The notes under the pieces: generated by a model
The model's database searches: none
What the model saw: the letters and a program-made list of their open reading frames with translations, nothing else
What the model was told of the DNA's origin: nothing
Assembly (NCBI GenBank): GCA_029261715.1
Contig: JAJDAT010000025.1
Coordinates: 124,001 to 188,000, forward strand
Direction of reading: 5' to 3'
Source: Nitrospinia bacterium
GTDB lineage: Bacteria > Nitrospinota > Nitrospinia > Nitrospinales > JAJDAT01
Length of the DNA: 64,000 nucleotides
Translations under genes and position numbers: made by a program
In this document: positions 1 through 64,000 of the stretch, piece after piece
Layout of the letters: the number at the start of each line of letters is the position of its first letter
How positions within the stretch are numbered: the first letter of the stretch is position 1

Positions 1-335
1 AACCTGGAACTTATGATGAACTCGATAGGAAATCCGAAAAACTATGTCAGGGCCTAAAAGGTAACGTAGAAAAATTAGGGATAAATGCTGAGTTTTCTCG
101 CGTTGGTTCCATGTTCTCGATGTTTTTTGCGGAAACTGAAATAAAAGATTTTAATTCGGTTAAGACTTGTAATACCGATTTGTTTAAAAAATATTTTAAT
201 GGTTTGTTGGAACAGGGAGTTTATATTGCTCCTTCACAATTTGAAGCTGGATTTATGTCAACCATTCACACTGATGATGATATTGATAGAACCTTGGAAG
301 CAAGTTTGAGAGCTCTTGAACAAGCTGTCGGTTAA
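1..335 (+). CDS. hemL: Glutamate-1-semialdehyde 2,1-aminomutase, C-terminal part (5' end outside window)
   Basis: HemL converts glutamate-1-semialdehyde to 5-aminolevulinate, the first committed tetrapyrrole precursor in the C5 pathway, using PLP in the cytoplasm. Only the last ~110 codons are present; the frame is open from base 3 with no start. The visible segment holds the family's C-terminal signature: GSMFSMFF, then EQGVYIAPSQFEAGF and the STIHTDDDID stretch shortly before the end. The PLP lysine lies upstream of the window. It ends 18 nt before eno, with an AGAGGAGAGGGAG ribosome site in the gap, so the two genes are probably co-transcribed. Heme supply fits the many c-type cytochromes in this window, though that link is only circumstantial. 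Confidence 0.93.
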   Translation, partial: PGTYDELDRKSEKLCQGLKGNVEKLGINAEFSRVGSMFSMFFAETEIKDFNSVKTCNTDLFKKYFNGLLEQGVYIAPSQFEAGFMSTIHTDDDIDRTLEASLRALEQAVG

Positions 336-1656
<1,321 letters not shown>

Positions 1657-1670
1657 ATTTTTAAGTTCTT

Positions 1671-1988
1671 ATGAATTGGTTGGTCTCTCATTCTTCAAAG
1701 AAAAGTCTCTTTTACGGTTTGAGTTTATCGTTCTGGGCTTTTTTTGTCTTAATGGCGTTTTTTAATAGCGACGGAGTCCTAGCGGTTTATGAATTTGAAA
1801 AAAATTTGAAGACTCTTGAATTAAAAAATGTACGTTTACTAGATGAGAATCAAGAAATCAAAAGTGAGATCCACGCTTTAAAAACAAGCCCCTCCGAAAT
1901 AGAAAAAGTTGCTCGCGAAAAACTAAACCTGGTCAAACCTAAAGATCAGGTTTTTCAGTTTATCCGTGTTTCTGAAAAAAAATCCTGA
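1671..1988 (+). CDS. ftsB: Septum formation initiator, FtsB/DivIC family
   Basis: Small bitopic divisome protein that with FtsL and FtsQ activates septal peptidoglycan synthesis. The 105 aa protein has a short cytoplasmic N-terminus, one membrane segment at about residues 15-34, then a periplasmic leucine-zipper-like coiled coil (about 40-75, LKTLELKNVRLLDENQEIK) and the typical IEKVAREKLNLVKPKDQVF segment near the C-terminus. Length and architecture fit FtsB/DivIC. It follows eno by 30 nt and probably shares its transcript. FtsL is also small and coiled-coil, but the REKLNLVKPxD segment favours FtsB. Confidence 0.9.
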   Translation: MNWLVSHSSKKSLFYGLSLSFWAFFVLMAFFNSDGVLAVYEFEKNLKTLELKNVRLLDENQEIKSEIHALKTSPSEIEKVAREKLNLVKPKDQVFQFIRVSEKKS

Positions 1989-2212
1989 TTTTTTAATAAA
2001 ATTTAGCTTTATTACGTTTTTCGATATATCGGGACACAGTGGCGCACCTAGTAGCGAGGTTATTTTTGTCACGTTTTTGTTACGTTTATTTCATTTTTGT
2101 TACATTTTTTTACCTTGATCTATTTTTCTTTGTAATTTCGTAACATTTAATATCAATATTAACGTTTAAATATTTCCCCTTAAAAAAAAACACCTCGAAT
2201 GTCATTAAACTA

Positions 2213-2240
2213 TTGAAATTTTTGTTAAAAGTGGTAGATT
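2213..2240 (+). promoter_or_regulatory. Candidate sigma-70 promoter for the HU/IHF gene
   Basis: TTGAAA (2213-2218), 16-bp spacer, TAGATT (2235-2240). It overlaps the conserved AAAAGTGG element. Predicted transcription would start about 170 nt before the HU start codon. Called by eye from consensus match only. Confidence 0.35.
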
Positions 2241-2272
2241 ATAAAAATCCGAACTAATTGATTTTGCGAACT
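2227..2272 (+). promoter_or_regulatory. Element shared with the gltB upstream region (copy A)
   Basis: Begins AAAAGTGG and contains TATA followed by AAAATCCGAACT and then GATTTTG. The same blocks, in the same order and with spacing differing by one or two bases, occur at 37934-37980. AAAATC and GATTTT form an inverted repeat, so this may be an operator, a promoter class or a transcript hairpin. Confidence 0.5.
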
Positions 2273-2417
2273 AAGGGTTCTATTATTTCGATTTTTTTGA
2301 TGTTCGATTAATCCGATATGAGCTATTTGACCATATCGATATCTTCTGGCGGTTATATTAGTAAGCGATTAGACAGTTTTGGAAGAGTAGGCGTTGTTAT
2401 AGACTAAAGGAGGGACA

Positions 2418-2702
2418 ATGACGAAGCAAGACATAATTAACCATGTTTCTGCTGAAGCTAATTTATCTAGAGCAAAGGCGGAGGAAGCGGTTGAAACTGT
2501 TATTAAGTTGATTAAGGAATCTCTGGGACAGGGAGAGACTGTAATCTTACGGCGGTTTGGGTCGTTTCAAGTTAAAGAAAAATCAAAGAGAATGGGGAGA
2601 AATCCAAAGACTGGTGAAGAAGCAATTATTTCAGCTAGGAAAGTCGTTCGCTTTAAATCTGGAAAACACTTTAAGCATACAGTTAACGACATAAATTCTT
2701 AA
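2418..2702 (+). CDS. HU/IHF-family DNA-binding protein
   Basis: Nucleoid-associated DNA-bending protein of the HU/IHF superfamily, 94 aa. The N-terminal helical dimerisation part (TKQDIINHVSAEANLSRAKAEEAVE) is followed by the beta-arm region with GSFQVKEKSKRMGRNPKTGEE and the C-terminal RKVVRFKSGKHFKHTV. The arm tip RMGRNPKTGEE carries the Asn-Pro that intercalates into bent DNA. The wording resembles IHF-alpha more than HU-beta, but one gene alone does not settle this. A good AAAGGAGGG ribosome site precedes the ATG. It stands alone, with a long motif-rich upstream region and a strong hairpin downstream. Confidence 0.95.
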   Translation: MTKQDIINHVSAEANLSRAKAEEAVETVIKLIKESLGQGETVILRRFGSFQVKEKSKRMGRNPKTGEEAIISARKVVRFKSGKHFKHTVNDINS

Positions 2703-3017
2703 GCTTGACGATAGGGCTGGCTTAAAAACTTCATAATCCATTTAAATTTAAGTGGTTACTAGTTATTTAGGTTGGTCTCAAGTTTTGTAGGGGCAGAAAA
2801 GTATATTTATATAAATCCTCCCTAATTTATCTTTCTAGGTAGATTAGGGAGGAATAAAGTCAATTAGATTTTTGTAAACCTTCCTGATTCGTTTCCTTCA
2901 AAGAAATCCTATTTTTTGAAATTGTGTATTAAGTTTTATCCGACCAAATTTTAGTTTTGTATTGAAAAAACTTCCTAACACTAATAATTAAAAACTTATT
3001 TAAATATAATTAATTCT
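2703..3017. other. 315-bp convergent intergenic region
   Basis: Lies between the HU/IHF gene and the reverse-strand queA. The only clear structure is the 11-bp inverted repeat at 2816-2853. No open frame with a ribosome site was seen. Confidence 0.6.
2816..2853. terminator. Hairpin between convergent HU/IHF and queA genes
   Basis: Perfect 11-bp inverted repeat TCCTCCCTAAT / ATTAGGGAGGA around a 16-nt loop. There is no long T run on either strand, so it is not a textbook intrinsic terminator, but its place between converging genes suggests transcript-end formation in both directions. Confidence 0.55.
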
Positions 3018-4070
3018 TTAAAGAATTAGCATTGCGTCTCCATAGCTAAAAAATCTAAATTTCTTTTCAATCGCTATCTTATATGCTTGTTTTATTAGGC
3101 TTTCTCCGCCAAAAGCGCAGGTCAGCATGAATAGTGTAGACTTTGGTAAATGAAAATTGGTCAAAAGCTTGTTCACATTTTTAAAGTCATACCCTGGATA
3201 AATAAATAAGTTAGCCCACCCGGAAAGGCTATGGAAAGATGGGTCTCCTAAGTTTACTGACTCTAAAACACGTGTTGCGGTAGTGCCTACCGCTAAGATA
3301 TTGTTTTTATTCTCTTTGACTTTTTTTAGTTGATCCCAAGCGCTTTTCGATATGTTGTATTGTTCATTTTCCATCTTATGCAATAAGATATTTTCTTCTC
3401 TCACTGGTTGAAAAGTACCAGGACCCACATGTAATGTCACAAATAAAGTATTGATGTCATTCTGTTCCAAATCCTCAATTTGTTTTTTAGTGAAATGTAA
3501 TCCAGCAGTAGGAGCGGCAATTGCGCCAGTTTCTTTAGCGTAGACGGTTTGGTATCTCTCTCTATCTAAATCGAAATATTTGTTGTCAGGCTCCCTTTTT
3601 ACGTAAGGAGGTAGTGGCATATTTCCAAATTGATCAAGTAGCTCAGTAACGCTTTGTTTTGATGGAAATTGGAGAATACCTCTCCCTTGTTTTTTTGAGG
3701 TTAATTTAGCTTGAAACTTTCCATTGGCAAAAAATAGTGAGTCTCCTATTTTAAGTTTTTTTAACCCCTTAATTAAGGACTCCCACACGCCGTCTTGAAT
3801 TTCTCTTATAAGTAATACTTCAAAGCTTTTTTGATCGGCTTCTTTTTTTCCAAAAAGTTTTGCGGGTATTACTTTGGTATTATTAAAGACTAAAGTATAG
3901 GTAGGGTCTAAATATTTGTTTAAATTGTAGAAATAGTCTTCTTGAACCGATTGTGACTCTCGGTCTACTATCATTAATCGTGATTCGCTTCTATCAATTA
4001 CTGGAACTTGCGCGATAAGAGTTTCTGGCAACAGGAAGTCAAAATCGGAGAGATACAGAATAGACTCCAT
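3018..4070 (-). CDS. queA: S-adenosylmethionine:tRNA ribosyltransferase-isomerase
   Basis: QueA transfers and rearranges the ribosyl part of SAM onto 7-aminomethyl-7-deazaguanine at the wobble position of tRNAs, making epoxyqueuosine in the queuosine pathway. The protein has 350 aa, the usual length. Family landmarks are the N-terminal YLSDFDFLLPETLIAQ, DRSESRLMIVDR, GNMPLPPYVKR, ERYQTVYAKETGAIAAPTAGLHFT, the TLHVGPGTFQPV segment and the C-terminal TNFHLPKSTLFMLTCAFGG. The ATG start gives the standard N-terminus although the ribosome site is weak. It is a single gene, convergent with the HU gene and divergent from the cytochrome at 4284. Confidence 0.97.
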   Translation of the reverse strand: MESILYLSDFDFLLPETLIAQVPVIDRSESRLMIVDRESQSVQEDYFYNLNKYLDPTYTLVFNNTKVIPAKLFGKKEADQKSFEVLLIREIQDGVWESLIKGLKKLKIGDSLFFANGKFQAKLTSKKQGRGILQFPSKQSVTELLDQFGNMPLPPYVKREPDNKYFDLDRERYQTVYAKETGAIAAPTAGLHFTKKQIEDLEQNDINTLFVTLHVGPGTFQPVREENILLHKMENEQYNISKSAWDQLKKVKENKNNILAVGTTATRVLESVNLGDPSFHSLSGWANLFIYPGYDFKNVNKLLTNFHLPKSTLFMLTCAFGGESLIKQAYKIAIEKKFRFFSYGDAMLIL

Positions 4071-4140
4071 TTATAAGGATTAATGTTAAAGGGAAGTTAT
4101 TTCTAAAACAACTTAACTAAATGAAAAAGAATGACGTTAA

Positions 4141-4170
4141 TTGCATATTAAGCAGATTTTTATATATAAT
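4141..4170 (+). promoter_or_regulatory. Strong sigma-70 type promoter for the tetraheme cytochrome
   Basis: TTGCAT (4141-4146), 18-bp spacer, and a perfect TATAAT (4165-4170). Expected start of transcription is near 4177, giving a leader of about 105 nt before the ATG at 4284. It is one of the best consensus matches in the window. Confidence 0.6.
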
Positions 4171-4283
4171 ATTAAAAGGAAACACAAATTATTTTAATAT
4201 TGACCCTTTACTGGTTTTATATTAATCTTTCTGAGCCTAAAATAAGGTACATTCTTAAACTTGTTTTGCCTTTTGGGGGGGAA

Positions 4284-5117
4284 ATGGGAAAGTTTTTTAA
4301 AGTATTAGCGCTGGTTTTTGTTGGATTAACTCTTGCGTTAGGTGGTGCGGACGACGCATTCGCAAAAAAGAAAAAGAAAAAACCTAGCTTGAAGAAAATG
4401 AAGTACGTTGGGGCGGCTAAATGTAATGGAAGCTGTCATGATCCATATTATCAGGCTTGGGTAAAATCTCCCCATGGCGGTACTTTTAACTTACTGAAAG
4501 CTGGAGTTAGAAAAGAAGCCAAAGAACGGGCTAAATTAGATCCAAATAAAGATTACACGGCTGATCCTCATTGCTTAAGATGTCATACGACTGGCTATAA
4601 GCAAAAGGGTGGTTTTAAACCGGCGGGAAGTAAAAATAAAAAAGGGAAAGATACCAGTACTAAAATTGATCCAGATGAACCAAGTTTAGAACAGGTTGGA
4701 TGTGAGATGTGTCACTCCGTTGCTGGCGGTTCGGAAATGCGCTTGGTGATGAAAAATTCCAAGGGCAAATTTAAAAAGGCTGAAACTGAGAAGTTTGGGC
4801 AGCGGTGGGATTATGCCAATGTTTGTACTCGGTGTCATACCCACAAAAATACTCCGTTTCAACCAACTCTTCATGACAAATACAAGTTTAACTTTGAAGA
4901 GAGAAAGAAAAAGGTTCACCAAACCGACAAGTATTGGACGGAAGATAATGAAGACCAGCGGTTAGAACATATCAAAAAGCGTAACAAGCAAACCGCTAAG
5001 TCTGAAGAAACTCCTCTAATTATTGAGGATTGGCAAATTAAGAAAGACAAATTGAAGTTTAAAAAAGGAACGAAGCCTTTTAATAAAAAGAAGAAGACCT
5101 TTAATTATAAAGGTTAA
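4284..5117 (+). CDS. Periplasmic tetraheme c-type cytochrome, c554-like
   Basis: Secreted multiheme electron carrier of 277 aa. A signal peptide (residues 1-27, ending DAFA) is followed by a run of lysines. Heme-binding motifs lie at about residues 47 (CNGSCH, an expanded CX3CH), 97 (CLRCH), 140 (CEMCH) and 181 (CTRCH). The opening YVGAAKCNGSCHDPYYQAW resembles the cytochrome c554 family, whose Nitrosomonas member takes electrons from hydroxylamine oxidoreductase. The C-terminal ~90 residues are very Lys-rich and lack heme motifs. I chose the ATG at 4284 because it follows a GGGGGGG ribosome site and begins the signal peptide; an earlier in-frame TTG at 4200 has neither. The gene stands alone between a strong promoter and a strong terminator, so it is probably well expressed. 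Its partner is unknown; the octaheme protein at 34407 is a candidate. Confidence 0.88.
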   Translation: MGKFFKVLALVFVGLTLALGGADDAFAKKKKKKPSLKKMKYVGAAKCNGSCHDPYYQAWVKSPHGGTFNLLKAGVRKEAKERAKLDPNKDYTADPHCLRCHTTGYKQKGGFKPAGSKNKKGKDTSTKIDPDEPSLEQVGCEMCHSVAGGSEMRLVMKNSKGKFKKAETEKFGQRWDYANVCTRCHTHKNTPFQPTLHDKYKFNFEERKKKVHQTDKYWTEDNEDQRLEHIKKRNKQTAKSEETPLIIEDWQIKKDKLKFKKGTKPFNKKKKTFNYKG

Positions 5118-5132
5118 TTTTTTGATGAATTT

Positions 5133-5169
5133 AAGGCTCGGTCCATTTGGGCCGAGCCTTTTTTTTTAG
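5133..5169 (+). terminator. Intrinsic terminator of the cytochrome gene
   Basis: GC-rich stem AAGGCTCGG (5133-5141) / CCGAGCCTT (5152-5160), extendable by three pairs including a G-U, loop of about 4 nt, followed by an unbroken run of T. This is a textbook Rho-independent terminator. It closes the cytochrome transcript and separates it from the UDP-glucose dehydrogenase gene. Confidence 0.93.
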
Positions 5170-5185
5170 GATAAAACTTCATTAA

Positions 5186-6571
5186 ATGAGTAAACAAGAC
5201 TTTAAAAGAAAAATTGCTTGTATTGGCGCGGGATATGTTGGCGGCCCGACAATGGCTATTATTGCCAATAAATGTCCTGAGTATAAAGTTACAGTGGTGG
5301 ATATTGCCCAGCCGAGAATTGACGCTTGGAACTCAAATAATCTTCCAATTTTTGAACCGGGTTTGGAAGAACGTGTTTTAGCTGCAAGAGGAAAGAATTT
5401 ATTTTTTTCCACTGACGTCGATTCTGCAATTAGCGAGGCGGATATTATTTTTGTTTCAGTTAATACGCCTACAAAAACTTTTGGGCAAGGAGCTGGTAAA
5501 GCCGCAGATCTTCAATTTATTGAAAAAACTGCTAGGAAAATTAAAGAAGTATCCAAATCAGATAAAATTGTCGTTGAAAAAAGCACCGTGCCTGTAAGAG
5601 CGGCTGACACTTTAGATCAAATTTTGCATTCAGGAGAAGGTGGTCCGCATTTTGAAATACTTTCCAATCCCGAGTTCTTAGCTGAAGGATCTGCAATAAG
5701 TGATATGGAAAATCCAGATAGGATATTGATCGGATCAAAGGAAACTGAAAAGGGCTTAGAAGCTAGAGAAGAATTATGTAAAGTATACGCTCATTGGGTG
5801 CCTAGAGAGAGACTTATAACCACCAATCTTTGGAGTAGTGAGCTTTCAAAATTAGTTTCCAACGCTTTTTTAGCGCAAAGGATTTCTTCAATTAATAGTA
5901 TTGCCGCTATTTGTGAAGTTACCGAAGCAAGTGTTTCGGAAGTCTCCAACGCAGTAGGAAGAGACTCTCGAATTGGAAGAAAGTTTTTAAATGCAGGAGT
6001 TGGTTTTGGCGGTTCTTGCTTCCGAAAAGATATTTTGAATTTAGTTTATCTTTGTGAATTCCATGGCTTGGAAGAAGTTGCAGAATATTGGAGACAAGTG
6101 GTTGCTATAAATGATTTCCAAATGTCGAGGTTCGTAAAAAGAATTACAAAAGCGATGTTTAACACGTTGGTGGATAAAAAAATTGCTTTGTTTGGTTTTG
6201 CGTTTAAACCCGATACGGGAGATACGAGGGACGCTCCGGCTCTTCAGATTACTTTAGGATTATTGCAGGAAAGGGCTAAATTATGTATAACCGATCCTCA
6301 TGCTTTGCCTAACGCTAAATTGGATTTGAAAGGCTGTGAAGGGACCGTTGATTTTGAAGAAGATCCTTACAGGGCCATAGAGGGCGCCCACGCCATTGCG
6401 CTTGTAACAGAATGGTCATGCTATAAAGACTTAGACTTCAAAAGAATATATGACTTGATGGAAAAACCCGCCTTTATTTTTGATGGGCGGAATTTATTAG
6501 ACCATAAAGCGTTATTCGAAATTGGCTTTAATGTTTATCCGCTAGGAAAACCCGACCTCAAACATTTTTAA
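5186..6571 (+). CDS. UDP-glucose 6-dehydrogenase, animal-type
   Basis: NAD-dependent two-step oxidation of UDP-glucose to UDP-glucuronate, precursor of surface polysaccharides. The 461 aa protein has the Rossmann start CIGAGYVGGPTMAIIA, the SVNTPTKTFGQGAGKAADL loop, EKSTVPVRAA, SNPEFLAEGSAI, SKLVSNAFLAQRISSINS and the catalytic GFGGSCFRKD with Cys278. These segments, and the total length, follow the metazoan enzyme (catalytic Cys276 in human) far more closely than the shorter proteobacterial Ugd. Animal-like UGDHs are known in some bacteria, so direction of transfer cannot be read from this. The ribosome site (AGGA, 14 nt away) is poor. It is flanked by a terminator and a non-polysaccharide gene, so no pathway context is visible. 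Confidence 0.96.
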   Translation: MSKQDFKRKIACIGAGYVGGPTMAIIANKCPEYKVTVVDIAQPRIDAWNSNNLPIFEPGLEERVLAARGKNLFFSTDVDSAISEADIIFVSVNTPTKTFGQGAGKAADLQFIEKTARKIKEVSKSDKIVVEKSTVPVRAADTLDQILHSGEGGPHFEILSNPEFLAEGSAISDMENPDRILIGSKETEKGLEAREELCKVYAHWVPRERLITTNLWSSELSKLVSNAFLAQRISSINSIAAICEVTEASVSEVSNAVGRDSRIGRKFLNAGVGFGGSCFRKDILNLVYLCEFHGLEEVAEYWRQVVAINDFQMSRFVKRITKAMFNTLVDKKIALFGFAFKPDTGDTRDAPALQITLGLLQERAKLCITDPHALPNAKLDLKGCEGTVDFEEDPYRAIEGAHAIALVTEWSCYKDLDFKRIYDLMEKPAFIFDGRNLLDHKALFEIGFNVYPLGKPDLKHF

Positions 6572-6697
6572 ATTATTCAATTATAGTTTCCTAAAAAGCT
6601 AAAAGAATCAAAGTTAGAGAAAGAGAATTTATCTTGCTATTTTTGTCCCTACCTATTGAGGTATTTAAATTCATAATTTCATTATTTAAAAATTGAT

Positions 6698-9619
6698 ATG
6701 CCAAATCAAATAAATGAAATAGCCCCTGGGCAACGTTGGGTAAGCGATACTGAGTCTGAATTGGGCTTGGGGTTGGTTATGGAAGTAGAAAATAGGCGAG
6801 CGACCGTCCTATTCCCAGCCGGCAATGAAACTAGGGTTTATGTTAAGTCAGCCGCTCCCTTGACTCGTGTCCGATTTTCAATTGGCGATTTAATTGAAAG
6901 TTCTGAAGGTTGGAAAATGAAGACACTTTCGATTACGGAAGACGATGGGTTGCTAATTTATGAAGGACTTAAAGAAGACGGTTCGAAAGCGAAATTGACA
7001 GAATCGGAATTAAGTAGCTTCATTCAATTTAATAAACCTCAAGATCGTTTATTTGCGGGACAAATTGATTCTAACTCCTGGTTTGATTTAAGGTTTACTA
7101 CTCTTAAAAAGTATAACGAAACTGAAAAATCCTTAACTCGAGGTTTATGTGGTGTCCGAGCGGGTCTTATACTACATCAGATATATATTGCCGCCGAAGT
7201 AGCCGACCGAGTTTCCCCGCGGGTTTTACTGGCTGATGAAGTGGGTCTTGGTAAAACGATTGAGGCGGGTTACATACTACACCGACAACTTATGGTTGGT
7301 AGAGCTTCCAGAGTTTTAATCATCGTTCCCGAGTCTCTTTGTCACCAGTGGCTTGTTGAAATGCTTAGAAGGTTTAATTTACGTTTTAGTTTGTTTAACG
7401 AAGAGAGATGTTCTGGTTTTGAAGACGAAAACCCTTTTTTGTCAGAACAATTAATGATCTGTTCTTTGGAGTTTTTTAAGGATAATCCCAAGCGGCATGA
7501 AGAAGCGTTAAATGGAGAGTGGGATATTCTTGTTGTGGATGAAGCACACCATCTAGTTTGGGACGAGGAGATGGCAGGTAAAGAATATCTATTGATTGAA
7601 AGTTTTGCAAAGGTAATCCCTTCGTTATTGCTTTTAACCGCAACTCCGGAGCAACTTGGTTTAACCAGTCATTTCGCGAGACTTCGACTTTTAGATCCTA
7701 AACGGTTTTTTGATTTTAAGCTTTATTTGGAAGAAGTCGAAAAATATCAACCAATCGCTAAAACGGTTCAAAGTATTTTAAATAAAAAAAAGTTAGATTC
7801 TTCTGAAATAAAATTATTAGAAGAGTCTCTGTTGGAAGATAAAAAAAATCTTACTGAAATATTGGAAAATTCTAGTCAATCTGATGGTAGTAAACAAGAA
7901 GCGCGTCAACAGATTGTCGAAAGGCTTTTAGATCGACATGGCACTAGCCGAGTTTTATTTAGAAATACCCGGAATACAGTTAAAGGGTTTCCAGAGAGGA
8001 TGGCGATTCCGCAACCGTTACCATTTCCAAAAGAGTATGGTTCTCGTTTTATTGATAAATGGGTATTAGCAAAAGGAAAAAAAATAAATGCCGATTTATC
8101 ACTAGAAGGTTCTTTATTTCCAGAAGTTGTTTACCGAAACCTTTTTGGTAAAAAACATACTCCTTTTTGGTGGATGATTGATCCTCGCGTAGATTGGTTA
8201 ATTCAAAAGCAAAAGGAATTAAATGATGAGAAGGTTTTAATTATATGTTCTCACAAAGAAACAGTTTTGGATTTAAATACAGCCCTTCGCGAACGCGCTA
8301 ATATATCGGTCGCTGTATTCCATGAAGATATGAATATTATTGCTAGGGACCGCGCTGCTGCATACTTTGCCGAATTGGATGGAGCGCGTGTTCTGATTTG
8401 TTCAGAAATTGGAAGCGAAGGAAGGAACTTTCAATTTTCTAGAAACTTGATTCTTTTTGACCTTCCTATGAATCCAGATCTTTTAGAGCAAAGGATTGGA
8501 CGGCTGGACCGTATTGGGCAAAAGCATGATATCCAAATTCATATCCCTTACTTAGAAGGAAGTTCGCAAGAGTCGATGTATCGTTGGTATCAAGATGGAT
8601 TGAATGCATTTGAAAAATCTTGCTCGTTTGGCTATGGGGTTTTCCAAAACTTAAAAGAAGAAATTGATCCTGTTATAGGCAGCAAAGAGTTTAAAGAAGA
8701 CGCTTTAAAAGATTTAATTTCAAAAACCAAAACCTTGGAAAAAGCAACGCGAGAAAAATTGGAAAGTGGTAGAGACCTTCTTTTAGAAATTAATTCTTGT
8801 CGTTCTAATATTGCAACTGAATTAATTAATGAAATACAAATATGGGATGGAGATAAAGAGTTAGAGAGCTATCTGGAAAATGTATGCAGTTGTTATGGGA
8901 TTGATATGGAAAATCATTCAGATAACTGCTTTATCCTTCGTCCAGGGGATAATATGTTTGTCTCTAGTTTTCCTGAGCTAAAGGAAGAGGGGGTAACGGT
9001 AACTCTTGATAGAGAGACGGCTCTTGCAAGAGAGGATATGGGGTTTTTGACCTGGGAGCATCCCATGATTCGGGGAGCCATGGATTTGGTTTTCAATGGA
9101 GAATTTGGGAATACAGCTTTGGCAACTATAAAGGACCGAAGAATTGATTCTGGAACGGTCCTTTTAGAAACAATTTTCATAATAGAATGTGTCGCTCCCT
9201 CAAAAGTGCAAGTCAATCGGTTTTTGCCACCCACTCCTCTCCGTATTCTTCTAGATTCTGATTTTAGAGATCAGAATAAAAAGTTTCCTTTTGAATATTT
9301 TCAAAATCGTTTGGAATCAATGGAAGCGGCAATCGCGGCAGATATGGTTCGTAAAGGCAAAGACACTATAGAAGCCATGCTAAAAAAGAGCCAAACCCTC
9401 GCTGAGAAAAAAATTCAATCTATTGTTCAAGCATCTAAAGGTTCTATGGAAAAAGCGCTTTCAAATGAAATCAATCGACTAAGGGAATTGAAGAAAATAA
9501 ATCCAAATATTCGAGACGAAGAATTAGCGCTTCTTGAAAAACAGAAAATAAAATTGAGTGAATATATGAACAATACAAAACTTCACCTCGACGCTATTCG
9601 CGTAATTCTATGTGGATAA
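6698..9619 (+). CDS. rapA: RNA polymerase-associated ATPase RapA (SNF2 family)
   Basis: RapA is a SWI2/SNF2-type ATPase that binds RNA polymerase and promotes its recycling after termination. The 973 aa length equals that of the enterobacterial protein. The N-terminal Tudor-like part starts with GQRWVSDTESELGLGLV; the ATPase core follows with KPQDRLFAGQID, the P-loop LADEVGLGKTIEAG, VPESLCHQWLVEMLRRFN, the DEAH box VVDEAHHLVW and LLLTATPEQLG; the second lobe has GRNFQFSRNLILFDLP and QRIGRLDRIGQ (motif VI); a long family-specific C-terminal part ends the protein. All ATPase motifs look intact. It is monocistronic, 126 nt after the preceding gene. Confidence 0.96.
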   Translation: MPNQINEIAPGQRWVSDTESELGLGLVMEVENRRATVLFPAGNETRVYVKSAAPLTRVRFSIGDLIESSEGWKMKTLSITEDDGLLIYEGLKEDGSKAKLTESELSSFIQFNKPQDRLFAGQIDSNSWFDLRFTTLKKYNETEKSLTRGLCGVRAGLILHQIYIAAEVADRVSPRVLLADEVGLGKTIEAGYILHRQLMVGRASRVLIIVPESLCHQWLVEMLRRFNLRFSLFNEERCSGFEDENPFLSEQLMICSLEFFKDNPKRHEEALNGEWDILVVDEAHHLVWDEEMAGKEYLLIESFAKVIPSLLLLTATPEQLGLTSHFARLRLLDPKRFFDFKLYLEEVEKYQPIAKTVQSILNKKKLDSSEIKLLEESLLEDKKNLTEILENSSQSDGSKQEARQQIVERLLDRHGTSRVLFRNTRNTVKGFPERMAIPQPLPFPKEYGSRFIDKWVLAKGKKINADLSLEGSLFPEVVYRNLFGKKHTPFWWMIDPRVDWLIQKQKELNDEKVLIICSHKETVLDLNTALRERANISVAVFHEDMNIIARDRAAAYFAELDGARVLICSEIGSEGRNFQFSRNLILFDLPMNPDLLEQRIGRLDRIGQKHDIQIHIPYLEGSSQESMYRWYQDGLNAFEKSCSFGYGVFQNLKEEIDPVIGSKEFKEDALKDLISKTKTLEKATREKLESGRDLLLEINSCRSNIATELINEIQIWDGDKELESYLENVCSCYGIDMENHSDNCFILRPGDNMFVSSFPELKEEGVTVTLDRETALAREDMGFLTWEHPMIRGAMDLVFNGEFGNTALATIKDRRIDSGTVLLETIFIIECVAPSKVQVNRFLPPTPLRILLDSDFRDQNKKFPFEYFQNRLESMEAAIAADMVRKGKDTIEAMLKKSQTLAEKKIQSIVQASKGSMEKALSNEINRLRELKKINPNIRDEELALLEKQKIKLSEYMNNTKLHLDAIRVILCG

Positions 9620-10071
9620 AAATGGCGATTAAAAAGTATTAGGACCTTTTTCATTTTTGTTTCCTATTCTTTTCACTTGAATCTGAGTATCCCTCCTCTA
9701 AAAATCCTGCTTTAGTAAAAATATTTTTTAAAACAAATTTTGAGATTGATTTAATTCAAAATCACATGACTCCGATTCGCTATTTTGGCGTTTAATTCAT
9801 AAACCTATTAAAAACTCGCCAAAATTAACTTATTAGCGTATTTTGGTTAAACCCTTACTTTTACAAGGTTTGTTGGCTAATAATTTTTACTGAACATTGA
9901 TTAATGGTTTAATTCTTAACTTTTTTTAATTTACCCTTAATTCAATTTTAATTTTAAGGCCTTATCCTTAATTCTAGAAAATACTAAAATTACTTAGTTT
10001 ATGATTTGATAATTAAAATATTGTTTAAATGTGGAAGTTTGAAACCTTGTTTTCTTGGAGGATAAATCGAA
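9620..10071. other. 452-bp non-coding region upstream of the DegP gene
   Basis: AT-rich, without a convincing gene. It holds a 9-bp inverted repeat ATTTTGGCG (9782-9790) / CGCCAAAAT (9817-9825) with a 26-nt spacer, which might be a hairpin ending rapA or an operator. No strong sigma-70 or sigma-E-like promoter could be picked by eye. A GGAGG ribosome site precedes the DegP start. Confidence 0.5.
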
Positions 10072-11547
10072 ATGGTTAAAAAAGTTAAAGTTCTATTTAC
10101 AGTCGCTCTGGTTTTAGCGGTTGCAACCTTTGGCGCAAATTTGCGTGGATTGGATTCTAGTTTGTTTGTTGATAGAGCTTATGCAGACGAGCGCTTTAAT
10201 CCGATCGGTTCAAACGTTTTTGTTGAAGTTGCCAAAAACCAAAATCCTGCGGTTGTTCATGTTAGTCATAAAGGATCAAAAGCTAAAATGAGAGACGGAA
10301 GCGGCAGTCGAAAGGGAAATCCTTTTGGTTTTCGAGAAAGAAATCACCAAGGCGGTCCAAATCCTTTTGGTAACATGCCTCCAAACGACAGAAGAGGGCC
10401 TCGTTCAAAAGGTGGTATGGGGTCTGGGTTTCTTATTGATGAAAAGGGATATATTTTGACGAATCATCATGTTGTTGAAGGCGCAGACGAGGTAACGGTT
10501 GGCCTTGATAATAAGAAAGAATATGACGCTAAGGTTATTGGGACCGATCCTAAAACTGATATTGCACTACTCAAAATTGAACCTAAAGATGGCGATCCTA
10601 AAAACTTCCCATACTTGAGAATGGGTAATTCAGATAGTTTACAAGTAGGCGAATGGGTAATGGCTATTGGTAACCCATTTGGTTTGGATCACACCGTGAC
10701 GGTTGGAGTTGTTAGCGCGAAAGGTCGAAATATTGGAGCGGGACCTTATGATGAGTTTATTCAAACAGACGCTTCTATCAATCCAGGAAATAGCGGCGGT
10801 CCATTACTGAATATTGAAGGCAAAGTAATTGGTATTAATACAGCGATTATTTCTGGAAATACTGGAGGAAATGTAGGTATTGGTTTTGCGACACCTATTA
10901 ATGTGGCCAGAAAGATCCTAAGCGACCTACGAGAAAAAGGTTCGGTTACTCGTGGTTGGTTAGGAGTTATGGTTCAGGAAATCACTCCTGATCTAGCTTC
11001 TACTTTTGGTTTAGAAGGTAGTGATGGAGCTTTGGTAGGTAATGTTATTCCAAATAGTCCAGCTTCTGCTGGTGGAATTAAAAGAGGCGACGTTATTGTG
11101 AAGTTTGATAACAGCGCTGTTAAAGAAATGACAAACTTGCCAAAGCTAGTTGCAGGAGCTAATCCTGGATCAACGGTTCCAGTCGAAGTGATTCGTGACG
11201 GCAAAAGTAAACAATTAAATATTAAGATTGCAGTTTTAGAAGAAGAGAGTGTAAAAACGGCGTCTTTAGGAAAACCACTGGGAGTGCAAACTCAAGATAT
11301 TTCTCCTGAATTAGCAGAACGTTTGAATTTAGAAGATATAACAGGGGTTTTAGTTTCTGATGTCGATCCTGATTCTCCAGCGGCCCGTTCTGGTATCCGG
11401 AGGGGCGACGTTATTCTTGAGATCAACCGTAAGCAGGTTAAGAATATGAGAGATTATCACGCGCTTGCTGGGAAAAAAGGGCCTTCGGACACTCTTTTGA
11501 TGCTAGTCAAAAGAGGTGGTACCTCGATTTATATCGCAGTTAAATAA
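10072..11547 (+). CDS. Periplasmic serine protease DegP/HtrA family (Do)
   Basis: Periplasmic quality-control protease/chaperone of 491 aa. A signal peptide (about residues 1-38) precedes the trypsin-like domain. The catalytic triad is visible as His133 in TNHHVV, Asp163 in TDIALLKI and Ser241 in GNSGGPLL. Two PDZ domains follow (about 290-380 and 395-490), the DegP/DegQ arrangement. Between the mature N-terminus and the protease core (about 70-115) there is a low-complexity Gly/Arg/Pro/Asn-rich insert, comparable in position to the flexible LA loop but unusual in composition. A GGAGG ribosome site supports the start. It is monocistronic, with a possible terminator downstream. It could be called DegQ or MucD instead; these cannot be separated without phylogeny. 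Confidence 0.95.
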   Translation: MVKKVKVLFTVALVLAVATFGANLRGLDSSLFVDRAYADERFNPIGSNVFVEVAKNQNPAVVHVSHKGSKAKMRDGSGSRKGNPFGFRERNHQGGPNPFGNMPPNDRRGPRSKGGMGSGFLIDEKGYILTNHHVVEGADEVTVGLDNKKEYDAKVIGTDPKTDIALLKIEPKDGDPKNFPYLRMGNSDSLQVGEWVMAIGNPFGLDHTVTVGVVSAKGRNIGAGPYDEFIQTDASINPGNSGGPLLNIEGKVIGINTAIISGNTGGNVGIGFATPINVARKILSDLREKGSVTRGWLGVMVQEITPDLASTFGLEGSDGALVGNVIPNSPASAGGIKRGDVIVKFDNSAVKEMTNLPKLVAGANPGSTVPVEVIRDGKSKQLNIKIAVLEEESVKTASLGKPLGVQTQDISPELAERLNLEDITGVLVSDVDPDSPAARSGIRRGDVILEINRKQVKNMRDYHALAGKKGPSDTLLMLVKRGGTSIYIAVK

Positions 11548-11555
11548 GTTCCACT

Positions 11556-11628
11556 AAAGCTGGATATTATTGGAAATTTGCTAATAGTTGATACTGTTAG
11601 TTTGTTCCCAATTTTGTCCGGCTTTTTT
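11556..11628 (+). terminator. Possible terminator after the DegP gene
   Basis: AAAGCTGGA (11556-11564) can pair with TCCGGCTTT (11617-11625) with one G-U pair, followed by a T-rich tail. The loop is long (about 52 nt), so folding is uncertain. It is the only terminator-like structure in the gap before metF. Confidence 0.4.
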
Positions 11629-11693
11629 ATTGATTTTAAAGTCTTTAGCAGTTTTTTTTTGGGAAATTTCGCATTTTTAAAAAAGAGGACCTT

Positions 11694-11723
11694 ATGTTAG
11701 TATCAAACTATGAAAATAATTGA
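11694..11723 (+). other. Nine-codon mini-ORF overlapping the metF start
   Basis: Reads MLVSNYENN then TGA. The GAGG at 11685-11688 sits 5 nt before this ATG, ideal for it, but 21 nt before the metF ATG. The mini-ORF stops 14 nt inside metF, so its translation could couple to or compete with metF initiation. It carries no methionine run of the attenuator kind. Function is inferred only from position. Confidence 0.3.
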
Positions 11724-12588
11724 TATTTTAAACAAAAGGCCTGCCTCATTTTCGTTTGAATTCTTCCCTCCCAAAAGTCAAGACGGTTGGGAGCAATTAT
11801 TTAATACGATAGAGAGTCTAAAAGTTTGGAATCCTGCATACGTTTCTGTAACGTATGGTGCCGGAGGAAGTACTAGGCGACAAACCATCGAGTTAGTTTC
11901 CCGTATCAAAGATGAAATTGGCCTCGAAAGTATGGCCCATCTTACATGTGTTGATAGTTCAAAAGATCAAATTCTAGAGACTTTAAATAGTTTAAAAGAA
12001 AAAGGTATTGAAAATGTTTTGCCTTTAAGAGGCGATCCTCCAAAGGGGGAAACCTCATTTATAAAGGCTGAAAATGGTTTTGGCTATGCTAGCGAATTGG
12101 TGAAGTTTATACGCGATAATCAATATTCTTTTTGCTTAGGAGTGGCAGGGTATCCAGAAGGCCACCAAGAATGTGGGAATATCGATAAAGATATTGATAA
12201 TTTAAAGAAGAAAGTTGATGCTGGCGCAGATTTTATAATCACTCAATTATTTTTTGATAACCGGTTTTATTTCGATTTTTTAGATAAAGTCAAAGCCGTA
12301 GGTATTAATATCCCTGTTTTGCCGGGAATAATGCCTATAGTCAACGTAAACCAGGTTAAGAAATTTACGAAGATGTGTGGCGCATCAATTCCAGAGACCC
12401 TTATTTCTAAATTAGAAAAGGTTCAGGACCAACCAGAATCTGTTCAGGCTATAGGGATCGAACATGCAACTCAACAATGTGATGAACTGATTCAAGCCGG
12501 TTCTCCTGGAATTCATTTTTATACTTTAAATAGATCCAATTCTACTCTCCAAATATTGGAGAATTTAAAAAGCATGGCGGAAACTTAA
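11710..12588 (+). CDS. metF: 5,10-methylenetetrahydrofolate reductase
   Basis: FAD-containing reductase making 5-methyltetrahydrofolate for methionine synthesis, a cytoplasmic TIM barrel of 292 aa, the usual bacterial length. Landmarks are SFEFFPPKSQDGWEQL, PAYVSVTYGAGGSTR, MAHLTCVDSS, VLPLRGDPPKGE, LGVAGYPEGHQEC, GADFIITQLFFDNRFYFDF and the C-terminal GIHFYTLNRS. The catalytic Glu is in the first of these. The start at 11710 fits the family N-terminus but is badly placed for the only visible ribosome site, which better serves the mini-ORF at 11694. It is followed 25 nt later by the formylglycine-type gene. Confidence 0.96.
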   Translation: MKIIDILNKRPASFSFEFFPPKSQDGWEQLFNTIESLKVWNPAYVSVTYGAGGSTRRQTIELVSRIKDEIGLESMAHLTCVDSSKDQILETLNSLKEKGIENVLPLRGDPPKGETSFIKAENGFGYASELVKFIRDNQYSFCLGVAGYPEGHQECGNIDKDIDNLKKKVDAGADFIITQLFFDNRFYFDFLDKVKAVGINIPVLPGIMPIVNVNQVKKFTKMCGASIPETLISKLEKVQDQPESVQAIGIEHATQQCDELIQAGSPGIHFYTLNRSNSTLQILENLKSMAET

Positions 12589-12613
12589 ATTAAAATTTTT
12601 CCCCCTCTACGCT

Positions 12614-13417
12614 ATGTTTTTCTTTCCTAGTTTTATTTTAGCTTTTGCTTTGTCGATAGTCCCAGTTTTCGCGGAAGAGTTAGATAAAGGCGCCACTGTT
12701 CAAAAGACTTCGGATAATATGGTTCGAATTGAAGGCGGCATTTTTCGCATGGGCTGTAATGAATTTGGCCCAGAGCATGGCGCTCCAGAGCATGAAGTTT
12801 TTTTAGACGATTTTTTGATTGATAAATACGAAATAACAAATAAAAAGTATGAAGAGGTTTTTCCCGATCATAAATTGAGGAGAAGTAGGTTTTCTCATTG
12901 TGATAAATGCCCAGTTACTAAAGTTCACTGGTATAATGCGGCAGATTATTGTTATTTAAAGGGGAAGGCATTACCCACTGAAGCCCAATGGGAAAAAGCC
13001 GCAGGAGCCAAAAACGGATGTGAGTTTCCTTGGGGATCAGAGTTTAACGATTCAGATAAGTTGGCTAGAGGCGGTTTGAAATTAAAAGATTCGGCGTCCC
13101 CTGTTGGAAGCTTTAAGCCAAATAAATATGGGGTTTACGATATCGCAGGAAATGTATGGGAATGGGTTGCGGATTGGTACGAGTTTTATTATACCAATGG
13201 AGAAATACTGAGAAATCCCAGAGGACCTCAAAATGGGCGTATGAAGATTAGAAGAGGTGGCTCTTGGTCTGATACGGTCATTTCGATGAGATCAGGATAT
13301 CGAGACTGGAGTTATCCATTTTCAAGAAGTTTTAACGATATTGGTTTCAGATGTGTACTGAATTTAAAGAATTCTTCTAAAGTTCCGAATTCTTTAGAAG
13401 TTCAACCAAAGAAATAA
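12614..13417 (+). CDS. Secreted formylglycine-generating-enzyme-family protein (SUMF1 domain)
   Basis: 267 aa protein with a signal peptide (about residues 1-20, ending FAEE) and one FGE-sulfatase/SUMF1 domain. Domain landmarks are VRIEGGIFRMGC, EHEVFLDDFLIDKYEITNKKYEE, PVTKVHWYNAADYCYLKGKALPTEAQWEKAA, FPWG, PVGSFKPNKYGVYDIAGNVWEWVADWY, RRGGSWSD and FNDIGFRCVL. True formylglycine enzymes carry a specific active-site cysteine pair, which I cannot identify here, so most likely this is one of the many family members used for binding or other oxidations. It lies 25 nt after metF without a clear ribosome site, and 48 nt before the leucine-rich-repeat gene. Confidence 0.82.
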   Translation: MFFFPSFILAFALSIVPVFAEELDKGATVQKTSDNMVRIEGGIFRMGCNEFGPEHGAPEHEVFLDDFLIDKYEITNKKYEEVFPDHKLRRSRFSHCDKCPVTKVHWYNAADYCYLKGKALPTEAQWEKAAGAKNGCEFPWGSEFNDSDKLARGGLKLKDSASPVGSFKPNKYGVYDIAGNVWEWVADWYEFYYTNGEILRNPRGPQNGRMKIRRGGSWSDTVISMRSGYRDWSYPFSRSFNDIGFRCVLNLKNSSKVPNSLEVQPKK

Positions 13418-13465
13418 GGAAGTGAATCGTTTAATTCATAAAAGCGTTATATTGAGACGGTACTA

Positions 13466-14197
13466 ATGGCTAGTAAAACAGAAATTGATTATATAAACCG
13501 AATGCTGGACGAATGTCTTTCGGAAGACGGTTTAACCTGTGTTCTTACTGCAAAGTATATTGCCGACCAAGGATTGCAAGCGCTATTGGAGTGTGAAAGG
13601 GTATATGGAGTAGAAAACCTTTACCTAAATCAAAACCGGTTGTCTTGGAGAAGTGTCCAGCCATTTTGCGAAAGCGAGAATTTTAAATCGTTAAAGCGAT
13701 TGTACATAAGCGAGAATATAGCGAGCGATAAGGGAGCTAAGGCAATTGCAAACGCCTCTTTTGCTCCTCAATTAGTTCATCTCGATTTAAAATACAACGA
13801 TATGGGACCCGATGGAGGTTTAGCAATAGCCCGCTCCGACAAATTCAAAAAACTTCAAATTTTAATACTTCAGGAAAATGATACGGGTGACGACGTATTG
13901 ATTGCGCTTTCAGAAAACCCTAACTTTTCAAATTTAAGAAAACTCAATGTTTATAAGACCAAGCTTTCTGATAAAGGAGTGAAAGCTTTAGGGAAGTCAA
14001 AATACCTTAAAAAAATAAAACATCTAAACTTAGCCAGGAATATCATTCGACTGGACTCAGCTCTAGCTCTCGCCAATACCAAAACTCTCACCAAAATTGA
14101 AACCCTTCTAATGTACGATACATTCATTGGCGACCCAGGTATCGAAGCCCTCGTTCAATCGAAAAGATTAAAACTTAAAACTCTTCGTTTGACTTAA
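13466..14197 (+). CDS. Leucine-rich-repeat protein (ribonuclease-inhibitor type)
   Basis: 243 aa, no signal peptide or membrane segment, so probably cytoplasmic. From about residue 50 it consists of five or six repeats of the RI-like pattern L-x-x-L-x-L-x-x-N-x-(L/I)-x-D-x-G-x-x-A-(L/I), for example LVHLDLKYNDMGPDGGLAIA and LRKLNVYKTKLSDKGVKALG. Such solenoids bind other proteins. The N-terminal 45 residues are not repeats. RI-type repeats are more usual in eukaryotes but occur in bacteria with large signalling repertoires. It ends a possible metF-SUMF1-LRR transcript, and the six-gene signalling cluster begins 405 bp later. No function can be assigned. Confidence 0.8.
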   Translation: MASKTEIDYINRMLDECLSEDGLTCVLTAKYIADQGLQALLECERVYGVENLYLNQNRLSWRSVQPFCESENFKSLKRLYISENIASDKGAKAIANASFAPQLVHLDLKYNDMGPDGGLAIARSDKFKKLQILILQENDTGDDVLIALSENPNFSNLRKLNVYKTKLSDKGVKALGKSKYLKKIKHLNLARNIIRLDSALALANTKTLTKIETLLMYDTFIGDPGIEALVQSKRLKLKTLRLT

Positions 14198-14602
14198 TAA
14201 GTTTATACACCAAAGCCATTCCCCTTAAAATGGCTGCGTTAGATTTACTCCCACCTTTCAGAAAAATTCTCAATATTATTCCTCATACTTTAAAAGCTGT
14301 TTCTTCAGATTTGGTGCATTAAGTTGTTAGCTCTTTCCTAAGTCCTTATTCTATTTGATTTCAAATGTTTTGGCGCCCTTTTTGCCCTATTACTTGTAGG
14401 GAAACAAAAGAAAACTTTCACAGTATTTCTAAGTCATTAATTTTAAAGGGGGAAATTGATCGGTTGTAAGTGAGAAGCAATGACTTAGTTACAAACCGTT
14501 ACAAATTGAATTAAAAACCATCACCAAAAAGTTACAGTCGGCGAATTCAATTAAAGTATTTCCACTCAGATAATCAGTATTTATTTTTAAAAGGAAAAAA
14601 TC
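14198..14602. other. 405-bp non-coding region before the signalling cluster
   Basis: Contains a short GCCATT/AATGGC hairpin (14215-14234) just after the LRR gene, and three direct GTTACA(A/G) repeats (14488-14494, 14498-14504, 14531-14537) upstream of the first kinase. A weak promoter (TTCAAT 14546-14551, 17 bp, GATAAT 14569-14574) follows them. No gene seen. Confidence 0.5.
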
Positions 14603-15844
14603 ATGAAAAAGAAAATTCTGTTTGTTGATGATGAAAGTGATTTCTTGTCTGGAGTGCGTCGCTCATTAAAAAAATATAATAATGAGTGGGAATTATTTTT
14701 TGCCAATAGTGTTGATGAGGCGTTAGAAGTTGATGAAATTGATAGCTTAGATGTAGTTATTTCTGATTTAGGTATGCCTGGAAAAGATGGTTTTAAGTTT
14801 CTTGAAATGTTTCGGTCTAATGAAGATACAAAAAATATTCCAGTTTTAGTTATGTCTGGAATTAAACAGAATAAGGCAAAAAACAGAGCTTATGAATTAG
14901 GAGCAACGGAGTTCTTGAAAAAACCATTTTCTTCGGAAGATCTAATTCAAGCTATTAAGAATTCTATCAAATTAAAATCACATTTAGATCAAAATGAAAA
15001 AAACCGACAATTGTTTGAAAAAAAATTCAATGAACGCAATAATAAGTTGGAACGCGATATTATTAAGTTTCAAAAGAAAAAGGAAGTTTCGGAAGAAGCT
15101 TTACGCTTAGAAAATGAGTTTTTGGCTAATATGAGTCATGAGCTTAGAACTCCATTAAACTCAATTATTGGTTTTAGCCAATTAGTTGAGGAAGTAGTTG
15201 AAGAAAATGATATAGATCAAATTACTCATGACTTAAAAACAATTCAATTAGCTGGGAAGCATATGCTAACTCTAGTAAACGATATTTTGGAGGTTGCTAA
15301 AATAGAATCCAGAAAAATGGATTTAATTAAAAAAGAAATTCAATTAGCTCCTTTCATATTGGAAATGACCCCATTAGTACAAACTATAATGAAAGAAAAT
15401 GGGAACGAGTTTAAGCAAGTTTTTTTAAATAACTTAGGAAATATAGAAACGGATGACGTTCGCCTAAGACAAATTTTATTTAACTTGTTAAGTAATGCCG
15501 CTAAATTTACAAAAGATGGAACGGTGACTTTACAAGCTTCTCGCGAAAACTATTGTGATAGAGACTGGATCAAATTTGAAATTAAAGATACTGGAATTGG
15601 TCTTTCTGATAAACAAATTAAGCATATTTTTGATAAGTTTTCTCAAGCGGATCCTGCTACATCAAAGAAGTTTGGAGGGACTGGATTGGGACTTTCTATA
15701 ACAAAAAAACTTTGTCAGCTTATGAGCGGCGATGTCTTTGTTGAAAGTGAAGTTGGAAGGGGGGCAATTTTTACTGTGATGCTTCCAGCTACCGAATTGG
15801 AGATTAAATATAAAAACCCGAGTTTATTGGTTAGGGAAAATTAA
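14603..15844 (+). CDS. Hybrid receiver-histidine kinase, cytoplasmic
   Basis: 413 aa two-component protein without membrane segments. An N-terminal receiver (about 1-120; acidic pair VDDE, phospho-acceptor Asp55 in VISDLGMPGKDG, Lys in FLKKPF) is followed by a short coiled coil (125-170), a HisKA domain with His179 in NMSHELRTPLNS, and a HATPase domain with N box NLLSNAAKFT, DTGIGLSDKQIKHIFDKFSQ and GGTGLGLSITKKL. The receiver-first order suggests that phosphorylation of the receiver controls the kinase. It is the first gene of a six-gene co-directional signalling run; the receiver closely resembles those at 18933 and 20062, so these probably arose by duplication. Confidence 0.93.
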   Translation: MKKKILFVDDESDFLSGVRRSLKKYNNEWELFFANSVDEALEVDEIDSLDVVISDLGMPGKDGFKFLEMFRSNEDTKNIPVLVMSGIKQNKAKNRAYELGATEFLKKPFSSEDLIQAIKNSIKLKSHLDQNEKNRQLFEKKFNERNNKLERDIIKFQKKKEVSEEALRLENEFLANMSHELRTPLNSIIGFSQLVEEVVEENDIDQITHDLKTIQLAGKHMLTLVNDILEVAKIESRKMDLIKKEIQLAPFILEMTPLVQTIMKENGNEFKQVFLNNLGNIETDDVRLRQILFNLLSNAAKFTKDGTVTLQASRENYCDRDWIKFEIKDTGIGLSDKQIKHIFDKFSQADPATSKKFGGTGLGLSITKKLCQLMSGDVFVESEVGRGAIFTVMLPATELEIKYKNPSLLVREN

Positions 15845-15904
15845 TTTACTTCTTGTTGAGCCTTCGATAAGGTCTTCATAGCTTTTTAACTTAGGAAAAG
15901 CGTT

Positions 15905-18900
15905 ATGGCAATTATTGGGAAAAAGTTTAGTTCGATAAAATTTAAAATTATATTTCAATTTGTGTTGATTGGTTTATTTGCCTCTCTGGGAGTTGGTATT
16001 TTTTCCATTCAAACACAATCTAATTCCTTAAAAACGAAGGCTGTCGATAACCTATCCAATTTACTTATTCAAAAAAAACATTTAATGAACGAGTATTTTC
16101 AAGAGTTTCAATTAGATCTTAAGGAAACTTCTCACAGATATGCATTACAAAATTTAGTCGAAGCGCTAAAATCAAAGGATGAAGATGAAATTGAATTTTG
16201 GATAGAGCCAGTTCAAGAAGATTTAGCGAGATTGGCAAGCATTAGAAAGAGATACCAATCTATTCAATTTGTGGGAGTTGAAGGCAAAGAAATTATAAGT
16301 GTTAGGTATACATCGAGAGGCGTTGAAATTTTAGCGCCAGACAAATTAAAAGTTAATGTTGCTTCAAAGATTTTTAATTCAACTAAGGATTTACTTGAAG
16401 ATGAAATTAATATTATTTCCACACTTTCGTTTAATGTTGAAAGCGAAAATCCTGTTATTCAATTGGCGACGCCATTATTTACTCCGGGAAAACAAAAGGC
16501 GGGAGTATTGATTTTTACGGTGCCGGGTGAAAACTTTCTAAAGTCTTTCGGAGAAATTCCAAGGGGCAATATTATGCTGGCAGATCAATATGGTTTTCTT
16601 ATTTATCATCCTCAATTCGGTTTTAAGAAAACCGGAGAAATGAATAAAAGAGGAAAATATAAACTTTCGGACTTTTACAACGAATCTATTATCGATAATA
16701 TGCTGAGAAACCAAAGTGGAATAATTCTGGATCATCCATCGGAAATAATAACTTTTAAAAAGTTTGATTTATTGAACAAAAACTCAGACGGTTCTTGGGT
16801 AGGAGTGTATTTGGACCAACGAGATCTTGTATTAAAACCTGTTGAGGAATTTCAAGTTAAATTTTTTCTTATTCTTTCAGCTGTTCTTTTGATAGTAGTT
16901 TTTTTAGCTGTTTTTCTTGCAAAAAAACTTACTCGACCTTTGCGACAAGTTGTTTCCGTAGCTAGTAAAATTGCCAAAGGAAATTTAAAGCAAAAGAAAT
17001 TAGGTTTTGGAGGATGGGATGAAATTGGTTTGTTAGCTAGGGCGTTTGATTCAATGTTAGACGGTTTACGAGCAATCGCTCAGCAAGCTGACGACGTAGC
17101 CGAGGGTAAATTAGACAAGGAATATAAATTTAAGGGAGATTTAGAAAAAGCCTTCAAGAAGATGGTTCAACAATTAAAAGAAAAACAGAAAGTAGAGAAA
17201 GAGGTTCGTCTAGCCAGAGAAAACTTAGAGATTCGAGTTAAAGAACGAACTGCCGAGCTTTCAAACGCAAATACAAAATATCATGAAGAACTTATAAAGA
17301 GGAAAGAAGCTGAAGAGGGCGTTCAAAAATCTTATAACTTTTTACGCAATATACTAGAAAGTCCAAACGATATTTCAATTATTGCGACTGATCTTGATAA
17401 AAATATTATTTATTGGAATAAAGGCGCCGAAAAAATGTTGGGGTATACATCTGAAGAGATGGTGGGTTCTAAGGATATGTCAGTTTTATACCCTGAAGGG
17501 TCGAACACAGGTGAGACAATTCAAAGCGCTATTTCATTTATTAATAAGTATAAGAAAGGGATTGCTGGCGAAATCGAAGAAAGGACTAAGCAAGGGAAAA
17601 GGATTTGGGTAAAGTTAACCATGTCGCCACAAATCGACGATTCTGGGAAAATAATTGGGTTTTTGGGTATGGGGGAAAATATTACTGAACGGAAACTCAT
17701 GGAAAGAGAATTACGGGCAAATGAAGAAAGGTTTCGTTTGATAATAGACACTGCTTATGATGCATTTATTTCAATGAACGATGAAGGTGAAATTACACAG
17801 TGGAATGCCCAAGCCGAAAAGATATTTGGTTGGAGTTTAGAAGATGCACTTTATGAAAAATTATCTAATCTAATTATTCCAGAAAAATCTAGGTCGGTTC
17901 ATGAAGATGGTTTGAAAGGCTTTCTTCAAACAGGCAAAGGTCCAGTATTAAATCAGCGTATAGAAGTAATGGCCTTGCACAAAGATGGACATGAATTTCC
18001 AATTGAGATGACTATCACTCCAATGGAATATAAAGGATCGTATACATTTAACGCTTTTTTGCAAGACGTTTCAGAAAGAAAGATAATGCAACAACAATTA
18101 AATCACGCACAAAAAATGGAATCGATCGGACAATTATCTGCTGGCGTCGCACATGAAATAAATACGCCGCTACAATTTATTGGCGATAACACTCGATTTC
18201 TTCAAGATTCATTTGGGGATCTAGAAGCCTTGTTGGATGAGTACGAAAAAATGGCTAATTTGGATGATCGAGAAGAAGCTTTAAAAGAGACTCTTCAAAA
18301 AATTAAAGATGTTTCAGAAGAAATAGATATTGATTTTCTAAAAGACGAGATACCTCAAGCAATAAGTCAATCTTTGGAAGGTATTGCTAGAGTTACTAAA
18401 ATTGTGGCTGCCATGAAAGAGTTCTCACACCCTGGAGATGAGGATATGAGGCCAAGCGATCTAAATAGGGCTATTCAGACCACTGTAGATGTTTCTAGAA
18501 ACGAATGGAAATATGTAGCCAATTTAGAGACGAACCTTGATCCTAAATTACCTTTAGTTCCGTGTTTCGTTAACGATTTTAATCAGGTTATTCTAAACTT
18601 AGTTGTTAATGCCGCTCATGCTATCAAGGACGTCCAAGAGAAAACAGGAGAAAACGGGACAATTACGATCACTACTAAAGATGAAGGAGACTTTTGCGGA
18701 ATTTATATTAATGATACAGGAACGGGAATTCCTGAGGGAAGCCAAGATAAAATTTTTGATCCATTTTTTACGACTAAAGAAGTTGGAAAAGGAACCGGAC
18801 AAGGGTTAGCTTTGGCTCATACAATGATTGTCAAAAAACACAAAGGAACCATTAACTTTGTAACCGAAATGGGAAAAGGAACAACTTTCAAAATAAGGCT

Positions 18901-18922
18901 CCCACTTAATCAGAATAGTTAA
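15905..18922 (+). CDS. Membrane histidine kinase with periplasmic sensor, HAMP and two PAS domains
   Basis: 1005 aa sensor. Membrane segments at about 14-34 and 317-338 bracket a ~280-residue periplasmic domain of the Cache-like kind ([25 protein letters not shown]). After a HAMP linker and coiled coil come two PAS domains (about 475-595 and 610-725, each with a PAC-like end), a HisKA with His750 in [11 protein letters not shown], and a HATPase domain ending [19 protein letters not shown] and [13 protein letters not shown]. It is the only gene of the run with an external sensor, so it probably feeds the neighbouring receivers. It lies 60 nt after the receiver-kinase and 10 nt before the next gene. 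Confidence 0.93.
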
Positions 18923-18932
18923 GGTTAAATTT

Positions 18933-20069
18933 ATGAAGAACCAAATTCTATTTGTAGATGACGAACCGCATATATTAGATGGATTGAAAAGACTCATCAG
19001 CGATCAAAGAAAAGTATGGAATATGACCTTTGCCGTTGGAGTAGATGCAGCTTTAAGTAAAATCAATGAATGTGAGTTTGACGTCATCGTGTCTGATATA
19101 ACCATGCCGGGAAAAGATGGGTTTTATTTGTTAAAAACTATTCGCGAGACTCCTAAGACAAAAGATATTCCTGTAGTCATACTGACGGGCTTAAACGATA
19201 CCGAAACAAAAAAAAGAGCGTTGGATTCTGGAGCTACAGATTTATTAAATAAGCCTGTAGATAGAGAAGAGCTTCTTGCAAGAATTAGAAACTCAATTCG
19301 ATTGAAGTCTTATTTGGACCAAATTAAATCTAATAATGAAAAATTAGAAAAAACAGTAAAGGAGAGGACTAAAGATTTAATGAAGTCCCGTTTGGATTTG
19401 ATATTAAGAATGGGGCAAATTTATGAATATAGAAATAGAGACATGGGGAGCCATGGAATTAAAGTAGCTTGTTATGCAAGAGTTATCTCAGAAAATTTAG
19501 GTTTGGAAAAGAAGCTTATTGATAAAATTTTTATTGCGACTCCTTTGCATGATATTGGACTGATTAAAGTTCCCGATAGTATTTTGCTAAAAAAAGAAAT
19601 TTTAACTTTTGAAGAATGGGATCTGTTGAGAGAGCATAGCAAGTTAGGCGAGGAAATTATTGCAAAAAAAATTGAAGGGATCAGTTCTTTTTATTCTATA
19701 GGTGGTTTAGGAGTTGGTTACGATTTTGATCCGAAATCAAATCCTCTTTTATCGATGGCTTCTAATATTGCTTTAACCCATCATGAATGGTGGAACGGTA
19801 AGGGATATCCGAATGGGTTGTCGAAAAAAGACATACCATTTGAATCAAGAATTGTTGCGCTAGCGGATGCTTATGACGAGCTAACATCAAAAAGACCTTA
19901 TAGGGATGCCATTCCAGAAGATGTTGCTTTGGATAAAATTAGAAAAAGTATTGGTGTTCAGTTTGATCCAGAGATTTATACAGGTTTTGATAAATCAATA
20001 GAACAATTAAGTTCTATAAGAAAGAAGTTTTTAGAAGAAGAAAAAGGCGAGGTGAAAAGCGATGGATGA
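18933..20069 (+). CDS. Response regulator with HD-GYP phosphodiesterase domain
   Basis: 378 aa. An N-terminal receiver (Asp55 in VSDITMPGKDG, Lys in LLNKPVD) is joined by a coiled coil to an HD-GYP domain. The domain has HGIKVACYARVISENLG, the metal motif LHDIGLIKVPDSIL, and HHEWWNGKGYPNGL, so the HD and GYP residues are all present and c-di-GMP hydrolysis is plausible. An insert of about 20 residues (SSFYSIGGLGVGYDFDPK) lies between the HD and HH motifs. It overlaps the next gene by 8 nt, so the two are translationally coupled. Confidence 0.93.
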   Translation: MKNQILFVDDEPHILDGLKRLISDQRKVWNMTFAVGVDAALSKINECEFDVIVSDITMPGKDGFYLLKTIRETPKTKDIPVVILTGLNDTETKKRALDSGATDLLNKPVDREELLARIRNSIRLKSYLDQIKSNNEKLEKTVKERTKDLMKSRLDLILRMGQIYEYRNRDMGSHGIKVACYARVISENLGLEKKLIDKIFIATPLHDIGLIKVPDSILLKKEILTFEEWDLLREHSKLGEEIIAKKIEGISSFYSIGGLGVGYDFDPKSNPLLSMASNIALTHHEWWNGKGYPNGLSKKDIPFESRIVALADAYDELTSKRPYRDAIPEDVALDKIRKSIGVQFDPEIYTGFDKSIEQLSSIRKKFLEEEKGEVKSDG

Positions 20070-21249
20070 AAAAATAAAAATCTTATTTGTCGATGATGAA
20101 ATGTCTTTGCTTCAGTCTCTTAAACGAATGGTAAGGCCGATGAGGAAAGAATGGGATGTAGAGTTTGCTAATAGCGGTAAAGAGGCTCTCGAAAAGTTGT
20201 CCGAAGCTAGCTTTGATTTAATTGTTAGCGATATGCGAATGCCGTTGATGGATGGCGCTGAATTATTAAATGAAGTAAAAAAACGTTCGCCTGAAACGAT
20301 ACGATTTATTCTTTCAGGACAAACAGAAAGGGAAGCTTTTTTTAGAGCCGTTGGGGCTATGCATCAATTTTTATCAAAGCCTTGTGAGTTTGAAGATTTA
20401 AAATTAGCAATAAATAAAGCGATAGCTTTAAAAAAGCTTTTATCGAATTCAGCCTTAAAACAATTGATCCAAAAAATTGATTCTGTCCCTGCTCTTCCAG
20501 ATCTTTATTGTGAATTGATAGAGACATTAAAAACGAATGATTCTTTAGAAAATATTGCCGAAATTGTATCAAAAGATGTGGGGATGACCGCCAAAATTCT
20601 TCAGGTTGCAAATTCTCCTTTTTTTGGAGTTACTGAAAAAGTCGACGAAGTGTCTCAAGCAGTCCAAGTATTAGGGTTGGATATGATTCAAACTTTGGTT
20701 TTATCGTATCAAATTTTTTCAAAATTTGATCAGGAAACAATCCAAAAGTTTGACTTGGAAAAAGTTTGGAACCATTGTTTATCTGTTGGTCAAAGAGCCC
20801 TGAAAATTGCTCAGTTTGAAAAGCTTCATCCTGAAATGGAAAAGAGTTGTCTGACTGCAGGATTACTTCATGAGTTAGGAGTATTGGTAATGGCTTCAAA
20901 TCTTCCCGTAAAATATAAAGAGGCATTAGAGTTAGAAAAGGGAGGAATGAGTCAGATTGAAGCAGAAAAAGAGGTTTTTGGAGGGACTCATCCGGAAGTT
21001 GGAGCTTATCTTGCCGCTTTATGGGGATTGCCAAATCTTGTTGTAGAGGCGATTGCTTACTATTCTTTTCCATCCAAGTGTGAAGAAAAAAATATTTCTC
21101 CTTTGACCTTTATTCACGTAGCAAAATACTTAGAACAAGATTTGAGAGAGGAAGGGGCTAATGCTAAGGAAATGGTTTTAGATGAAAAATATTTGAAAGA
21201 ACTAAATATATTTGATCGTTTGCCTCAATGGAAGACGTTAATAGGATAA
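20062..21249 (+). CDS. Response regulator with HDOD domain
   Basis: 395 aa. Receiver (about 1-125; Asp57 in VSDMRMPLMDG, Lys in FLSKPCEF) followed by an HDOD domain (about 140-340) with IDSVPALPDLYCELIE, ISKDVGMTAKILQVANSPFFG-like core and HPEVGAYLAALWGLP. HDOD is a metal-poor relative of HD domains found in signalling proteins, usually regulatory rather than a proven hydrolase. Its ATG lies inside the end of the HD-GYP gene (8-nt overlap), and the next gene begins within 60 nt, so it sits in the middle of one operon. Confidence 0.92.
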   Translation: MDEKIKILFVDDEMSLLQSLKRMVRPMRKEWDVEFANSGKEALEKLSEASFDLIVSDMRMPLMDGAELLNEVKKRSPETIRFILSGQTEREAFFRAVGAMHQFLSKPCEFEDLKLAINKAIALKKLLSNSALKQLIQKIDSVPALPDLYCELIETLKTNDSLENIAEIVSKDVGMTAKILQVANSPFFGVTEKVDEVSQAVQVLGLDMIQTLVLSYQIFSKFDQETIQKFDLEKVWNHCLSVGQRALKIAQFEKLHPEMEKSCLTAGLLHELGVLVMASNLPVKYKEALELEKGGMSQIEAEKEVFGGTHPEVGAYLAALWGLPNLVVEAIAYYSFPSKCEEKNISPLTFIHVAKYLEQDLREEGANAKEMVLDEKYLKELNIFDRLPQWKTLIG

Positions 21250-21303
21250 GCATTCGAGATGGTATTTTTTGATGAACCTTTGCCAAAACCCAAAGAGGCT
21301 TTG

Positions 21304-22668
21304 ATGGAAGAAAAAATTCTATTTGTAGATGATGAAAAAGAAGCTGGAATGGGTTTTAAACGGATATTACATAAAGAGCAATATAAAGTGGAGTATTGTG
21401 AATCAGGGAAAAAGGCTCTTACTCAAATCTCTGTAGACCTTCCGAATGCAATTGTCACCGATATTATGATGCCTGAAATGGATGGTTTAACGTTGATGAA
21501 AAATATCCAGGAAATAGATTCTGAACTTCCTGTGATACTAATAACTGGAAAGGGAAATATTCCAATGGCGGTAAAAGCAATACAAGATGGAGCGTATGAC
21601 TTTATCGAAAAACCCTTTGAGTTGGAAGTTTTACAAAAGACGATCGCAAAAGCTTTAGAAAAAAGGCGATTGATTTTAGAAGTCAGGAGTTTACAACATG
21701 AAAATGCCAATCTAAAAGAATCAGAATTCAATTTAATTGGAAAATCTCCAACTATGACTCGGTTGAAGAAAGTGATCGAAAATATAGCTGATTCTGAGGC
21801 AAACGTATTAATAGAAGGCGAAACTGGAACTGGTAAAGATTTGATCGCAAGAGTTTTGCATGAAAGAAGTAAAAGAAGAAAAAAGAATTTTGTGGCGATT
21901 AATTGTGGAGCTATTCCTGAAACAATTATAGAAAGCGAATTATTTGGTCATGAAGAGGGCGCTTTTACAGGAGCTAGTCGGCGTCGAATTGGAAAATTTG
22001 AATACGCTAATGGAGGAACGGTTTTTCTTGATGAAATTGAAAGTATGCCACTGCATCTTCAAGTAAAACTGTTAAGGGTTATTCAAGAGCGCGAAATTGA
22101 ACGATTGGGATCGAATAATCCGATTGCGATTGATGTTCGTATTGTTGCCGCAACTAAAAAAGATTTGAAGCAAGCTAGCGCACAGGATAAATTTCGCACA
22201 GATTTATATTATCGTCTTAATGTTATTCAAGTATCTTTACCTCCTCTTAGACATAGGTCAGAAGATATACCCTATTTATTTCAGCACTTTGTGTTACAGG
22301 CATGCGCTCAATATGATTTACCCACGCCAGAGCCATCTCCGGATTTAATGAGAGACCTTTTGAGCCGCGATTGGGAAGGCAATGTCAGAGAATTAAAAAA
22401 TGAAGCTGAAAAATACGTTCTAGGATTAAACCTAGAGATTCCTGACTTTTATAGGGAATCAAATAATAATAATTCCACAGATATGGAAGAAAATAACAAC
22501 CTTGCTCTTCCAGAACAAATATTTTTAATTGAAAAATCTATTATTGAACAAGAATTATCAAAAAAAAATGGGAATGCTAAGAATACATATGAAGCTCTTG
22601 GTCTAAATAGAAAAACTTTTTATGACAAGATCAAAAAGTTTGGAATCAATCAATCAGATTTCAAATAA
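21304..22668 (+). CDS. NtrC-family sigma-54-dependent response regulator
   Basis: Receiver (VDDEKEAG, phospho-acceptor in VTDIMMPEMDG, Lys in FIEKPFEL), sigma-54 AAA+ domain (GETGTGKDLIAR, GHEEGAFTGASRR which is the sigma-54 contact loop, VFLDEIESMPLHLQ, arginine-rich RDLYYRLNV-like stretch) and a Fis-type HTH (NTYEALGLNRKTFYDKIKKFG). It can activate sigma-54 promoters when phosphorylated. I prefer the ATG at 21304, which follows GAGG by 5 nt and gives the same N-terminus as the sister receivers; an in-frame ATG at 21259 would add 15 residues. It is the only DNA-binding output in the six-gene run. Confidence 0.93.
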   Translation: MEEKILFVDDEKEAGMGFKRILHKEQYKVEYCESGKKALTQISVDLPNAIVTDIMMPEMDGLTLMKNIQEIDSELPVILITGKGNIPMAVKAIQDGAYDFIEKPFELEVLQKTIAKALEKRRLILEVRSLQHENANLKESEFNLIGKSPTMTRLKKVIENIADSEANVLIEGETGTGKDLIARVLHERSKRRKKNFVAINCGAIPETIIESELFGHEEGAFTGASRRRIGKFEYANGGTVFLDEIESMPLHLQVKLLRVIQEREIERLGSNNPIAIDVRIVAATKKDLKQASAQDKFRTDLYYRLNVIQVSLPPLRHRSEDIPYLFQHFVLQACAQYDLPTPEPSPDLMRDLLSRDWEGNVRELKNEAEKYVLGLNLEIPDFYRESNNNNSTDMEENNNLALPEQIFLIEKSIIEQELSKKNGNAKNTYEALGLNRKTFYDKIKKFGINQSDFK

Positions 22669-22741
22669 ATATAAGTTTTATTTTAATCACTCTTTATAAA
22701 TAGCTAACTAGAGTAGTTTCGTGAAACTGAGGTTTTAAATC

Positions 22742-23908
22742 ATGACTGAAAAAATATTATTTGTTGATGACGATCCAAATATTCTGAGTGGATATAAAAG
22801 AAAGTTGCGAAAACAATATAATATAGAAACCGCAATTGGACCTGAAAAGGGACTTGAGGAGATTGGTCAAAAGGATCAATATGCAATTGTAGTTTCTGAT
22901 TTTCGCATGCCTAATATGAATGGAGTTGAATTTTTAACGAAAGTAAAAGAGACCTCACCGGAAACTGTTCGAATTATGCTAACTGGACAGGCTGAGCAAA
23001 ATACAGCTGTAGAGGCGGTAAATGAAGGGAATATCTTTAGGTTTTTGACAAAGCCATGTCCCGACGATTTGATGGTCAAATCACTCGATGCAGGTCTTGA
23101 ACAATATCGGTTGATTATGGCTGAAAGAGAGTTATTAGAAAAAACTCTCAAAGGTAGCGTTGATATTCTTACTGAAATATTGTCTCTATTTCATCCTGAT
23201 TTATTTGGGAGGACAATAAAATTAAGAGAACTAATTCAAAAACTAGCGACTTTTCTTAAAATTAAAGCTTCATGGGACATAGAAATAGCTTCAATGCTAT
23301 CTCCAATTGGCTGTGTAGGTATCCCTCCTGAAATAATATCAAAAGTGCAGAGTGAGCAGGAGCTTAATGAAGATGAAAAAGAGATGATGTCTCTGATTCC
23401 AGAGATTGGAGCTCATTTGTTGGCAAATATTCCAAGGTTTAAGCCTATCGCCAGAATAATATTTTACCAAAACAAGCGGTTTGATGGTTCTGGTTTTCCT
23501 AAAGATTCTGTTGAAGGAGAAAAAATTCCTATGGGAGCAAGGATATTAAAGCCTTTGGCGGATCTTTTAGAATTAGAAAGCGCTGGTATTACTCGGAATC
23601 AAGCAATCTCTGAGTTAGGGAAAAGATCTGGTTGGTACGATTCTCATGTTCTAGAGAAAATAAAAGCTTGTTTCTGGATGGAGGCTTCTGAAGATGATCC
23701 TGAAACTATCCCTGTTGTTCCCATAAAATTAGAGGAGCTTCAGTCAGGAGATATCTTGATGGAGGATATCGAAACTTCTGACGGGAATTTATTGCTTTCT
23801 GCCGGTCAAAAAATTTCTTCCGTTAATATTCAGCGTTTGAAAAACTATGAAAAATTAGGTGGTATAAAAGAACCTATTTTAATTAGAGGTAAAACTGAAA
23901 ACAAATGA
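22742..23908 (+). CDS. Response regulator with degenerate HD-GYP-like domain
   Basis: 388 aa. The receiver is normal (VVSDFRMPNMNG, Lys in FLTKPCP). The output half follows the HD-GYP outline but the catalytic residues are gone: where active proteins have LHDIG, this one has LSPIGCVGIPPEI, and where they have HHERWDGSGYP, it has YQNKRFDGSGFP. It is therefore probably a non-hydrolytic c-di-GMP sensor or scaffold. The last ~65 residues (IKLEELQSGDILMEDIETSDG, LLSAGQKIS) match the C-terminal module often found after such domains. It closes the six-gene run; a reverse-strand gene ends 27 nt downstream. Confidence 0.85.
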   Translation: MTEKILFVDDDPNILSGYKRKLRKQYNIETAIGPEKGLEEIGQKDQYAIVVSDFRMPNMNGVEFLTKVKETSPETVRIMLTGQAEQNTAVEAVNEGNIFRFLTKPCPDDLMVKSLDAGLEQYRLIMAERELLEKTLKGSVDILTEILSLFHPDLFGRTIKLRELIQKLATFLKIKASWDIEIASMLSPIGCVGIPPEIISKVQSEQELNEDEKEMMSLIPEIGAHLLANIPRFKPIARIIFYQNKRFDGSGFPKDSVEGEKIPMGARILKPLADLLELESAGITRNQAISELGKRSGWYDSHVLEKIKACFWMEASEDDPETIPVVPIKLEELQSGDILMEDIETSDGNLLLSAGQKISSVNIQRLKNYEKLGGIKEPILIRGKTENK

Positions 23909-23934
23909 AAAGTATATAGAGATTGAAAAATTAG

Positions 23935-26589
23935 TTATATTCCATCTAAGGAAATAGGTCTTTTATTTAGTTTTTTTAAATAGTTTTTAAAATCGATTAG
24001 ACCTTTTAAATAATCCTTTTCTACAAAAGATTGCCTTCCTGGTAAATTATAGGTTTGCGAAAACTCAGCTAATCGCCTTGCCGTTCTTAATTTATACTCC
24101 GATAATAAGTATCTAGTTTCCAGTTTTGTAAAGTTATTCAAAGGAGCTACTTGAGAAACTCGGTGACGAAGAAGATTTAAAAATGATTCGTCCGTTTGCC
24201 ATTTAAAAGGAGGCAACAAAGCGGTAGAGCTAAATTCTAATAGAGGGTTATCGTCCGTGATTATTGGAGTTTCTCTTAAATATGTTTTTAGCGGGAGGGT
24301 ATCGGTGATAAAAAAGTCCATAAAATCTACAAATGAATTTAAACCAATTTCCATGGCCGTATTTTTTAATTCAGGAATTTGAATAATGGATTCGATTCTT
24401 TTTTTATCAATAGCCGCTGGCTTTGATCCGCCAACTAATAAAATAATACGAGTGTGAAAACTATTCCAGATGGAGCTAACAGGAAATACACTCTGAAACG
24501 TTTTTACAATGGATTTTGCGTCTTCTGGCCCTACTAGATGGAGTGGTAGCCATTGGACTACAAGGCCATTTTCATTTAGATGTTTTGCCGCATGTTCATA
24601 AAATTCTTTTGAATATAAATTAGTAACACCCGATTGCACTGGAGACATGGGTTCAAGAGTTATTACATCGTATGACTTGTCTGTTGATTGAATGAAACGC
24701 CTTCCATCTTGAAAAATTAAATTCACGTTTGGCTTTTTGTGAATCCCGTGATTCCACTGGTTAAACCAATGAGCAAAATTCAATACATTTCTATCTAACT
24801 CGACCATATCAATATCAACGTTTGGAAATTGTCCCAAAGCCCCAAGTGTCGTCCCCGTTCCAAAACCGATAACTAATGCTTTTTGAGGGTTAGGGTGTAG
24901 GGCCATAGGTAGAAATCCCATGGCTTGCATATAACCGCTTCCTCCTTTGGGGGAGGCGGCGGTTGCAGCGCTAAAACCGTCAATATATAAAGATCTCGCT
25001 CCATTTCGTTTATCTTCAATAGCGCTGATTGTTGAAAAATTCCCTTCTTCGTAATCTAATAACTTAATTTGGTCTTGGGGTTGATTGATTTCAATTCGAG
25101 CGAAATTTCTTTTTCCTAATTGATCGGTTGAAATTAAAGGATCTACGAATTGATATGCGGTGGATAATAAAATCAAGCAAACGCTCATATTAATGATAAA
25201 AGGAAATAGTTTTAACCTACGGTGTAAGCTTAAACAGATAAAACCAATAGTTATGAGTCCTGCGTAAATTATAAAAATTGAAAGTCTAATACCAAAAGAT
25301 GGAATTAGTATAAAAGGAGTGATAATGGTTCCTAAAACTCCTCCCAAAGTGTTTATCGTATAACTGCCGCCAAGCGTTTTTTTGATTGTCTCGAATAGAT
25401 TAAGATTGATTTGATTTGCGAGCGGAAATAAAAGGCCAAAGCCAACAGTTGGAATGATTAAAATACCGAAAGCAAAAACCGAATGAGTAAATAGATTTAG
25501 AGATGGAGTAGAATCTAGGCTGTAAAATATTTTATCCGCTTGCTGAGTCCACTCCATGAAGTTATCAAAGACAGGTAACATCCCTATGCAAACTAAGCCG
25601 ATTGCTATTTCAATAATGATAAAGATTAATGCATAGTCTGTATCTTTGAGGAGTTTGTCGGCTATTAAGCTACCTAAAGCTATACTAAAAAGAAAAGTCG
25701 CTAAAATGATAGTGAAGGAATGTAAAGCGCTACCCATGGGAAAGATTAGCGCACGCGTCCATAATATTTCGCTACCCAGGGAAGCCATTCCTGAGTAGGC
25801 GAAAAGAAGCGCTATAAAAATTTCAAAAAGTTTACTATGGCTTTTGGAATTCCTAATGGGTTTTTTATTTTTTGTTGTTGTCGGAAGAGGTTTTTCTAAG
25901 TCTGAGGAAAAAAAATAAAAACAAGTGATAAAAATTAGAAAATTTATAATTATCGCAATATTCGTGGTAATGCTAACTCCAAAATACTTGATGCCAATGA
26001 ATTGAGCTAATAAACAACCAAACATAGCTCCAAAAGTATTAAAGCCATATATCCTTGAAACGGCATGTAGAACCTTGTCTTTGTTTTTTTGCGAGGCCCA
26101 TGTCCCAATAATAGGAAGGGTTGCTCCCATTAAAAATGTTGCCGGTAACATTATTAGAGCGCAAATAGAAAACTCAGATGCTTGCTGAATAATACTTATT
26201 TCTAAATCTCCCCAGCTGTAAAACCAATTTTGAAAACTATCTAATAAGTAAGGAAAAAGAAGAGCATATAGTCCAATTAGAGCTTCTGCGATAGCATAAA
26301 CTCTAATTAAGTTTAGTCGTTCGTTTGGGTCAAACCGATTTAAAATTTTTGGAGTGACCCAGGCTCCTAGCGCGAGACCAATCATAAATGCGCAAAGGAC
26401 GGCGCTTATAGCGTATAAAGTATTTCCAAATATCAGAGTTAATTTTCGTGTCCAAATTAATTCGTAAGTTAAGCTGGTAGCGCCTGAAAGGAATAAACAA
26501 AAATAAATTACAAAAGAATTTAATTCCCAACCCAAAACCTTAGAGTTTGAACCGGGAAAATAATTAGAAGATTTATGAAGCAGAGTCAT
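23935..26589 (-). CDS. Fused polytopic membrane protein / spermidine synthase-like protein
   Basis: 884 aa. The N-terminal ~480 residues hold about a dozen membrane segments in two similar halves (ATSLTYELIWTRKL and MASLGSEILWTRAL begin each half), like the major-facilitator-type part of this fused family. The C-terminal part is a Rossmann methyltransferase-like spermidine synthase domain: VIGFGTGTTLGALG, VDIDMVELDRNVLNFA, ITLEPMSPVQSGVTNLYSKEFY. The fused family is widespread but its substrate is not established; polyamine synthesis is only suggested by homology. It is the last gene of the reverse-strand block, separated by about 110 nt from the gene upstream. Confidence 0.88.
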   Translation of the reverse strand: MTLLHKSSNYFPGSNSKVLGWELNSFVIYFCLFLSGATSLTYELIWTRKLTLIFGNTLYAISAVLCAFMIGLALGAWVTPKILNRFDPNERLNLIRVYAIAEALIGLYALLFPYLLDSFQNWFYSWGDLEISIIQQASEFSICALIMLPATFLMGATLPIIGTWASQKNKDKVLHAVSRIYGFNTFGAMFGCLLAQFIGIKYFGVSITTNIAIIINFLIFITCFYFFSSDLEKPLPTTTKNKKPIRNSKSHSKLFEIFIALLFAYSGMASLGSEILWTRALIFPMGSALHSFTIILATFLFSIALGSLIADKLLKDTDYALIFIIIEIAIGLVCIGMLPVFDNFMEWTQQADKIFYSLDSTPSLNLFTHSVFAFGILIIPTVGFGLLFPLANQINLNLFETIKKTLGGSYTINTLGGVLGTIITPFILIPSFGIRLSIFIIYAGLITIGFICLSLHRRLKLFPFIINMSVCLILLSTAYQFVDPLISTDQLGKRNFARIEINQPQDQIKLLDYEEGNFSTISAIEDKRNGARSLYIDGFSAATAASPKGGSGYMQAMGFLPMALHPNPQKALVIGFGTGTTLGALGQFPNVDIDMVELDRNVLNFAHWFNQWNHGIHKKPNVNLIFQDGRRFIQSTDKSYDVITLEPMSPVQSGVTNLYSKEFYEHAAKHLNENGLVVQWLPLHLVGPEDAKSIVKTFQSVFPVSSIWNSFHTRIILLVGGSKPAAIDKKRIESIIQIPELKNTAMEIGLNSFVDFMDFFITDTLPLKTYLRETPIITDDNPLLEFSSTALLPPFKWQTDESFLNLLRHRVSQVAPLNNFTKLETRYLLSEYKLRTARRLAEFSQTYNLPGRQSFVEKDYLKGLIDFKNYLKKLNKRPISLDGI

Positions 26590-26699
26590 CTTTAAAGCTC
26601 TAAGAATCGATCAATAGTGTTTATTTGTAGAAAAAAAGTCTAAAAGGGAAAGAGAGTTGCAATAGATAAAATTTTCAGCGCTTAGACTTGTATTAAGTT

Positions 26700-27608
26700 T
26701 TAATTTTTCTTATTTAATGCAGAATCGATTACACAATTGATTTCCGTAAGAATCAGGTCGAGGGAAACATTGTGCATTTGCGCGGTTTGTTCCACAGTTT
26801 CAATCGCTTGTCCTGGACAAGAAAAGCAGCCTTCGCCATAATGCTTTTCAAACACAGCTTTGGTGTTTCCGTAAGTTTTTATTAGACTGCCGACCATAAT
26901 GGATTTATTGCATTGCTCACCCCATGTAATCTTTTGACCTTCACTCGTTTTGATGGCAGGAGGCTTCGGAGTTTGATTTTGTGAGTGGATGGAGTTATTG
27001 AGTTTTTCTAAAAATGGATTTAATGAGACATTGTGTTTTTCGCAAGCTTTTTCGAGAGAAATAACTTTAGCAAAAGTTTCACGGGCTACAGGATTAGATA
27101 AAGTTTGAAATCCGTTTTCTACAAATATTGGAAGTGTATTTGGAAAAAAAGAAAGTACTTCGCTTACTTTCATGTCGCCGGTGATTTTGTTCGGGATACT
27201 CGTTTCATTTTTTGGCGCAAGAGCTCCATATAGGTTGTAAACCATTATGAGTAAACCGGCGCCTGCAGATAGAGAAAACAGAATAAATAAAACGTGGAGT
27301 AATCCTGATTTCCAAAGGCCGCCTGCCAGATGAGTCGAGACTAATCCCAGTAGGCCTATATTGTGAAGAAAGAAGTGATACTTTACTCCAGCTGGCCATG
27401 GTAAGGGGCGGGCATTAAAACGAGGAATGACATGATAAGCGACGCTAGCGATCATCATTGTCATAAACCCTAACAGGTTTAAGTGAATATGGACAAAGCG
27501 TAACTTTTCAATCCAACCGGGAAAACCTCCCATAGAGATTCCCAAAATGGCTCCAATAATTAAATAAATTAGAGCCGCTTTAGTGAAAAGCTTGGCGTAT
27601 AATTCCAT
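26700..27608 (-). CDS. Membrane protein with His-rich four-helix domain fused to two DUF1858 domains
   Basis: 302 aa. Residues 1-135 contain four membrane segments with regularly placed histidines (HIHLNLLGF, AYHVIPRF, HFFLHNIG, STHLAGG), a pattern like heme-binding helices of oxidase subunit I or NnrS relatives. Two cytosolic DUF1858 domains follow: about 145-210 (VSEVLSFFPNTLPIFVENGF, no Cys pair) and 230-300 (VGSLIKTYGN, then GCFSCPGQAIETVEQTA). The second resembles the free-standing DUF1858 protein at 59622. DUF1858 is often found with nitric-oxide and iron-sulfur repair proteins. The gene lies 29 nt after the ECF sigma gene. Heme binding and a redox or NO-sensing role are inference. Confidence 0.75.
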   Translation of the reverse strand: MELYAKLFTKAALIYLIIGAILGISMGGFPGWIEKLRFVHIHLNLLGFMTMMIASVAYHVIPRFNARPLPWPAGVKYHFFLHNIGLLGLVSTHLAGGLWKSGLLHVLFILFSLSAGAGLLIMVYNLYGALAPKNETSIPNKITGDMKVSEVLSFFPNTLPIFVENGFQTLSNPVARETFAKVISLEKACEKHNVSLNPFLEKLNNSIHSQNQTPKPPAIKTSEGQKITWGEQCNKSIMVGSLIKTYGNTKAVFEKHYGEGCFSCPGQAIETVEQTAQMHNVSLDLILTEINCVIDSALNKKN

Positions 27609-27637
27609 AAAAGTTTTCTTAAGACGGATAAATTAAT

Positions 27638-28195
27638 TTAATTTGCGTACAGCTCGTTCCTTAATAACTCTCCTTTTAGATATAGCTTTGCCCTAGATAA
27701 ACGTGACATGACAGTGCCAATTGGAATGTCTAACTTATCGGCAATTTCCTTATAAGAGAGGTTTTGAAAGTAAAACAGTTGAATTAAAATTTTTAATCTC
27801 TCTTCTAGGCCTTCAATAATAAACCTCAATTCGCGGACAATTTCTTCTGCCAAGATCTCTTTTTCAGGAAATTTGTTTGTAACTAATTTATCTACAAAGT
27901 TTGTTAATTCTCGATTGTCCCATTTTTTATTTCTGAGAACTTCTTTGAGGAATAAATTTTTGAGAATAGCTAAAAGCCAATATTTACATTTTTCTCTATC
28001 TCGCAATTGGCAGAAGTTTTTAATTCCGTAAAGGATAGTCTCTTGAACTAGATCTTCAGCAAAGTCCACGTCTCTGCAAAGTTGTAAAGCGCGATTAAAG
28101 ATAGATTTTTGGTGTGGAAGGATGATGGATTCAATTGTATTCGTTGCAAAGTTTTCTGATGTTTGCGACGTTGTTCTTATTGAAAGAGTTTCCAT
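27638..28195 (-). CDS. ECF-type RNA polymerase sigma factor
   Basis: 185 aa. Region 2 includes DFAEDLVQETILYGIKNF and KYWLLAILKNLFL; region 4 includes LEERLKILIQLFYFQNLSYKEIADKLDIPIGTVMSRLSRAK, the DNA-binding HTH. This is the normal ECF length with a ~25-residue extra N-terminus. No classic anti-sigma factor follows; instead the next gene encodes the membrane-DUF1858 fusion, which could play that part, though it does not resemble known anti-sigmas. A ribosome site AGGAAAG-like stretch precedes the ATG. Its place between a degenerate receiver and a putative heme protein suggests a redox-responsive regulon, unproven. Confidence 0.9.
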   Translation of the reverse strand: METLSIRTTSQTSENFATNTIESIILPHQKSIFNRALQLCRDVDFAEDLVQETILYGIKNFCQLRDREKCKYWLLAILKNLFLKEVLRNKKWDNRELTNFVDKLVTNKFPEKEILAEEIVRELRFIIEGLEERLKILIQLFYFQNLSYKEIADKLDIPIGTVMSRLSRAKLYLKGELLRNELYAN

Positions 28196-28250
28196 TGGTC
28201 TTTCCTTTCATCCCTGTGAATCCCTAGCTTTTTTATTTTCAAGAGATACG

Positions 28251-28661
28251 TTAGTAATTAAAATCCTTTTGCGGAATTATTAAACTTTCAACGGTTCTAA
28301 AAAGTTTGTTTGTGTTAATAGGTTTTAACAAGTAGTCCTTTATATTTTTTTTAAGAAATGGTCCGGTTTGATCTTTTTGGGAAGAATCGATCATAATGAC
28401 TATAGGAATGCCTGGAGCTTCGTTTTGAAGCTGTTGTAAGGCTGAAAGATCTTCCTTTTTATTCAAGCTAAGACCGTAAAGCATCAAATTGGCTTCTATT
28501 AAATTGTTTCTCATTTTTAAAATTTCAATAGCTTCCGAAATGTTTGCAGCTGTTAAGCACGTTAAGTTTTTCTCCGTTAAAAGCCGCTCGATCTCATTTC
28601 GAATTTCTAAAGTTTCTTCAACTATTAAAACTTTTTCTTTTGGACTAAATTGAGTAACCAT
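28251..28661 (-). CDS. Degenerate receiver-domain protein
   Basis: 136 aa consisting of one CheY-like fold. The acidic pair is replaced by Glu-Glu (LIVEETLEIR), the phospho-acceptor position is not Asp (NLMLYGLSL where receivers have DLxLLDxxx), but the conserved Lys-Pro (YLLKPI) remains. It is probably a pseudo-receiver that acts by protein binding without phosphorylation. It lies 56 nt upstream of the ECF sigma gene in the same direction, so sigma sequestration by partner switching is an attractive but untested idea. Confidence 0.75.
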   Translation of the reverse strand: MVTQFSPKEKVLIVEETLEIRNEIERLLTEKNLTCLTAANISEAIEILKMRNNLIEANLMLYGLSLNKKEDLSALQQLQNEAPGIPIVIMIDSSQKDQTGPFLKKNIKDYLLKPINTNKLFRTVESLIIPQKDFNY

Positions 28662-28839
28662 CGATTCGATTTAAAATTCGAGTCGTTAAAAAAAGCCAAT
28701 CGACCTTTTTTTAATAATAGTTAAAGCAGGACTTGTACCAAAAATAGAGGGAGGATTTAATTTTTTGTAAGCTATTGAAATTGTTGAGAGTTTGGTCGAG
28801 TACGGTGAAGCGTCTGGAAGGAATGGGAAGAAAGCTTTT

Positions 28840-28871
28840 TTAAATTAATTTAAATTTTTAAATTAATTTAA
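28840..28871. repeat. Two copies of a 14-bp AT palindrome
   Basis: TTAAATTAATTTAA occurs at 28840-28853 and 28858-28871, both self-complementary and 18 bp apart, in the gap between two reverse-strand genes. The sequence could melt easily, fold as a hairpin, or bind a nucleoid protein. Its A/T composition makes chance occurrence more likely than for mixed sequence. Confidence 0.4.
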
Positions 28872-28951
28872 AAGTTTTATAAAAAAAATTAAAAAATATA
28901 TTGAGGATATATAAAGAGAATAGGGGGGAGGTTGTAAGGATTACAAAGTGA

Positions 28952-30160
28952 TTAAGGTTTTTTGAGGCCTAATTTCTTGATTCGGTAAGCGAGGTTAGCT
29001 GGAGGGACGCCTAAAATTTCTCCTGCTCCCCTAGGGCCAAATACTTTCCAATTCGTTTTTTCTAACGTGGAGAGGATAGTTTCTTTATTCAAGTTTTTTA
29101 CGTCTTCTTTCTGTGTTGAGCGATCTGTTGTTTGCGGATCATTTTTCGTTTTATTTTCATCTGAGCTTAGTTCTCTTTTTTGTGGAAAGTTGAATTGCAA
29201 AGGCCCATCTGTATGAATAAGAATCGCACGTTGAATTACGCTCTGTAATTCTCTGATATTTCCTGGCCAATCATAGTTTTCAAGTTGTTGAATGTTTTGG
29301 TCGGTGATTTCCAGAGGGTGAACTTTAAATTGGTTACAAACTTGTTTTAGAAAATATTCGGCTAATATTTTTATGTCCTCAGTTCGTTCTCGTAACGAGG
29401 GCGCTTGAATAGGAATAACGTTTAATCGATAATAAAGGTCTTCCCTGAAGTTTCCTTTTTTTACTTCTTCTAATAAATTCCGGTTTGTGGCGGCAACAAT
29501 TCGGACGTCGATTTCTTTTGTGATATCGTCTCCAACTTGTTCGAATTGACCTTCTTGGAGAACTCGAAGTAATTTTACTTGTAGATCTAGCGGAATTTCA
29601 CCTACTTCGTCTAAAAAAAGAGTTCCTCCATCGGCCAATTGAAATCTTCCTATCCGGTCTTTAATCGCTCCAGTGAAAGAGCCCTTTTTATGCCCAAAAA
29701 ACTCGCTTTCAAAAAGGGAATTTGGTATTGCCCCACAATTAACCTTTATAATGGGTCTATGATTTCTTAGGCTCCGTTGATGTATTTCTTTAGCAAATAG
29801 TTCCTTCCCTGAGCCTGTCTCACCTTGGATCAAAATGGTTACATCTCTTTTTGCAATAGAGTCAATCTGTTCTAAAGCATTTTTAAGAGCTGGACTTTGA
29901 CCAATAATATTGCCTGAGAACTGATCGTTTTTATATTCCTCTATAAAAAATTCGTTTTCAGCTTTTAATTTTTGGCGAAGTTTATCGAGTTCTACGTAGA
30001 GTTTTTTTAGTTCCGCATGGGCGCTTTCTAATTCCTGTCGTTTTTTCTTTTCGGCCCAATACAAGGATGAGAATTCTTCCGCATATTTAATGGCTTGGAT
30101 TTCAGATATTTCTACAGGATCTCTAGTGGTTTCTTTATTTTTATCCACTGGACGTACCAT
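28952..30160 (-). CDS. Sigma-54-dependent transcriptional activator without receiver domain
   Basis: 402 aa. An N-terminal coiled coil (about 30-80) replaces the usual sensor domain. The AAA+ core has IIGQSPALKNALEQ, GETGSGKELFAKEIH, the sigma-54 loop GHKKGSFTGAIKDR (GSFTGA instead of GAFTGA), TLFLDEVGEIPLDLQVK, REDLYYRLNVIPI and DWPGNIRELQ. A Lys/Asp/Thr-rich linker leads to a Fis-like HTH (FGPRGAGEILGVPPANLAYRIKKLG). It lies 5 nt after the single-domain receiver gene, so that receiver and the kinase upstream may control it through its coiled coil. Probable targets include the divergent cytochrome operon. Confidence 0.92.
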   Translation of the reverse strand: MVRPVDKNKETTRDPVEISEIQAIKYAEEFSSLYWAEKKKRQELESAHAELKKLYVELDKLRQKLKAENEFFIEEYKNDQFSGNIIGQSPALKNALEQIDSIAKRDVTILIQGETGSGKELFAKEIHQRSLRNHRPIIKVNCGAIPNSLFESEFFGHKKGSFTGAIKDRIGRFQLADGGTLFLDEVGEIPLDLQVKLLRVLQEGQFEQVGDDITKEIDVRIVAATNRNLLEEVKKGNFREDLYYRLNVIPIQAPSLRERTEDIKILAEYFLKQVCNQFKVHPLEITDQNIQQLENYDWPGNIRELQSVIQRAILIHTDGPLQFNFPQKRELSSDENKTKNDPQTTDRSTQKEDVKNLNKETILSTLEKTNWKVFGPRGAGEILGVPPANLAYRIKKLGLKKP

Positions 30161-30165
30161 TAAAG

Positions 30166-30543
30166 TTAAAGAAGTAGTTTTTCTACTTTTTGAATTAATT
30201 CTGTCGGGCTAAAAGGTTTAACAATATAATCGTTTGCTCCTGCCTGATAACCTCGATCAATATCCGACTCTTGCCCCTTAGCGGTTAGAAAAACGATTGG
30301 AATATTTTGAGTATTCTGATCATTCTTTAAAATTCGAGTTGCTTCTAAACCGTCAAACTTACCGGGCATCATTAAGTCCATAAGGATTAAATCTGGATTT
30401 TCTGAGGAGGCTAGTTGAATTGCATCTTCCCCTGAACTAGCTTCAATTATATGATAGTCGTCGTTACCTTTGAACGTTGCAAGTACCAACATACGCAATC
30501 TTTCATGATCGTCTACGATTAGAATTTTTTTCTTTGATTCCAT
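30166..30543 (-). CDS. Single-domain response regulator (CheY-like)
   Basis: 125 aa receiver with all key residues: VDDHERLR, LILMDLMMPGKFDG (phospho-acceptor Asp), FLTAKG (Thr) and YIVKPFSP (Lys). There is no output domain, so it must act by binding. It sits between the GAF-PAS-PAS kinase (29 nt upstream) and the sigma-54 activator (5 nt downstream), suggesting a kinase, receiver, activator chain encoded in one operon. Confidence 0.93.
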   Translation of the reverse strand: MESKKKILIVDDHERLRMLVLATFKGNDDYHIIEASSGEDAIQLASSENPDLILMDLMMPGKFDGLEATRILKNDQNTQNIPIVFLTAKGQESDIDRGYQAGANDYIVKPFSPTELIQKVEKLLL

Positions 30544-30571
30544 TAAATTATAATTTCATATTCCCACAAAA

Positions 30572-32713
30572 TTAATTGGGGATTGTAAAGTAGATCGTTG
30601 TGCCCTTAGATAATTCCGTTTCTATCCAAATTTTACCGCAATGCGCTTCTAAAATATATTTAACAATAGTCATTCCCAGTCCAGTTCCTTGAATTGCCGT
30701 ATTGGAAGAATCTGCACGATAAAACTTATCAAATATTTTTTCGACTTGGTCCTTGCTCATACCAAGCCCATTGTCTTGAATAGAAAATTGTATTTCTGAT
30801 TCTAAAATCTTTATTACCGTTTTTATTTCACCACCTTTAGGAGAGTACTTAATTGCGTTGGAATATAAATTTTTAAAAACTCCTTCCATTTTTTCTTTAT
30901 CTAAAGAAAAAAGTATCTCTTTTTCAGAAGTTTCTACGATGAATGAATGTTTTTCAGACTGTTCTTCAAATATGGCGATAATAGAGCGGATTGTTTCTAA
31001 AATATTGCAGTTTCTTTTATTAAGAATAAACCCCTGACCTGATTCAATTTTTGAAAGATCCAAAAGATCGCTTACTAAAGTAGTCAGATGTTGTGATTCT
31101 TCGTGAATGAACGTTAAGTAGTTTGTTTTATCCTTAGAATCTATGTTGTCTCGTGTCAGCAAGATTTCAGAAAAACCTCTAATGGATGTTAGTGGTGTCT
31201 GAAATTCATGAGCAGCCGTGGAAATGAACTCCGTTTTCATCCGGTCAATTGCTCTTTCTTTTGTGACGTCGTTCATGGTTGTGACGTTTCCTAGTTTCAA
31301 CCCTTCAGAATTTTTAATTTTAGAAGTCCTAGCTTGAATAATAATTTGGTTTTTATTTAGGGGTTCTCCTAATACGAAGTCAAATTGAAAATCATTTGTT
31401 GGATGTGAAATGGCGGTTTTAAATTTTTCAAATAAAAATTTTTCTTGAATAACTTGTTCAAGAGGTCTGTTTATTACATCGTTTAGCTTTTTATCGAAAA
31501 GATCTTGCGCGGCTTTATTCATTAAAGTTACGCAATTTTCATTATCTGTAACAATTAGAGCATCGCCAATCGATTTTAAAATAGCGTCTATTTGATTTTT
31601 TGCGGCATTGGTTTGTACGATTGATTTTTGTAGATCTTCTGTTCGGTTGCGAACCATTTGTTCAAGGTTGTTAGCATATTCTTCTAATTGTTTTCTAGCG
31701 TGATTTCGTTCTGAGATATCTCGGATAATGCCTAAAAAGACTCTATTACCTCGCCAATTCATCTCGCTGATTGCCAAATCCATATCAAAAGTTGTTTTGT
31801 CCTTGCGAAGTCCAATAACCTCGCGCCCAATTCCAATGATATGAGCCTTTCCCGTTTCTTTATATCGATTCATGTAGTCATCATGCTCAGTTTTATACGG
31901 TTCAGGCATTAGTATTTTCACATTTTGGTCAAAAACTTCGGATGTGGAATAACCAAACAATCGCTCGGCGGCAGGGTTAAAAAGTTGAATGATTCCATTT
32001 TCGTCAATAACTATGATGGTATCGACCGCAGTGTTAACTACTGAGTCTAACCGGCTTTCACTTTCTTTAGTTTTTGCTTCGGCGCGTTTGCGTTCGGTAA
32101 TTTCCAATTCAAGAGATTTATTGATTTCGGAAACTTTTTGAGAATGTTTTAAAACTTCGTCGCGGTTGCGTTCTAATTCCTCGGCAAAGTGTATTAATTT
32201 TTCTTCGGTATCTTTTCTACGAATCGCCCAAGATAAAACATGGCATATTGACTCTACAAAGTTGATTTCGTCTTGTGTGTAAACTTTAGGAGTTAAACTG
32301 TGAGCGCCAAGAATTCCAAAGGAGTTTTTTTTGCCGGGAATGATGCAAGTGATACCGCTTATAATATTTCGTTTCTTTAAAAAGGGCGTTTGCGAAAACC
32401 GGCCGTTGGTTTCAAAGTTTTCAATCAAAACAGGTCTCGTAGAACTCAAAGTTTGAGCTGCCTGTGGAAAGTCCTCTTGATTGATGATTACTTTTCCTAC
32501 AATATCTCCCCAACCAATTCCAGATCTCATCAAAAAGCCTTCGCTTCCATGGAGAAATTCTAAAACTTCTCCAAATTCAATTTGAAGCGTTGCGGTTACC
32601 AAGTTAACCGCTTTATCCATTAGATTCAATGGTTCCAATCCTTCTAAAGCCGATCTACTGAATTGGATGATGATTTCTTGATGTAAGTATTTTCGGCTAA
32701 TGGAATCTTCCAT
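30572..32713 (-). CDS. Soluble GAF-PAS-PAS histidine kinase
   Basis: 713 aa, no membrane segments. Order: GAF domain (about 20-165), coiled coil (170-220), PAS (225-340, with VFDQNVKILMPEPYKTEH), second coiled coil, PAS (365-480), HisKA with His502 in STAAHEFQTPLTSIRG, and HATPase with NLYSNAIKYSPKGG, DNGLGMSKDQVEKIFDKFYR and GTGLGMTIVKYIL. The first PAS resembles FixL-type domains in wording (PEPYKTEHDDYM), so heme-based oxygen or NO sensing is possible, but a heme-ligand His is not securely identified. It heads the reverse-strand operon and is divergent from the Rieske gene by 159 bp. Confidence 0.92.
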   Translation of the reverse strand: MEDSISRKYLHQEIIIQFSRSALEGLEPLNLMDKAVNLVTATLQIEFGEVLEFLHGSEGFLMRSGIGWGDIVGKVIINQEDFPQAAQTLSSTRPVLIENFETNGRFSQTPFLKKRNIISGITCIIPGKKNSFGILGAHSLTPKVYTQDEINFVESICHVLSWAIRRKDTEEKLIHFAEELERNRDEVLKHSQKVSEINKSLELEITERKRAEAKTKESESRLDSVVNTAVDTIIVIDENGIIQLFNPAAERLFGYSTSEVFDQNVKILMPEPYKTEHDDYMNRYKETGKAHIIGIGREVIGLRKDKTTFDMDLAISEMNWRGNRVFLGIIRDISERNHARKQLEEYANNLEQMVRNRTEDLQKSIVQTNAAKNQIDAILKSIGDALIVTDNENCVTLMNKAAQDLFDKKLNDVINRPLEQVIQEKFLFEKFKTAISHPTNDFQFDFVLGEPLNKNQIIIQARTSKIKNSEGLKLGNVTTMNDVTKERAIDRMKTEFISTAAHEFQTPLTSIRGFSEILLTRDNIDSKDKTNYLTFIHEESQHLTTLVSDLLDLSKIESGQGFILNKRNCNILETIRSIIAIFEEQSEKHSFIVETSEKEILFSLDKEKMEGVFKNLYSNAIKYSPKGGEIKTVIKILESEIQFSIQDNGLGMSKDQVEKIFDKFYRADSSNTAIQGTGLGMTIVKYILEAHCGKIWIETELSKGTTIYFTIPN

Positions 32714-32729
32714 CTTTAAATTTCCGGAA

Positions 32730-32745
32730 TGGCGAGGACAGAGCG
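32730..32745 (+). promoter_or_regulatory. Weak sigma-54-like -24/-12 site before the Rieske operon
   Basis: TGGCGAGGACAGAGCG has GG (32731-32732) and GC (32743-32744) with the 10-bp gap required by sigma-54, and TGGC fits the -24 half, but the -12 half (GAGC) departs from TTGC. It would place transcription start near 32756. Suggestive only because a sigma-54 activator is encoded in the divergent operon. Confidence 0.2.
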
Positions 32746-32872
32746 TTAGAGATGTTAATTGTTAGAGTGTGCTGGAAATATTTTAACAATAAAACGGGAA
32801 TAAAAGGAAAACACTTTGATCTCAAGCTAATGAAGCTTATCAAATGTTCTCTCGGAAAAACTTATTGTAATA

Positions 32873-33337
32873 ATGGAAGAAACACAAAATAAAATCTTAA
32901 ACCGTCGAGAGTTTATAAACGCTTTTATGGGCACAAGCATTTTAGCGAGTTTAGGATTATTTTTCTCTTATTTTTTGAGATTTTTATTCCCGCCAATTAG
33001 ACATAAAAGATATCGCAAATTGTACGTTACTCAAACGAAAGATATTCCTTCAGGAAAAAGTTTAAAGGTAAAAGACCTAAAGGGGCAAAGCATTAATATA
33101 GTTAATACCGGGAAAGAGTTTATTGCATTGTCTACTAAGTGTAGCCATTTGGGGTGCAATGTTATTTGGAAAGACCGCGAAAAGAAGTTTTTTTGTCCCT
33201 GTCACGACGGTTATTTCGACGCTGAAGGAAATGTGTTAAGCGGTCCGCCACCAAAGTCCCTATCGTCTTATGAAGTAGAAGTAGTTAACGAATCTATTTT
33301 TATTCATGTCGACGAGGTAAATCTTGGAAACGCTTAA
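32873..33337 (+). CDS. Rieske iron-sulfur subunit of a cytochrome bc complex
   Basis: 154 aa. The N-terminus has an RREF twin-arginine-like motif followed by one membrane anchor (about 20-38); the Rieske domain carries CSHLGC and CPCHDG, giving the two Cys and two His ligands of the [2Fe-2S] cluster, plus GPPPKSLSSYEV. It accepts electrons from quinol at the Qo site of cytochrome b and passes them to a c-type carrier on the periplasmic side. The gene overlaps cytochrome b by 14 nt. No cytochrome c1 or f gene is present; the octaheme cytochrome takes that place in the operon. Confidence 0.95.
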   Translation: MEETQNKILNRREFINAFMGTSILASLGLFFSYFLRFLFPPIRHKRYRKLYVTQTKDIPSGKSLKVKDLKGQSINIVNTGKEFIALSTKCSHLGCNVIWKDREKKFFCPCHDGYFDAEGNVLSGPPPKSLSSYEVEVVNESIFIHVDEVNLGNA

Positions 33338-34382
33338 TGTTCAAAAAATAGTGAGTTGGGTTAAAGAGCGTTTTCCCGTAGACGTAGAAGGATTCAAATC
33401 CTTGACTAACGAACCTGTGCCCAATCACCTTCGACATTGGTGGTTAGCACTGGGGGGGACTCCCGCAATTCTATTTGTTATCCAAATTATTACCGGAATT
33501 CTCTTGCTATTTTATTATGTGCCTACGCCGGAGGGAGCTTATCAAAGTGTTTTCAAAATAACAAACGAAGTAACATTTGGGTGGTATATCAGAAGCGTTC
33601 ACAAGTGGGCATCTGAACTTATGATAGTCACCGTCATGTTGCACATGTCGAGAGTCTATTTTACAGGAGCTTTTCGAAAACCTCGGGAAGTAAATTGGAT
33701 GCTTGGCGTTATCATTTTTTTCGTGACTCTTGGACTTGGATTTTCCGGGTATTCATTAATTTACGATCAACTTTCCTATTGGGCGACGATGGTTGGAACC
33801 GAGATTGCTCAAAGCTCTCCATTAATCGGAGGATTGGCGGCTGATTTTATTCGAGGAGGAGCTGAGATTTCAGGAAACACTTTGACTCGATTTTATATTC
33901 TGCATGTAGTTATTTTACCAGCGACTCTTGCTGGATTAGTAGTGATACATATCTTAACCGTTCGCCTTCATGGAGTTACTGAGTTTGAGTTCGAAGAGGA
34001 AAAGAAATTAGAACGCAAAACGTTTCCTTTGTTTCCCGACCACTTTTTGACTGAATGTATCATTGGTTTTTTGATTTTATATTTATTGACGATTATGGCG
34101 ATTTTATTTCCAGCAGGATTGGGAAAACCAGCTAACCCATTAATTACGCCAGAACACATAAAGCCGGAATGGTATTTTTACGCTTCCTTTCGCTGGTTAA
34201 AGTTGACCAATATTTATATAGGAGTTTTGGGGCAAATATTTTTTGCAGGGATCTTGGTTGCTTGGCCTTTTATTGATCAAATGTTAGAGAAAAAATTTCC
34301 AAAAATGGAAATGAGTGTTTGGATTGGTTTTATTGGGTTCTCCTTTTATTTAATTCTTACAGTATGGGAAGCTTTAGCCTGA
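33324..34382 (+). CDS. Cytochrome b subunit of a bc-type complex
   Basis: 352 aa polytopic protein with about eight membrane segments. Two pairs of heme-b ligands 14 residues apart are visible: SVHKWASELMIVTVMLHMSR and LHVVILPATLAGLVVIHI. The Qo-site motif PEWY occurs in HIKPEWYFYASF. The length corresponds to a fused b6/subunit-IV-like protein slightly shorter than mitochondrial cytochrome b. It is co-translated with the Rieske gene (14-nt overlap) and 24 nt precede the octaheme cytochrome. Together these would form a quinol:cytochrome c oxidoreductase of unusual composition. Confidence 0.95.
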   Translation: METLNVQKIVSWVKERFPVDVEGFKSLTNEPVPNHLRHWWLALGGTPAILFVIQIITGILLLFYYVPTPEGAYQSVFKITNEVTFGWYIRSVHKWASELMIVTVMLHMSRVYFTGAFRKPREVNWMLGVIIFFVTLGLGFSGYSLIYDQLSYWATMVGTEIAQSSPLIGGLAADFIRGGAEISGNTLTRFYILHVVILPATLAGLVVIHILTVRLHGVTEFEFEEEKKLERKTFPLFPDHFLTECIIGFLILYLLTIMAILFPAGLGKPANPLITPEHIKPEWYFYASFRWLKLTNIYIGVLGQIFFAGILVAWPFIDQMLEKKFPKMEMSVWIGFIGFSFYLILTVWEALA

Positions 34383-34406
34383 ATAATTTTTAAATTAGGG
34401 TGATTT

Positions 34407-35876
34407 ATGTCTCTCAACGCAAAAAAAATAGTCATTGCCATCATTGGTATTTTTTTCTTAGGAGCTTTATTGGTAGTAGGAGCTATCGAAAGCAACAAAA
34501 GAATAGTCGGCAAAAAAGCCTTTATTAAAGTGGCTATGAATAGTAAAAAATGCGTTGATTGTCATACAGTAAAAAGTCCCTCTTTGGTGGAGCAATGGCG
34601 AGATAGCAAACATGCATTAAGAGGGGTAGGGTGTATGGAATGCCATCAAGCGGAGAAAAGCGATGTCGACGCATGGGAACACGAAGGCGCATCTATAGCA
34701 GTGATTGTTTCTCCAAAGGATTGCGCCAAATGTCATATTAAAGAGAACCAGCAGTTTCAAGCGTCTCACCACGCTGATGCGGGTAAGATATTAGGTTCGT
34801 TAGATAATGTTTTAGCGGAAGTAGTTGAAGGAGATACTCATCAATTTTCATTCAACGGTCAATCTCCCGCCGCTATTAATGGTTGCTGGCAGTGCCATGG
34901 ATCATTAGTGAAAATTATGGAAAATGGTCGCCCTGACCCGTCGACTTGGCCCAATACTGGAATCGGTCGGATAAATCCAGACGGAAGCAAAGGATCTTGT
35001 TCCGCATGTCATTCTAGGCATAATTTTTCGGCGAGGGTGGCTCGCCATCCAGATAACTGTGGGAAATGTCATTTGGGGCCGGATCATCCCCAAAAGGAAA
35101 TTTACGAAGAATCCAAACATGGTATAGCTTTTAAAGCGTTTCAAGAATACATGAATATTGACGCTCAACCTTGGCGGGTAGGGATCGAATACACTGCGGC
35201 GCCTACTTGCGCAACTTGTCATATGAGCGCAACGGAGGAACAACTTGTTACTCATGATGTGGGTATGAGAATCTCATGGAATTTGAGACCTCCCGTTTCA
35301 GAAAAGATAGACGCTAAAGCTATTAAAATGGGAGAAGCCGTTGTTCCATGGCAAGAGCGTAGAAAAAATATGAAAAATGTTTGCACGAAATGTCATTCCG
35401 AAAATTATGTGAATGGATTTTACGAACAGTTTGATAGCGCGATCAATTTATATAATGGGAAGTACGGTAAACCAGCTACCAAAATTTACAAAATGATGAA
35501 ATCCGGTGGAGTCTTAACCGCTACCAACTTTGATGAAAAGCTGGAATGGACTTATTTCTATTTGTGGCATCACGAAGGTCGAAGAGCTCGGCATGGCGCT
35601 GCCATGATGGCTCCAGATTATACACAGTGGCATGGATTTTTTGAATTGGCGGAAAGATTCTACATGGAATTTGTGCCGCAAGTTAAAGAAGCGTGTGAAA
35701 AAGCGAGTCACGTTGGAGGTAAAGTTGCGAATACAGCCTCTTTGGTTTTAAAGGAATTAGATGTTATTCTGAATAAAGATGAACATAAGTGGTTCCTTGG
35801 AAAAATGTCAGATAAGGAACGATCTCGCAGAAAAGCCGCCGCCGCTGAGTTTAAAAAGCGGTACGCTCAAAATTAA
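34407..35876 (+). CDS. Membrane-anchored octaheme cytochrome, hydroxylamine oxidoreductase (HAO) family
   Basis: 489 aa. An uncleaved-looking N-terminal anchor (about 7-27) precedes eight CXXCH motifs at residues 49, 76, 106, 160, 198, 218, 268 and 326, whose spacing and flanks (CSACHSRHNFSAR, CGKCHLGPDHPQKEIYEESKHG, APTCATCHM) match HAO one for one. The fourth, CWQCH, corresponds to the catalytic P460 heme. The C-terminal block WHHEGRRARHGAAMMAPDYTQWHG is typical of the wider MCHao superfamily; whether Tyr405 equals the Tyr that cross-links heme P460 in oxidative HAO cannot be settled by eye. Without that cross-link such proteins usually reduce nitrite or hydroxylamine. Location beside Rieske and cytochrome b suggests quinol-linked electron flow. 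Confidence 0.93.
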   Translation: MSLNAKKIVIAIIGIFFLGALLVVGAIESNKRIVGKKAFIKVAMNSKKCVDCHTVKSPSLVEQWRDSKHALRGVGCMECHQAEKSDVDAWEHEGASIAVIVSPKDCAKCHIKENQQFQASHHADAGKILGSLDNVLAEVVEGDTHQFSFNGQSPAAINGCWQCHGSLVKIMENGRPDPSTWPNTGIGRINPDGSKGSCSACHSRHNFSARVARHPDNCGKCHLGPDHPQKEIYEESKHGIAFKAFQEYMNIDAQPWRVGIEYTAAPTCATCHMSATEEQLVTHDVGMRISWNLRPPVSEKIDAKAIKMGEAVVPWQERRKNMKNVCTKCHSENYVNGFYEQFDSAINLYNGKYGKPATKIYKMMKSGGVLTATNFDEKLEWTYFYLWHHEGRRARHGAAMMAPDYTQWHGFFELAERFYMEFVPQVKEACEKASHVGGKVANTASLVLKELDVILNKDEHKWFLGKMSDKERSRRKAAAAEFKKRYAQN

Positions 35877-35917
35877 TTTGAGGTGAAAATCTTAAATCGC
35901 ATAAAAAAGGTATCTAA

Positions 35918-36301
35918 ATGAATAAAATTCGAGATTATATGGCCGAGTCGCTTCTCAGTGTTGAAAGTTCAGCTACAATACTAGAGGCTGCAATTTATAT
36001 GCAAGAAAACAATATTCACGCTTTACTTGTGAAAGAAGCTGGGGAATATATAGGTATAGTTTCAGAAGTCGATTTTAGCTGGGAAGTTATTTCGTCTAAA
36101 TTAAATCCTAAAGAAACAACAGTTTCTAAAGTGATGAATTTTCCCTTGGTTACAATTGATATTGAAAAGGATATGAATTCAGCCGCTGAAACCATGTTAG
36201 AAAAAAATGTTCGGCATATTGCAGTTACGGAAATGAGTAAAATCGCAGGGATTTTATCTATTAAGGACTTTACAAAATTCTTCATTGCTCAGAGTAAATA
36301 G
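35918..36301 (+). CDS. CBS-domain pair protein
   Basis: 127 aa composed of two CBS motifs: IRDYMAESLLSVESSATILEA to about 60, and VSKVMNFPLVTIDIEKDMNSA to the end. CBS pairs bind adenosine nucleotides and act as energy sensors or regulators. It follows the octaheme gene by 41 nt on the same strand and probably belongs to the operon, where it might tune complex activity; no target domain is fused to it. A similar but longer protein is at 37138. Confidence 0.9.
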   Translation: MNKIRDYMAESLLSVESSATILEAAIYMQENNIHALLVKEAGEYIGIVSEVDFSWEVISSKLNPKETTVSKVMNFPLVTIDIEKDMNSAAETMLEKNVRHIAVTEMSKIAGILSIKDFTKFFIAQSK

Positions 36302-36347
36302 GGGAATTTTTATTCTTAATTATTTTCGAAAAGAGTGGTTTTAAAAG

Positions 36348-36890
36348 TTACTGTTTTGATATGAATTCTGCGATGAAGGGGAGATTGCGGAATTTATTTT
36401 CATAATCTAGCCCATATCCAACTACAAATAAATCTGGTATTTCAAAACCTACGTAATCCACCTCTACTTCTACTTTCCTCTTTTCTTTTTTATCTAGCAG
36501 AGTGCAAATTTTGACAGACCTCGGGTTTTCCTTGAGAATCTGTTCTCTCAAGAGCTTGAGAGTTAAACCAGTGTCAACAATGTCATCAATAATCAACACG
36601 TTTTTATCTTTAGCTGTTTCTTGTTTTTCGTAATGAACTTTTAAGTTCCCTGAGGATTTTGTTTTCTCATAACTGGAGGTAATAAAGAAATCTACAGTCA
36701 ATGGTGTTTCAATAGATCGAATAAGGTCGGAAAAAAATATACACGCTCCTTTTAGCACCCCAAGCGCTAAAACATCTTTATTTGCAAAATCTCTCGAAAG
36801 TTCTCTGCCCAGCTCTTTGACTCTAGTTTGAATCTCCTCTTGTGTAAATAAAGGTGTCCAATGGTTCATCTTTTTTAATTTCTTAGGCAT
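36348..36890 (-). CDS. hpt: Hypoxanthine phosphoribosyltransferase
   Basis: Purine-salvage enzyme joining hypoxanthine or guanine to PRPP. 180 aa, normal length. The PRPP-binding signature VLIIDDIVDTGLTL is clear, with LKGACIFFSDLIR upstream and the base-specificity region DYVGFEIPDLFVVGYGLDYENKFRNLPF at the end. The ATG at 36890 has an excellent AGGAAGG ribosome site, but both are part of a perfect 12-bp hairpin (36885-36917). An alternative ATG at 36869 (MNHWTPLF) would also give a complete domain but has only a poor ribosome site. The gene is convergent with the CBS gene and stands alone. Confidence 0.95.
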   Translation of the reverse strand: MPKKLKKMNHWTPLFTQEEIQTRVKELGRELSRDFANKDVLALGVLKGACIFFSDLIRSIETPLTVDFFITSSYEKTKSSGNLKVHYEKQETAKDKNVLIIDDIVDTGLTLKLLREQILKENPRSVKICTLLDKKEKRKVEVEVDYVGFEIPDLFVVGYGLDYENKFRNLPFIAEFISKQ

Positions 36891-36922
36891 ATTCCTTCCT
36901 GTGATAGGAATATGCCTTTTTT
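36885..36922. promoter_or_regulatory. Perfect 12-bp hairpin enclosing the hpt start codon
   Basis: AGGCATATTCCT (36885-36896) and AGGAATATGCCT (36906-36917) are exact inverted repeats with a 9-nt loop. In the hpt transcript (reverse strand) the second arm contains the start codon and half the ribosome site, with the rest of it in the loop, so folding would block translation. On the forward strand the hairpin is followed by TTTTTT, so it could also terminate forward transcription. Either or both roles are possible. Confidence 0.6.
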
Positions 36923-37096
36923 GGGGGGCGAAGGTTTTTCCTTCATATATATAATGTAACTAATTTGAAATTTTCTCTATCGCTATATCAGCTTCCCTGG
37001 GGGCAGCTAATTAAAGATAAGAGAATTCTTATATATATGAAAATCCTTGTTGTTGGATATCTTGATTTTTTAAGTTATGTCTCAAGATCTCTGTTG

Positions 37097-37119
37097 CGGT
37101 TTAAAAGGCTTCTAAACCG
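37097..37119. terminator. Small hairpin downstream of the CBS-domain gene
   Basis: CGGTTTA (37097-37103) / TAAACCG (37113-37119), 9-nt loop, about 20 nt beyond the stop of the reverse-strand CBS gene. It has a T-rich tail only on the forward strand, so its use by the reverse gene is uncertain. Confidence 0.3.
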
Positions 37120-37137
37120 TTTTATTGAAAATAGCTC

Positions 37138-37773
37138 TTAATCAATAGCGGCTATTACTTGAAATCCAGCTTTTTTAATTTTGTCGACCACTTTTTGAGT
37201 TTGGCAAAGATCTAAGCGAAATGAATATACCTGCTTGTGGCCTGATTTTTTATATGGAGCCATCCCAACTGTAATAATATTGAGGTCTTCTGCGCGGATT
37301 ATTTTGGATACCTTGTCGAAATTATTTGGATCTTTTCCCATTACCACGTCAACGCGAGAGCTGGAATGAAGAATTCCCATAATATCTATAAAAAGTCCTA
37401 GCATGTCCATAACAGAAACAATACCAACCAGCTTATTGTGTTTTAGGACAGGCAGCGCTCCAATTTTGTTCTTATAAATAATTAAAGCGGCGTCTTCTAT
37501 ATGAGTTTCTGGAAAGACTACAAGTGGGCTTGTGGTCATGAAGCTTTCAACTTTTATTTTAGAAGGGGGCAAACCGTTGGCTGAGCTTATACTGGAGGTT
37601 AAAAAGGTTGACCGAACGTCGCTTTCTGAAATTATACCTAATAATTCGTTTTTACTGTCTACAACCGGCAAGTGGCGAATAGCATTTTTTTGCATCAGCT
37701 CCTGAGCTTTTTTTAATGTAACGCTTTTTTTGACAGTAATAGGACTTTTGACCATTACTTCGCTGACTATCAT
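37138..37773 (-). CDS. CBS-domain protein with C-terminal ACT-like domain (AcuB-type)
   Basis: 211 aa. Two CBS motifs (VSEVMVKSPITVKKSVTLKKA and KVESFMTTSPLVVFPETHIED, each followed by the LPVV...GIIS/GIVS segment) precede a ~70-residue ACT-like C-terminal domain (VDVVMGKDPNNFDKVSKII, NIITVGMAPYKKSGHKQVYSFRL). This order matches AcuB-type proteins. It is a likely ligand-responsive regulator; target unknown. It is transcribed away from gltB across a 628-bp gap that carries the shared element, so it may respond to the same signal. Confidence 0.88.
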   Translation of the reverse strand: MIVSEVMVKSPITVKKSVTLKKAQELMQKNAIRHLPVVDSKNELLGIISESDVRSTFLTSSISSANGLPPSKIKVESFMTTSPLVVFPETHIEDAALIIYKNKIGALPVLKHNKLVGIVSVMDMLGLFIDIMGILHSSSRVDVVMGKDPNNFDKVSKIIRAEDLNIITVGMAPYKKSGHKQVYSFRLDLCQTQKVVDKIKKAGFQVIAAID

Positions 37774-38401
37774 GTCTACAGCTCCCTTATAAGATTTATA
37801 CGAACTTCACTATGAAAACAAAACTCCACCCCTTCATTGTAAACTGTTTTCATTTTTGATTAAAGAAGAAGCGTAAAGTCTTATTCCGTTATTCGAACGA
37901 AAATGAATCGTATAACTTTTTTATTTAAATTTTAAAAGTGGCTCTATATAGAAAATCCGAACTCGACGGATTTTGGGGACAAAATGTGGAATTATATTAA
38001 ATCTTTCTTTATATTTATATTCATTCTCTATCCGTAATCAGATTTATTTAGATTTCGGAAATCCAAGGTTAAAAATTGAAAATACTTGAAAAATCGAGTC
38101 AAAAAACATTACAATAATAACTAATTCCATCCAATAAGTTCCGATAATTAGGTTTATGGTGTTGAGATAGGCTGCTATAGATCATGTAGCAAGAAGATAA
38201 GAGATATTAAACAATTCTGAGTAGTAAAAATACACTCAGTGTTTCCGAAAGGTATGCTATTGTGTTTGTCGTGAAAACGTTGAAAATTGGCATGTCTTTG
38301 ATTTCATAATAGGTTACGGTTTTTGGTATAAAACTTGCTCTTTTATACTCGGTTTAGTGCGTTTATTATTAGAATTTATAGAGTAGATATTAAAAAGATT
38401 G
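37774..38401. other. 628-bp non-coding region between the CBS gene and gltB
   Basis: The longest gap in the window, without a credible gene. It includes element copy B with its hairpin (37934-37980) and a small CTGAGT / ACTCAG hairpin (38217-38239). No known riboswitch was recognised; I looked specifically for glutamine-riboswitch landmarks before the glutamate synthase gene and saw none. A long regulated leader or an unannotated small RNA remains possible. Confidence 0.5.
37934..37980 (+). promoter_or_regulatory. Element shared with the HU/IHF upstream region (copy B), with 8-bp inverted repeat
   Basis: AAAAGTGG (37934-37941), TATATA (37945-37950), then the perfect inverted repeat AAAATCCG (37952-37959) / CGGATTTT (37967-37974) around AACTCGA. 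The core AAAATCCGAACT is identical to copy A at 2227-2272. It lies about 420 nt before gltB, so it could belong to a distal promoter or to an unrecognised transcript. Confidence 0.5.
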
Positions 38402-41400
38402 ATGAAATATTCAGGATTTCCAAAAAAACAAGGCCTTTACGACCCCGAATTTGAAAAAGATAGTTGCGGCGTTGGCTTTGTTGTTCATATGGATGGGAAA
38501 AGCACCCATCAAACTGTCGTTGACGGTTTAGAGATATTGAAAAAATTAGAGCACCGTGGCGCTTGCGGTAGTGATCCATTGACAGGCGACGGAGCTGGAA
38601 TTCTCATTCAAACACCTCATAAGTTTTTTAAGAAGGTTTGTTCTGAGATTGATGTTAAGTTGCCCGAAAAAGGCGAGTATGGCGCGGGGCTGATTTTTCT
38701 GTCACAAGATAAAGCTCGACGTGAAGCCAGCGTAAAAATTTTTGAAGAAAGTTTGGCTGGCGAGGGCTTGGTTTTACTTGGTTGGCGTGATGTTCCTGTT
38801 GATAACACCACCATTGGAGTTGGCGCTAGAGAGTTAGAGCCTGTGATTAAGCAGGTGTTCGTGGGGACTGGCCAATCGATGAAACCTGACGAATTGGAGA
38901 GAGCCTTATATTCCGTTCGGAAAATCACGACACGTTATATAAGAGAAAAAGGTTTGAACGACGATGAGAGTTTTTACGTTTGTAGTTTGTCCTCTAAAAC
39001 TCTCATATATAAAGGTCAGCTGATGTGTGATCAGTTAGAGACCTATTTTCTAGATTTGAAAAATCCTGATATGGAAACCGCCTTGGCTTTGGCGCATTCC
39101 CGTTATAGCACCAACACGTTTCCCTCTTGGAGTCGAGCTCAGCCTTTTCGGATGTTAGCGCATAATGGAGAAATCAATACAGTGCGTGGTAACAAAAACT
39201 GGATGCATGCCCGAGAAGCTCACTTTGTGACTCCACTTTTCAAAGACATTAAAAAAACGCTTCCTGTTATTAAACCTGGGATGAGTGACTCTGCGAACTT
39301 TGATCACGCTTTGGAAATGCTTTACCTTGGCGGCCGGTCTTTGGTTCACTCGATAATGATGATGATTCCCGAACCTTGGACGTTTCACAAAACTATGAGC
39401 CAAGAGAAGAAGGATTTCTACGAATATCATGCTTCCATAATGGAACCTTGGGACGGTCCTGCTTCTATAGCGTTTACCGATGGCGAAGTTGTTGGAGCGG
39501 TACTAGATCGAAACGGTCTGCGACCTTCTCGTTATTACGTGACCAAAGATAGAACGGTCATTATGGCTTCTGAAGTAGGTGTTTTGCCGGTAGATGAGGC
39601 GAATATCGAATACAAAGGTCGGTTGCAACCGGGCAAGATGTTTTTGGTAGATATGAAGGAAGGCCGGATTATTAAAGACGAGGAGATTAAAGCGCAGATT
39701 TGTAGCCAAAAACCCTACGGTCAATGGGTTAAAGACAACCAACTTAGTTTAGAAGATCTTCCAGCTCCGAGTTCCACATTTAAGCCAGATTCAGAAACGT
39801 TGGCTCAAAGACAGAAAGCTTTTGGCTACACGGTTGAAGACGCGAAAATAATCATAGCTCCTATGGTTAGTACTGGCATGGAAGCCACTGGATCTATGGG
39901 GAACGACTCTCCTTTAGCGGTAATGTCGGAAAAGCCTCAACTTATTTTTAACTATTTTAAGCAATTGTTTGCGCAGGTGACAAACCCAGCAATCGACTCT
40001 ATTCGCGAAATGTTGGTTATGTCCATGGAAGCGACTTTAGGTAAAGAACTAAACTTGCTAGAAGAAAGTCCTGATCATTGTAAAAAACTTAAAATTCAAG
40101 AAGCGGTTTTGACTTATGAGGAAATGGAAAAGATTCGAGGGTTGGACAAACCTTGGTTTAAATCTCATACGATCGACACTCTCTTTTTAGTGACAGCTGG
40201 CGAGACGGGTTTAAAAAAAGGATTGGACCATATATGCAAAGAAGCTTCTGAAGCTATCGAAAATGGCGCCACCATTCTGATCTTGTCTGATAAGAAAATG
40301 GACTCAGAAAATGCGCCAATCCCAAGCTTATTAGCGACTGCGGCTGTTCATCATCATTTATTAAGGGAAACCACTCGAACCGATATTGGATTGGTTGTCG
40401 AAACTGGCGAAGCCCGAGAAATGATGCATTTTGCATTGCTGACTGGATATGGCGCTGGAGCGATTTATCCTTACCTCGCTTACGAGACGATTGGCCAAAT
40501 GATCAAGGATGGGGTTTATGTTTCAGATCTTGATTTCGATACCGCCGTTAAGAATTATGTGGATTCTACAAAAAAAGGTCTTTTCAAAATAATAGCTAAG
40601 ATGGGGATTTCTACCATCCGTAGTTATCGCGGAGCTCAAATGTTTGAAGCGGTTGGATTGAACCAGTTCGTTATCGATAATTATTTTACGGGCACTCCTT
40701 CCAGAGTTGAAGGTATTGGGTTAGAAGCCATTGCGCGGGAAAGTCTTATGCGGCATCGCCGCGCGTTTACGGAGTCTGGTCTTTCCAGTCAAATTATGGA
40801 TTTAGGCGGCAACTACGCTTGGAGGCGGGGTGAAGAGAAACATATGTTGAATCCCAACGCAGTAGCAACGTTACAACATGCGGTTCGAAGCGGGGATTAT
40901 CAACTTTATAAGAAATTTTCCGAAGTTTCCGACGAAACCAATACTCGAAATAGTACTCTGCGCGGGTTGTTGACGTTCAAGAAAACCAATCCAATTCCAA
41001 TCGAAGAAGTCGAGCCTGTTGAAGAGATTACTAAACGATTTTGTACTGGCGCTATGTCGATTGGTTCAATTTCCCGTGAAGCTCACGAAACATTAGCTAT
41101 TGCGATGAATCGATTGGGAGGAAGAAGCAACACAGGCGAAGGCGGTGAGGATTCGGTTCGTTATGTACCTGATGCTAATGGCGATTCTCGCAGAAGTAAA
41201 ATCAAGCAAGTGGCTTCTGGACGTTTTGGGGTCACCAGTTATTACTTAGCGCATGCAGACGAAATGCAAATTAAAGTAGCGCAAGGCGCGAAACCTGGTG
41301 AAGGTGGTCAATTGCCTGGTCACAAGGTCAGCGAATACATTGCCAAATTGCGGAATTCGACTCCAGGGGTGGGATTGATTTCTCCGCCTCCGCACCACGA

Positions 41401-42940
41401 TATTTATTCTATCGAGGACTTGCAGCAGTTGATATACGATTTGCATAACGCTAATCCCACTGCAGACGTTAGCGTGAAGTTGGTTGCCGAAGCCGGCGTG
41501 GGCACTATCGCGGCAGGCGTATCCAAAGCTCATTCAGACGGTGTTTTAATTGCCGGTCACGATGGCGGCACTGGAGCTTCTCCGCAAACTTCTATTAAAC
41601 ATGCTGGATTGCCATGGGAACTGGGGTTGTCGGAAACGCAACAAGTTCTCGTGTTGAATGACTTACGCGGTAGAATCCGAGTCCAAGTCGACGGTCAATT
41701 GAAAACAGGCCGCGATGTTGTCATTGGCGGAATTTTGGGCGCAGATGAATTTGGGTTCTCGACGACGGCTTTGGTGTCTTTAGGATGTATTTTGATGAGG
41801 AAATGTCATCTCAATACGTGTTCGGTTGGTATCGCGACGCAAGATCCCGAGTTGAGAAGGAAGTTTAACGGCAAACCTGAATATGTGGTCAATCAGTTTC
41901 GTTTCATTGCTCAAGAAGTTCGAGAGATTATGGCCGAATTGGGGATTCGCAAGTTCGAGGATTTGATAGGCCAGGTGGAGTTATTGGATTCAGAGGACGC
42001 GGTTGGCCATTGGAAGTTGGAGGGGCTGGATTACACGAATATTTTACACAAACCGGAAGTTGCGGACAGTGTAGCTATTCGTCACGTCACTTCGCAAGAC
42101 CATAGCAACTTCCGTGAAGTCTTAGATAAAGAAATAATTGAAAAAGCTAAGCCAGCTCTGGAAAATGGAAAGAAAGTTCAATTGGAATTTTCGATTGGAA
42201 ATACTGATAGAACTGTAGGAGCTCAACTTAGCTATCAAATTTCCAAAAAACATGGTGAAGCTGGATTGCAAGATGATTCGATTTATATCAAGTTTAATGG
42301 GTCGGCGGGACAAAGCTTTGGAGCGTTCCTTGCTCCTGGTATAACTTTTGAGTTGTCTGGCGACGCTAATGATTATGTTGGTAAAAGTCTTTCTGGCGGA
42401 AATGTAATTATTTATCCACCAGAGGAATCGACAATAGTTCCCGAAGAAAATATCATTGCAGGCAACGTTCTACTGTATGGAGCTACTGCAGGCAAAGTTT
42501 ATATGCGCGGAATAGTGGGCGAACGGTTTGCCGTTCGCAATAGTGGAGCGCAGGCGGTTGTTGAAGGTGTAGGCGACCACGCATGCGAATACATGACTGG
42601 CGGTTTGGTCGTTGTTTTAGGCGGAACAGGTCGAAATTTTGCTGCGGGAATGAGTGGTGGTATCGCTTATGTTTGGGATAAAAATAAAGAATTTGAAGTG
42701 AATTGTAATTTAGGCTTAGTTGATTTGGAACCGGTTGAGGAGAAAGAGGATATCGAAATATTGAAAGGAATGGTTCAAGATCATTTACAATATACCAAAA
42801 GTACGGTTGCGCAAGATGTATTGGACCGATGGGAAGAGATACTTCCTCAATTTGTTAAGGTTTATCCGCGTGATTATCGCAGGGTGTTGGAAGAACGAAA
42901 GAAAAAGCGAATGGAAGAATCGCTGGAAGAGGTTGCTTAA
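38402..42940 (+). CDS. gltB: Glutamate synthase large subunit
   Basis: 1512 aa. With GltD it converts glutamine and 2-oxoglutarate into two glutamates. The N-terminal class II amidotransferase is made with a propeptide; the expected nucleophile is Cys22 in KDSCGVGF. The central and FMN-binding synthase domains follow (GGRSNTGEGGEDSVRY, GAKPGEGGQLPG, SPPPHHDIYSIEDL, AGHDGGTGASP), the 3Fe-4S cysteines are in CILMRKCHLNTC, and the C-terminal GXGXG beta-helix (GNVIIYPPEES, GGLVVVLGGTGRNFAAGMSGG) completes the protein. I chose ATG 38402; the codon before it is an in-frame TTG. gltD starts on the last base of its stop codon. The upstream gap holds element copy B. Confidence 0.97.
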   Translation: MKYSGFPKKQGLYDPEFEKDSCGVGFVVHMDGKSTHQTVVDGLEILKKLEHRGACGSDPLTGDGAGILIQTPHKFFKKVCSEIDVKLPEKGEYGAGLIFLSQDKARREASVKIFEESLAGEGLVLLGWRDVPVDNTTIGVGARELEPVIKQVFVGTGQSMKPDELERALYSVRKITTRYIREKGLNDDESFYVCSLSSKTLIYKGQLMCDQLETYFLDLKNPDMETALALAHSRYSTNTFPSWSRAQPFRMLAHNGEINTVRGNKNWMHAREAHFVTPLFKDIKKTLPVIKPGMSDSANFDHALEMLYLGGRSLVHSIMMMIPEPWTFHKTMSQEKKDFYEYHASIMEPWDGPASIAFTDGEVVGAVLDRNGLRPSRYYVTKDRTVIMASEVGVLPVDEANIEYKGRLQPGKMFLVDMKEGRIIKDEEIKAQICSQKPYGQWVKDNQLSLEDLPAPSSTFKPDSETLAQRQKAFGYTVEDAKIIIAPMVSTGMEATGSMGNDSPLAVMSEKPQLIFNYFKQLFAQVTNPAIDSIREMLVMSMEATLGKELNLLEESPDHCKKLKIQEAVLTYEEMEKIRGLDKPWFKSHTIDTLFLVTAGETGLKKGLDHICKEASEAIENGATILILSDKKMDSENAPIPSLLATAAVHHHLLRETTRTDIGLVVETGEAREMMHFALLTGYGAGAIYPYLAYETIGQMIKDGVYVSDLDFDTAVKNYVDSTKKGLFKIIAKMGISTIRSYRGAQMFEAVGLNQFVIDNYFTGTPSRVEGIGLEAIARESLMRHRRAFTESGLSSQIMDLGGNYAWRRGEEKHMLNPNAVATLQHAVRSGDYQLYKKFSEVSDETNTRNSTLRGLLTFKKTNPIPIEEVEPVEEITKRFCTGAMSIGSISREAHETLAIAMNRLGGRSNTGEGGEDSVRYVPDANGDSRRSKIKQVASGRFGVTSYYLAHADEMQIKVAQGAKPGEGGQLPGHKVSEYIAKLRNSTPGVGLISPPPHHDIYSIEDLQQLIYDLHNANPTADVSVKLVAEAGVGTIAAGVSKAHSDGVLIAGHDGGTGASPQTSIKHAGLPWELGLSETQQVLVLNDLRGRIRVQVDGQLKTGRDVVIGGILGADEFGFSTTALVSLGCILMRKCHLNTCSVGIATQDPELRRKFNGKPEYVVNQFRFIAQEVREIMAELGIRKFEDLIGQVELLDSEDAVGHWKLEGLDYTNILHKPEVADSVAIRHVTSQDHSNFREVLDKEIIEKAKPALENGKKVQLEFSIGNTDRTVGAQLSYQISKKHGEAGLQDDSIYIKFNGSAGQSFGAFLAPGITFELSGDANDYVGKSLSGGNVIIYPPEESTIVPEENIIAGNVLLYGATAGKVYMRGIVGERFAVRNSGAQAVVEGVGDHACEYMTGGLVVVLGGTGRNFAAGMSGGIAYVWDKNKEFEVNCNLGLVDLEPVEEKEDIEILKGMVQDHLQYTKSTVAQDVLDRWEEILPQFVKVYPRDYRRVLEERKKKRMEESLEEVA

Positions 42941-44415
42941 TGGGAGCGATTAAAGGATTTATGGAACATGGGAGAGAAACTCCTAAAGGCAGAGATGTAA
43001 AAGATAGACTTAAGGATTGGAAAGAGGTCTATCATGTAATGCCGGACATAAAATATAAAGATCAAGGATCTCGGTGCATGGACTGCGGAGTTCCTTTTTG
43101 TCAAAGTAATACAGGCTGTCCACTTGGTAATATGATTCCAGACTGGAACGATATGGTTTATCGTGATCGCTGGGAAGACGCCCTCGCTTACATGTCAAAA
43201 ACCAATAACTTTCCTGAGTTTACCGGACGGATTTGTCCAGCTCCTTGTGAAGGGGCTTGCGTACTGGGCATTTCAGAACCTGCTGTCACCATTCGTAGTA
43301 TAGAAGAAAAAATAGCCGAAGAAGGTTTTGAAAGAGGATTGATAAAACCAAGTCCACCACTTAAAAGAACTGGGAAAAAAGTCGCGATAGTTGGTTCTGG
43401 TCCAGCTGGATTAGCCGCAGCAGATCAACTCAATAAGGTTGGACACAACGTCGTTGTCTTAGAAAAAGACAATCGAATCGGCGGTCTTTTAATGTATGGA
43501 ATCCCTAATTTTAAATTAGAAAAAGAAATTGTCCAGCGTCGTATCGATGTTATGGAAAAAGAAGGCGTTGAGTTTCGCCCCAATTCCCATGTTGGCGAAA
43601 ACGTTAAGATTGAAGATCTGCAAAACGATTATGATGCCGTGATTTTATGTGGCGGCGCTCAACAGCCAAGAGATTTACCCGTAGAGGGTAGGGACTTAGA
43701 CGGAATTCATTTTGCTATGAGTTTTCTTCCGCAACAGACCAAACGTTTGCAGGGAGATACGATCCCTGAAGCTGAAGCGATTACAGCTAAAGATAAAAAT
43801 GTGCTGGTCATTGGCGGTGGAGATACGGGGTCCGACTGTTTAGGAACATCGTTACGACAAGGCGCTAAAAGAGTTGATCAATTTGAATTGTTACCAGCTC
43901 CGCCAGAAGGTCGAGCCGAAGGTAACCCGTGGCCCAATTGGCCACAAATTTACCGCGTTTCTTCATCCCATGAAGAAGCGATTGATGAAGTACGCGACTT
44001 TTGCGTTATGACAAAGAAGTTTTCCGAAAAAGATGGAAAGGTTCATAAAGTGCATGCCGTGAAAGTTGAGTTTGGCGACCCCGATCCAAAAACGGGACGA
44101 CCTCAAATCGTCGAAGTTCCTGGTTCAGAATTTGAACTCCAAGTAGATTTAGTCTTGTTGGCGATGGGTTTTTTAGGTCCTATTCGTGGCGGCATGATTG
44201 AACAGTTAGGCGTTGATCTAGACGGGCGAGGTAATGTAGCGTGCGATGGTAAAAAGATGACCAGTGTTCCCGGAGTTTTTGTCGCCGGAGATATGACACG
44301 AGGTCAATCATTAGTTGTTTGGGCGATCGCCGAAGGCAGAGAAGCCGCCCGAGGAGTCGACGAGTACCTCATGGGCTCCACGATTTTGCCACACAGTGAG
44401 TTCTTGTCAGTTTAA
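42940..44415 (+). CDS. gltD: Glutamate synthase small subunit (NADPH)
   Basis: 491 aa. Supplies electrons from NAD(P)H through FAD and two 4Fe-4S clusters to GltB. The N-terminal ferredoxin-like part has CMDCGVPFCQSNTGCPLGN and CPAPCEGACVLGI; the FAD site is VAIVGSGPAGLAAA, the pyridine-nucleotide site VLVIGGGDTGSDC, and the C-terminal FAD motif GVFVAGDMTRGQSLVVWAIAEGREAA. Start and preceding stop overlap by one base, giving tight coupling with gltB. It is convergent with the MoaD/ThiS gene 21 nt downstream. Confidence 0.97.
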   Translation: MGAIKGFMEHGRETPKGRDVKDRLKDWKEVYHVMPDIKYKDQGSRCMDCGVPFCQSNTGCPLGNMIPDWNDMVYRDRWEDALAYMSKTNNFPEFTGRICPAPCEGACVLGISEPAVTIRSIEEKIAEEGFERGLIKPSPPLKRTGKKVAIVGSGPAGLAAADQLNKVGHNVVVLEKDNRIGGLLMYGIPNFKLEKEIVQRRIDVMEKEGVEFRPNSHVGENVKIEDLQNDYDAVILCGGAQQPRDLPVEGRDLDGIHFAMSFLPQQTKRLQGDTIPEAEAITAKDKNVLVIGGGDTGSDCLGTSLRQGAKRVDQFELLPAPPEGRAEGNPWPNWPQIYRVSSSHEEAIDEVRDFCVMTKKFSEKDGKVHKVHAVKVEFGDPDPKTGRPQIVEVPGSEFELQVDLVLLAMGFLGPIRGGMIEQLGVDLDGRGNVACDGKKMTSVPGVFVAGDMTRGQSLVVWAIAEGREAARGVDEYLMGSTILPHSEFLSV

Positions 44416-44436
44416 TCCTGGGAGTCTTTTCCGTAT

Positions 44437-44715
44437 TCATCCTCCTGCTACGGATTGTACTATTTGAATCCGATCCCCCGGTTTTAGATAGACATCCATA
44501 TCATCAAACCACTGTATATTATCTTCATTTAGATAAATAAGAACATAAGGTCTTTGCTTTCCACTCTCTTCATAGAGGTGAACTTTCAGAAGAGGGTAGG
44601 CTTGTAATAAATTGTCTAGGGTCTGCTTTAAAGTGTTTCCGTCTACTGATAAATGAAGTTTTCCACTAGAGCAGTGAGCAAGTAAGCTTGGAATAATGAT
44701 GTCAATTGCAGGCAA
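44437..44715 (-). CDS. Ubiquitin-like MoaD/ThiS-family protein
   Basis: 92 aa with the beta-grasp outline and the essential C-terminal Gly-Gly (PGDRIQIVQSVAGG). MoaD and ThiS are adenylated and thiolated at this end to deliver sulfur for molybdopterin or thiamine. The start is TTG, supported by GAGG 8 nt upstream just after the neighbour's stop codon, so it is translationally coupled to the propeller gene. No MoaE, ThiF or ThiG is nearby. The acidic surface stretch (NEDNIQWFDDMDVYLKPGD) is typical of the stand-alone MoaD-like group found beside such propeller proteins. Its real acceptor is unknown. Confidence 0.88.
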   Translation of the reverse strand: MPAIDIIIPSLLAHCSSGKLHLSVDGNTLKQTLDNLLQAYPLLKVHLYEESGKQRPYVLIYLNEDNIQWFDDMDVYLKPGDRIQIVQSVAGG

Positions 44716-44729
44716 CTCAAATTCCTCTT

Positions 44730-45809
44730 TTAAAGTGAAACGACCGAGAGGGAGTTAATTCTTGGTAATTGACAAGGGATTTGATTCCAGGTTGCGCCTT
44801 CATTATTTGAAGCAAAAATTTGTCCCCCAGTAGTTCCGAAGTAAAGTCCACATGGATCAAAGTTATCGATTGCTAGAGCTTGTCTCATTACTGAAGCAAA
44901 ACATTTAGTAGGAAGCCCTTCAGAAAGAGGTCTCCATGAATCCCCGCTATTATCCGTTTTGTAGACTTTAAGGTCGCCGTTAGGCGGCATCCTGTATTCG
45001 TCGCTTTCTAAGGGAATTGTGAATAAGGTTTCTGGTTTATAAGGATGTATCCCTATCGGGAACCCAAAGGAACCGGGCAATCCATTTTCAATTCTTACCC
45101 AAGAATCTCCTCCATTGGAAGACTTATAAACTCCTCTGTGGTTTTGTTGGTATAGTTTGTTTGGATTTTGTGGGTCTGCAGTCATAGAATGAACGCAGAA
45201 TCCGATTTCTTTATAGTGTTCGTTGGGAATGATTTGTTCAATGCCAGCATTTTTAGGAGTCCAGGTTGAGCCCCCATCATCGGATCGAAAAACGCCAACC
45301 GAAGAAATTCCTATCCAAATTCTTTTTGGGTTTTCTGAATCAATTAAAACTGAATGACAGCAAAGGCCGCCAGCTCCCGGCATCCATTCTGATCGAGTTT
45401 CATGAGCAGAGAGTCCAGTTAGTTCCTGCCAGCTATAACCTTTATCTTCTGAAACAAATAAACCTGCTTCGTCTACTCCGGCATACAATCGATTGGGATA
45501 CTTTTCAGGTCCGGGAACAATTGTCCAAATACTATTTAATTTAAATTGAGAGTTCTCGCCGTATTGAGGTCCGTTTTCGATTTGACTCCAGGTTCTTCCA
45601 AAATCACGAGAAATATGTATGCAAGGGCCATAAATAAAATGACCAACAGCCGCATAAAGGATAGGGTCGTTTCGCCGATCTAATTGGCAATCAAATACTT
45701 TCCAACCTTTTAATAGAGGACCTTCGACGGACCAATTGTTTCGTTCTGAATTTGATTTGAGGATGAATAAACCTTTTTCAGTTCCTGCGAATAGATATAA
45801 TGAGTTCAT
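44730..45809 (-). CDS. BNR/sialidase-like beta-propeller protein
   Basis: 359 aa with at least five repeats carrying Asp-box-like signatures S-x-D-x-G-x-x-W (SRDFGRTWSQ, SEDKGYSWQE, SDDGGSTWTP, SSNGGDSWVR, NNEGATWNQ), as in sialidases and plant HCF136-type propellers. The start YLFAGTEKGLFIL and segments such as LYAGVDEAGLFVSEDKG are typical. No signal peptide is seen, so a cytoplasmic role is likely, and true sialidase active-site residues are not evident. Co-translation with the MoaD/ThiS-like gene (14-nt gap, ribosome site overlapping) is the best functional clue: they may form a sulfur-transfer or cofactor-assembly module. Confidence 0.82.
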   Translation of the reverse strand: MNSLYLFAGTEKGLFILKSNSERNNWSVEGPLLKGWKVFDCQLDRRNDPILYAAVGHFIYGPCIHISRDFGRTWSQIENGPQYGENSQFKLNSIWTIVPGPEKYPNRLYAGVDEAGLFVSEDKGYSWQELTGLSAHETRSEWMPGAGGLCCHSVLIDSENPKRIWIGISSVGVFRSDDGGSTWTPKNAGIEQIIPNEHYKEIGFCVHSMTADPQNPNKLYQQNHRGVYKSSNGGDSWVRIENGLPGSFGFPIGIHPYKPETLFTIPLESDEYRMPPNGDLKVYKTDNSGDSWRPLSEGLPTKCFASVMRQALAIDNFDPCGLYFGTTGGQIFASNNEGATWNQIPCQLPRINSLSVVSL

Positions 45810-45871
45810 CTTTTTAATTCCGATTAAATCTTAACTATTTTAGAAACCACTAATTTGTTTTGATCGGTTTA

Positions 45872-46192
45872 TCAAAAGCCCCCGCGCCGATTTTGTCTTT
45901 CTTCTTTTCTTTTTTGTTTTTCTTCCCGAAAGTTTTGACGCATTTGTTTATTGTTTTCTCGAAAGTTTTTCATGGCTGCTTTATGGCGTTGCCTACAGGA
46001 TTTTATATCTTGACGTGAATTGGCTGACGTAATGCAACTTTCAAAAGCGCTAGTAATTCTTTTTTTATTTTGGAGGCGTTGTAGGATTTTGTTTTTTACA
46101 TCTTGGAGATTTTTACCTCCTCCATCTTGCTGAGCGAGAGCGATTCCTTGGAATAAAAAAATTACGGACAAAATAAAGATTATTTTTTTCAT
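45872..46192 (-). CDS. Small secreted basic protein, paralogue of the one at 52858
   Basis: 106 aa with a clear signal peptide (residues 1-20, ending ALAQ). The mature part is helical, rich in Arg, Lys, Asn and Gln, and carries two cysteines 13 residues apart in CITSANSRQDIKSCRQ. The same pattern, C-x-T-S-A-x-S-x6-C-R-Q, occurs in the protein at 52858. The C-terminus is almost entirely charged (EEKQKRKEERQNRRGG). AGGAG precedes the ATG. Family not recognised; in general shape it recalls small periplasmic helical proteins such as Spy, but no signature supports that. Confidence 0.75.
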   Translation of the reverse strand: MKKIIFILSVIFLFQGIALAQQDGGGKNLQDVKNKILQRLQNKKRITSAFESCITSANSRQDIKSCRQRHKAAMKNFRENNKQMRQNFREEKQKRKEERQNRRGGF

Positions 46193-46314
46193 TTTCTTCT
46201 CCTAAGACAAATCCTATTAGTTATTTATATATTAGAACATAAATTTATTGGAAATATCATTAGGGGCGTGGAGTTTGTTTGGCGAGTTGTTTGATAAAAA
46301 ATCTAATGTTGTAA

Positions 46315-46577
46315 CGTTCCCTCAATGATTCATTTCGTTGTAAAGTCTAGTCATACGTCTACTATCCTATTCTTTCGGTGGGCAGACAATCTCCGTTTTT
46401 TTGATAGATCTAGCCTAGGAGGAAGATTAAAAAATTATAATTTTAATCTCCTTGTAATGGTAGCTACAAATGTTAATCTAATGGGATCTCACCTTGGATC
46501 ATTCCAACGAGGCAAGACTTAAAAAGTCGTAAAGGACTATATATTTTCGCCACTCCTTTTTGGAGTGGTTTTTTTTT
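46315..46577 (+). ncRNA. Possible small RNA or long regulatory leader ended by an intrinsic terminator
   Basis: A weak promoter (TTGTTT 46287-46292, 17 bp, TGTAAC 46310-46315) is followed by about 260 nt with a stable hairpin (arms 46420-46432 and 46441-46452, one bulge) and an intrinsic terminator. There is no coding gene upstream on this strand to account for the terminator. It matches no RNA I know (not RNase P, tmRNA or SRP RNA by their conserved motifs; 6S cannot be excluded). An attenuator in front of the small gene and rpsU is the main alternative. Confidence 0.3.
46550..46577 (+). terminator. Intrinsic terminator upstream of the rpsU operon
   Basis: CCACTCC (46550-46556), loop TTTTT, GGAGTGG (46562-46568), then nine T. 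Stem and tail are textbook. It lies 44 nt before the start of the 57-aa gene, so it either ends a separate transcript or attenuates this operon. Confidence 0.9.
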
Positions 46578-46620
46578 GCCGGTTTCACCAAGGTGTAAAT
46601 GGATTAAACGAGGTGATTTT

Positions 46621-46794
46621 ATGAATGAAGTTAAGGTGTTTGACGGCTCCGGGAAATTGAAAGAAGTGATTTCTGTAGAAGAGCTGAATGTTCGTTCGGA
46701 AAAGCAATTAGAATCTCCTTATCTTTTCCTAAAAAATAAAAAAATCAGAAGACCGCCAGCAAAATCTTCTGAAAATCAGGCCCCAAAAATATAA
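46621..46794 (+). CDS. Small conserved-looking protein of unknown function, upstream of rpsU
   Basis: 57 aa, soluble, no signal peptide. The ATG follows a perfect GAGGTGA ribosome site by 5 nt, which is strong evidence for translation. Sequence has a mixed N-terminal half (EVKVFDGSGKLKEVISVEEL) and a basic Pro-rich tail (KIRRPPAKSSENQAPK). It lies 24 nt before rpsU and probably shares its transcript. I do not recognise a family. A ribosome- or RNA-associated role would fit the basic tail and the operon partner but is speculation. Confidence 0.65.
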   Translation: MNEVKVFDGSGKLKEVISVEELNVRSEKQLESPYLFLKNKKIRRPPAKSSENQAPKI

Positions 46795-46818
46795 AACTTA
46801 AAACTTGGAGGTCTTATT

Positions 46819-47022
46819 TTGCAAGTACTCGTTTATCAAAATCAAGTTGATAGAGCGTTAAAAAATTTAAAACGTCAAATTATCAAAGAAGGTTTGTTTA
46901 GAGAACTTAAACGCAGACGTTTTTATATGAAACCTTCTTTAAAGAAAAAGCTGAAGATTAAAGAAGCCAAAAAAAAACGTAAAGCATCCAACCGACGTTG
47001 GAGATCTGACTGGCTTCAATAG
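46819..47022 (+). CDS. rpsU: Ribosomal protein bS21
   Basis: 67 aa, very basic, with the S21 pattern: VLVYQNQVDRALKNLKRQIIKEGLFRELKRRRFYMKPSLKKK and a KKKRKASNRRWR tail. S21 sits by the anti-Shine-Dalgarno end of 16S rRNA in the 30S subunit and promotes initiation. It starts with TTG, supported by GGAGG 8 nt upstream. It is paired with the small unknown gene 24 nt upstream; no dnaG or rpoD follows, unlike the classical macromolecular-synthesis operon. Confidence 0.95.
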   Translation: MQVLVYQNQVDRALKNLKRQIIKEGLFRELKRRRFYMKPSLKKKLKIKEAKKKRKASNRRWRSDWLQ

Positions 47023-47448
47023 AAACCGGAAAGACAAAAGAACTGTCCTGGACTGCGGTTGAATTATACTTATTTCGATCGCTTTTCAGGCATGGCTTAA
47101 AAATTAAATTATTAAAGAAACTTGAGTAAAAATATTGTGGATAAAAGTGGTAAGTTTTATTTGACCTCTGTTTGGCCGATTAAAATGCTCTGGATAGAAT
47201 CATTAGAATTAGTGGACCCCCATTAACCACCCAACGAGTCACCAGTATCTAAAATCCCTCCTAAAATTAGCAAATTATAAAAATACCCGACATGTATTTT
47301 GAGAGCGAGGAGAGTAGGCTCAAATCCAGGTGTTCCGCCCATTAAATAAAGGAGTTATGGCGTTATCCGTAAATCATTTTTTTGTGCTTCTTGATCTTAG
47401 CTTCGTTTGTTTAAAGTTTCGTCAAGAAGTATGGCTTACTCTGAGTTC
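47023..47448. other. 426-bp non-coding region with copy 1 of a diverged repeat
   Basis: Between convergent rpsU and the hybrid kinase. It has no gene. It contains a third AAAAGTGG (47143-47150) without the rest of the shared element, a C-rich GTGGACCCCCATTAACC stretch near 47213, and the repeat copy at 47275-47335 that matches the sequence at 50747-50797. Confidence 0.5.
47275..47335 (+). repeat. Diverged direct repeat, copy 1
   Basis: Starts TATAAAAATACCCGACAT, then GTATTTTGAGAG, and ends with GTAGGCTCAAATCCAGG and TGTTCC. The same order of blocks in the same direction occurs at 50747-50797, with roughly 80% identity over the first 30 bases and a few gaps after that. The copies bracket the kinase, repressor and unknown membrane-protein genes. 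Confidence 0.4.
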
Positions 47449-49242
47449 CTATTTATTCTTGAATCTAATCCTATAAGATGTGCCATTTTTACGATCAATA
47501 GCAATCTCCCCCACTGGATCGAGATCGTGACAAGCCATGATGTAATCCATCCCAAACGACCGGGGTTCAATTTCTGCGTCTTCTGGTAATCCAATACCGT
47601 CGTCTTCAACTAATAATTCGAGAATATTTTCATCTGTCTGTATTAACTGAGTTGATATTATACCTGGTTTTTCATCAGGCCACGCGTGTTTCAAAGAATT
47701 TGAAAACATCTCTACAAGCATGGAGCCAATAGACATCGCTTTTTGTGCGTCAACGATAATAGGATCGCAATTTAATTTGAATTTGATATTTTTAGGATTA
47801 TAAATTTTCTCCAAAATTCCCCAAATTCTTGGAAGATAATCCTTCATGTCAATATGGGCTACATCGTTATAGGTGTATACGGTTTTGTGAAGCTCGGCCA
47901 TGCTATAGATGGTTTCAACAATTTCTTTCAAACCGCCAAAAGCCTCCAACCGAGCAATTACAATTTCAAAATGATTGCGCACTCGATGATGTACTTCCCT
48001 TAAATGAACTTCCATCTTCTCAATGGTCGCTTCCAATTCGGTGGTGCGTTCGTCTACAAGCGTTTTTAAGTCATTCTGGTAGTCCCCAAGAGATCGCATC
48101 ATATGATTATAATTTAAATACAAACCTTCGATTTCATCGTCAGATTTATGGTGTTCAATTTCGGAAGCAACACCGCTGTCTCGGACTTTTTGAGAGTGTT
48201 CTGATAACCTTACGATAGGCGTAACTACATTTTTATAAATCCGAAAAAAAATGAAGAAGATGATTGCAAAGACAACTAATTGTTGAATAATCGCTTGATA
48301 AAAATAGTTTCTGATTTTTGAATTGTATTGGGATAAGTCCACTTTCAAAAAGGCGGCTCCAATAATTTGATTGTCTAATTCAATGCTCCTTGTTATTTCT
48401 AATTTATCGTCTCGAAAAACAAAACTAGATTCCATTTTTTGTGATTCTGGGAAATCGCTTTCAGACTTTTTTGAATAATGAGCAAATAGCTTCCCATCTG
48501 TTCTGTAAAAAGCGGCTCCGTCAATGGCTTCAACTTGGCTTAATAATTTTAGATGACGTTGAGCCGCAATGTCGTCACCCATGACACCATCCATTACAAT
48601 TGCAGCTCTAGCCGACCTGCCAACAAGGTCTCCTGTTGCATTCATTTTTTGCATAAATTCCTGTCGATAATGATCAGAAAATATATTGGCTAAATAAAAT
48701 GAACTAAAAAGGTTGATTGCGAGAAGCATCAAAAAAGCGATAATTAACCTTTTCGAAATGGCGCCAGGCCTAAGAATTTGAGGTTGGGAGGTGGGGGAAG
48801 GAATGGTCGTCTCAGTGATTTTGGAGCCATCTACCTGGGTTGTTTTCGACAAATTTGCGTTAACTTCTTCATCACGCCCAGCTATTTTGAGAAGCGCTGT
48901 AATTAAAATCCGTTCAAATTCTTCTTTAGAAATAGGCTTAACCAATAGCTTAGAGTTTTCAAATGCATGAGCTTGTTCCTGCGTTTTATTATCATCGAAG
49001 CCAGTTAGAAAATAGATAAGGGTATCTCCAGAATGTTCCCTAATAAACTGGGCTATTTGAAACCCGTCCCCATATTGCTTAAGAAATATATCTAGAAAAA
49101 CAGCAGTAGGGTTGTACTTTATAAATTTATCGCAGGCATCGTCAACTGTTGCCGCAATCTTCACTTTGGCTCCAAATTCTTCGCATTTTTTACGAAATGA
49201 ATTTGCGATGGTAAACTGGTCTTCAACGATCAATATTTCCAC
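47449..49242 (-). CDS. Receiver-first membrane hybrid kinase of the HisKA_2 type
   Basis: 597 aa with an unusual order: receiver (about 1-120, Asp51 in AVFLDIFLKQYGDG, Lys in LLVKPISK), a linker, membrane segments at about 165-190 and 315-338 around a ~125-residue periplasmic domain, HAMP, coiled coil, then a HisKA_2-type phosphotransfer segment (HLREVHHRVRNHFEIVIARLEAF) and HATPase (MLVEMFSNSLKHAWPD, EDDGIGLPEDAE). HisKA_2 kinases often signal to single-domain receivers. A receiver placed before a membrane sensor must be cytoplasmic, so both ends face inward. It follows the CI-like repressor gene by 19 nt and is probably co-transcribed with it. Confidence 0.9.
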   Translation of the reverse strand: MEILIVEDQFTIANSFRKKCEEFGAKVKIAATVDDACDKFIKYNPTAVFLDIFLKQYGDGFQIAQFIREHSGDTLIYFLTGFDDNKTQEQAHAFENSKLLVKPISKEEFERILITALLKIAGRDEEVNANLSKTTQVDGSKITETTIPSPTSQPQILRPGAISKRLIIAFLMLLAINLFSSFYLANIFSDHYRQEFMQKMNATGDLVGRSARAAIVMDGVMGDDIAAQRHLKLLSQVEAIDGAAFYRTDGKLFAHYSKKSESDFPESQKMESSFVFRDDKLEITRSIELDNQIIGAAFLKVDLSQYNSKIRNYFYQAIIQQLVVFAIIFFIFFRIYKNVVTPIVRLSEHSQKVRDSGVASEIEHHKSDDEIEGLYLNYNHMMRSLGDYQNDLKTLVDERTTELEATIEKMEVHLREVHHRVRNHFEIVIARLEAFGGLKEIVETIYSMAELHKTVYTYNDVAHIDMKDYLPRIWGILEKIYNPKNIKFKLNCDPIIVDAQKAMSIGSMLVEMFSNSLKHAWPDEKPGIISTQLIQTDENILELLVEDDGIGLPEDAEIEPRSFGMDYIMACHDLDPVGEIAIDRKNGTSYRIRFKNK

Positions 49243-49261
49243 GGCAATGCCTCGATTTTAA

Positions 49262-49933
49262 TTATTTCTCATTCAATTTTTGCCAAACAGCGTCAATCAT
49301 CCCCGAAAGTCTACCCCAATCCATTACGTAATCGCCTTTTTTAAAAATGTCGATTAATTGATTCAGAGTCTTATTTAAAGGGGTATTTGGTTCCAATTTT
49401 CTTATTGATTCAATGTCGGTATAGATTTCGTTTGAATCAAATTCAGGTTCGGTTTCTCCATAGAGCAACCATTTCAATTTAATTTTGTAACGATTGGATA
49501 TTTTGTTTAAATCACTGTCAGATGGATTTCTTTCTCCTTCCATATATGCTTTTACATCTCCAATATAAATATCTGTTTCTTCCGAAAAATGTTCAATATT
49601 ACCTTTGGCGCAAGAATCAACAGCATGCTGAAAGCGATTCTTGAACGCGTTTAAATCAAGGTCTCTCATGCGCAGTATTTTCGGTTCTAATTTGGCTTGT
49701 TTTTCAACAAATATCTCTCCCTCTCCGGTGTGAAGCCAATTTATATTTATTTTATTTTCTATGCATTTTGCGATTATTCGATCGTGATCTAACGAATCCC
49801 TAGATCTCCAAGAAGAAATAGTTGTTGGCTTTACTCCTAATGAATTAGCCAATGCTACGTCATTCTTCAAATTAAGAACTACTTTAAGGCGATCTAAAGT
49901 GGAGTCCGCATTTCGAGTATTTTTTGTTGACAT
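49262..49933 (-). CDS. Transcriptional regulator with two tandem CI-type HTH domains
   Basis: 223 aa. The first HTH (about 12-75, LANSLGVKPTTISSWRSRDSL then NINWLHTGEGE) is of the phage CI-repressor class. A second, weaker copy follows (about 95-165, HFSEETDIYIGDVKAYMEGERNPS then LKWLLYGETE), so the domain seems duplicated. There is no S24 peptidase domain, hence no RecA-type self-cleavage. Upstream and within its first codons are three direct repeats TTT(T/C)(A/G)AGTA(C/T) (49911-49920, 49941-49950, 49952-49961), possible autoregulatory sites. It is the first gene of the pair with the hybrid kinase. Confidence 0.8.
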   Translation of the reverse strand: MSTKNTRNADSTLDRLKVVLNLKNDVALANSLGVKPTTISSWRSRDSLDHDRIIAKCIENKININWLHTGEGEIFVEKQAKLEPKILRMRDLDLNAFKNRFQHAVDSCAKGNIEHFSEETDIYIGDVKAYMEGERNPSDSDLNKISNRYKIKLKWLLYGETEPEFDSNEIYTDIESIRKLEPNTPLNKTLNQLIDIFKKGDYVMDWGRLSGMIDAVWQKLNEK

Positions 49934-49961
49934 ATTCTCGTTTTGAGTACATTTTAAGTAT
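49911..49961. promoter_or_regulatory. Possible operator repeats before the CI-like regulator
   Basis: TTTCGAGTAT, TTTTGAGTAC and TTTTAAGTAT occur at 49911, 49941 and 49952; the last two are 11 bp apart, one helical turn. They overlap the start of the regulator gene, as expected for autorepression. No protein-binding evidence is available. Confidence 0.3.
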
Positions 49962-50268
49962 GGTTAATTGCAAAAAGACATATCATTCTACCTTGTTGCT
50001 AATAAATACGCAATATGAGGCTGAATTTTAATTCCAGCACTCCAAAAAAAGGATATAAATTGGAATACTTCATTAATCCTTTTTGAATGTAAGGGAAGTG
50101 AAGTTCTAGTTAAAGTATTTCAATATGGAATTGCCGATATAAAAAAAGACATCCGTATCATATGTTTTCGGGCTGGGCGAAGAATCCACACCTCAATTGC
50201 ATCATTGATTTAATACTTAGAGTAAACAAAATATCTTGCCAAAAAATAAAAGGTAAGGGGGAGTTTAA
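49934..50268. other. 335-bp divergent non-coding region
   Basis: Shared upstream region of the CI-like regulator (reverse) and the membrane protein at 50269 (forward). Besides the operator-like repeats it holds a 9-bp AT-rich inverted repeat AAAAAGGAT (50046-50054) / ATCCTTTTT (50076-50084). No gene seen. Confidence 0.5.
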
Positions 50269-50742
50269 TTGTTTACAAAACTTAAATTACACACTAGAAC
50301 TCTCGTACCTTGGCTTACCGTTCTCTTAATCTTGATCGGTAGTGTTATTAGCTATTATGGGTTTAGCAACGAAATAAAAAAAACTAAATTAGATAGAACG
50401 TTAAAGTTTCAAGAAAATTTTTATAATAACAATTTGCATGATTATTTTATTGAGGTCTTCGCAACGTGGAAAAAAGAAGAAAGTGCGAATCTAAAACAAC
50501 ATTTTAATGAGTTAAATGAGATTACTTTAAAGAATCTCCCTGAGATCAGGAGAAAAGTAGTCATAGATAAGATAAAAAAGAATGATCAACTAGCAAATAA
50601 ACTTGGAAAATTAAGTGACTTTTTTAATGACTTGAAGGTTTGTGTTGACAAAAAACTTTGCGACAAGGAACTGGCTGATTCCTTTTTTAAAAAACGAATT
50701 GAAAAATTTGACAAAATTTTTTCTTCTTATTTAGAAAATTAG
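50269..50742 (+). CDS. Single-pass membrane protein of unknown function
   Basis: 157 aa. One membrane segment (about 12-31, LVPWLTVLLILIGSVISYYG) near the N-terminus, followed by a highly charged, Lys-rich helical domain with two cysteines close together (KVCVDKKLCDKEL). The start is TTG, 7 nt after an AAGGGGGAG ribosome site; no ATG is nearby. It is divergent from the CI-like regulator and bracketed on the far side by repeat copy 2. I do not recognise it. The topology suggests a periplasmic helical domain anchored in the inner membrane. Confidence 0.7.
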   Translation: MFTKLKLHTRTLVPWLTVLLILIGSVISYYGFSNEIKKTKLDRTLKFQENFYNNNLHDYFIEVFATWKKEESANLKQHFNELNEITLKNLPEIRRKVVIDKIKKNDQLANKLGKLSDFFNDLKVCVDKKLCDKELADSFFKKRIEKFDKIFSSYLEN

Positions 50743-50746
50743 CGAG

Positions 50747-50797
50747 ATATAAAAATGCTCCACATATTTATGAGAGTAGGGGAGCCCAGATTCAGAC
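50747..50797 (+). repeat. Diverged direct repeat, copy 2
   Basis: TATAAAAATGCTCCACAT, then ATTTATGAGAG, AGTAGGGGAGCCCAGATTCAG and later TGATTCC, matching copy 1 at 47275-47335 in order and orientation. Begins a few bases after the stop codon of the membrane protein. Confidence 0.4.
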
Positions 50798-50970
50798 CCT
50801 GATTCCTTTATTATTTATGTTCTTTGATTTTAAGATGGTTAGTAATTGATTTTTATCTGCACGTGAATATGATGTTGAGCTTATTAAAATATAGGAAGCT
50901 ATGGATTTATTCTTTAGAATAGCTTCTATAAATAAATTATTACAAATACGACTAGATCAAATTTCTTTTA

Positions 50971-52836
50971 ATGAAGATTAAACCCATTCCTCAGATCCAA
51001 GACTTAGAGTTTGTAAACGATCTAATAAAAACATACTCTGACAGAGCAGTTTCATTTTCCCAACTCAAGCAGAACCTCGAAAAACAATGCGAGGTTATAG
51101 CTTGGTCCAGGTTGGTTCTAGCTCTAATTTCCTTAAGCTCCTTATATAAAATTTTAGAGTCAAAACAATTACATCCGTGGGGAATCCTTTTCCTTTTATT
51201 TGCCTTATTGTTTTCTTTTGCAGTGATTTTAAATAGGAAACAAAATCGCAAAATAGATAGATTTAAATCTTTGGAAAAAATCAATCTAGACTCAATCCAT
51301 AGAATTGAACGGAGCTGGAATGATTTAGAAATTCCTCGTTATATAGAAAACGAAGACTCTCCCCATTTCCTATCGGACATGAATGTTATTGGTAAAGGTT
51401 CTCTTTTACAATTAATAGGAACTTTAAAAACGCCCGCAGGAACTGAGAAGTTTTTGGAGTGGATATCGCAACGGACAATACATGATGAAGCGCTTAGGAG
51501 ACAGGAAGCGGTAAAGGAACTTTCAGGACAGCTTGATTTAAGGCAAGAGGTTTACTATCTCTGCGATAGTTTGAGCGGAGAAGCAGATAATTGGAAAACT
51601 TTTTTCAATTGGATCGAATCTGATGGGGTTGATGAAATGAACCCATATGGATATTGGCTGATTTGTTTGCTTACGTTGGTAACGCCTATTGCTTTACTTA
51701 CAGTTTTTATAAGTCCAGCGTATGGGATTATGTGGACACCCCTCGTTTGTATTAATTTACTTCTTTCAGCGAATTGGCATAAAAAACAAAAATCATTATT
51801 TGAGAATTTACATGGAATAGAATCACAGCTTGGTAAATATATTTCTCTGATTGAGTTAGTCTTGGCACAAAAACCCGAATCTGTTTATACAAAGGGGCTG
51901 AGGGATGACCTAGTTTCATCTTCATTGGACGCTAAACAGGAGATACAAAAACTCCAGTCTTTAGTAGGATGGGCTGGAGCGAGGAACTCCGGGATACTCT
52001 ATCTAATTCTTCAGGGAAATTTATTGTGGGATTTTCACCTTCAAAAATCTTTGATTGTCTGGCAGAAGAGATGTAGGGATCATGCAAGAAAATGGTTCGA
52101 TGCAATTACAAAGTATGAAGTGATAGCGTCATTGGCAAGTCTGTCATACGATAATCCAAAATGGTCATATCCTAATGTAGACGATGCCGGTAAAAAAATT
52201 GTCGCCAAACAAATTGGACATCCTCTGATTAACGATAGGTCCAGAGTAAGTAACGATATAGACATTGGTCCCAATGGAAATTTTTTATTGGTTACAGGAT
52301 CTAACATGTCTGGTAAAAGCACTCTTCTTAGGAGTATTGGCATCAATGCTCTTCTTGCCCGGACTGGCGCGCCAGTTTGCGCAGCTTCTTTTAGTTTGCC
52401 CCCGGTGGACTTAGTTACCTCGTTTAAGGTAAACGATTCCCTGGCTGATGGTGTTTCTCTCTACATGGCTGAACTTAAACACATAAAGAGAGTTATTGAT
52501 TTAATCAAAAGTAACCATGAAAAAGGCGTTATTACACTTTACCTTTTTGATGAAATTCTTCAAGGAACCAATAGTCGTGAACGTCAGATAACCGTTGCGT
52601 CTATTACAGCGCAGCTTTTAGCGTTAAATGTTATTGGGGCTATTTCTACTCATGATTTAGAACTTGCAGAAGTGGATAGCTTGGAAGGGGTTTGCGATAC
52701 AGTTCATTTTAAAGAAAAGTTATTAACCGATGAAACTGGAACCATCATGAGTTTTGACTATTTATTACGCTCTGGAATATCGAATACAACCAACGCCCTC
52801 GAACTATTAAAAGCGGTTGGTTTGAAGCTATCGTAA
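50971..52836 (+). CDS. Membrane-embedded MutS-like ATPase
   Basis: 621 aa. Two membrane segments near the N-terminus (about 46-62 and 69-87) and two more near 228-272 interrupt a MutS-like lever region; the C-terminal third is a MutS domain V ATPase with P-loop VTGSNMSGKSTLLRS (about 440), LADGVSLYMAELKHIKRVID, Walker B LYLFDEILQGTNSRERQ, and STHDLELAE. The mismatch-reading domain I of MutS is absent, and membrane anchoring makes classical mismatch repair unlikely. Similar proteins occur in Bacteroidetes and others without known function. It is monocistronic. Confidence 0.85.
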   Translation: MKIKPIPQIQDLEFVNDLIKTYSDRAVSFSQLKQNLEKQCEVIAWSRLVLALISLSSLYKILESKQLHPWGILFLLFALLFSFAVILNRKQNRKIDRFKSLEKINLDSIHRIERSWNDLEIPRYIENEDSPHFLSDMNVIGKGSLLQLIGTLKTPAGTEKFLEWISQRTIHDEALRRQEAVKELSGQLDLRQEVYYLCDSLSGEADNWKTFFNWIESDGVDEMNPYGYWLICLLTLVTPIALLTVFISPAYGIMWTPLVCINLLLSANWHKKQKSLFENLHGIESQLGKYISLIELVLAQKPESVYTKGLRDDLVSSSLDAKQEIQKLQSLVGWAGARNSGILYLILQGNLLWDFHLQKSLIVWQKRCRDHARKWFDAITKYEVIASLASLSYDNPKWSYPNVDDAGKKIVAKQIGHPLINDRSRVSNDIDIGPNGNFLLVTGSNMSGKSTLLRSIGINALLARTGAPVCAASFSLPPVDLVTSFKVNDSLADGVSLYMAELKHIKRVIDLIKSNHEKGVITLYLFDEILQGTNSRERQITVASITAQLLALNVIGAISTHDLELAEVDSLEGVCDTVHFKEKLLTDETGTIMSFDYLLRSGISNTTNALELLKAVGLKLS

Positions 52837-52857
52837 TTCAGATTATTAATACGATAG

Positions 52858-53187
52858 TTAAGAGCCCTCATAGGAGTGGCCAAAAGATCGTACTCCATTT
52901 TTTTGTCTTTGTCTTGCCGCTCGAAGTTGTTCTCGCTTTCGTTTGTTATTTTTCCTGAGATTTTGTAAGTCAATTCTATATTGTTGTCGGCAAGGTCTTA
53001 AGGTTTTTTGCGAACTAGCTGAAGTAGCGCAATTTTCTAAAGCTTTCAGAATTCTTCTTTTAGCGTTTACTTCCTGGAAAATTTGATTTTTTGCTAATTT
53101 AAGTTTTTCTCTCTTTTCGCTTTGTTGGGCCAGGGCTGTTCCCTGGATTAAAAAAAACGTGAGTGAAATAACGATTATTTTTTTCAT
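52858..53187 (-). CDS. Small secreted basic protein, paralogue of the one at 45872
   Basis: 109 aa with a signal peptide (about 1-20, ending ALAQ) and a basic helical mature part. The cysteine pair in CATSASSQKTLRPCRQQ matches the paralogue's spacing exactly, and both share a central KRRILKALENC / KKRITSAFESC-like segment. The ATG at 53187 was chosen because it gives the same signal peptide as the paralogue; an in-frame TTG at 53232 would disrupt it. Its gene lies just downstream of msrAB beyond a GC-rich hairpin. Both cysteines may form a disulfide in the periplasm, which would suit the neighbouring methionine sulfoxide reductase. Confidence 0.75.
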   Translation of the reverse strand: MKKIIVISLTFFLIQGTALAQQSEKREKLKLAKNQIFQEVNAKRRILKALENCATSASSQKTLRPCRQQYRIDLQNLRKNNKRKREQLRAARQRQKNGVRSFGHSYEGS

Positions 53188-53219
53188 TTTACTTTGTATC
53201 TTAATATTGGGTAATTTGA

Positions 53220-53246
53220 GTTCCCTCGACAATTGGCCGAGGGAAC
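53220..53246 (-). terminator. GC-rich hairpin downstream of msrAB
   Basis: GTTCCCTCG (53220-53228) / CGAGGGAAC (53238-53246), 9-nt loop, 10 nt beyond the msrAB stop. There is no T tail on the reverse strand, so it may work as a Rho-assisted end, a processing site or an mRNA 3' stabiliser. Confidence 0.55.
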
Positions 53247-53256
53247 GATATAGATT

Positions 53257-54396
53257 TTAGTGACTAGTGAACAGAGATTTAAATTCGCTATAACCTTCAA
53301 TTTCTAGTTTTTCTGCGGGGACAAATCGTAGCGAAGCTGAGTTGATACAATACCTTTTGCCCGTAGGTTTTGGGCCGTCAAGAAATAGATGTCCTAGATG
53401 AGAATCTGCATTGGTCGATCTTACTTCTGTTCTTACCATTCCGTAAGCCGTATCTGATTTTTCGAAGACATTTTCCTGAACTAAAGGTCGAGTGAAAGAG
53501 GGCCATCCCGTTCCAGATTTAAATTTATCTTGCGAACTAAAAAGTGGTTCTCCAGAAACGATATCTACATAAATTCCGGCTTTTTTATTATCCCAAAACT
53601 CATTAGTATACGGCCGTTCTGTTCCATTTTTTTGAGTGACGTCATACTGCAAGCTAGTTAATTTACTTTTTAATTCTTTTTGTGATGGCTTGGAATACTC
53701 TTTATCCATTTGGGAAATTTTCTTAGGTTTATAAACTTTATCTTCCCCCCAAATACGGTCTATAAATTGATCGCGTCCTGAACCATACCGATACATATGA
53801 TAGCGAGTGGAATTCTTTTTATAAAAATCCTGATGATATTCTTCCGCTGGATAGAACACCTCCGCTTTTCTAATAGGCGTAATGATTGGTTTTTTAAATA
53901 CGCCGCTTTTTGCTAAAGCTTCTTTAGATTTTTCCGCTAACGTTTTTTGTTCTTCACTATGATAGAAAATAGCGGATGCGTATTGTGTTCCTCTATCTAC
54001 AAACTGACCGCCTTCGTCGGTAGGGTCGATCATTCTCCACAAAGCTTCCAACAGATCTGAGTATGAAACTTTAGTTGGATCGTAAAGAACTTGAACTGCT
54101 TCTACATGCCCGGTCACTCCACGAGCGACTTCTTTATAGGCGGGATCTTTTTTGAATCCGCCAGTATAACCAGAAATAGCATCTATCACTCCATCGACTT
54201 CTTCAAAGGAGGACTCGGTGCACCAAAAACATCCGCCGGCAAATGTGGCGGTTTCGACATTATCTGAAGGAATGGGCGAACTCATTTTCTTCATCGAATC
54301 TTTTGAATTGGAAGCGCTAAAACTTGTCATTGCCCAAGAAAGACCAAATAGTAGCGAAAAAAGAAAAGCAAAATAGGTTGCGTAAGGCTTATTCAT
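53257..54396 (-). CDS. msrAB: Secreted fused methionine sulfoxide reductase MsrA-MsrB
   Basis: 379 aa after an ATG preceded by AGGAGA at 6 nt; an upstream TTG at 54414 was rejected. A signal peptide (about 1-30) directs it to the periplasm. MsrA (about 45-205) has the GGCFWC active site; MsrB (about 235-375) has [25 protein letters not shown] and the catalytic [11 protein letters not shown]. The MsrB part lacks the zinc-binding Cys pair ([11 protein letters not shown]), as usual for fused forms. It reduces both epimers of oxidised methionine in exported proteins, fitting an organism with reactive nitrogen or oxygen chemistry at its cytochromes. Confidence 0.95.
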
Positions 54397-54699
54397 TATT
54401 TGTCTCCTCGACAAAGTTGTTTACTTAATGATTGGTTAACCAAGTTATTTAAATATTCGTCGTTACGTATTTAAAACCCTTACATTCATTTTAATGGAAT
54501 CTGGTTCTATGCGTCGTATAAAAATTAAATAGAAAATAAGCGACCATTTAACAAGGTTTTTTAATCCCACAAGTGGATTTAATTCCCTGTGACTTGCCAC
54601 GTTATTTAAAATAATGTTTTTTAAAGGGTACTCTGCCCGTCTGAAGCGAGGACGTTCATTGAGCTTTGAAAGCTTATTTCTGTTGGTTTAGCTATTGGA
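54397..54699. other. 303-bp region between msrAB and recG
   Basis: Both neighbours are on the reverse strand, so this is the msrAB upstream region and recG downstream region. No gene or strong terminator was found; a short imperfect inverted repeat (AATCCCACAAGTGGATT) lies near 54562. Confidence 0.5.
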
Positions 54700-56835
54700 T
54701 TAAATGATATCCATAAGATTCATCCTATCGCTCATTTGCGATAGGAGTTCGTTTTTTAGCTTTGAAAGCTCTGGTGTATTGAGATTGGGATGGTTTTGTA
54801 GAAGATCTTCGGCTTCTTTGCGGGCTATTTCTAAAATTTTGATATCTCTCACTAAATTGGCTACTTTAAGATCGGGTAGTCCCGATTGTCGAGTTCCTAA
54901 AAAATCTCCAGGGCCTCTAATTTCTAAATCTTTCTCGGCAATGTAGAATCCGTCTTGCGATTCTCGCATTGCTTCTAATCTTGCTTTTCCTTCGTCGCTC
55001 AATGGGTAATAGGCGACAAGCAGGCAATGGGAAGCGTGTGTACCGCGGCCAATTCTTCCGCGAAGTTGATGCAATTGGGATAATCCAAATCGTTCGGCGT
55101 GTTCTACGATCATGAGGGTAGAGTTGGGTACGTGTACTCCTACTTCAATGACTGTTGTTGCGACTAAGGCTTGAATTTTTCCTTCTTTAAATTCGGCCAT
55201 AATTTGTCGTCTTTCGGCAGATTTTATTTTTCCATGCACCAAACCTATATTAATTTCAGGAAATCGTTCTTTAAGGTATTCGTAAGTTTCGGTTGCCGTT
55301 TTGAGGTCCATCTTTTCGGTTTCTTCGATCAACGGACAAACGATATAGGCTTGTCTGCCTTTTGAAATTTCTTTAGCGACAAAGTTGTATACTTCATCGC
55401 GTTTGTTTTCGGAATAAACCTGCGTTTTGATCGGTTTGCGTCCGGGAGGCAGTTCGTCTATGAGGGAAACGTCTAAATCGCCATAAATAGTAAGCGCTAG
55501 CGATCTGGGTATTGGCGTTGCTGTCATTACTAAAATGTGAGGAGCGGTTCCTTTTTTATTCAACGCTTCTCTTTGTAATACGCCGAATCGGTGTTGTTCG
55601 TCTATGACGGCGATTCCTAATCGATCAAACTGAATTTCTTTTTGGATTAACGCGTGAGTGCCGACAACTATATGTGATATCCCTTCTCGGACTCTTTCTA
55701 AAGCTTGTTTTTTTTCTTTAGATGGAAGCGAACCTGTAATGAGTTCTACGTTGATGCCAAGTTTCGCGCAGTCGTTGGATAAACTGTGGAAATGTTGTTC
55801 GGCTAATATTTCAGTTGGAGCCATGAGAGCGCCTTGATAACTGTTATCGACTGCGGTTAATAGCGCTATTAAGGCAACTATTGTTTTACCGCTTCCTACA
55901 TCTCCTTGAATGAGTCGATTCATGGGGACTGGTTTTTCTAAGTCATTCATGATACTCGCCAGAACTTTTGTTTGTGCGTTTGTTAATTCGAAAGCCAATT
56001 CTTGCATGAACTGTTTGATCAAAGTTCCTCGGGTTTTTAGTTTAATTCCTTTTGGGACATTTTTGGTTTGTTTACGCTTATAAAATAAAGCCAATTGAAT
56101 AAGAAATAATTCGTCAAAGACGATTCTTTCTTGGACGAGAGTTTTGAATCTATTTAAAGCGTCTAACGAGGAATTCTCGTTTGGGAAGTGGGTTTCCCGA
56201 ATTGCTTGCGATAGAGGAGGGTATCCATTTCTCTCTATGATATCTTGCGGCATAAAATCTTCGGCTAAATCTGAATAAATTTCTATGACATTATGGATAA
56301 TAGATCTTAATGATTTGAGATGTAGTCCTTCTGTTGTTTGATACACAGGGACGATACGTCCAGTTTCAACGCTTGGGTTTTGAGATCCATCGTCGATTTC
56401 AACGTTGGGATGGACTAGTTCCAACCGTGAGCCAGCGCGACGATTTGGATGAGGTTTGCCGGAAACGATTACTCGCGCTCCGATTTTGAACTTGTCCTTC
56501 ATATAGGTAGCGTTGAATTGGTAGTACTTAGCTCGGATAGCTCCAGTTTCGTCTTGAAGAGCTATTTCAAAAACCCTTCTTCGTCTACCGATAAAATAAG
56601 AGCCTGCAGCGGTTATTTCTGCGCTAAAACTGGTATGTTCACCCGCTTCTAAGGTTGAAATTGTTCCGGTTTTGGAGCGATCTTCATATCTAAAAGGAAT
56701 GTGGAACAGGCAATCTTTGACGGATTCAAGATTGAGCCTTTTTAATACTTCCGCTTTTTTAGGACCAACGCCTTTGATGAATTGAAGCGGGTCTTCTAGA
56801 GAAGGAGATGTTTTTTGAGGTGTTTCTTTTCCCAT
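54700..56835 (-). CDS. recG: ATP-dependent DNA helicase RecG
   Basis: 711 aa. RecG remodels stalled replication forks and branch-migrates Holliday junctions. The N-terminal wedge/OB part (IKGVGPKKAEVLKRLN, FHIPFRYEDRS, VIVSGKPHPNRR) precedes the SF2 helicase with GDVGSGKTIVALIA, MAPTEILAEQHF, DEQHRFGVLQRE, VMTATPIPRSLALT, TTVIEVGVHVPN and QLRGRIGRG, then the C-terminal SQDGFYIAEKDLEIRGPGDFLGTRQSG. All motifs are intact and the length is normal. It is divergent from the RelA/SpoT gene by about 210 nt. Confidence 0.97.
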   Translation of the reverse strand: MGKETPQKTSPSLEDPLQFIKGVGPKKAEVLKRLNLESVKDCLFHIPFRYEDRSKTGTISTLEAGEHTSFSAEITAAGSYFIGRRRRVFEIALQDETGAIRAKYYQFNATYMKDKFKIGARVIVSGKPHPNRRAGSRLELVHPNVEIDDGSQNPSVETGRIVPVYQTTEGLHLKSLRSIIHNVIEIYSDLAEDFMPQDIIERNGYPPLSQAIRETHFPNENSSLDALNRFKTLVQERIVFDELFLIQLALFYKRKQTKNVPKGIKLKTRGTLIKQFMQELAFELTNAQTKVLASIMNDLEKPVPMNRLIQGDVGSGKTIVALIALLTAVDNSYQGALMAPTEILAEQHFHSLSNDCAKLGINVELITGSLPSKEKKQALERVREGISHIVVGTHALIQKEIQFDRLGIAVIDEQHRFGVLQREALNKKGTAPHILVMTATPIPRSLALTIYGDLDVSLIDELPPGRKPIKTQVYSENKRDEVYNFVAKEISKGRQAYIVCPLIEETEKMDLKTATETYEYLKERFPEINIGLVHGKIKSAERRQIMAEFKEGKIQALVATTVIEVGVHVPNSTLMIVEHAERFGLSQLHQLRGRIGRGTHASHCLLVAYYPLSDEGKARLEAMRESQDGFYIAEKDLEIRGPGDFLGTRQSGLPDLKVANLVRDIKILEIARKEAEDLLQNHPNLNTPELSKLKNELLSQMSDRMNLMDII

Positions 56836-56949
56836 ATATAATTTCCTAGGGGCTAAAGCAGAGTCATATTATAAAATTTTTGAAGAGAATTAAAAGTTCT
56901 TTTCTATTTTAAAAAGGATAGGCCGATATTTCGAATTGTAAAAAGACAG

Positions 56950-56979
56950 TTGACATAGGTAGGTGTTCTCCGGTATTCC
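56950..56979 (+). promoter_or_regulatory. Candidate promoter of the RelA/SpoT gene
   Basis: Perfect -35 TTGACA (56950-56955), 18-bp spacer, poor -10 TATTCC (56974-56979). Predicted leader about 60 nt, containing a six-codon mini-ORF (57021-57041). Confidence 0.35.
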
Positions 56980-57020
56980 TGTAATTGTAGGGAAGTAAAT
57001 TTATTCCTATAGAAAGAGAA

Positions 57021-57041
57021 ATGCTTCCTATAACCAATTGA
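57021..57041 (+). other. Six-codon mini-ORF before relA/spoT
   Basis: ATG at 57021 follows AAAGAG closely and reads MLPITN before TGA, 5 nt before the relA/spoT ATG. Since that ATG lacks its own ribosome site, re-initiation after the mini-ORF is conceivable. Confidence 0.25.
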
Positions 57042-57046
57042 AAAAT

Positions 57047-59293
57047 ATGTTGAAACTGGACGACATAACCGATTCGATTTTATCCTATCATCCAAATGCG
57101 GATATAGACATAATTCTGAATGCCTATGTATTTACCGCGAAGGCCCACCGTAACCAAAGCCGCAAATCTGGCGAAGCATATTTATCCCATCCTTTAGAAG
57201 TTGCCTACAACGTTACAAAGTTGAAGATGGACGAAGTATCTGTTGCTGTCGGTTTATTACATGACACGTTGGAAGATACGATGACGACCAAAGAGGAGAT
57301 TGTAGACGCTTTTGGAGATGAAGTTTATCAATTGGTTGAAGGATTAACAAAAATAAGCCAAATCGAGTTTGCCAGCAGGGAAGAAAAACAGGCCGAAAAC
57401 TTTCGCAAAATGATTCTAGCAATGTCGAAAGATATTCGCGTGATTTTGATCAAGTTGGCGGACCGAGTACATAATATTAAGACCTTAGATTCGATGAATG
57501 AGGCTTCTCAAAAGCGAATTGCTCGTGAAACCATTGAAATTTTTTCGCCTCTTGCTCATCGTTTGGGCATAGGTTGGGTTAAGTCTGAATTAGAAAACGG
57601 AGCTTTTAAATATCTTCATCCGAAAGATTATCAATTTATTGATGAAAGGTTTACGGATAAACAGGAAGAACGTCAAAAGTTTGTAGAGGATGTTTGCGAA
57701 ATCGTTTCTTCGGAATTAGCTAGCGCCGATATTAAGGGGCGCATTATGGGTAGGCCTAAAAATAATTATAGTATCTATTCTAAAATGCAAGGTCAGAATC
57801 TTGATTTTGACGAGATCTACGATTTAATAGGAATTCGGATTTTAACTGAATCTATTAGGGATTGTTATGCCGTTTTGGGAATGATTCATTCTCTTTGGAA
57901 ACCTATCCCAGGCAAATTTAAAGACTATATTGCAATGCCGAAGCCTAATATGTATCAATCTCTTCATACTACGGTAGTTGGACCGGATGTAAAGAGGGTA
58001 GAAGTGCAAATTAGAACTGAGGAAATGCATAGAGTTTCTGAAGCGGGTATCGCTGCGCATTGGCAATATAAGGAAGGCGATGGTAGAAAGCTCAAACAGA
58101 TCGACGAACAGCTTGTTTGGGTAAGGCACTTTTTGGAAGAAAACGAAGGGATCAAGAACCCCAAAGAGTTTTTAAGCGAGTTTAAAGTTAACCTATACCC
58201 TTACGAAGTATACATTTTCACTCCAAAGGGTGAAGTTGTGGCGCTTCCTCAAGGAGCAACTGCGGTTGATTTTGCTTTCCAAGTGCATACTGATGTTGGA
58301 TATCATTGTTTAGGAGCAAAGGTTAATGGAAGAATTGTACCTTTACGCTATAAATTGAAAAATGGAGATCATGTTGAAGTCTTTACTTCGCCTCAAAAGG
58401 AACCAACAAGGGATTGGTTAAAGTTTGTAAAAACCTCTAGAGCGCGCGGAAAAATTTTAAATTTTCTGAATGGAAAAGAAAAAACGCGCAATCTTGAAGT
58501 AGGCAAAAGCCGACTAAATTTAGAATTAAAAAGATTTTCCTTAAATATAGATAAAATTGGAAATTTGAAAGAGTTGGACAGCGCTATCCAGTCCTGTGGT
58601 TTTAACTCTCTAGATCCTTTGATTATTGCGGTAGGATTGGGGAAATTAAATCCTCGTCATTTTACCGAAAAACTTATTCCGCGTGAAAGATTAGATAAGA
58701 AAAAAGCGGAAGAAAAACAAGCTAGCGCTAAAAACAACGATACTAAGGTAGTCAAGTCTGGAATTTGGGTTAAGGGATTTGACGGAGTCGGAACTTTATT
58801 GATTCGGATGGGGAAATGCTGTAGTCCTGTTCCAGGCGATGAAATTTTAGGTTATATAACCCGAGGTAGAGGCGTTTCAGTCCATACAGTAGATTGTCCT
58901 AGCGTTAGCGCTCTAAAAGGAGAAAATGATAGGATTTTGGAAGTCGGCTGGAATGAAGTTTCCGAAGTTCCATCAATAGTCCACGTACAAATCGTTACAA
59001 TGGATAAGCCTGGAATGTTAGCGACGATTAGCTCAGTTCTGGCAACTTTAGAAATTAATATTACACGAGCCAGCGTCAATCAAGGACCTAATAGTCGAGC
59101 CTATTTTGATCTTTCAATAGAGGTTTCTAGTTTAGAACAACTCAACAAGACGCTAGGGGACGTCAAAAAGGTAGAGGGCGTCATATATGTCGAAAGAATT
59201 AAAGAACACCAGAAAAAAGCTTCTAAAAAGAGCTTAGAGAATATTGATCCAGATAAAAGCAAAACAGATCAGAAGCTTTCAAGTGCACTTTAA
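57047..59293 (+). CDS. Bifunctional (p)ppGpp synthetase/hydrolase RelA/SpoT (Rel)
   Basis: 748 aa. The HD hydrolase domain is intact (GLLHDTLEDTMTT, with KLADRVHNIKTL), the synthetase domain has YSIYSKMQ, DLIGIRI and AMPKPNMYQSLHTTVVGP, followed by TGS (YIFTPKGEVVALPQGATAVDFAF), a Cys-containing middle (GKCCSPVPGDEILGY) and a C-terminal ACT domain. So it both makes and degrades the stringent-response alarmone. I chose ATG 57047; a TTG three codons earlier is possible. It has a mini-ORF in its leader and is convergent with rpmB. Confidence 0.96.
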   Translation: MLKLDDITDSILSYHPNADIDIILNAYVFTAKAHRNQSRKSGEAYLSHPLEVAYNVTKLKMDEVSVAVGLLHDTLEDTMTTKEEIVDAFGDEVYQLVEGLTKISQIEFASREEKQAENFRKMILAMSKDIRVILIKLADRVHNIKTLDSMNEASQKRIARETIEIFSPLAHRLGIGWVKSELENGAFKYLHPKDYQFIDERFTDKQEERQKFVEDVCEIVSSELASADIKGRIMGRPKNNYSIYSKMQGQNLDFDEIYDLIGIRILTESIRDCYAVLGMIHSLWKPIPGKFKDYIAMPKPNMYQSLHTTVVGPDVKRVEVQIRTEEMHRVSEAGIAAHWQYKEGDGRKLKQIDEQLVWVRHFLEENEGIKNPKEFLSEFKVNLYPYEVYIFTPKGEVVALPQGATAVDFAFQVHTDVGYHCLGAKVNGRIVPLRYKLKNGDHVEVFTSPQKEPTRDWLKFVKTSRARGKILNFLNGKEKTRNLEVGKSRLNLELKRFSLNIDKIGNLKELDSAIQSCGFNSLDPLIIAVGLGKLNPRHFTEKLIPRERLDKKKAEEKQASAKNNDTKVVKSGIWVKGFDGVGTLLIRMGKCCSPVPGDEILGYITRGRGVSVHTVDCPSVSALKGENDRILEVGWNEVSEVPSIVHVQIVTMDKPGMLATISSVLATLEINITRASVNQGPNSRAYFDLSIEVSSLEQLNKTLGDVKKVEGVIYVERIKEHQKKASKKSLENIDPDKSKTDQKLSSAL

Positions 59294-59345
59294 TTTTGGG
59301 TTTTTTATCGAATAAAAAAGAAAGGGATATGACTGGAACGCTGAA

Positions 59346-59537
59346 TTAGAAGGCCTTCTGGACTTTATCTGCTTTCAAACAACGAGAGCAAACCTTTAAA
59401 GCTTTAATAGCTCCATTCACAATTACCCGGAGTTTCTGTAGATTTGGGTTCCATCTTCTTCGGGTCTTATTATTAGCGTGGCTCACATTATTCCCGAAAA
59501 GAGGGCCTTTGCCACATACATCACAACGCTTGGACAT
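59346..59537 (-). CDS. rpmB: Ribosomal protein bL28
   Basis: 63 aa 50S subunit protein. N-terminal [28 protein letters not shown] and C-terminal [11 protein letters not shown]-like segment show the L28 family; the CDVC and CSRC pairs make this the zinc-binding (C+) form. TAGGAG precedes the ATG at 59537 with good spacing; an adjacent TTG codon upstream is not needed. It is monocistronic, without the usual rpmG partner. Confidence 0.95.
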
Positions 59538-59621
59538 CAAAAACTCCTAAAAACATAATTATTGTAAACTTTTTTAGTAGATGCTAACATAGGTTCAAAT
59601 AGGCGGCAAGGTAATTTTGTT

Positions 59622-59855
59622 ATGCTGATTAAAAAAGACTCTAAAATCAACGAAATAATTCAGAATTTCCCCCATACCATCGATCTTTTCCGTGAACTTA
59701 ATATGAGTTGTTCGAGTTGTTTTGCGGTTAACTTCGATACCCTTGAAAACGGGGCTTTAATGCATGGTATGGAAGTAAATAAACTGATATCCCAAGTGCA
59801 AAAGCACATTCATGGCGATACTCCCACTGTTGCTAGCTTAATCCCAAAAACTTAG
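59622..59855 (+). CDS. Stand-alone DUF1858 protein
   Basis: 77 aa, a single DUF1858 domain: KINEIIQNFPHTIDLFRELNMSCSSCFAVNFDTLENGALMHG and a C-terminal helix. The Cys-x2-Cys (CSSC) at the turn is kept, as in the second DUF1858 domain of the membrane protein at 26700. Related domains occur in ScdA/RIC-like iron-sulfur repair proteins and hybrid-cluster neighbours; a metal, heme or sulfur-trafficking role is plausible but undefined. Single gene, convergent with flgM. Confidence 0.88.
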   Translation: MLIKKDSKINEIIQNFPHTIDLFRELNMSCSSCFAVNFDTLENGALMHGMEVNKLISQVQKHIHGDTPTVASLIPKT

Positions 59856-59989
59856 AATTAACCAATAAAATAAGAGCAGGGATGCTGATAATTCTTAATT
59901 ATCCTGGCGTTTTATCTTAATTGAGTAATATTTTTTAATTGGAATGCTTGCTAAGAAAAGAGCGAGAAGTTAGTCTAAAAGGGAGCGTT

Positions 59990-60322
59990 TTACCTAAGGA
60001 AAGCACTTTCGGTAATAATATCTTTTAATATTTTTTCAGCTAATGCATCGCTATCGACATTGAAACGGCCTTCGGCGATTTCTTTTTTAATCCGGTTAAC
60101 CTTTTCAGTTCTAACGTCTGGGGAGTTTTTAACTACTTCCTGAGCTTGTTGGATTCCTTTAGCTTTAGAAGATAATACAATTTGTTCCGAAGTAGAGGTT
60201 TGCCCAGAAGCGGGGTTAGAGCTTCCACTTTGTGCCGCATTACTTTTGATCGCCTGGTTCTTGCTTATCTTTTCTTGAGCGATTTTATTTTTTGCTGTGA
60301 AGTCGTTTCCTGGGATTTCCAT
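59990..60322 (-). CDS. flgM: Anti-sigma-28 factor FlgM
   Basis: 110 aa, low-complexity Ser/Gln/Asn-rich N-terminal half as expected of an unstructured exported protein, then the sigma-binding C-terminal half: SSKAKGIQQAQEVVKNSPDVRTEKVNRIKKEIAEGRFNVDSDALAEKILKDI. FlgM holds FliA inactive until it is secreted through the finished hook. The ATG at 60322 is favoured because AAGGTGA stands before it; an upstream GTG at 60331 is possible. No other flagellar gene is in the window, so it is an isolated copy, but it implies a flagellated organism. Confidence 0.9.
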   Translation of the reverse strand: MEIPGNDFTAKNKIAQEKISKNQAIKSNAAQSGSSNPASGQTSTSEQIVLSSKAKGIQQAQEVVKNSPDVRTEKVNRIKKEIAEGRFNVDSDALAEKILKDIITESAFLR

Positions 60323-60641
60323 GGAATTCACCTTGCCTTTCCCTAAATTTCTGGAAAATGGCTAAAATGCCTTTTTTAAAATTTGTTTCTAATTTTGCTT
60401 TTTATGAGTTAAAACTTAGTTAGTTTTACTCTTATGTTTTTCTTATCGGTGCTATAGCGAATTACTTAAGCAAAAAATCAATTAAATTTACATTAAATTT
60501 TTTTTTAAAAAAAGGCCAAAATATCATTAAAATAAAGCCTTTCTAAGCCTTTGAGAAACCTATTCTTTAACGAAAAACATTGAAGTTTCATCACTTATTT
60601 GTTTCCCTAAACCCTATAAAACACTTATTTAGTTCGGAATT
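60323..60641. other. 319-bp divergent non-coding region between flgM and the Nudix gene
   Basis: Very AT-rich, with poly-A/T tracts and short AAAGGC/GCCTTT inverted pieces near 60508-60545. No gene and no clear sigma-28 promoter for flgM was found by eye. Confidence 0.5.
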
Positions 60642-61079
60642 GTGAAAAAAAAGTATAAGAACCCGGTTCCTACGGTTGATATTATCATAGAATTTGAACA
60701 AAAGGGGATTATTTTAATCGAACGGGCAAACCCACCTCATGGCTGGGCAATCCCAGGTGGTTTTGTTGATTATGGGGAATCCTTAGAGGAAGCTGCTATT
60801 AGGGAATCCTTAGAAGAAACCTCCCTAACTATCCAATTAATTGGACAATTTCATACATACTCGGACCCGGCAAGGGACCCACGTTTCCATACCCTTTCAA
60901 CAGTGTTCATAGCAAAAGCGTCTGGAGTACCCAAAGCGCAGGACGATGCTCAAAATATAGGTGTTTTTGGGGAAAGCGAATTGCCTGAAGTTCTAGCTTT
61001 TGATCATCTTCGAATTTTAAAAGATTATTTTCATGTTTGTTCTAAATATCCTACTTGGACTCCCCATATAACCTCTTGA
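60642..61079 (+). CDS. Nudix hydrolase
   Basis: 145 aa. The Nudix box is nearly canonical, [21 protein letters not shown], ending TSL where the consensus has a Gly; the substituted Ser may matter little. Segments [12 protein letters not shown] before and [17 protein letters not shown] after resemble ADP-ribose/NAD-type or NUDT1-like members. It hydrolyses a nucleoside diphosphate linked to X; the substrate is not evident. The start is GTG. Its 3' end lies against the start of the M28 peptidase gene, indicating coupling. Confidence 0.9.
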
Positions 61080-61093
61080 ATTTTGGGTATGAT

Positions 61094-62023
61094 TTGAAAT
61101 TTTTTCTAAAAATAGTACTAGTTTCTTTTTTTTTAATTTGTTTTGGGAAGGTAAGCGCAGCGGCTTCTCAGTTAAAAAGCTATGAGGAAACTCTTTGGAA
61201 ATACTTAGAAAAAGTTTATTCATTTGGTCCTAGATTTTCAGGGAGCGATGGAAATGCGAAGCTTCAAGCTTTTTTATTAAAAGAGGGTGAACGATTAGCA
61301 GATTTCACTAAGAGGCAAAGTTTTTTTCATAGACCTCAAAATGGTTTGCCGGTTTCAATGGCAAATATTGAATTCCGCTTTGAAGGAAAAATAAAAGGAC
61401 AGAAACCTATTCTTATAGGAGCTCATTACGACACCCGACCATTTGCGGATGAAGAAGAAAATCCCCAAAAAGCCATAAAACCAATACTTGGAGCTAATGA
61501 TGGAGGGTCTGGAACAGCCCTATTATTAGGGTTAACCCATTATTTTTCGGAGAATCAGCCATTTAGGCCAGTTCATATTGTGTTTTTTGATGGTGAGGAT
61601 TTTGGTAAAAAAGGTTCTCCCTATTATATGTTAGGTTCAAAGTATTACGCTAAAAGCCTCAAAAAGAATAATTCTGATTGGCCAGCTTGGGTTGCGGTTT
61701 TTGATATGGTAGCTGATAAGAATTTAGAGATTTATCGAGAAGGATATTCTATGAAGAGCGCAGGTTGGTTAGTTGATGCTATTTATAAGACTTCTCGAAA
61801 AGTTGAAGGAGGAGATCGATTTATTAACGAAAAGCGGTTTTCTATTTTAGACGATCATTATCCATTTATATTGAGGAATATTCCTTCCGTTCTTATAATT
61901 GATCTTGTTTATCCTCACTGGCACAAAGAAAGTGATATTCTTGAAAATTGTTCCTCAAAAAGTTTATATACAGTCTTTAAGGTATTTGTGGAAACATTAA
62001 ATACTTTGGAGCATGTTCGGTAA
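61094..62023 (+). CDS. Secreted M28-family zinc peptidase / glutaminyl cyclase-like protein
   Basis: About 309 aa. Metal-site residues are visible in order: GAHYDTRPFAD, LGANDGGSGTALL, VFFDGEDFGKKGS, VFDMVADKN and the C-terminal DLVYPHWHKESD. These match the M28 group that includes animal-type glutaminyl-peptide cyclotransferases, especially through DGEDFG and PHWH. No ATG exists near the start: TTG at 61094 places an immediate signal peptide (KFFLKIVLVSFFLICFG); earlier in-frame TTG codons at 61055 and 61076 are alternatives, the latter overlapping the Nudix stop. It may form N-terminal pyroglutamate or trim peptides in the periplasm. Confidence 0.85.
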   Translation: MKFFLKIVLVSFFLICFGKVSAAASQLKSYEETLWKYLEKVYSFGPRFSGSDGNAKLQAFLLKEGERLADFTKRQSFFHRPQNGLPVSMANIEFRFEGKIKGQKPILIGAHYDTRPFADEEENPQKAIKPILGANDGGSGTALLLGLTHYFSENQPFRPVHIVFFDGEDFGKKGSPYYMLGSKYYAKSLKKNNSDWPAWVAVFDMVADKNLEIYREGYSMKSAGWLVDAIYKTSRKVEGGDRFINEKRFSILDDHYPFILRNIPSVLIIDLVYPHWHKESDILENCSSKSLYTVFKVFVETLNTLEHVR

Positions 62024-62104
62024 CAGACTTTTACCAGGCCCATAAGTGAGGGCTTCGCTAGTTGAGAGATTTGTTTTATATCTGAAATAAAAGGGTAAAT
62101 CAGC

Positions 62105-62133
62105 TTGATTTACTAAAGTTCCTATGGCATATT
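62105..62133 (+). promoter_or_regulatory. Candidate promoter of the rpsF operon
   Basis: TTGATT (62105-62110), 17-bp spacer, CATATT (62128-62133): four of six matches in each box and ideal spacing. Predicted leader about 70 nt. Confidence 0.45.
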
Positions 62134-62163
62134 CAATTGCTTTTAAGAACTCTAAAAAATTAT

Positions 62164-62191
62164 AAGCCTCGCCTCATTTTAGATGGGGCTT
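62164..62191 (+). promoter_or_regulatory. Hairpin in the rpsF leader
   Basis: AAGCCTC (62164-62170) pairs with GGGGCTT (62185-62191), one G-U, 14-nt loop, 20 nt before rpsF. Known rpsF leaders often bind the S6:S18 complex for autoregulation; whether this hairpin has that motif was not established. Confidence 0.3.
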
Positions 62192-62210
62192 TAACTCAAG
62201 AGGAGAGAAA

Positions 62211-62675
62211 ATGCGGTTTTACCAAACCATCGTTATTTTGCGTCCCGACCTGGACGACGCTCAAGCCAAAGAAAATTCCGAGAAAATTAAAGGTTTCATC
62301 GCCAAATATGATGGCGAAATTGTCCGGATGGATAATTGGGGAAAGAAACGTCTCGCCTACCGAATCAAAAAAAATCGTTTTGGAATTTATTTAAATATTT
62401 GCCATAAGTTAGAAGGAAGCCAAGTAGATTCTTTAGAAAAAGAATTTCGACTTGATGAAACAATTCTTAAGTTTCTCGTTGTTCGACTAGAGGCTGATGA
62501 GTTTGAAAGAATTTGTGGACAGCAATCCATTTTTGACGATCCGGATAAGAAGTCGGATTCTGAAGAAGGTAGCAGTAGGGGGGATGAGACTGCGACCAAA
62601 GCTGAGTCCGAGCCTGAAGCTGAACCAGAAGCCGAAGCAGAAGCTGAAACAGAAGCCGCAGAGGAAATCAACTAA
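62211..62675 (+). CDS. rpsF: Ribosomal protein bS6 with acidic C-terminal extension
   Basis: 154 aa. The first ~100 residues are ordinary S6 (RFYQTIVILRPDLDD, RMDNWGKKRLAYRIKKNRFGIYLN, FRLDETILKFLVVRLE). The extra ~45 residues are almost all Glu, Ala, Pro and Ser (EPEAEPEAEAEAETEAAEE), encoded by near-repeated GAAGCx units. S6 of some bacteria receives poly-glutamate tails from RimK; here a long acidic tail is encoded directly. AGAGGAGAG precedes the ATG. It overlaps ssb by one base. Confidence 0.96.
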   Translation: MRFYQTIVILRPDLDDAQAKENSEKIKGFIAKYDGEIVRMDNWGKKRLAYRIKKNRFGIYLNICHKLEGSQVDSLEKEFRLDETILKFLVVRLEADEFERICGQQSIFDDPDKKSDSEEGSSRGDETATKAESEPEAEPEAEAEAETEAAEEIN

Positions 62676-63076
62676 TGGCTAGCTTTAATAAAGTTTTATT
62701 AATGGGAAACCTGACTCGCGATCCAGAATTGCGATTTACTGCAAATGGCTCAGCCGTTGCTGGTTTTGGATTGGCTATTAATAGAAAGTATAAGCAGGGA
62801 GACGAATGGAAAGAAGATGTTTGTTTCGTCGATATAACCGTTTGGGGAAAACAAGCGGAAAACTGCGCACAATATTTAAACAAAGGAAGCGGAGCTTTTA
62901 TTGAGGGGTACTTACGCTTGAATTCGTGGGAAACTGATTCCGGCGAAAAAAGAAACAAGCTAGAAGTCGTCGCTAATACCGTTCAATTTTTACCAAAGGG
63001 AACGTCCAATAGAGATATGGGACAAGGGGGAGATGGCTTTGATGACATGGCCCCTAAAGGCGATATTCCCTTTTAG
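62675..63076 (+). CDS. ssb: Single-stranded DNA-binding protein
   Basis: 133 aa. OB fold with FNKVLLMGNLTRDPELRFTANGSAVAGFGLAINRKY, VDITVWGKQAENCAQYLNKGSGAFIEGYLR, and a short linker ending in the acidic tip DDMAPKGDIPF that recruits repair and replication proteins. Shorter than E. coli SSB but within the range. It starts on the last base of the rpsF stop codon, the classical rpsF-ssb-rpsR arrangement. Confidence 0.97.
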   Translation: MASFNKVLLMGNLTRDPELRFTANGSAVAGFGLAINRKYKQGDEWKEDVCFVDITVWGKQAENCAQYLNKGSGAFIEGYLRLNSWETDSGEKRNKLEVVANTVQFLPKGTSNRDMGQGGDGFDDMAPKGDIPF

Positions 63077-63103
63077 GATAATTTATTTAGGAGTTTTTTA
63101 AAC

Positions 63104-63355
63104 ATGGCTTTAAAAGGAAAATCGCGCGGAAGACGGCGATCATTTGTTTCGCAAAAAGTTTGTAGGTTTTGCGTTGAAAAACTAGAGTACATTGATTTTT
63201 TTGATATAAAAACTTTGAAACCATTGATTTCAGAAAGAGGCAAGATTGTTCCCTCCAGAATTTCGGGAAACTGCGCAAGACATCAAAGGCTGTTGACCTT
63301 AGCAATTAAAAGAGCAAGGAATATAGCGTTGTTGCCATTTTCTGTAGAGCGTTAG
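63104..63355 (+). CDS. rpsR: Ribosomal protein bS18
   Basis: 83 aa basic 30S protein that pairs with S6. [61 protein letters not shown] is the family pattern; the cysteines are compatible with a zinc-binding form. It lies 27 nt after ssb. Confidence 0.97.
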
Positions 63356-63358
63356 GTT

Positions 63359-64000
63359 TTGACGGATAAGATTCCGCTCAAAGAGATTTTATTACCAGTT
63401 GCGGTTACTCTTGTAATTTTTTTTACTTCGTTACTTGTCCCACCTTTAGGGATTGTGATCGGAGTTCTTTCTCCAGTTCCTCTCGTTTGGATTTATTTGA
63501 GAGGAGGAAAACAGATAGGCTTAATTTGTTTAGCCTGCGCGTGTGGGATTATTTTATTTGCTTTCGGAGCAAGGCACGCTCTTTTTTTTATGGCTGAATA
63601 TGGTGTAATGGCCTTTATCTTAGGGGAAACGGTTAGGTTTCGTTTGCCCATTGAAAAGTGCGTCGGTTTTACCGCACTTGGCTCGGCCCTGATGTCCGCC
63701 GCAGTTTTGACGTTTGCATTTTCGACGGAAGAAGTCAGCTTGCAGGAATTTATCCAAGAGCAAGTTCAAGTTCACGTCAAGCAGTCTGCGGAAACCTTTA
63801 AGGCAATGGGAAACGACCCAGGAGATCAAGCGTCTTTTGAGAAGACTCTTAATCGAATTGCCGGTCTTTTAGCGACAGCGTATCCTTCTTTTATATTTGT
63901 AGGATCTTTATTTGGGGCATTAGCAAATTATTCTGTTGCTCGATATGTTTGGAGGCGGCAAACTAACGCTTATCCTTTTTTTGAGGAAAAGTTTAACTCC
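63359..64000 (+). CDS. DUF2232-type polytopic membrane protein, N-terminal part (3' end outside window)
   Basis: Open from a TTG at 63359 to the window end, 214 codons without a stop. The AGG 4 nt before the TTG overlaps the rpsR stop, so the genes are coupled. It has about five membrane segments in this part (for example EILLPVAVTLVIFFTSLLVP and LVWIYL) and a periplasmic-looking amphipathic helix (QEFIQEQVQVHVKQ). Proteins of this type (YybS-like/DUF2232) commonly lie between rpsR and rplI; function unknown. An rplI gene is expected just beyond the window. Confidence 0.75.
   Translation, partial: MTDKIPLKEILLPVAVTLVIFFTSLLVPPLGIVIGVLSPVPLVWIYLRGGKQIGLICLACACGIILFAFGARHALFFMAEYGVMAFILGETVRFRLPIEKCVGFTALGSALMSAAVLTFAFSTEEVSLQEFIQEQVQVHVKQSAETFKAMGNDPGDQASFEKTLNRIAGLLATAYPSFIFVGSLFGALANYSVARYVWRRQTNAYPFFEEKFNS

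Follow-up and report, generated by a model that had tools for sequence, protein, structure and literature searches.

In Nitrospira (N. moscoviensis and N. japonica), the gene for an octaheme nitrite reductase (OCC/ONR) adjoins petBC genes coding for a Rieske protein and cytochrome b (PMC6606698, PMC6311188). Expression of the unit is high when nitrite is the sole nitrogen source, in keeping with assimilatory nitrite reduction (PMC6606698). In a quarter of the octaheme-encoding Nitrospirales genomes NapC is found instead of Rieske/cytochrome b, and lineage IV has this alternative (PMC12342949). In Kuenenia, the cluster Kuste4569-4574 encodes an HAO-like octaheme protein (Kuste4574) together with Rieske/cytochrome b, and nitrite reduction has been proposed for it (PMC12954380). 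The absence of the tyrosine cross-link of HAO is the published criterion for reductive HAO-type enzymes (PMC12758564, PMC3701875), and the signature of epsilon-Hao, as Haase et al. are quoted in PMC8940962, is a Trp at the tyrosine position with a Met eight residues earlier. Among known nitrite oxidizers of the marine water column, the most abundant belong to Nitrospinota; a comparative study of this phylum names NirA and NrfAH, and not an octaheme protein, in its main text (PMC10839748). We found no earlier report of a Rieske/cytochrome b-octaheme unit from Nitrospinota in the literature examined.

We analyzed a stretch of 64,000 nucleotides (the window) from a Nitrospinia bacterium, which contains the following features, all on the plus strand:

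32873..33337, plus strand: Rieske [2Fe-2S] protein of 154 aa (PF00355, 7.9e-14), with an RR motif and an N-terminal helix
33324..34382, plus strand: cytochrome b of the unsplit b/b6 type, 352 aa (PF00033, 2e-50; PF00032, 2e-9)
34407..35876, plus strand: HAO-superfamily octaheme cytochrome c resembling epsilon-Hao (Met400...Trp408), with an uncleaved-looking N-terminal anchor
34428..34484, plus strand: membrane anchor helix, residues 8-26 (Kyte-Doolittle mean 2.96; helix 3-31 in the predicted structure)
34884..34898, plus strand: CWQCH (residues 160-164), the fourth heme motif, which corresponds to heme 4 of the active site (P460 in HAO)
35082..35087, plus strand: Asp226-His227, equivalent of Asp267-His268 of Nitrosomonas HAO (NeHAO)
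35628..35630, plus strand: Trp408, which takes the place of the cross-link tyrosine of HAO (NeHAO Tyr467)

The Rieske gene runs 14 nt into the cytochrome b gene, and a gap of 24 nt separates the latter from the octaheme gene, an intact ORF of 489 aa with an ATG start. Since neither the CBS-domain gene downstream nor the histidine kinase cluster upstream is conserved beside the octaheme gene in relatives, we consider the unit to be made of three genes. Cytochrome b carries a PEWY motif and two spaced histidine pairs (93/107 and 194/209). The Rieske protein has the cluster ligands CSHLGC...CPCH, with Gly and Phe in CPCHDGYF where Ser and Tyr are usual. As Ser and Tyr raise the potential of bc1 Rieske proteins, a lower-potential quinol would suit this one. 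With Rieske and cytochrome b directly upstream, the quinone coupling that the preliminary description derived from its bc-type neighbours is probable, and the three proteins may form a physical complex. Beside the unit lies a divergent regulatory block (27638-32713, minus strand) encoding a sigma-factor-like protein, two response regulators, a sigma-54 activator and a PAS/GAF histidine kinase, which relatives do not have at the corresponding position. A membrane protein gene (26700-27608, minus strand) combines a COX1-like N-terminus with DUF1858/prismane-associated redox domains, even though the genome search turned up no prismane protein.

The unit resembles that of Nitrospira, compared here by description, in having Rieske and cytochrome b directly upstream of the octaheme gene, in the use of NapC as an alternative partner in some lineages and in a host that oxidizes nitrite, as the present one probably does. 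It differs in that the host belongs to Nitrospinota, in lying outside a nitrogen-assimilation cluster with amtB/cynS, and in the presence of a NirA-like protein and NrfHA in the same genome. Given this match with the Nitrospira literature, including the NapC alternative, we count it as an already-known kind of unit, and by this comparison the Nitrospira octaheme protein likely belongs to the same family. Kuste4569-4574 shows the same association of an HAO-like octaheme protein with Rieske/cytochrome b, but includes three further components that do not adjoin the unit studied here: a subunit IV-like protein, an NAD(P) oxidoreductase and a second multiheme cytochrome.

The octaheme protein is a member of the HAO superfamily, as the preliminary description had proposed. 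It matches the Pfam family Multi-haem_cyto (PF13447) with 94.7 bits (cut-off 21.9), and its eight CxxCH motifs (residues 49, 76, 106, 160, 198, 218, 268 and 326) map one to one in the alignment onto the hemes of five HAO-family proteins of solved structure, namely NeHAO, HOX, HDH and HAOr of Kuenenia, and Ignicoccus IhOCC. A first AlphaFold model from 22 sequences was poor (pLDDT 69) and was superseded by one built on 80 relatives (pLDDT 86.7, pTM 0.81). With this model, all 11 significant Foldseek matches against the PDB were HAO-family octahemes, IhOCC ranking first, followed by HAOr and Nitrosomonas HAO. The ONR/NrfA-like fold of the Thioalkalivibrio-type octaheme nitrite reductase found no such match: NrfA came at E 0.5 or worse and ONR was absent among the 50 PDB matches listed. 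IhOCC (PDB 4qo5) is the closest solved structure (phmmer 165 bits, Foldseek TM 0.66). The hydrophobic helix at residues 8-26 also bears out the N-terminal membrane anchor. The octaheme gene is single-copy, no second such gene having been found in the 5.33-Mb genome.

The preliminary description let the direction of catalysis depend on the tyrosine that cross-links heme P460, and put forward Tyr405 in DYTQWHG as the candidate. We compared this site with NeHAO, HOX and HDH sequences taken from PDB alignments; residue numbers for HOX, HDH, HAOr and IhOCC refer to partial sequences, those of NeHAO and the octaheme protein do not. In the ungapped register from a common 'LE', Trp408 corresponds to NeHAO Tyr467, HOX Tyr386, HDH Tyr383, HAOr Trp463 and IhOCC Phe486. 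When the family profile was slid ungapped along the HAO C-termini, HAOr Trp463 was the best placement in all four profile windows (shuffle p<=0.004) and IhOCC Phe486 in both windows that fit within its truncated sequence (p 0 and 0.002). NeHAO Tyr467 ranked first in three of the four windows, though at p values of 0.57, 0.06 and 0.01, and HOX and HDH were not significantly placed, so that neither of these two shows the register alone. MAFFT alignments bridged by two desulfobacterial relatives and the haoB-linked HAO of Ruegeria set Trp408 on the cross-link tyrosine in two modes out of three, the third being off by one (Gln407). Among the first three MAFFT runs, one was discarded because a large gap displaced its C-terminus (Thr443 on Tyr467), and aligning the C-terminal part globally with hhalign gave a large, uninformative shift. 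Tyr405 occupied the cross-link position in none of the alignments; the ungapped register, the profile scan and the bridging alignments thus rule it out as the P460 cross-link residue. The alignment with known HAO enzymes that the preliminary description had proposed therefore speaks against the oxidative reading: the tyrosine of oxidative HAO/HDH is replaced by Trp408, pointing to the reductive direction.

Met400 and Trp408, which together form the epsilon-Hao signature, are invariant in all 80 relatives, and Tyr405 is present in 79. Epsilon-Hao of Nautilia and Caminibacter (reverse-HURM) is likewise an HAO-type octaheme that lacks the cross-link Tyr, and it is quinol-linked by proposal, as we infer for the unit described here. 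Its partner is cM552/NapC rather than Rieske/cytochrome b, it has a signal peptide instead of a membrane anchor, and no Hcp was found in the genome studied here. HAOr (PDB 6h5l) is also an octaheme HAO-like reductase without the cross-link, but it shares 19% identity in the fold match and was crystallised as a Kustc0457/Kustc0458 complex, not with Rieske/cytochrome b. Unlike the octaheme protein, IhOCC has Phe486 (partial-sequence numbering) at the cross-link site and Val for the active-site His. As Asp226-His227 is kept in 80/80 relatives while IhOCC has this Val, a catalytic role for the octaheme protein appears likely.

Relatives were drawn from GTDB genomes, the conservation counts covering 80 of them. 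Octaheme matches were detected in 24 of the 77 Nitrospinota genomes searched; in 13 of the 24, the present genome among them, identity was 78-100%. The unit is thus a patchy accessory one. In the tree, the 13 rows around the octaheme protein form one clade (SH-aLRT 99), which an acidobacterial MAG (L017) joins weakly (46). Rieske and cytochrome b lie directly upstream of the octaheme gene in 11 relatives' loci (Nitrospinota, plus L012), and in two further loci cytochrome b is visible on a truncated contig. This form is found in Nitrospinaceae and in the acidobacterial MAG, where napA follows just downstream. Elsewhere the partner is NapC: a NapC-type tetraheme gene directly follows the octaheme gene in 13 gammaproteobacterial loci, whereas NapC is located upstream in 6 deep-branching Nitrospinota loci and on two desulfobacterial plasmids, one of which has an adjoining NO reductase gene. 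The latter is a mobilizable plasmid of Desulfosarcina ovata (L160, 2233-7179), in which NapC and the octaheme gene adjoin norR and the nitric oxide reductase gene. In Marithrix (L041), nap genes are not beside the octaheme gene, and a 634-aa nine-heme cytochrome encoded directly downstream (9451-11352) is perhaps a third kind of partner. Judged by eye, the charged, uncleaved-looking anchor (MSLN.K..I) occurs only in examined members with Rieske/cytochrome b, while most other examined members have cleavable-looking signal peptides. Taken together, partner genes and N-termini indicate that the quinol-oxidizing partner has been exchanged and that the anchor follows the Rieske/cytochrome b form. 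As NapC and Rieske/cytochrome b both take electrons from quinol, this exchange fits reduction. A gene for a nitrite source, napA, lies near the octaheme gene in six loci (L017, L066, L074, L075, L078 and L079).

From these sequence comparisons, the octaheme protein very probably works in the reductive direction, and we propose with nearly the same confidence that the unit reduces nitrite (or hydroxylamine) in the periplasm with electrons from quinol, rather than oxidizing hydroxylamine. The Rieske/cytochrome b pair would oxidize quinol in the membrane and pass the electrons to the anchored periplasmic octaheme protein and along its heme chain to heme 4, which, free of a tyrosine cross-link, would reduce nitrite and probably hydroxylamine. 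Nitrite is a probable substrate, and ammonium, of which we are somewhat less sure, would be the most likely product. With no prismane/Hcp protein found in the genome search, hydroxylamine as a product would require another sink. The role might be assimilatory, as proposed for Nitrospira, or respiratory at low oxygen.

Among the alternatives, the one that survives best is a sub-case of the reductive reading, with which its likelihood overlaps: the enzyme could serve in vivo to detoxify NO or hydroxylamine. Nitrite oxidizers face both compounds, the relative on the Desulfosarcina plasmid adjoins norR and the nitric oxide reductase gene, and nitrite may already be covered by NrfHA and the NirA-like protein. 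We nevertheless regard this function as unlikely, because expression of this kind of unit in Nitrospira indicates nitrite as nitrogen source and napA lies near six relatives. Much less probable still is a hydroxylamine dehydrogenase that feeds hydroxylamine electrons into the quinone pool through cytochrome b. The HAO fold, all eight hemes and the Asp-His pair are kept, and the native octaheme cytochrome of orange Beggiatoaceae (BOGUAY_0691), possibly a relative, oxidizes hydroxylamine and hydrazine in vitro and also reduces nitrite (PMC6449678), so oxidation is conceivable even without the cross-link. However, the cross-link position is without tyrosine, the unit has no haoB-like neighbour, in contrast to Ruegeria HAO, and the partner genes encode quinol dehydrogenases that belong to reductive modules, with napA near some relatives. 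Finally, although the unsplit cytochrome b, the Rieske protein and an anchored cytochrome make up a complete bc-like set, it is just as improbable that the octaheme protein is a non-catalytic electron-transfer c-subunit replacing cytochrome c1/f, given the separate complex III with its own cytochrome, the HAO enzyme fold and an Asp-His pair that stays invariant among relatives whose partners differ greatly.

That main complex III, from which the Rieske/cytochrome b of the unit differ, is encoded elsewhere (L157, G000:C15:47000-58500, 5814-10825) and consists of a Rieske protein, a split cytochrome b6/subunit IV and a cytochrome of 905 aa that has eight CxxCH motifs and cbb3/cytochrome c-like domains and is not HAO-like. 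The bc operon of N. gracilis adjoins an 'atypical octaheme' (PMC3578206). We rejected its identity with the octaheme gene at 34407..35876, as its counterpart is probably the 905-aa cytochrome beside the split cytochrome b. The genome also encodes an NrfH/NrfA pair, an ammonia-forming nitrite reductase (L158, G000:C1, 1441-3342), in what is probably a nitrite oxidizer. NrfH scored above its NCBIfam cut-off; NrfA reached 359 bits (cut-off 595), yet 489 bits to PF02335, and the NirA-like protein scored below its cut-off. That these enzymes are already present speaks against the proposed nitrite reductase, since a third such enzyme would have no evident purpose. Family searches by themselves (PF00384, PF14711) would have called NXR absent from the genome, as was first suggested. 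This was rejected with an NxrA query, whose first 49 residues were found at 96% identity at two contig ends (L155, G000:C32:2-148; L156, C47:178392-178538); the host is therefore probably a nitrite oxidizer whose nxrA was cut by the assembly. Molybdoproteins of NxrA length are encoded in some of the related genomes that carry the unit, and one of these proteins matches Kuenenia NxrA with 1705 bits.

For the annotation of HAO-like genes, these results imply that the conserved tyrosine of DY[TV][QH]W should not be read as the P460 cross-link when calling such genes oxidative. Within one family, the quinol-oxidizing partner is swapped between NapC and Rieske/cytochrome b, with the membrane anchor tracking the partner. 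Nitrospinota would thereby join Nitrospira, the group for which a quinol-linked octaheme nitrite reductase has been described until now. More speculatively, and we think improbably, a nitrite oxidizer might also reduce nitrite to ammonium via a Rieske/cytochrome b-octaheme complex that is proton-motive and would conserve energy when oxygen is low; if so, a single marine bacterium could produce nitrate and also turn nitrite nitrogen back into ammonium.
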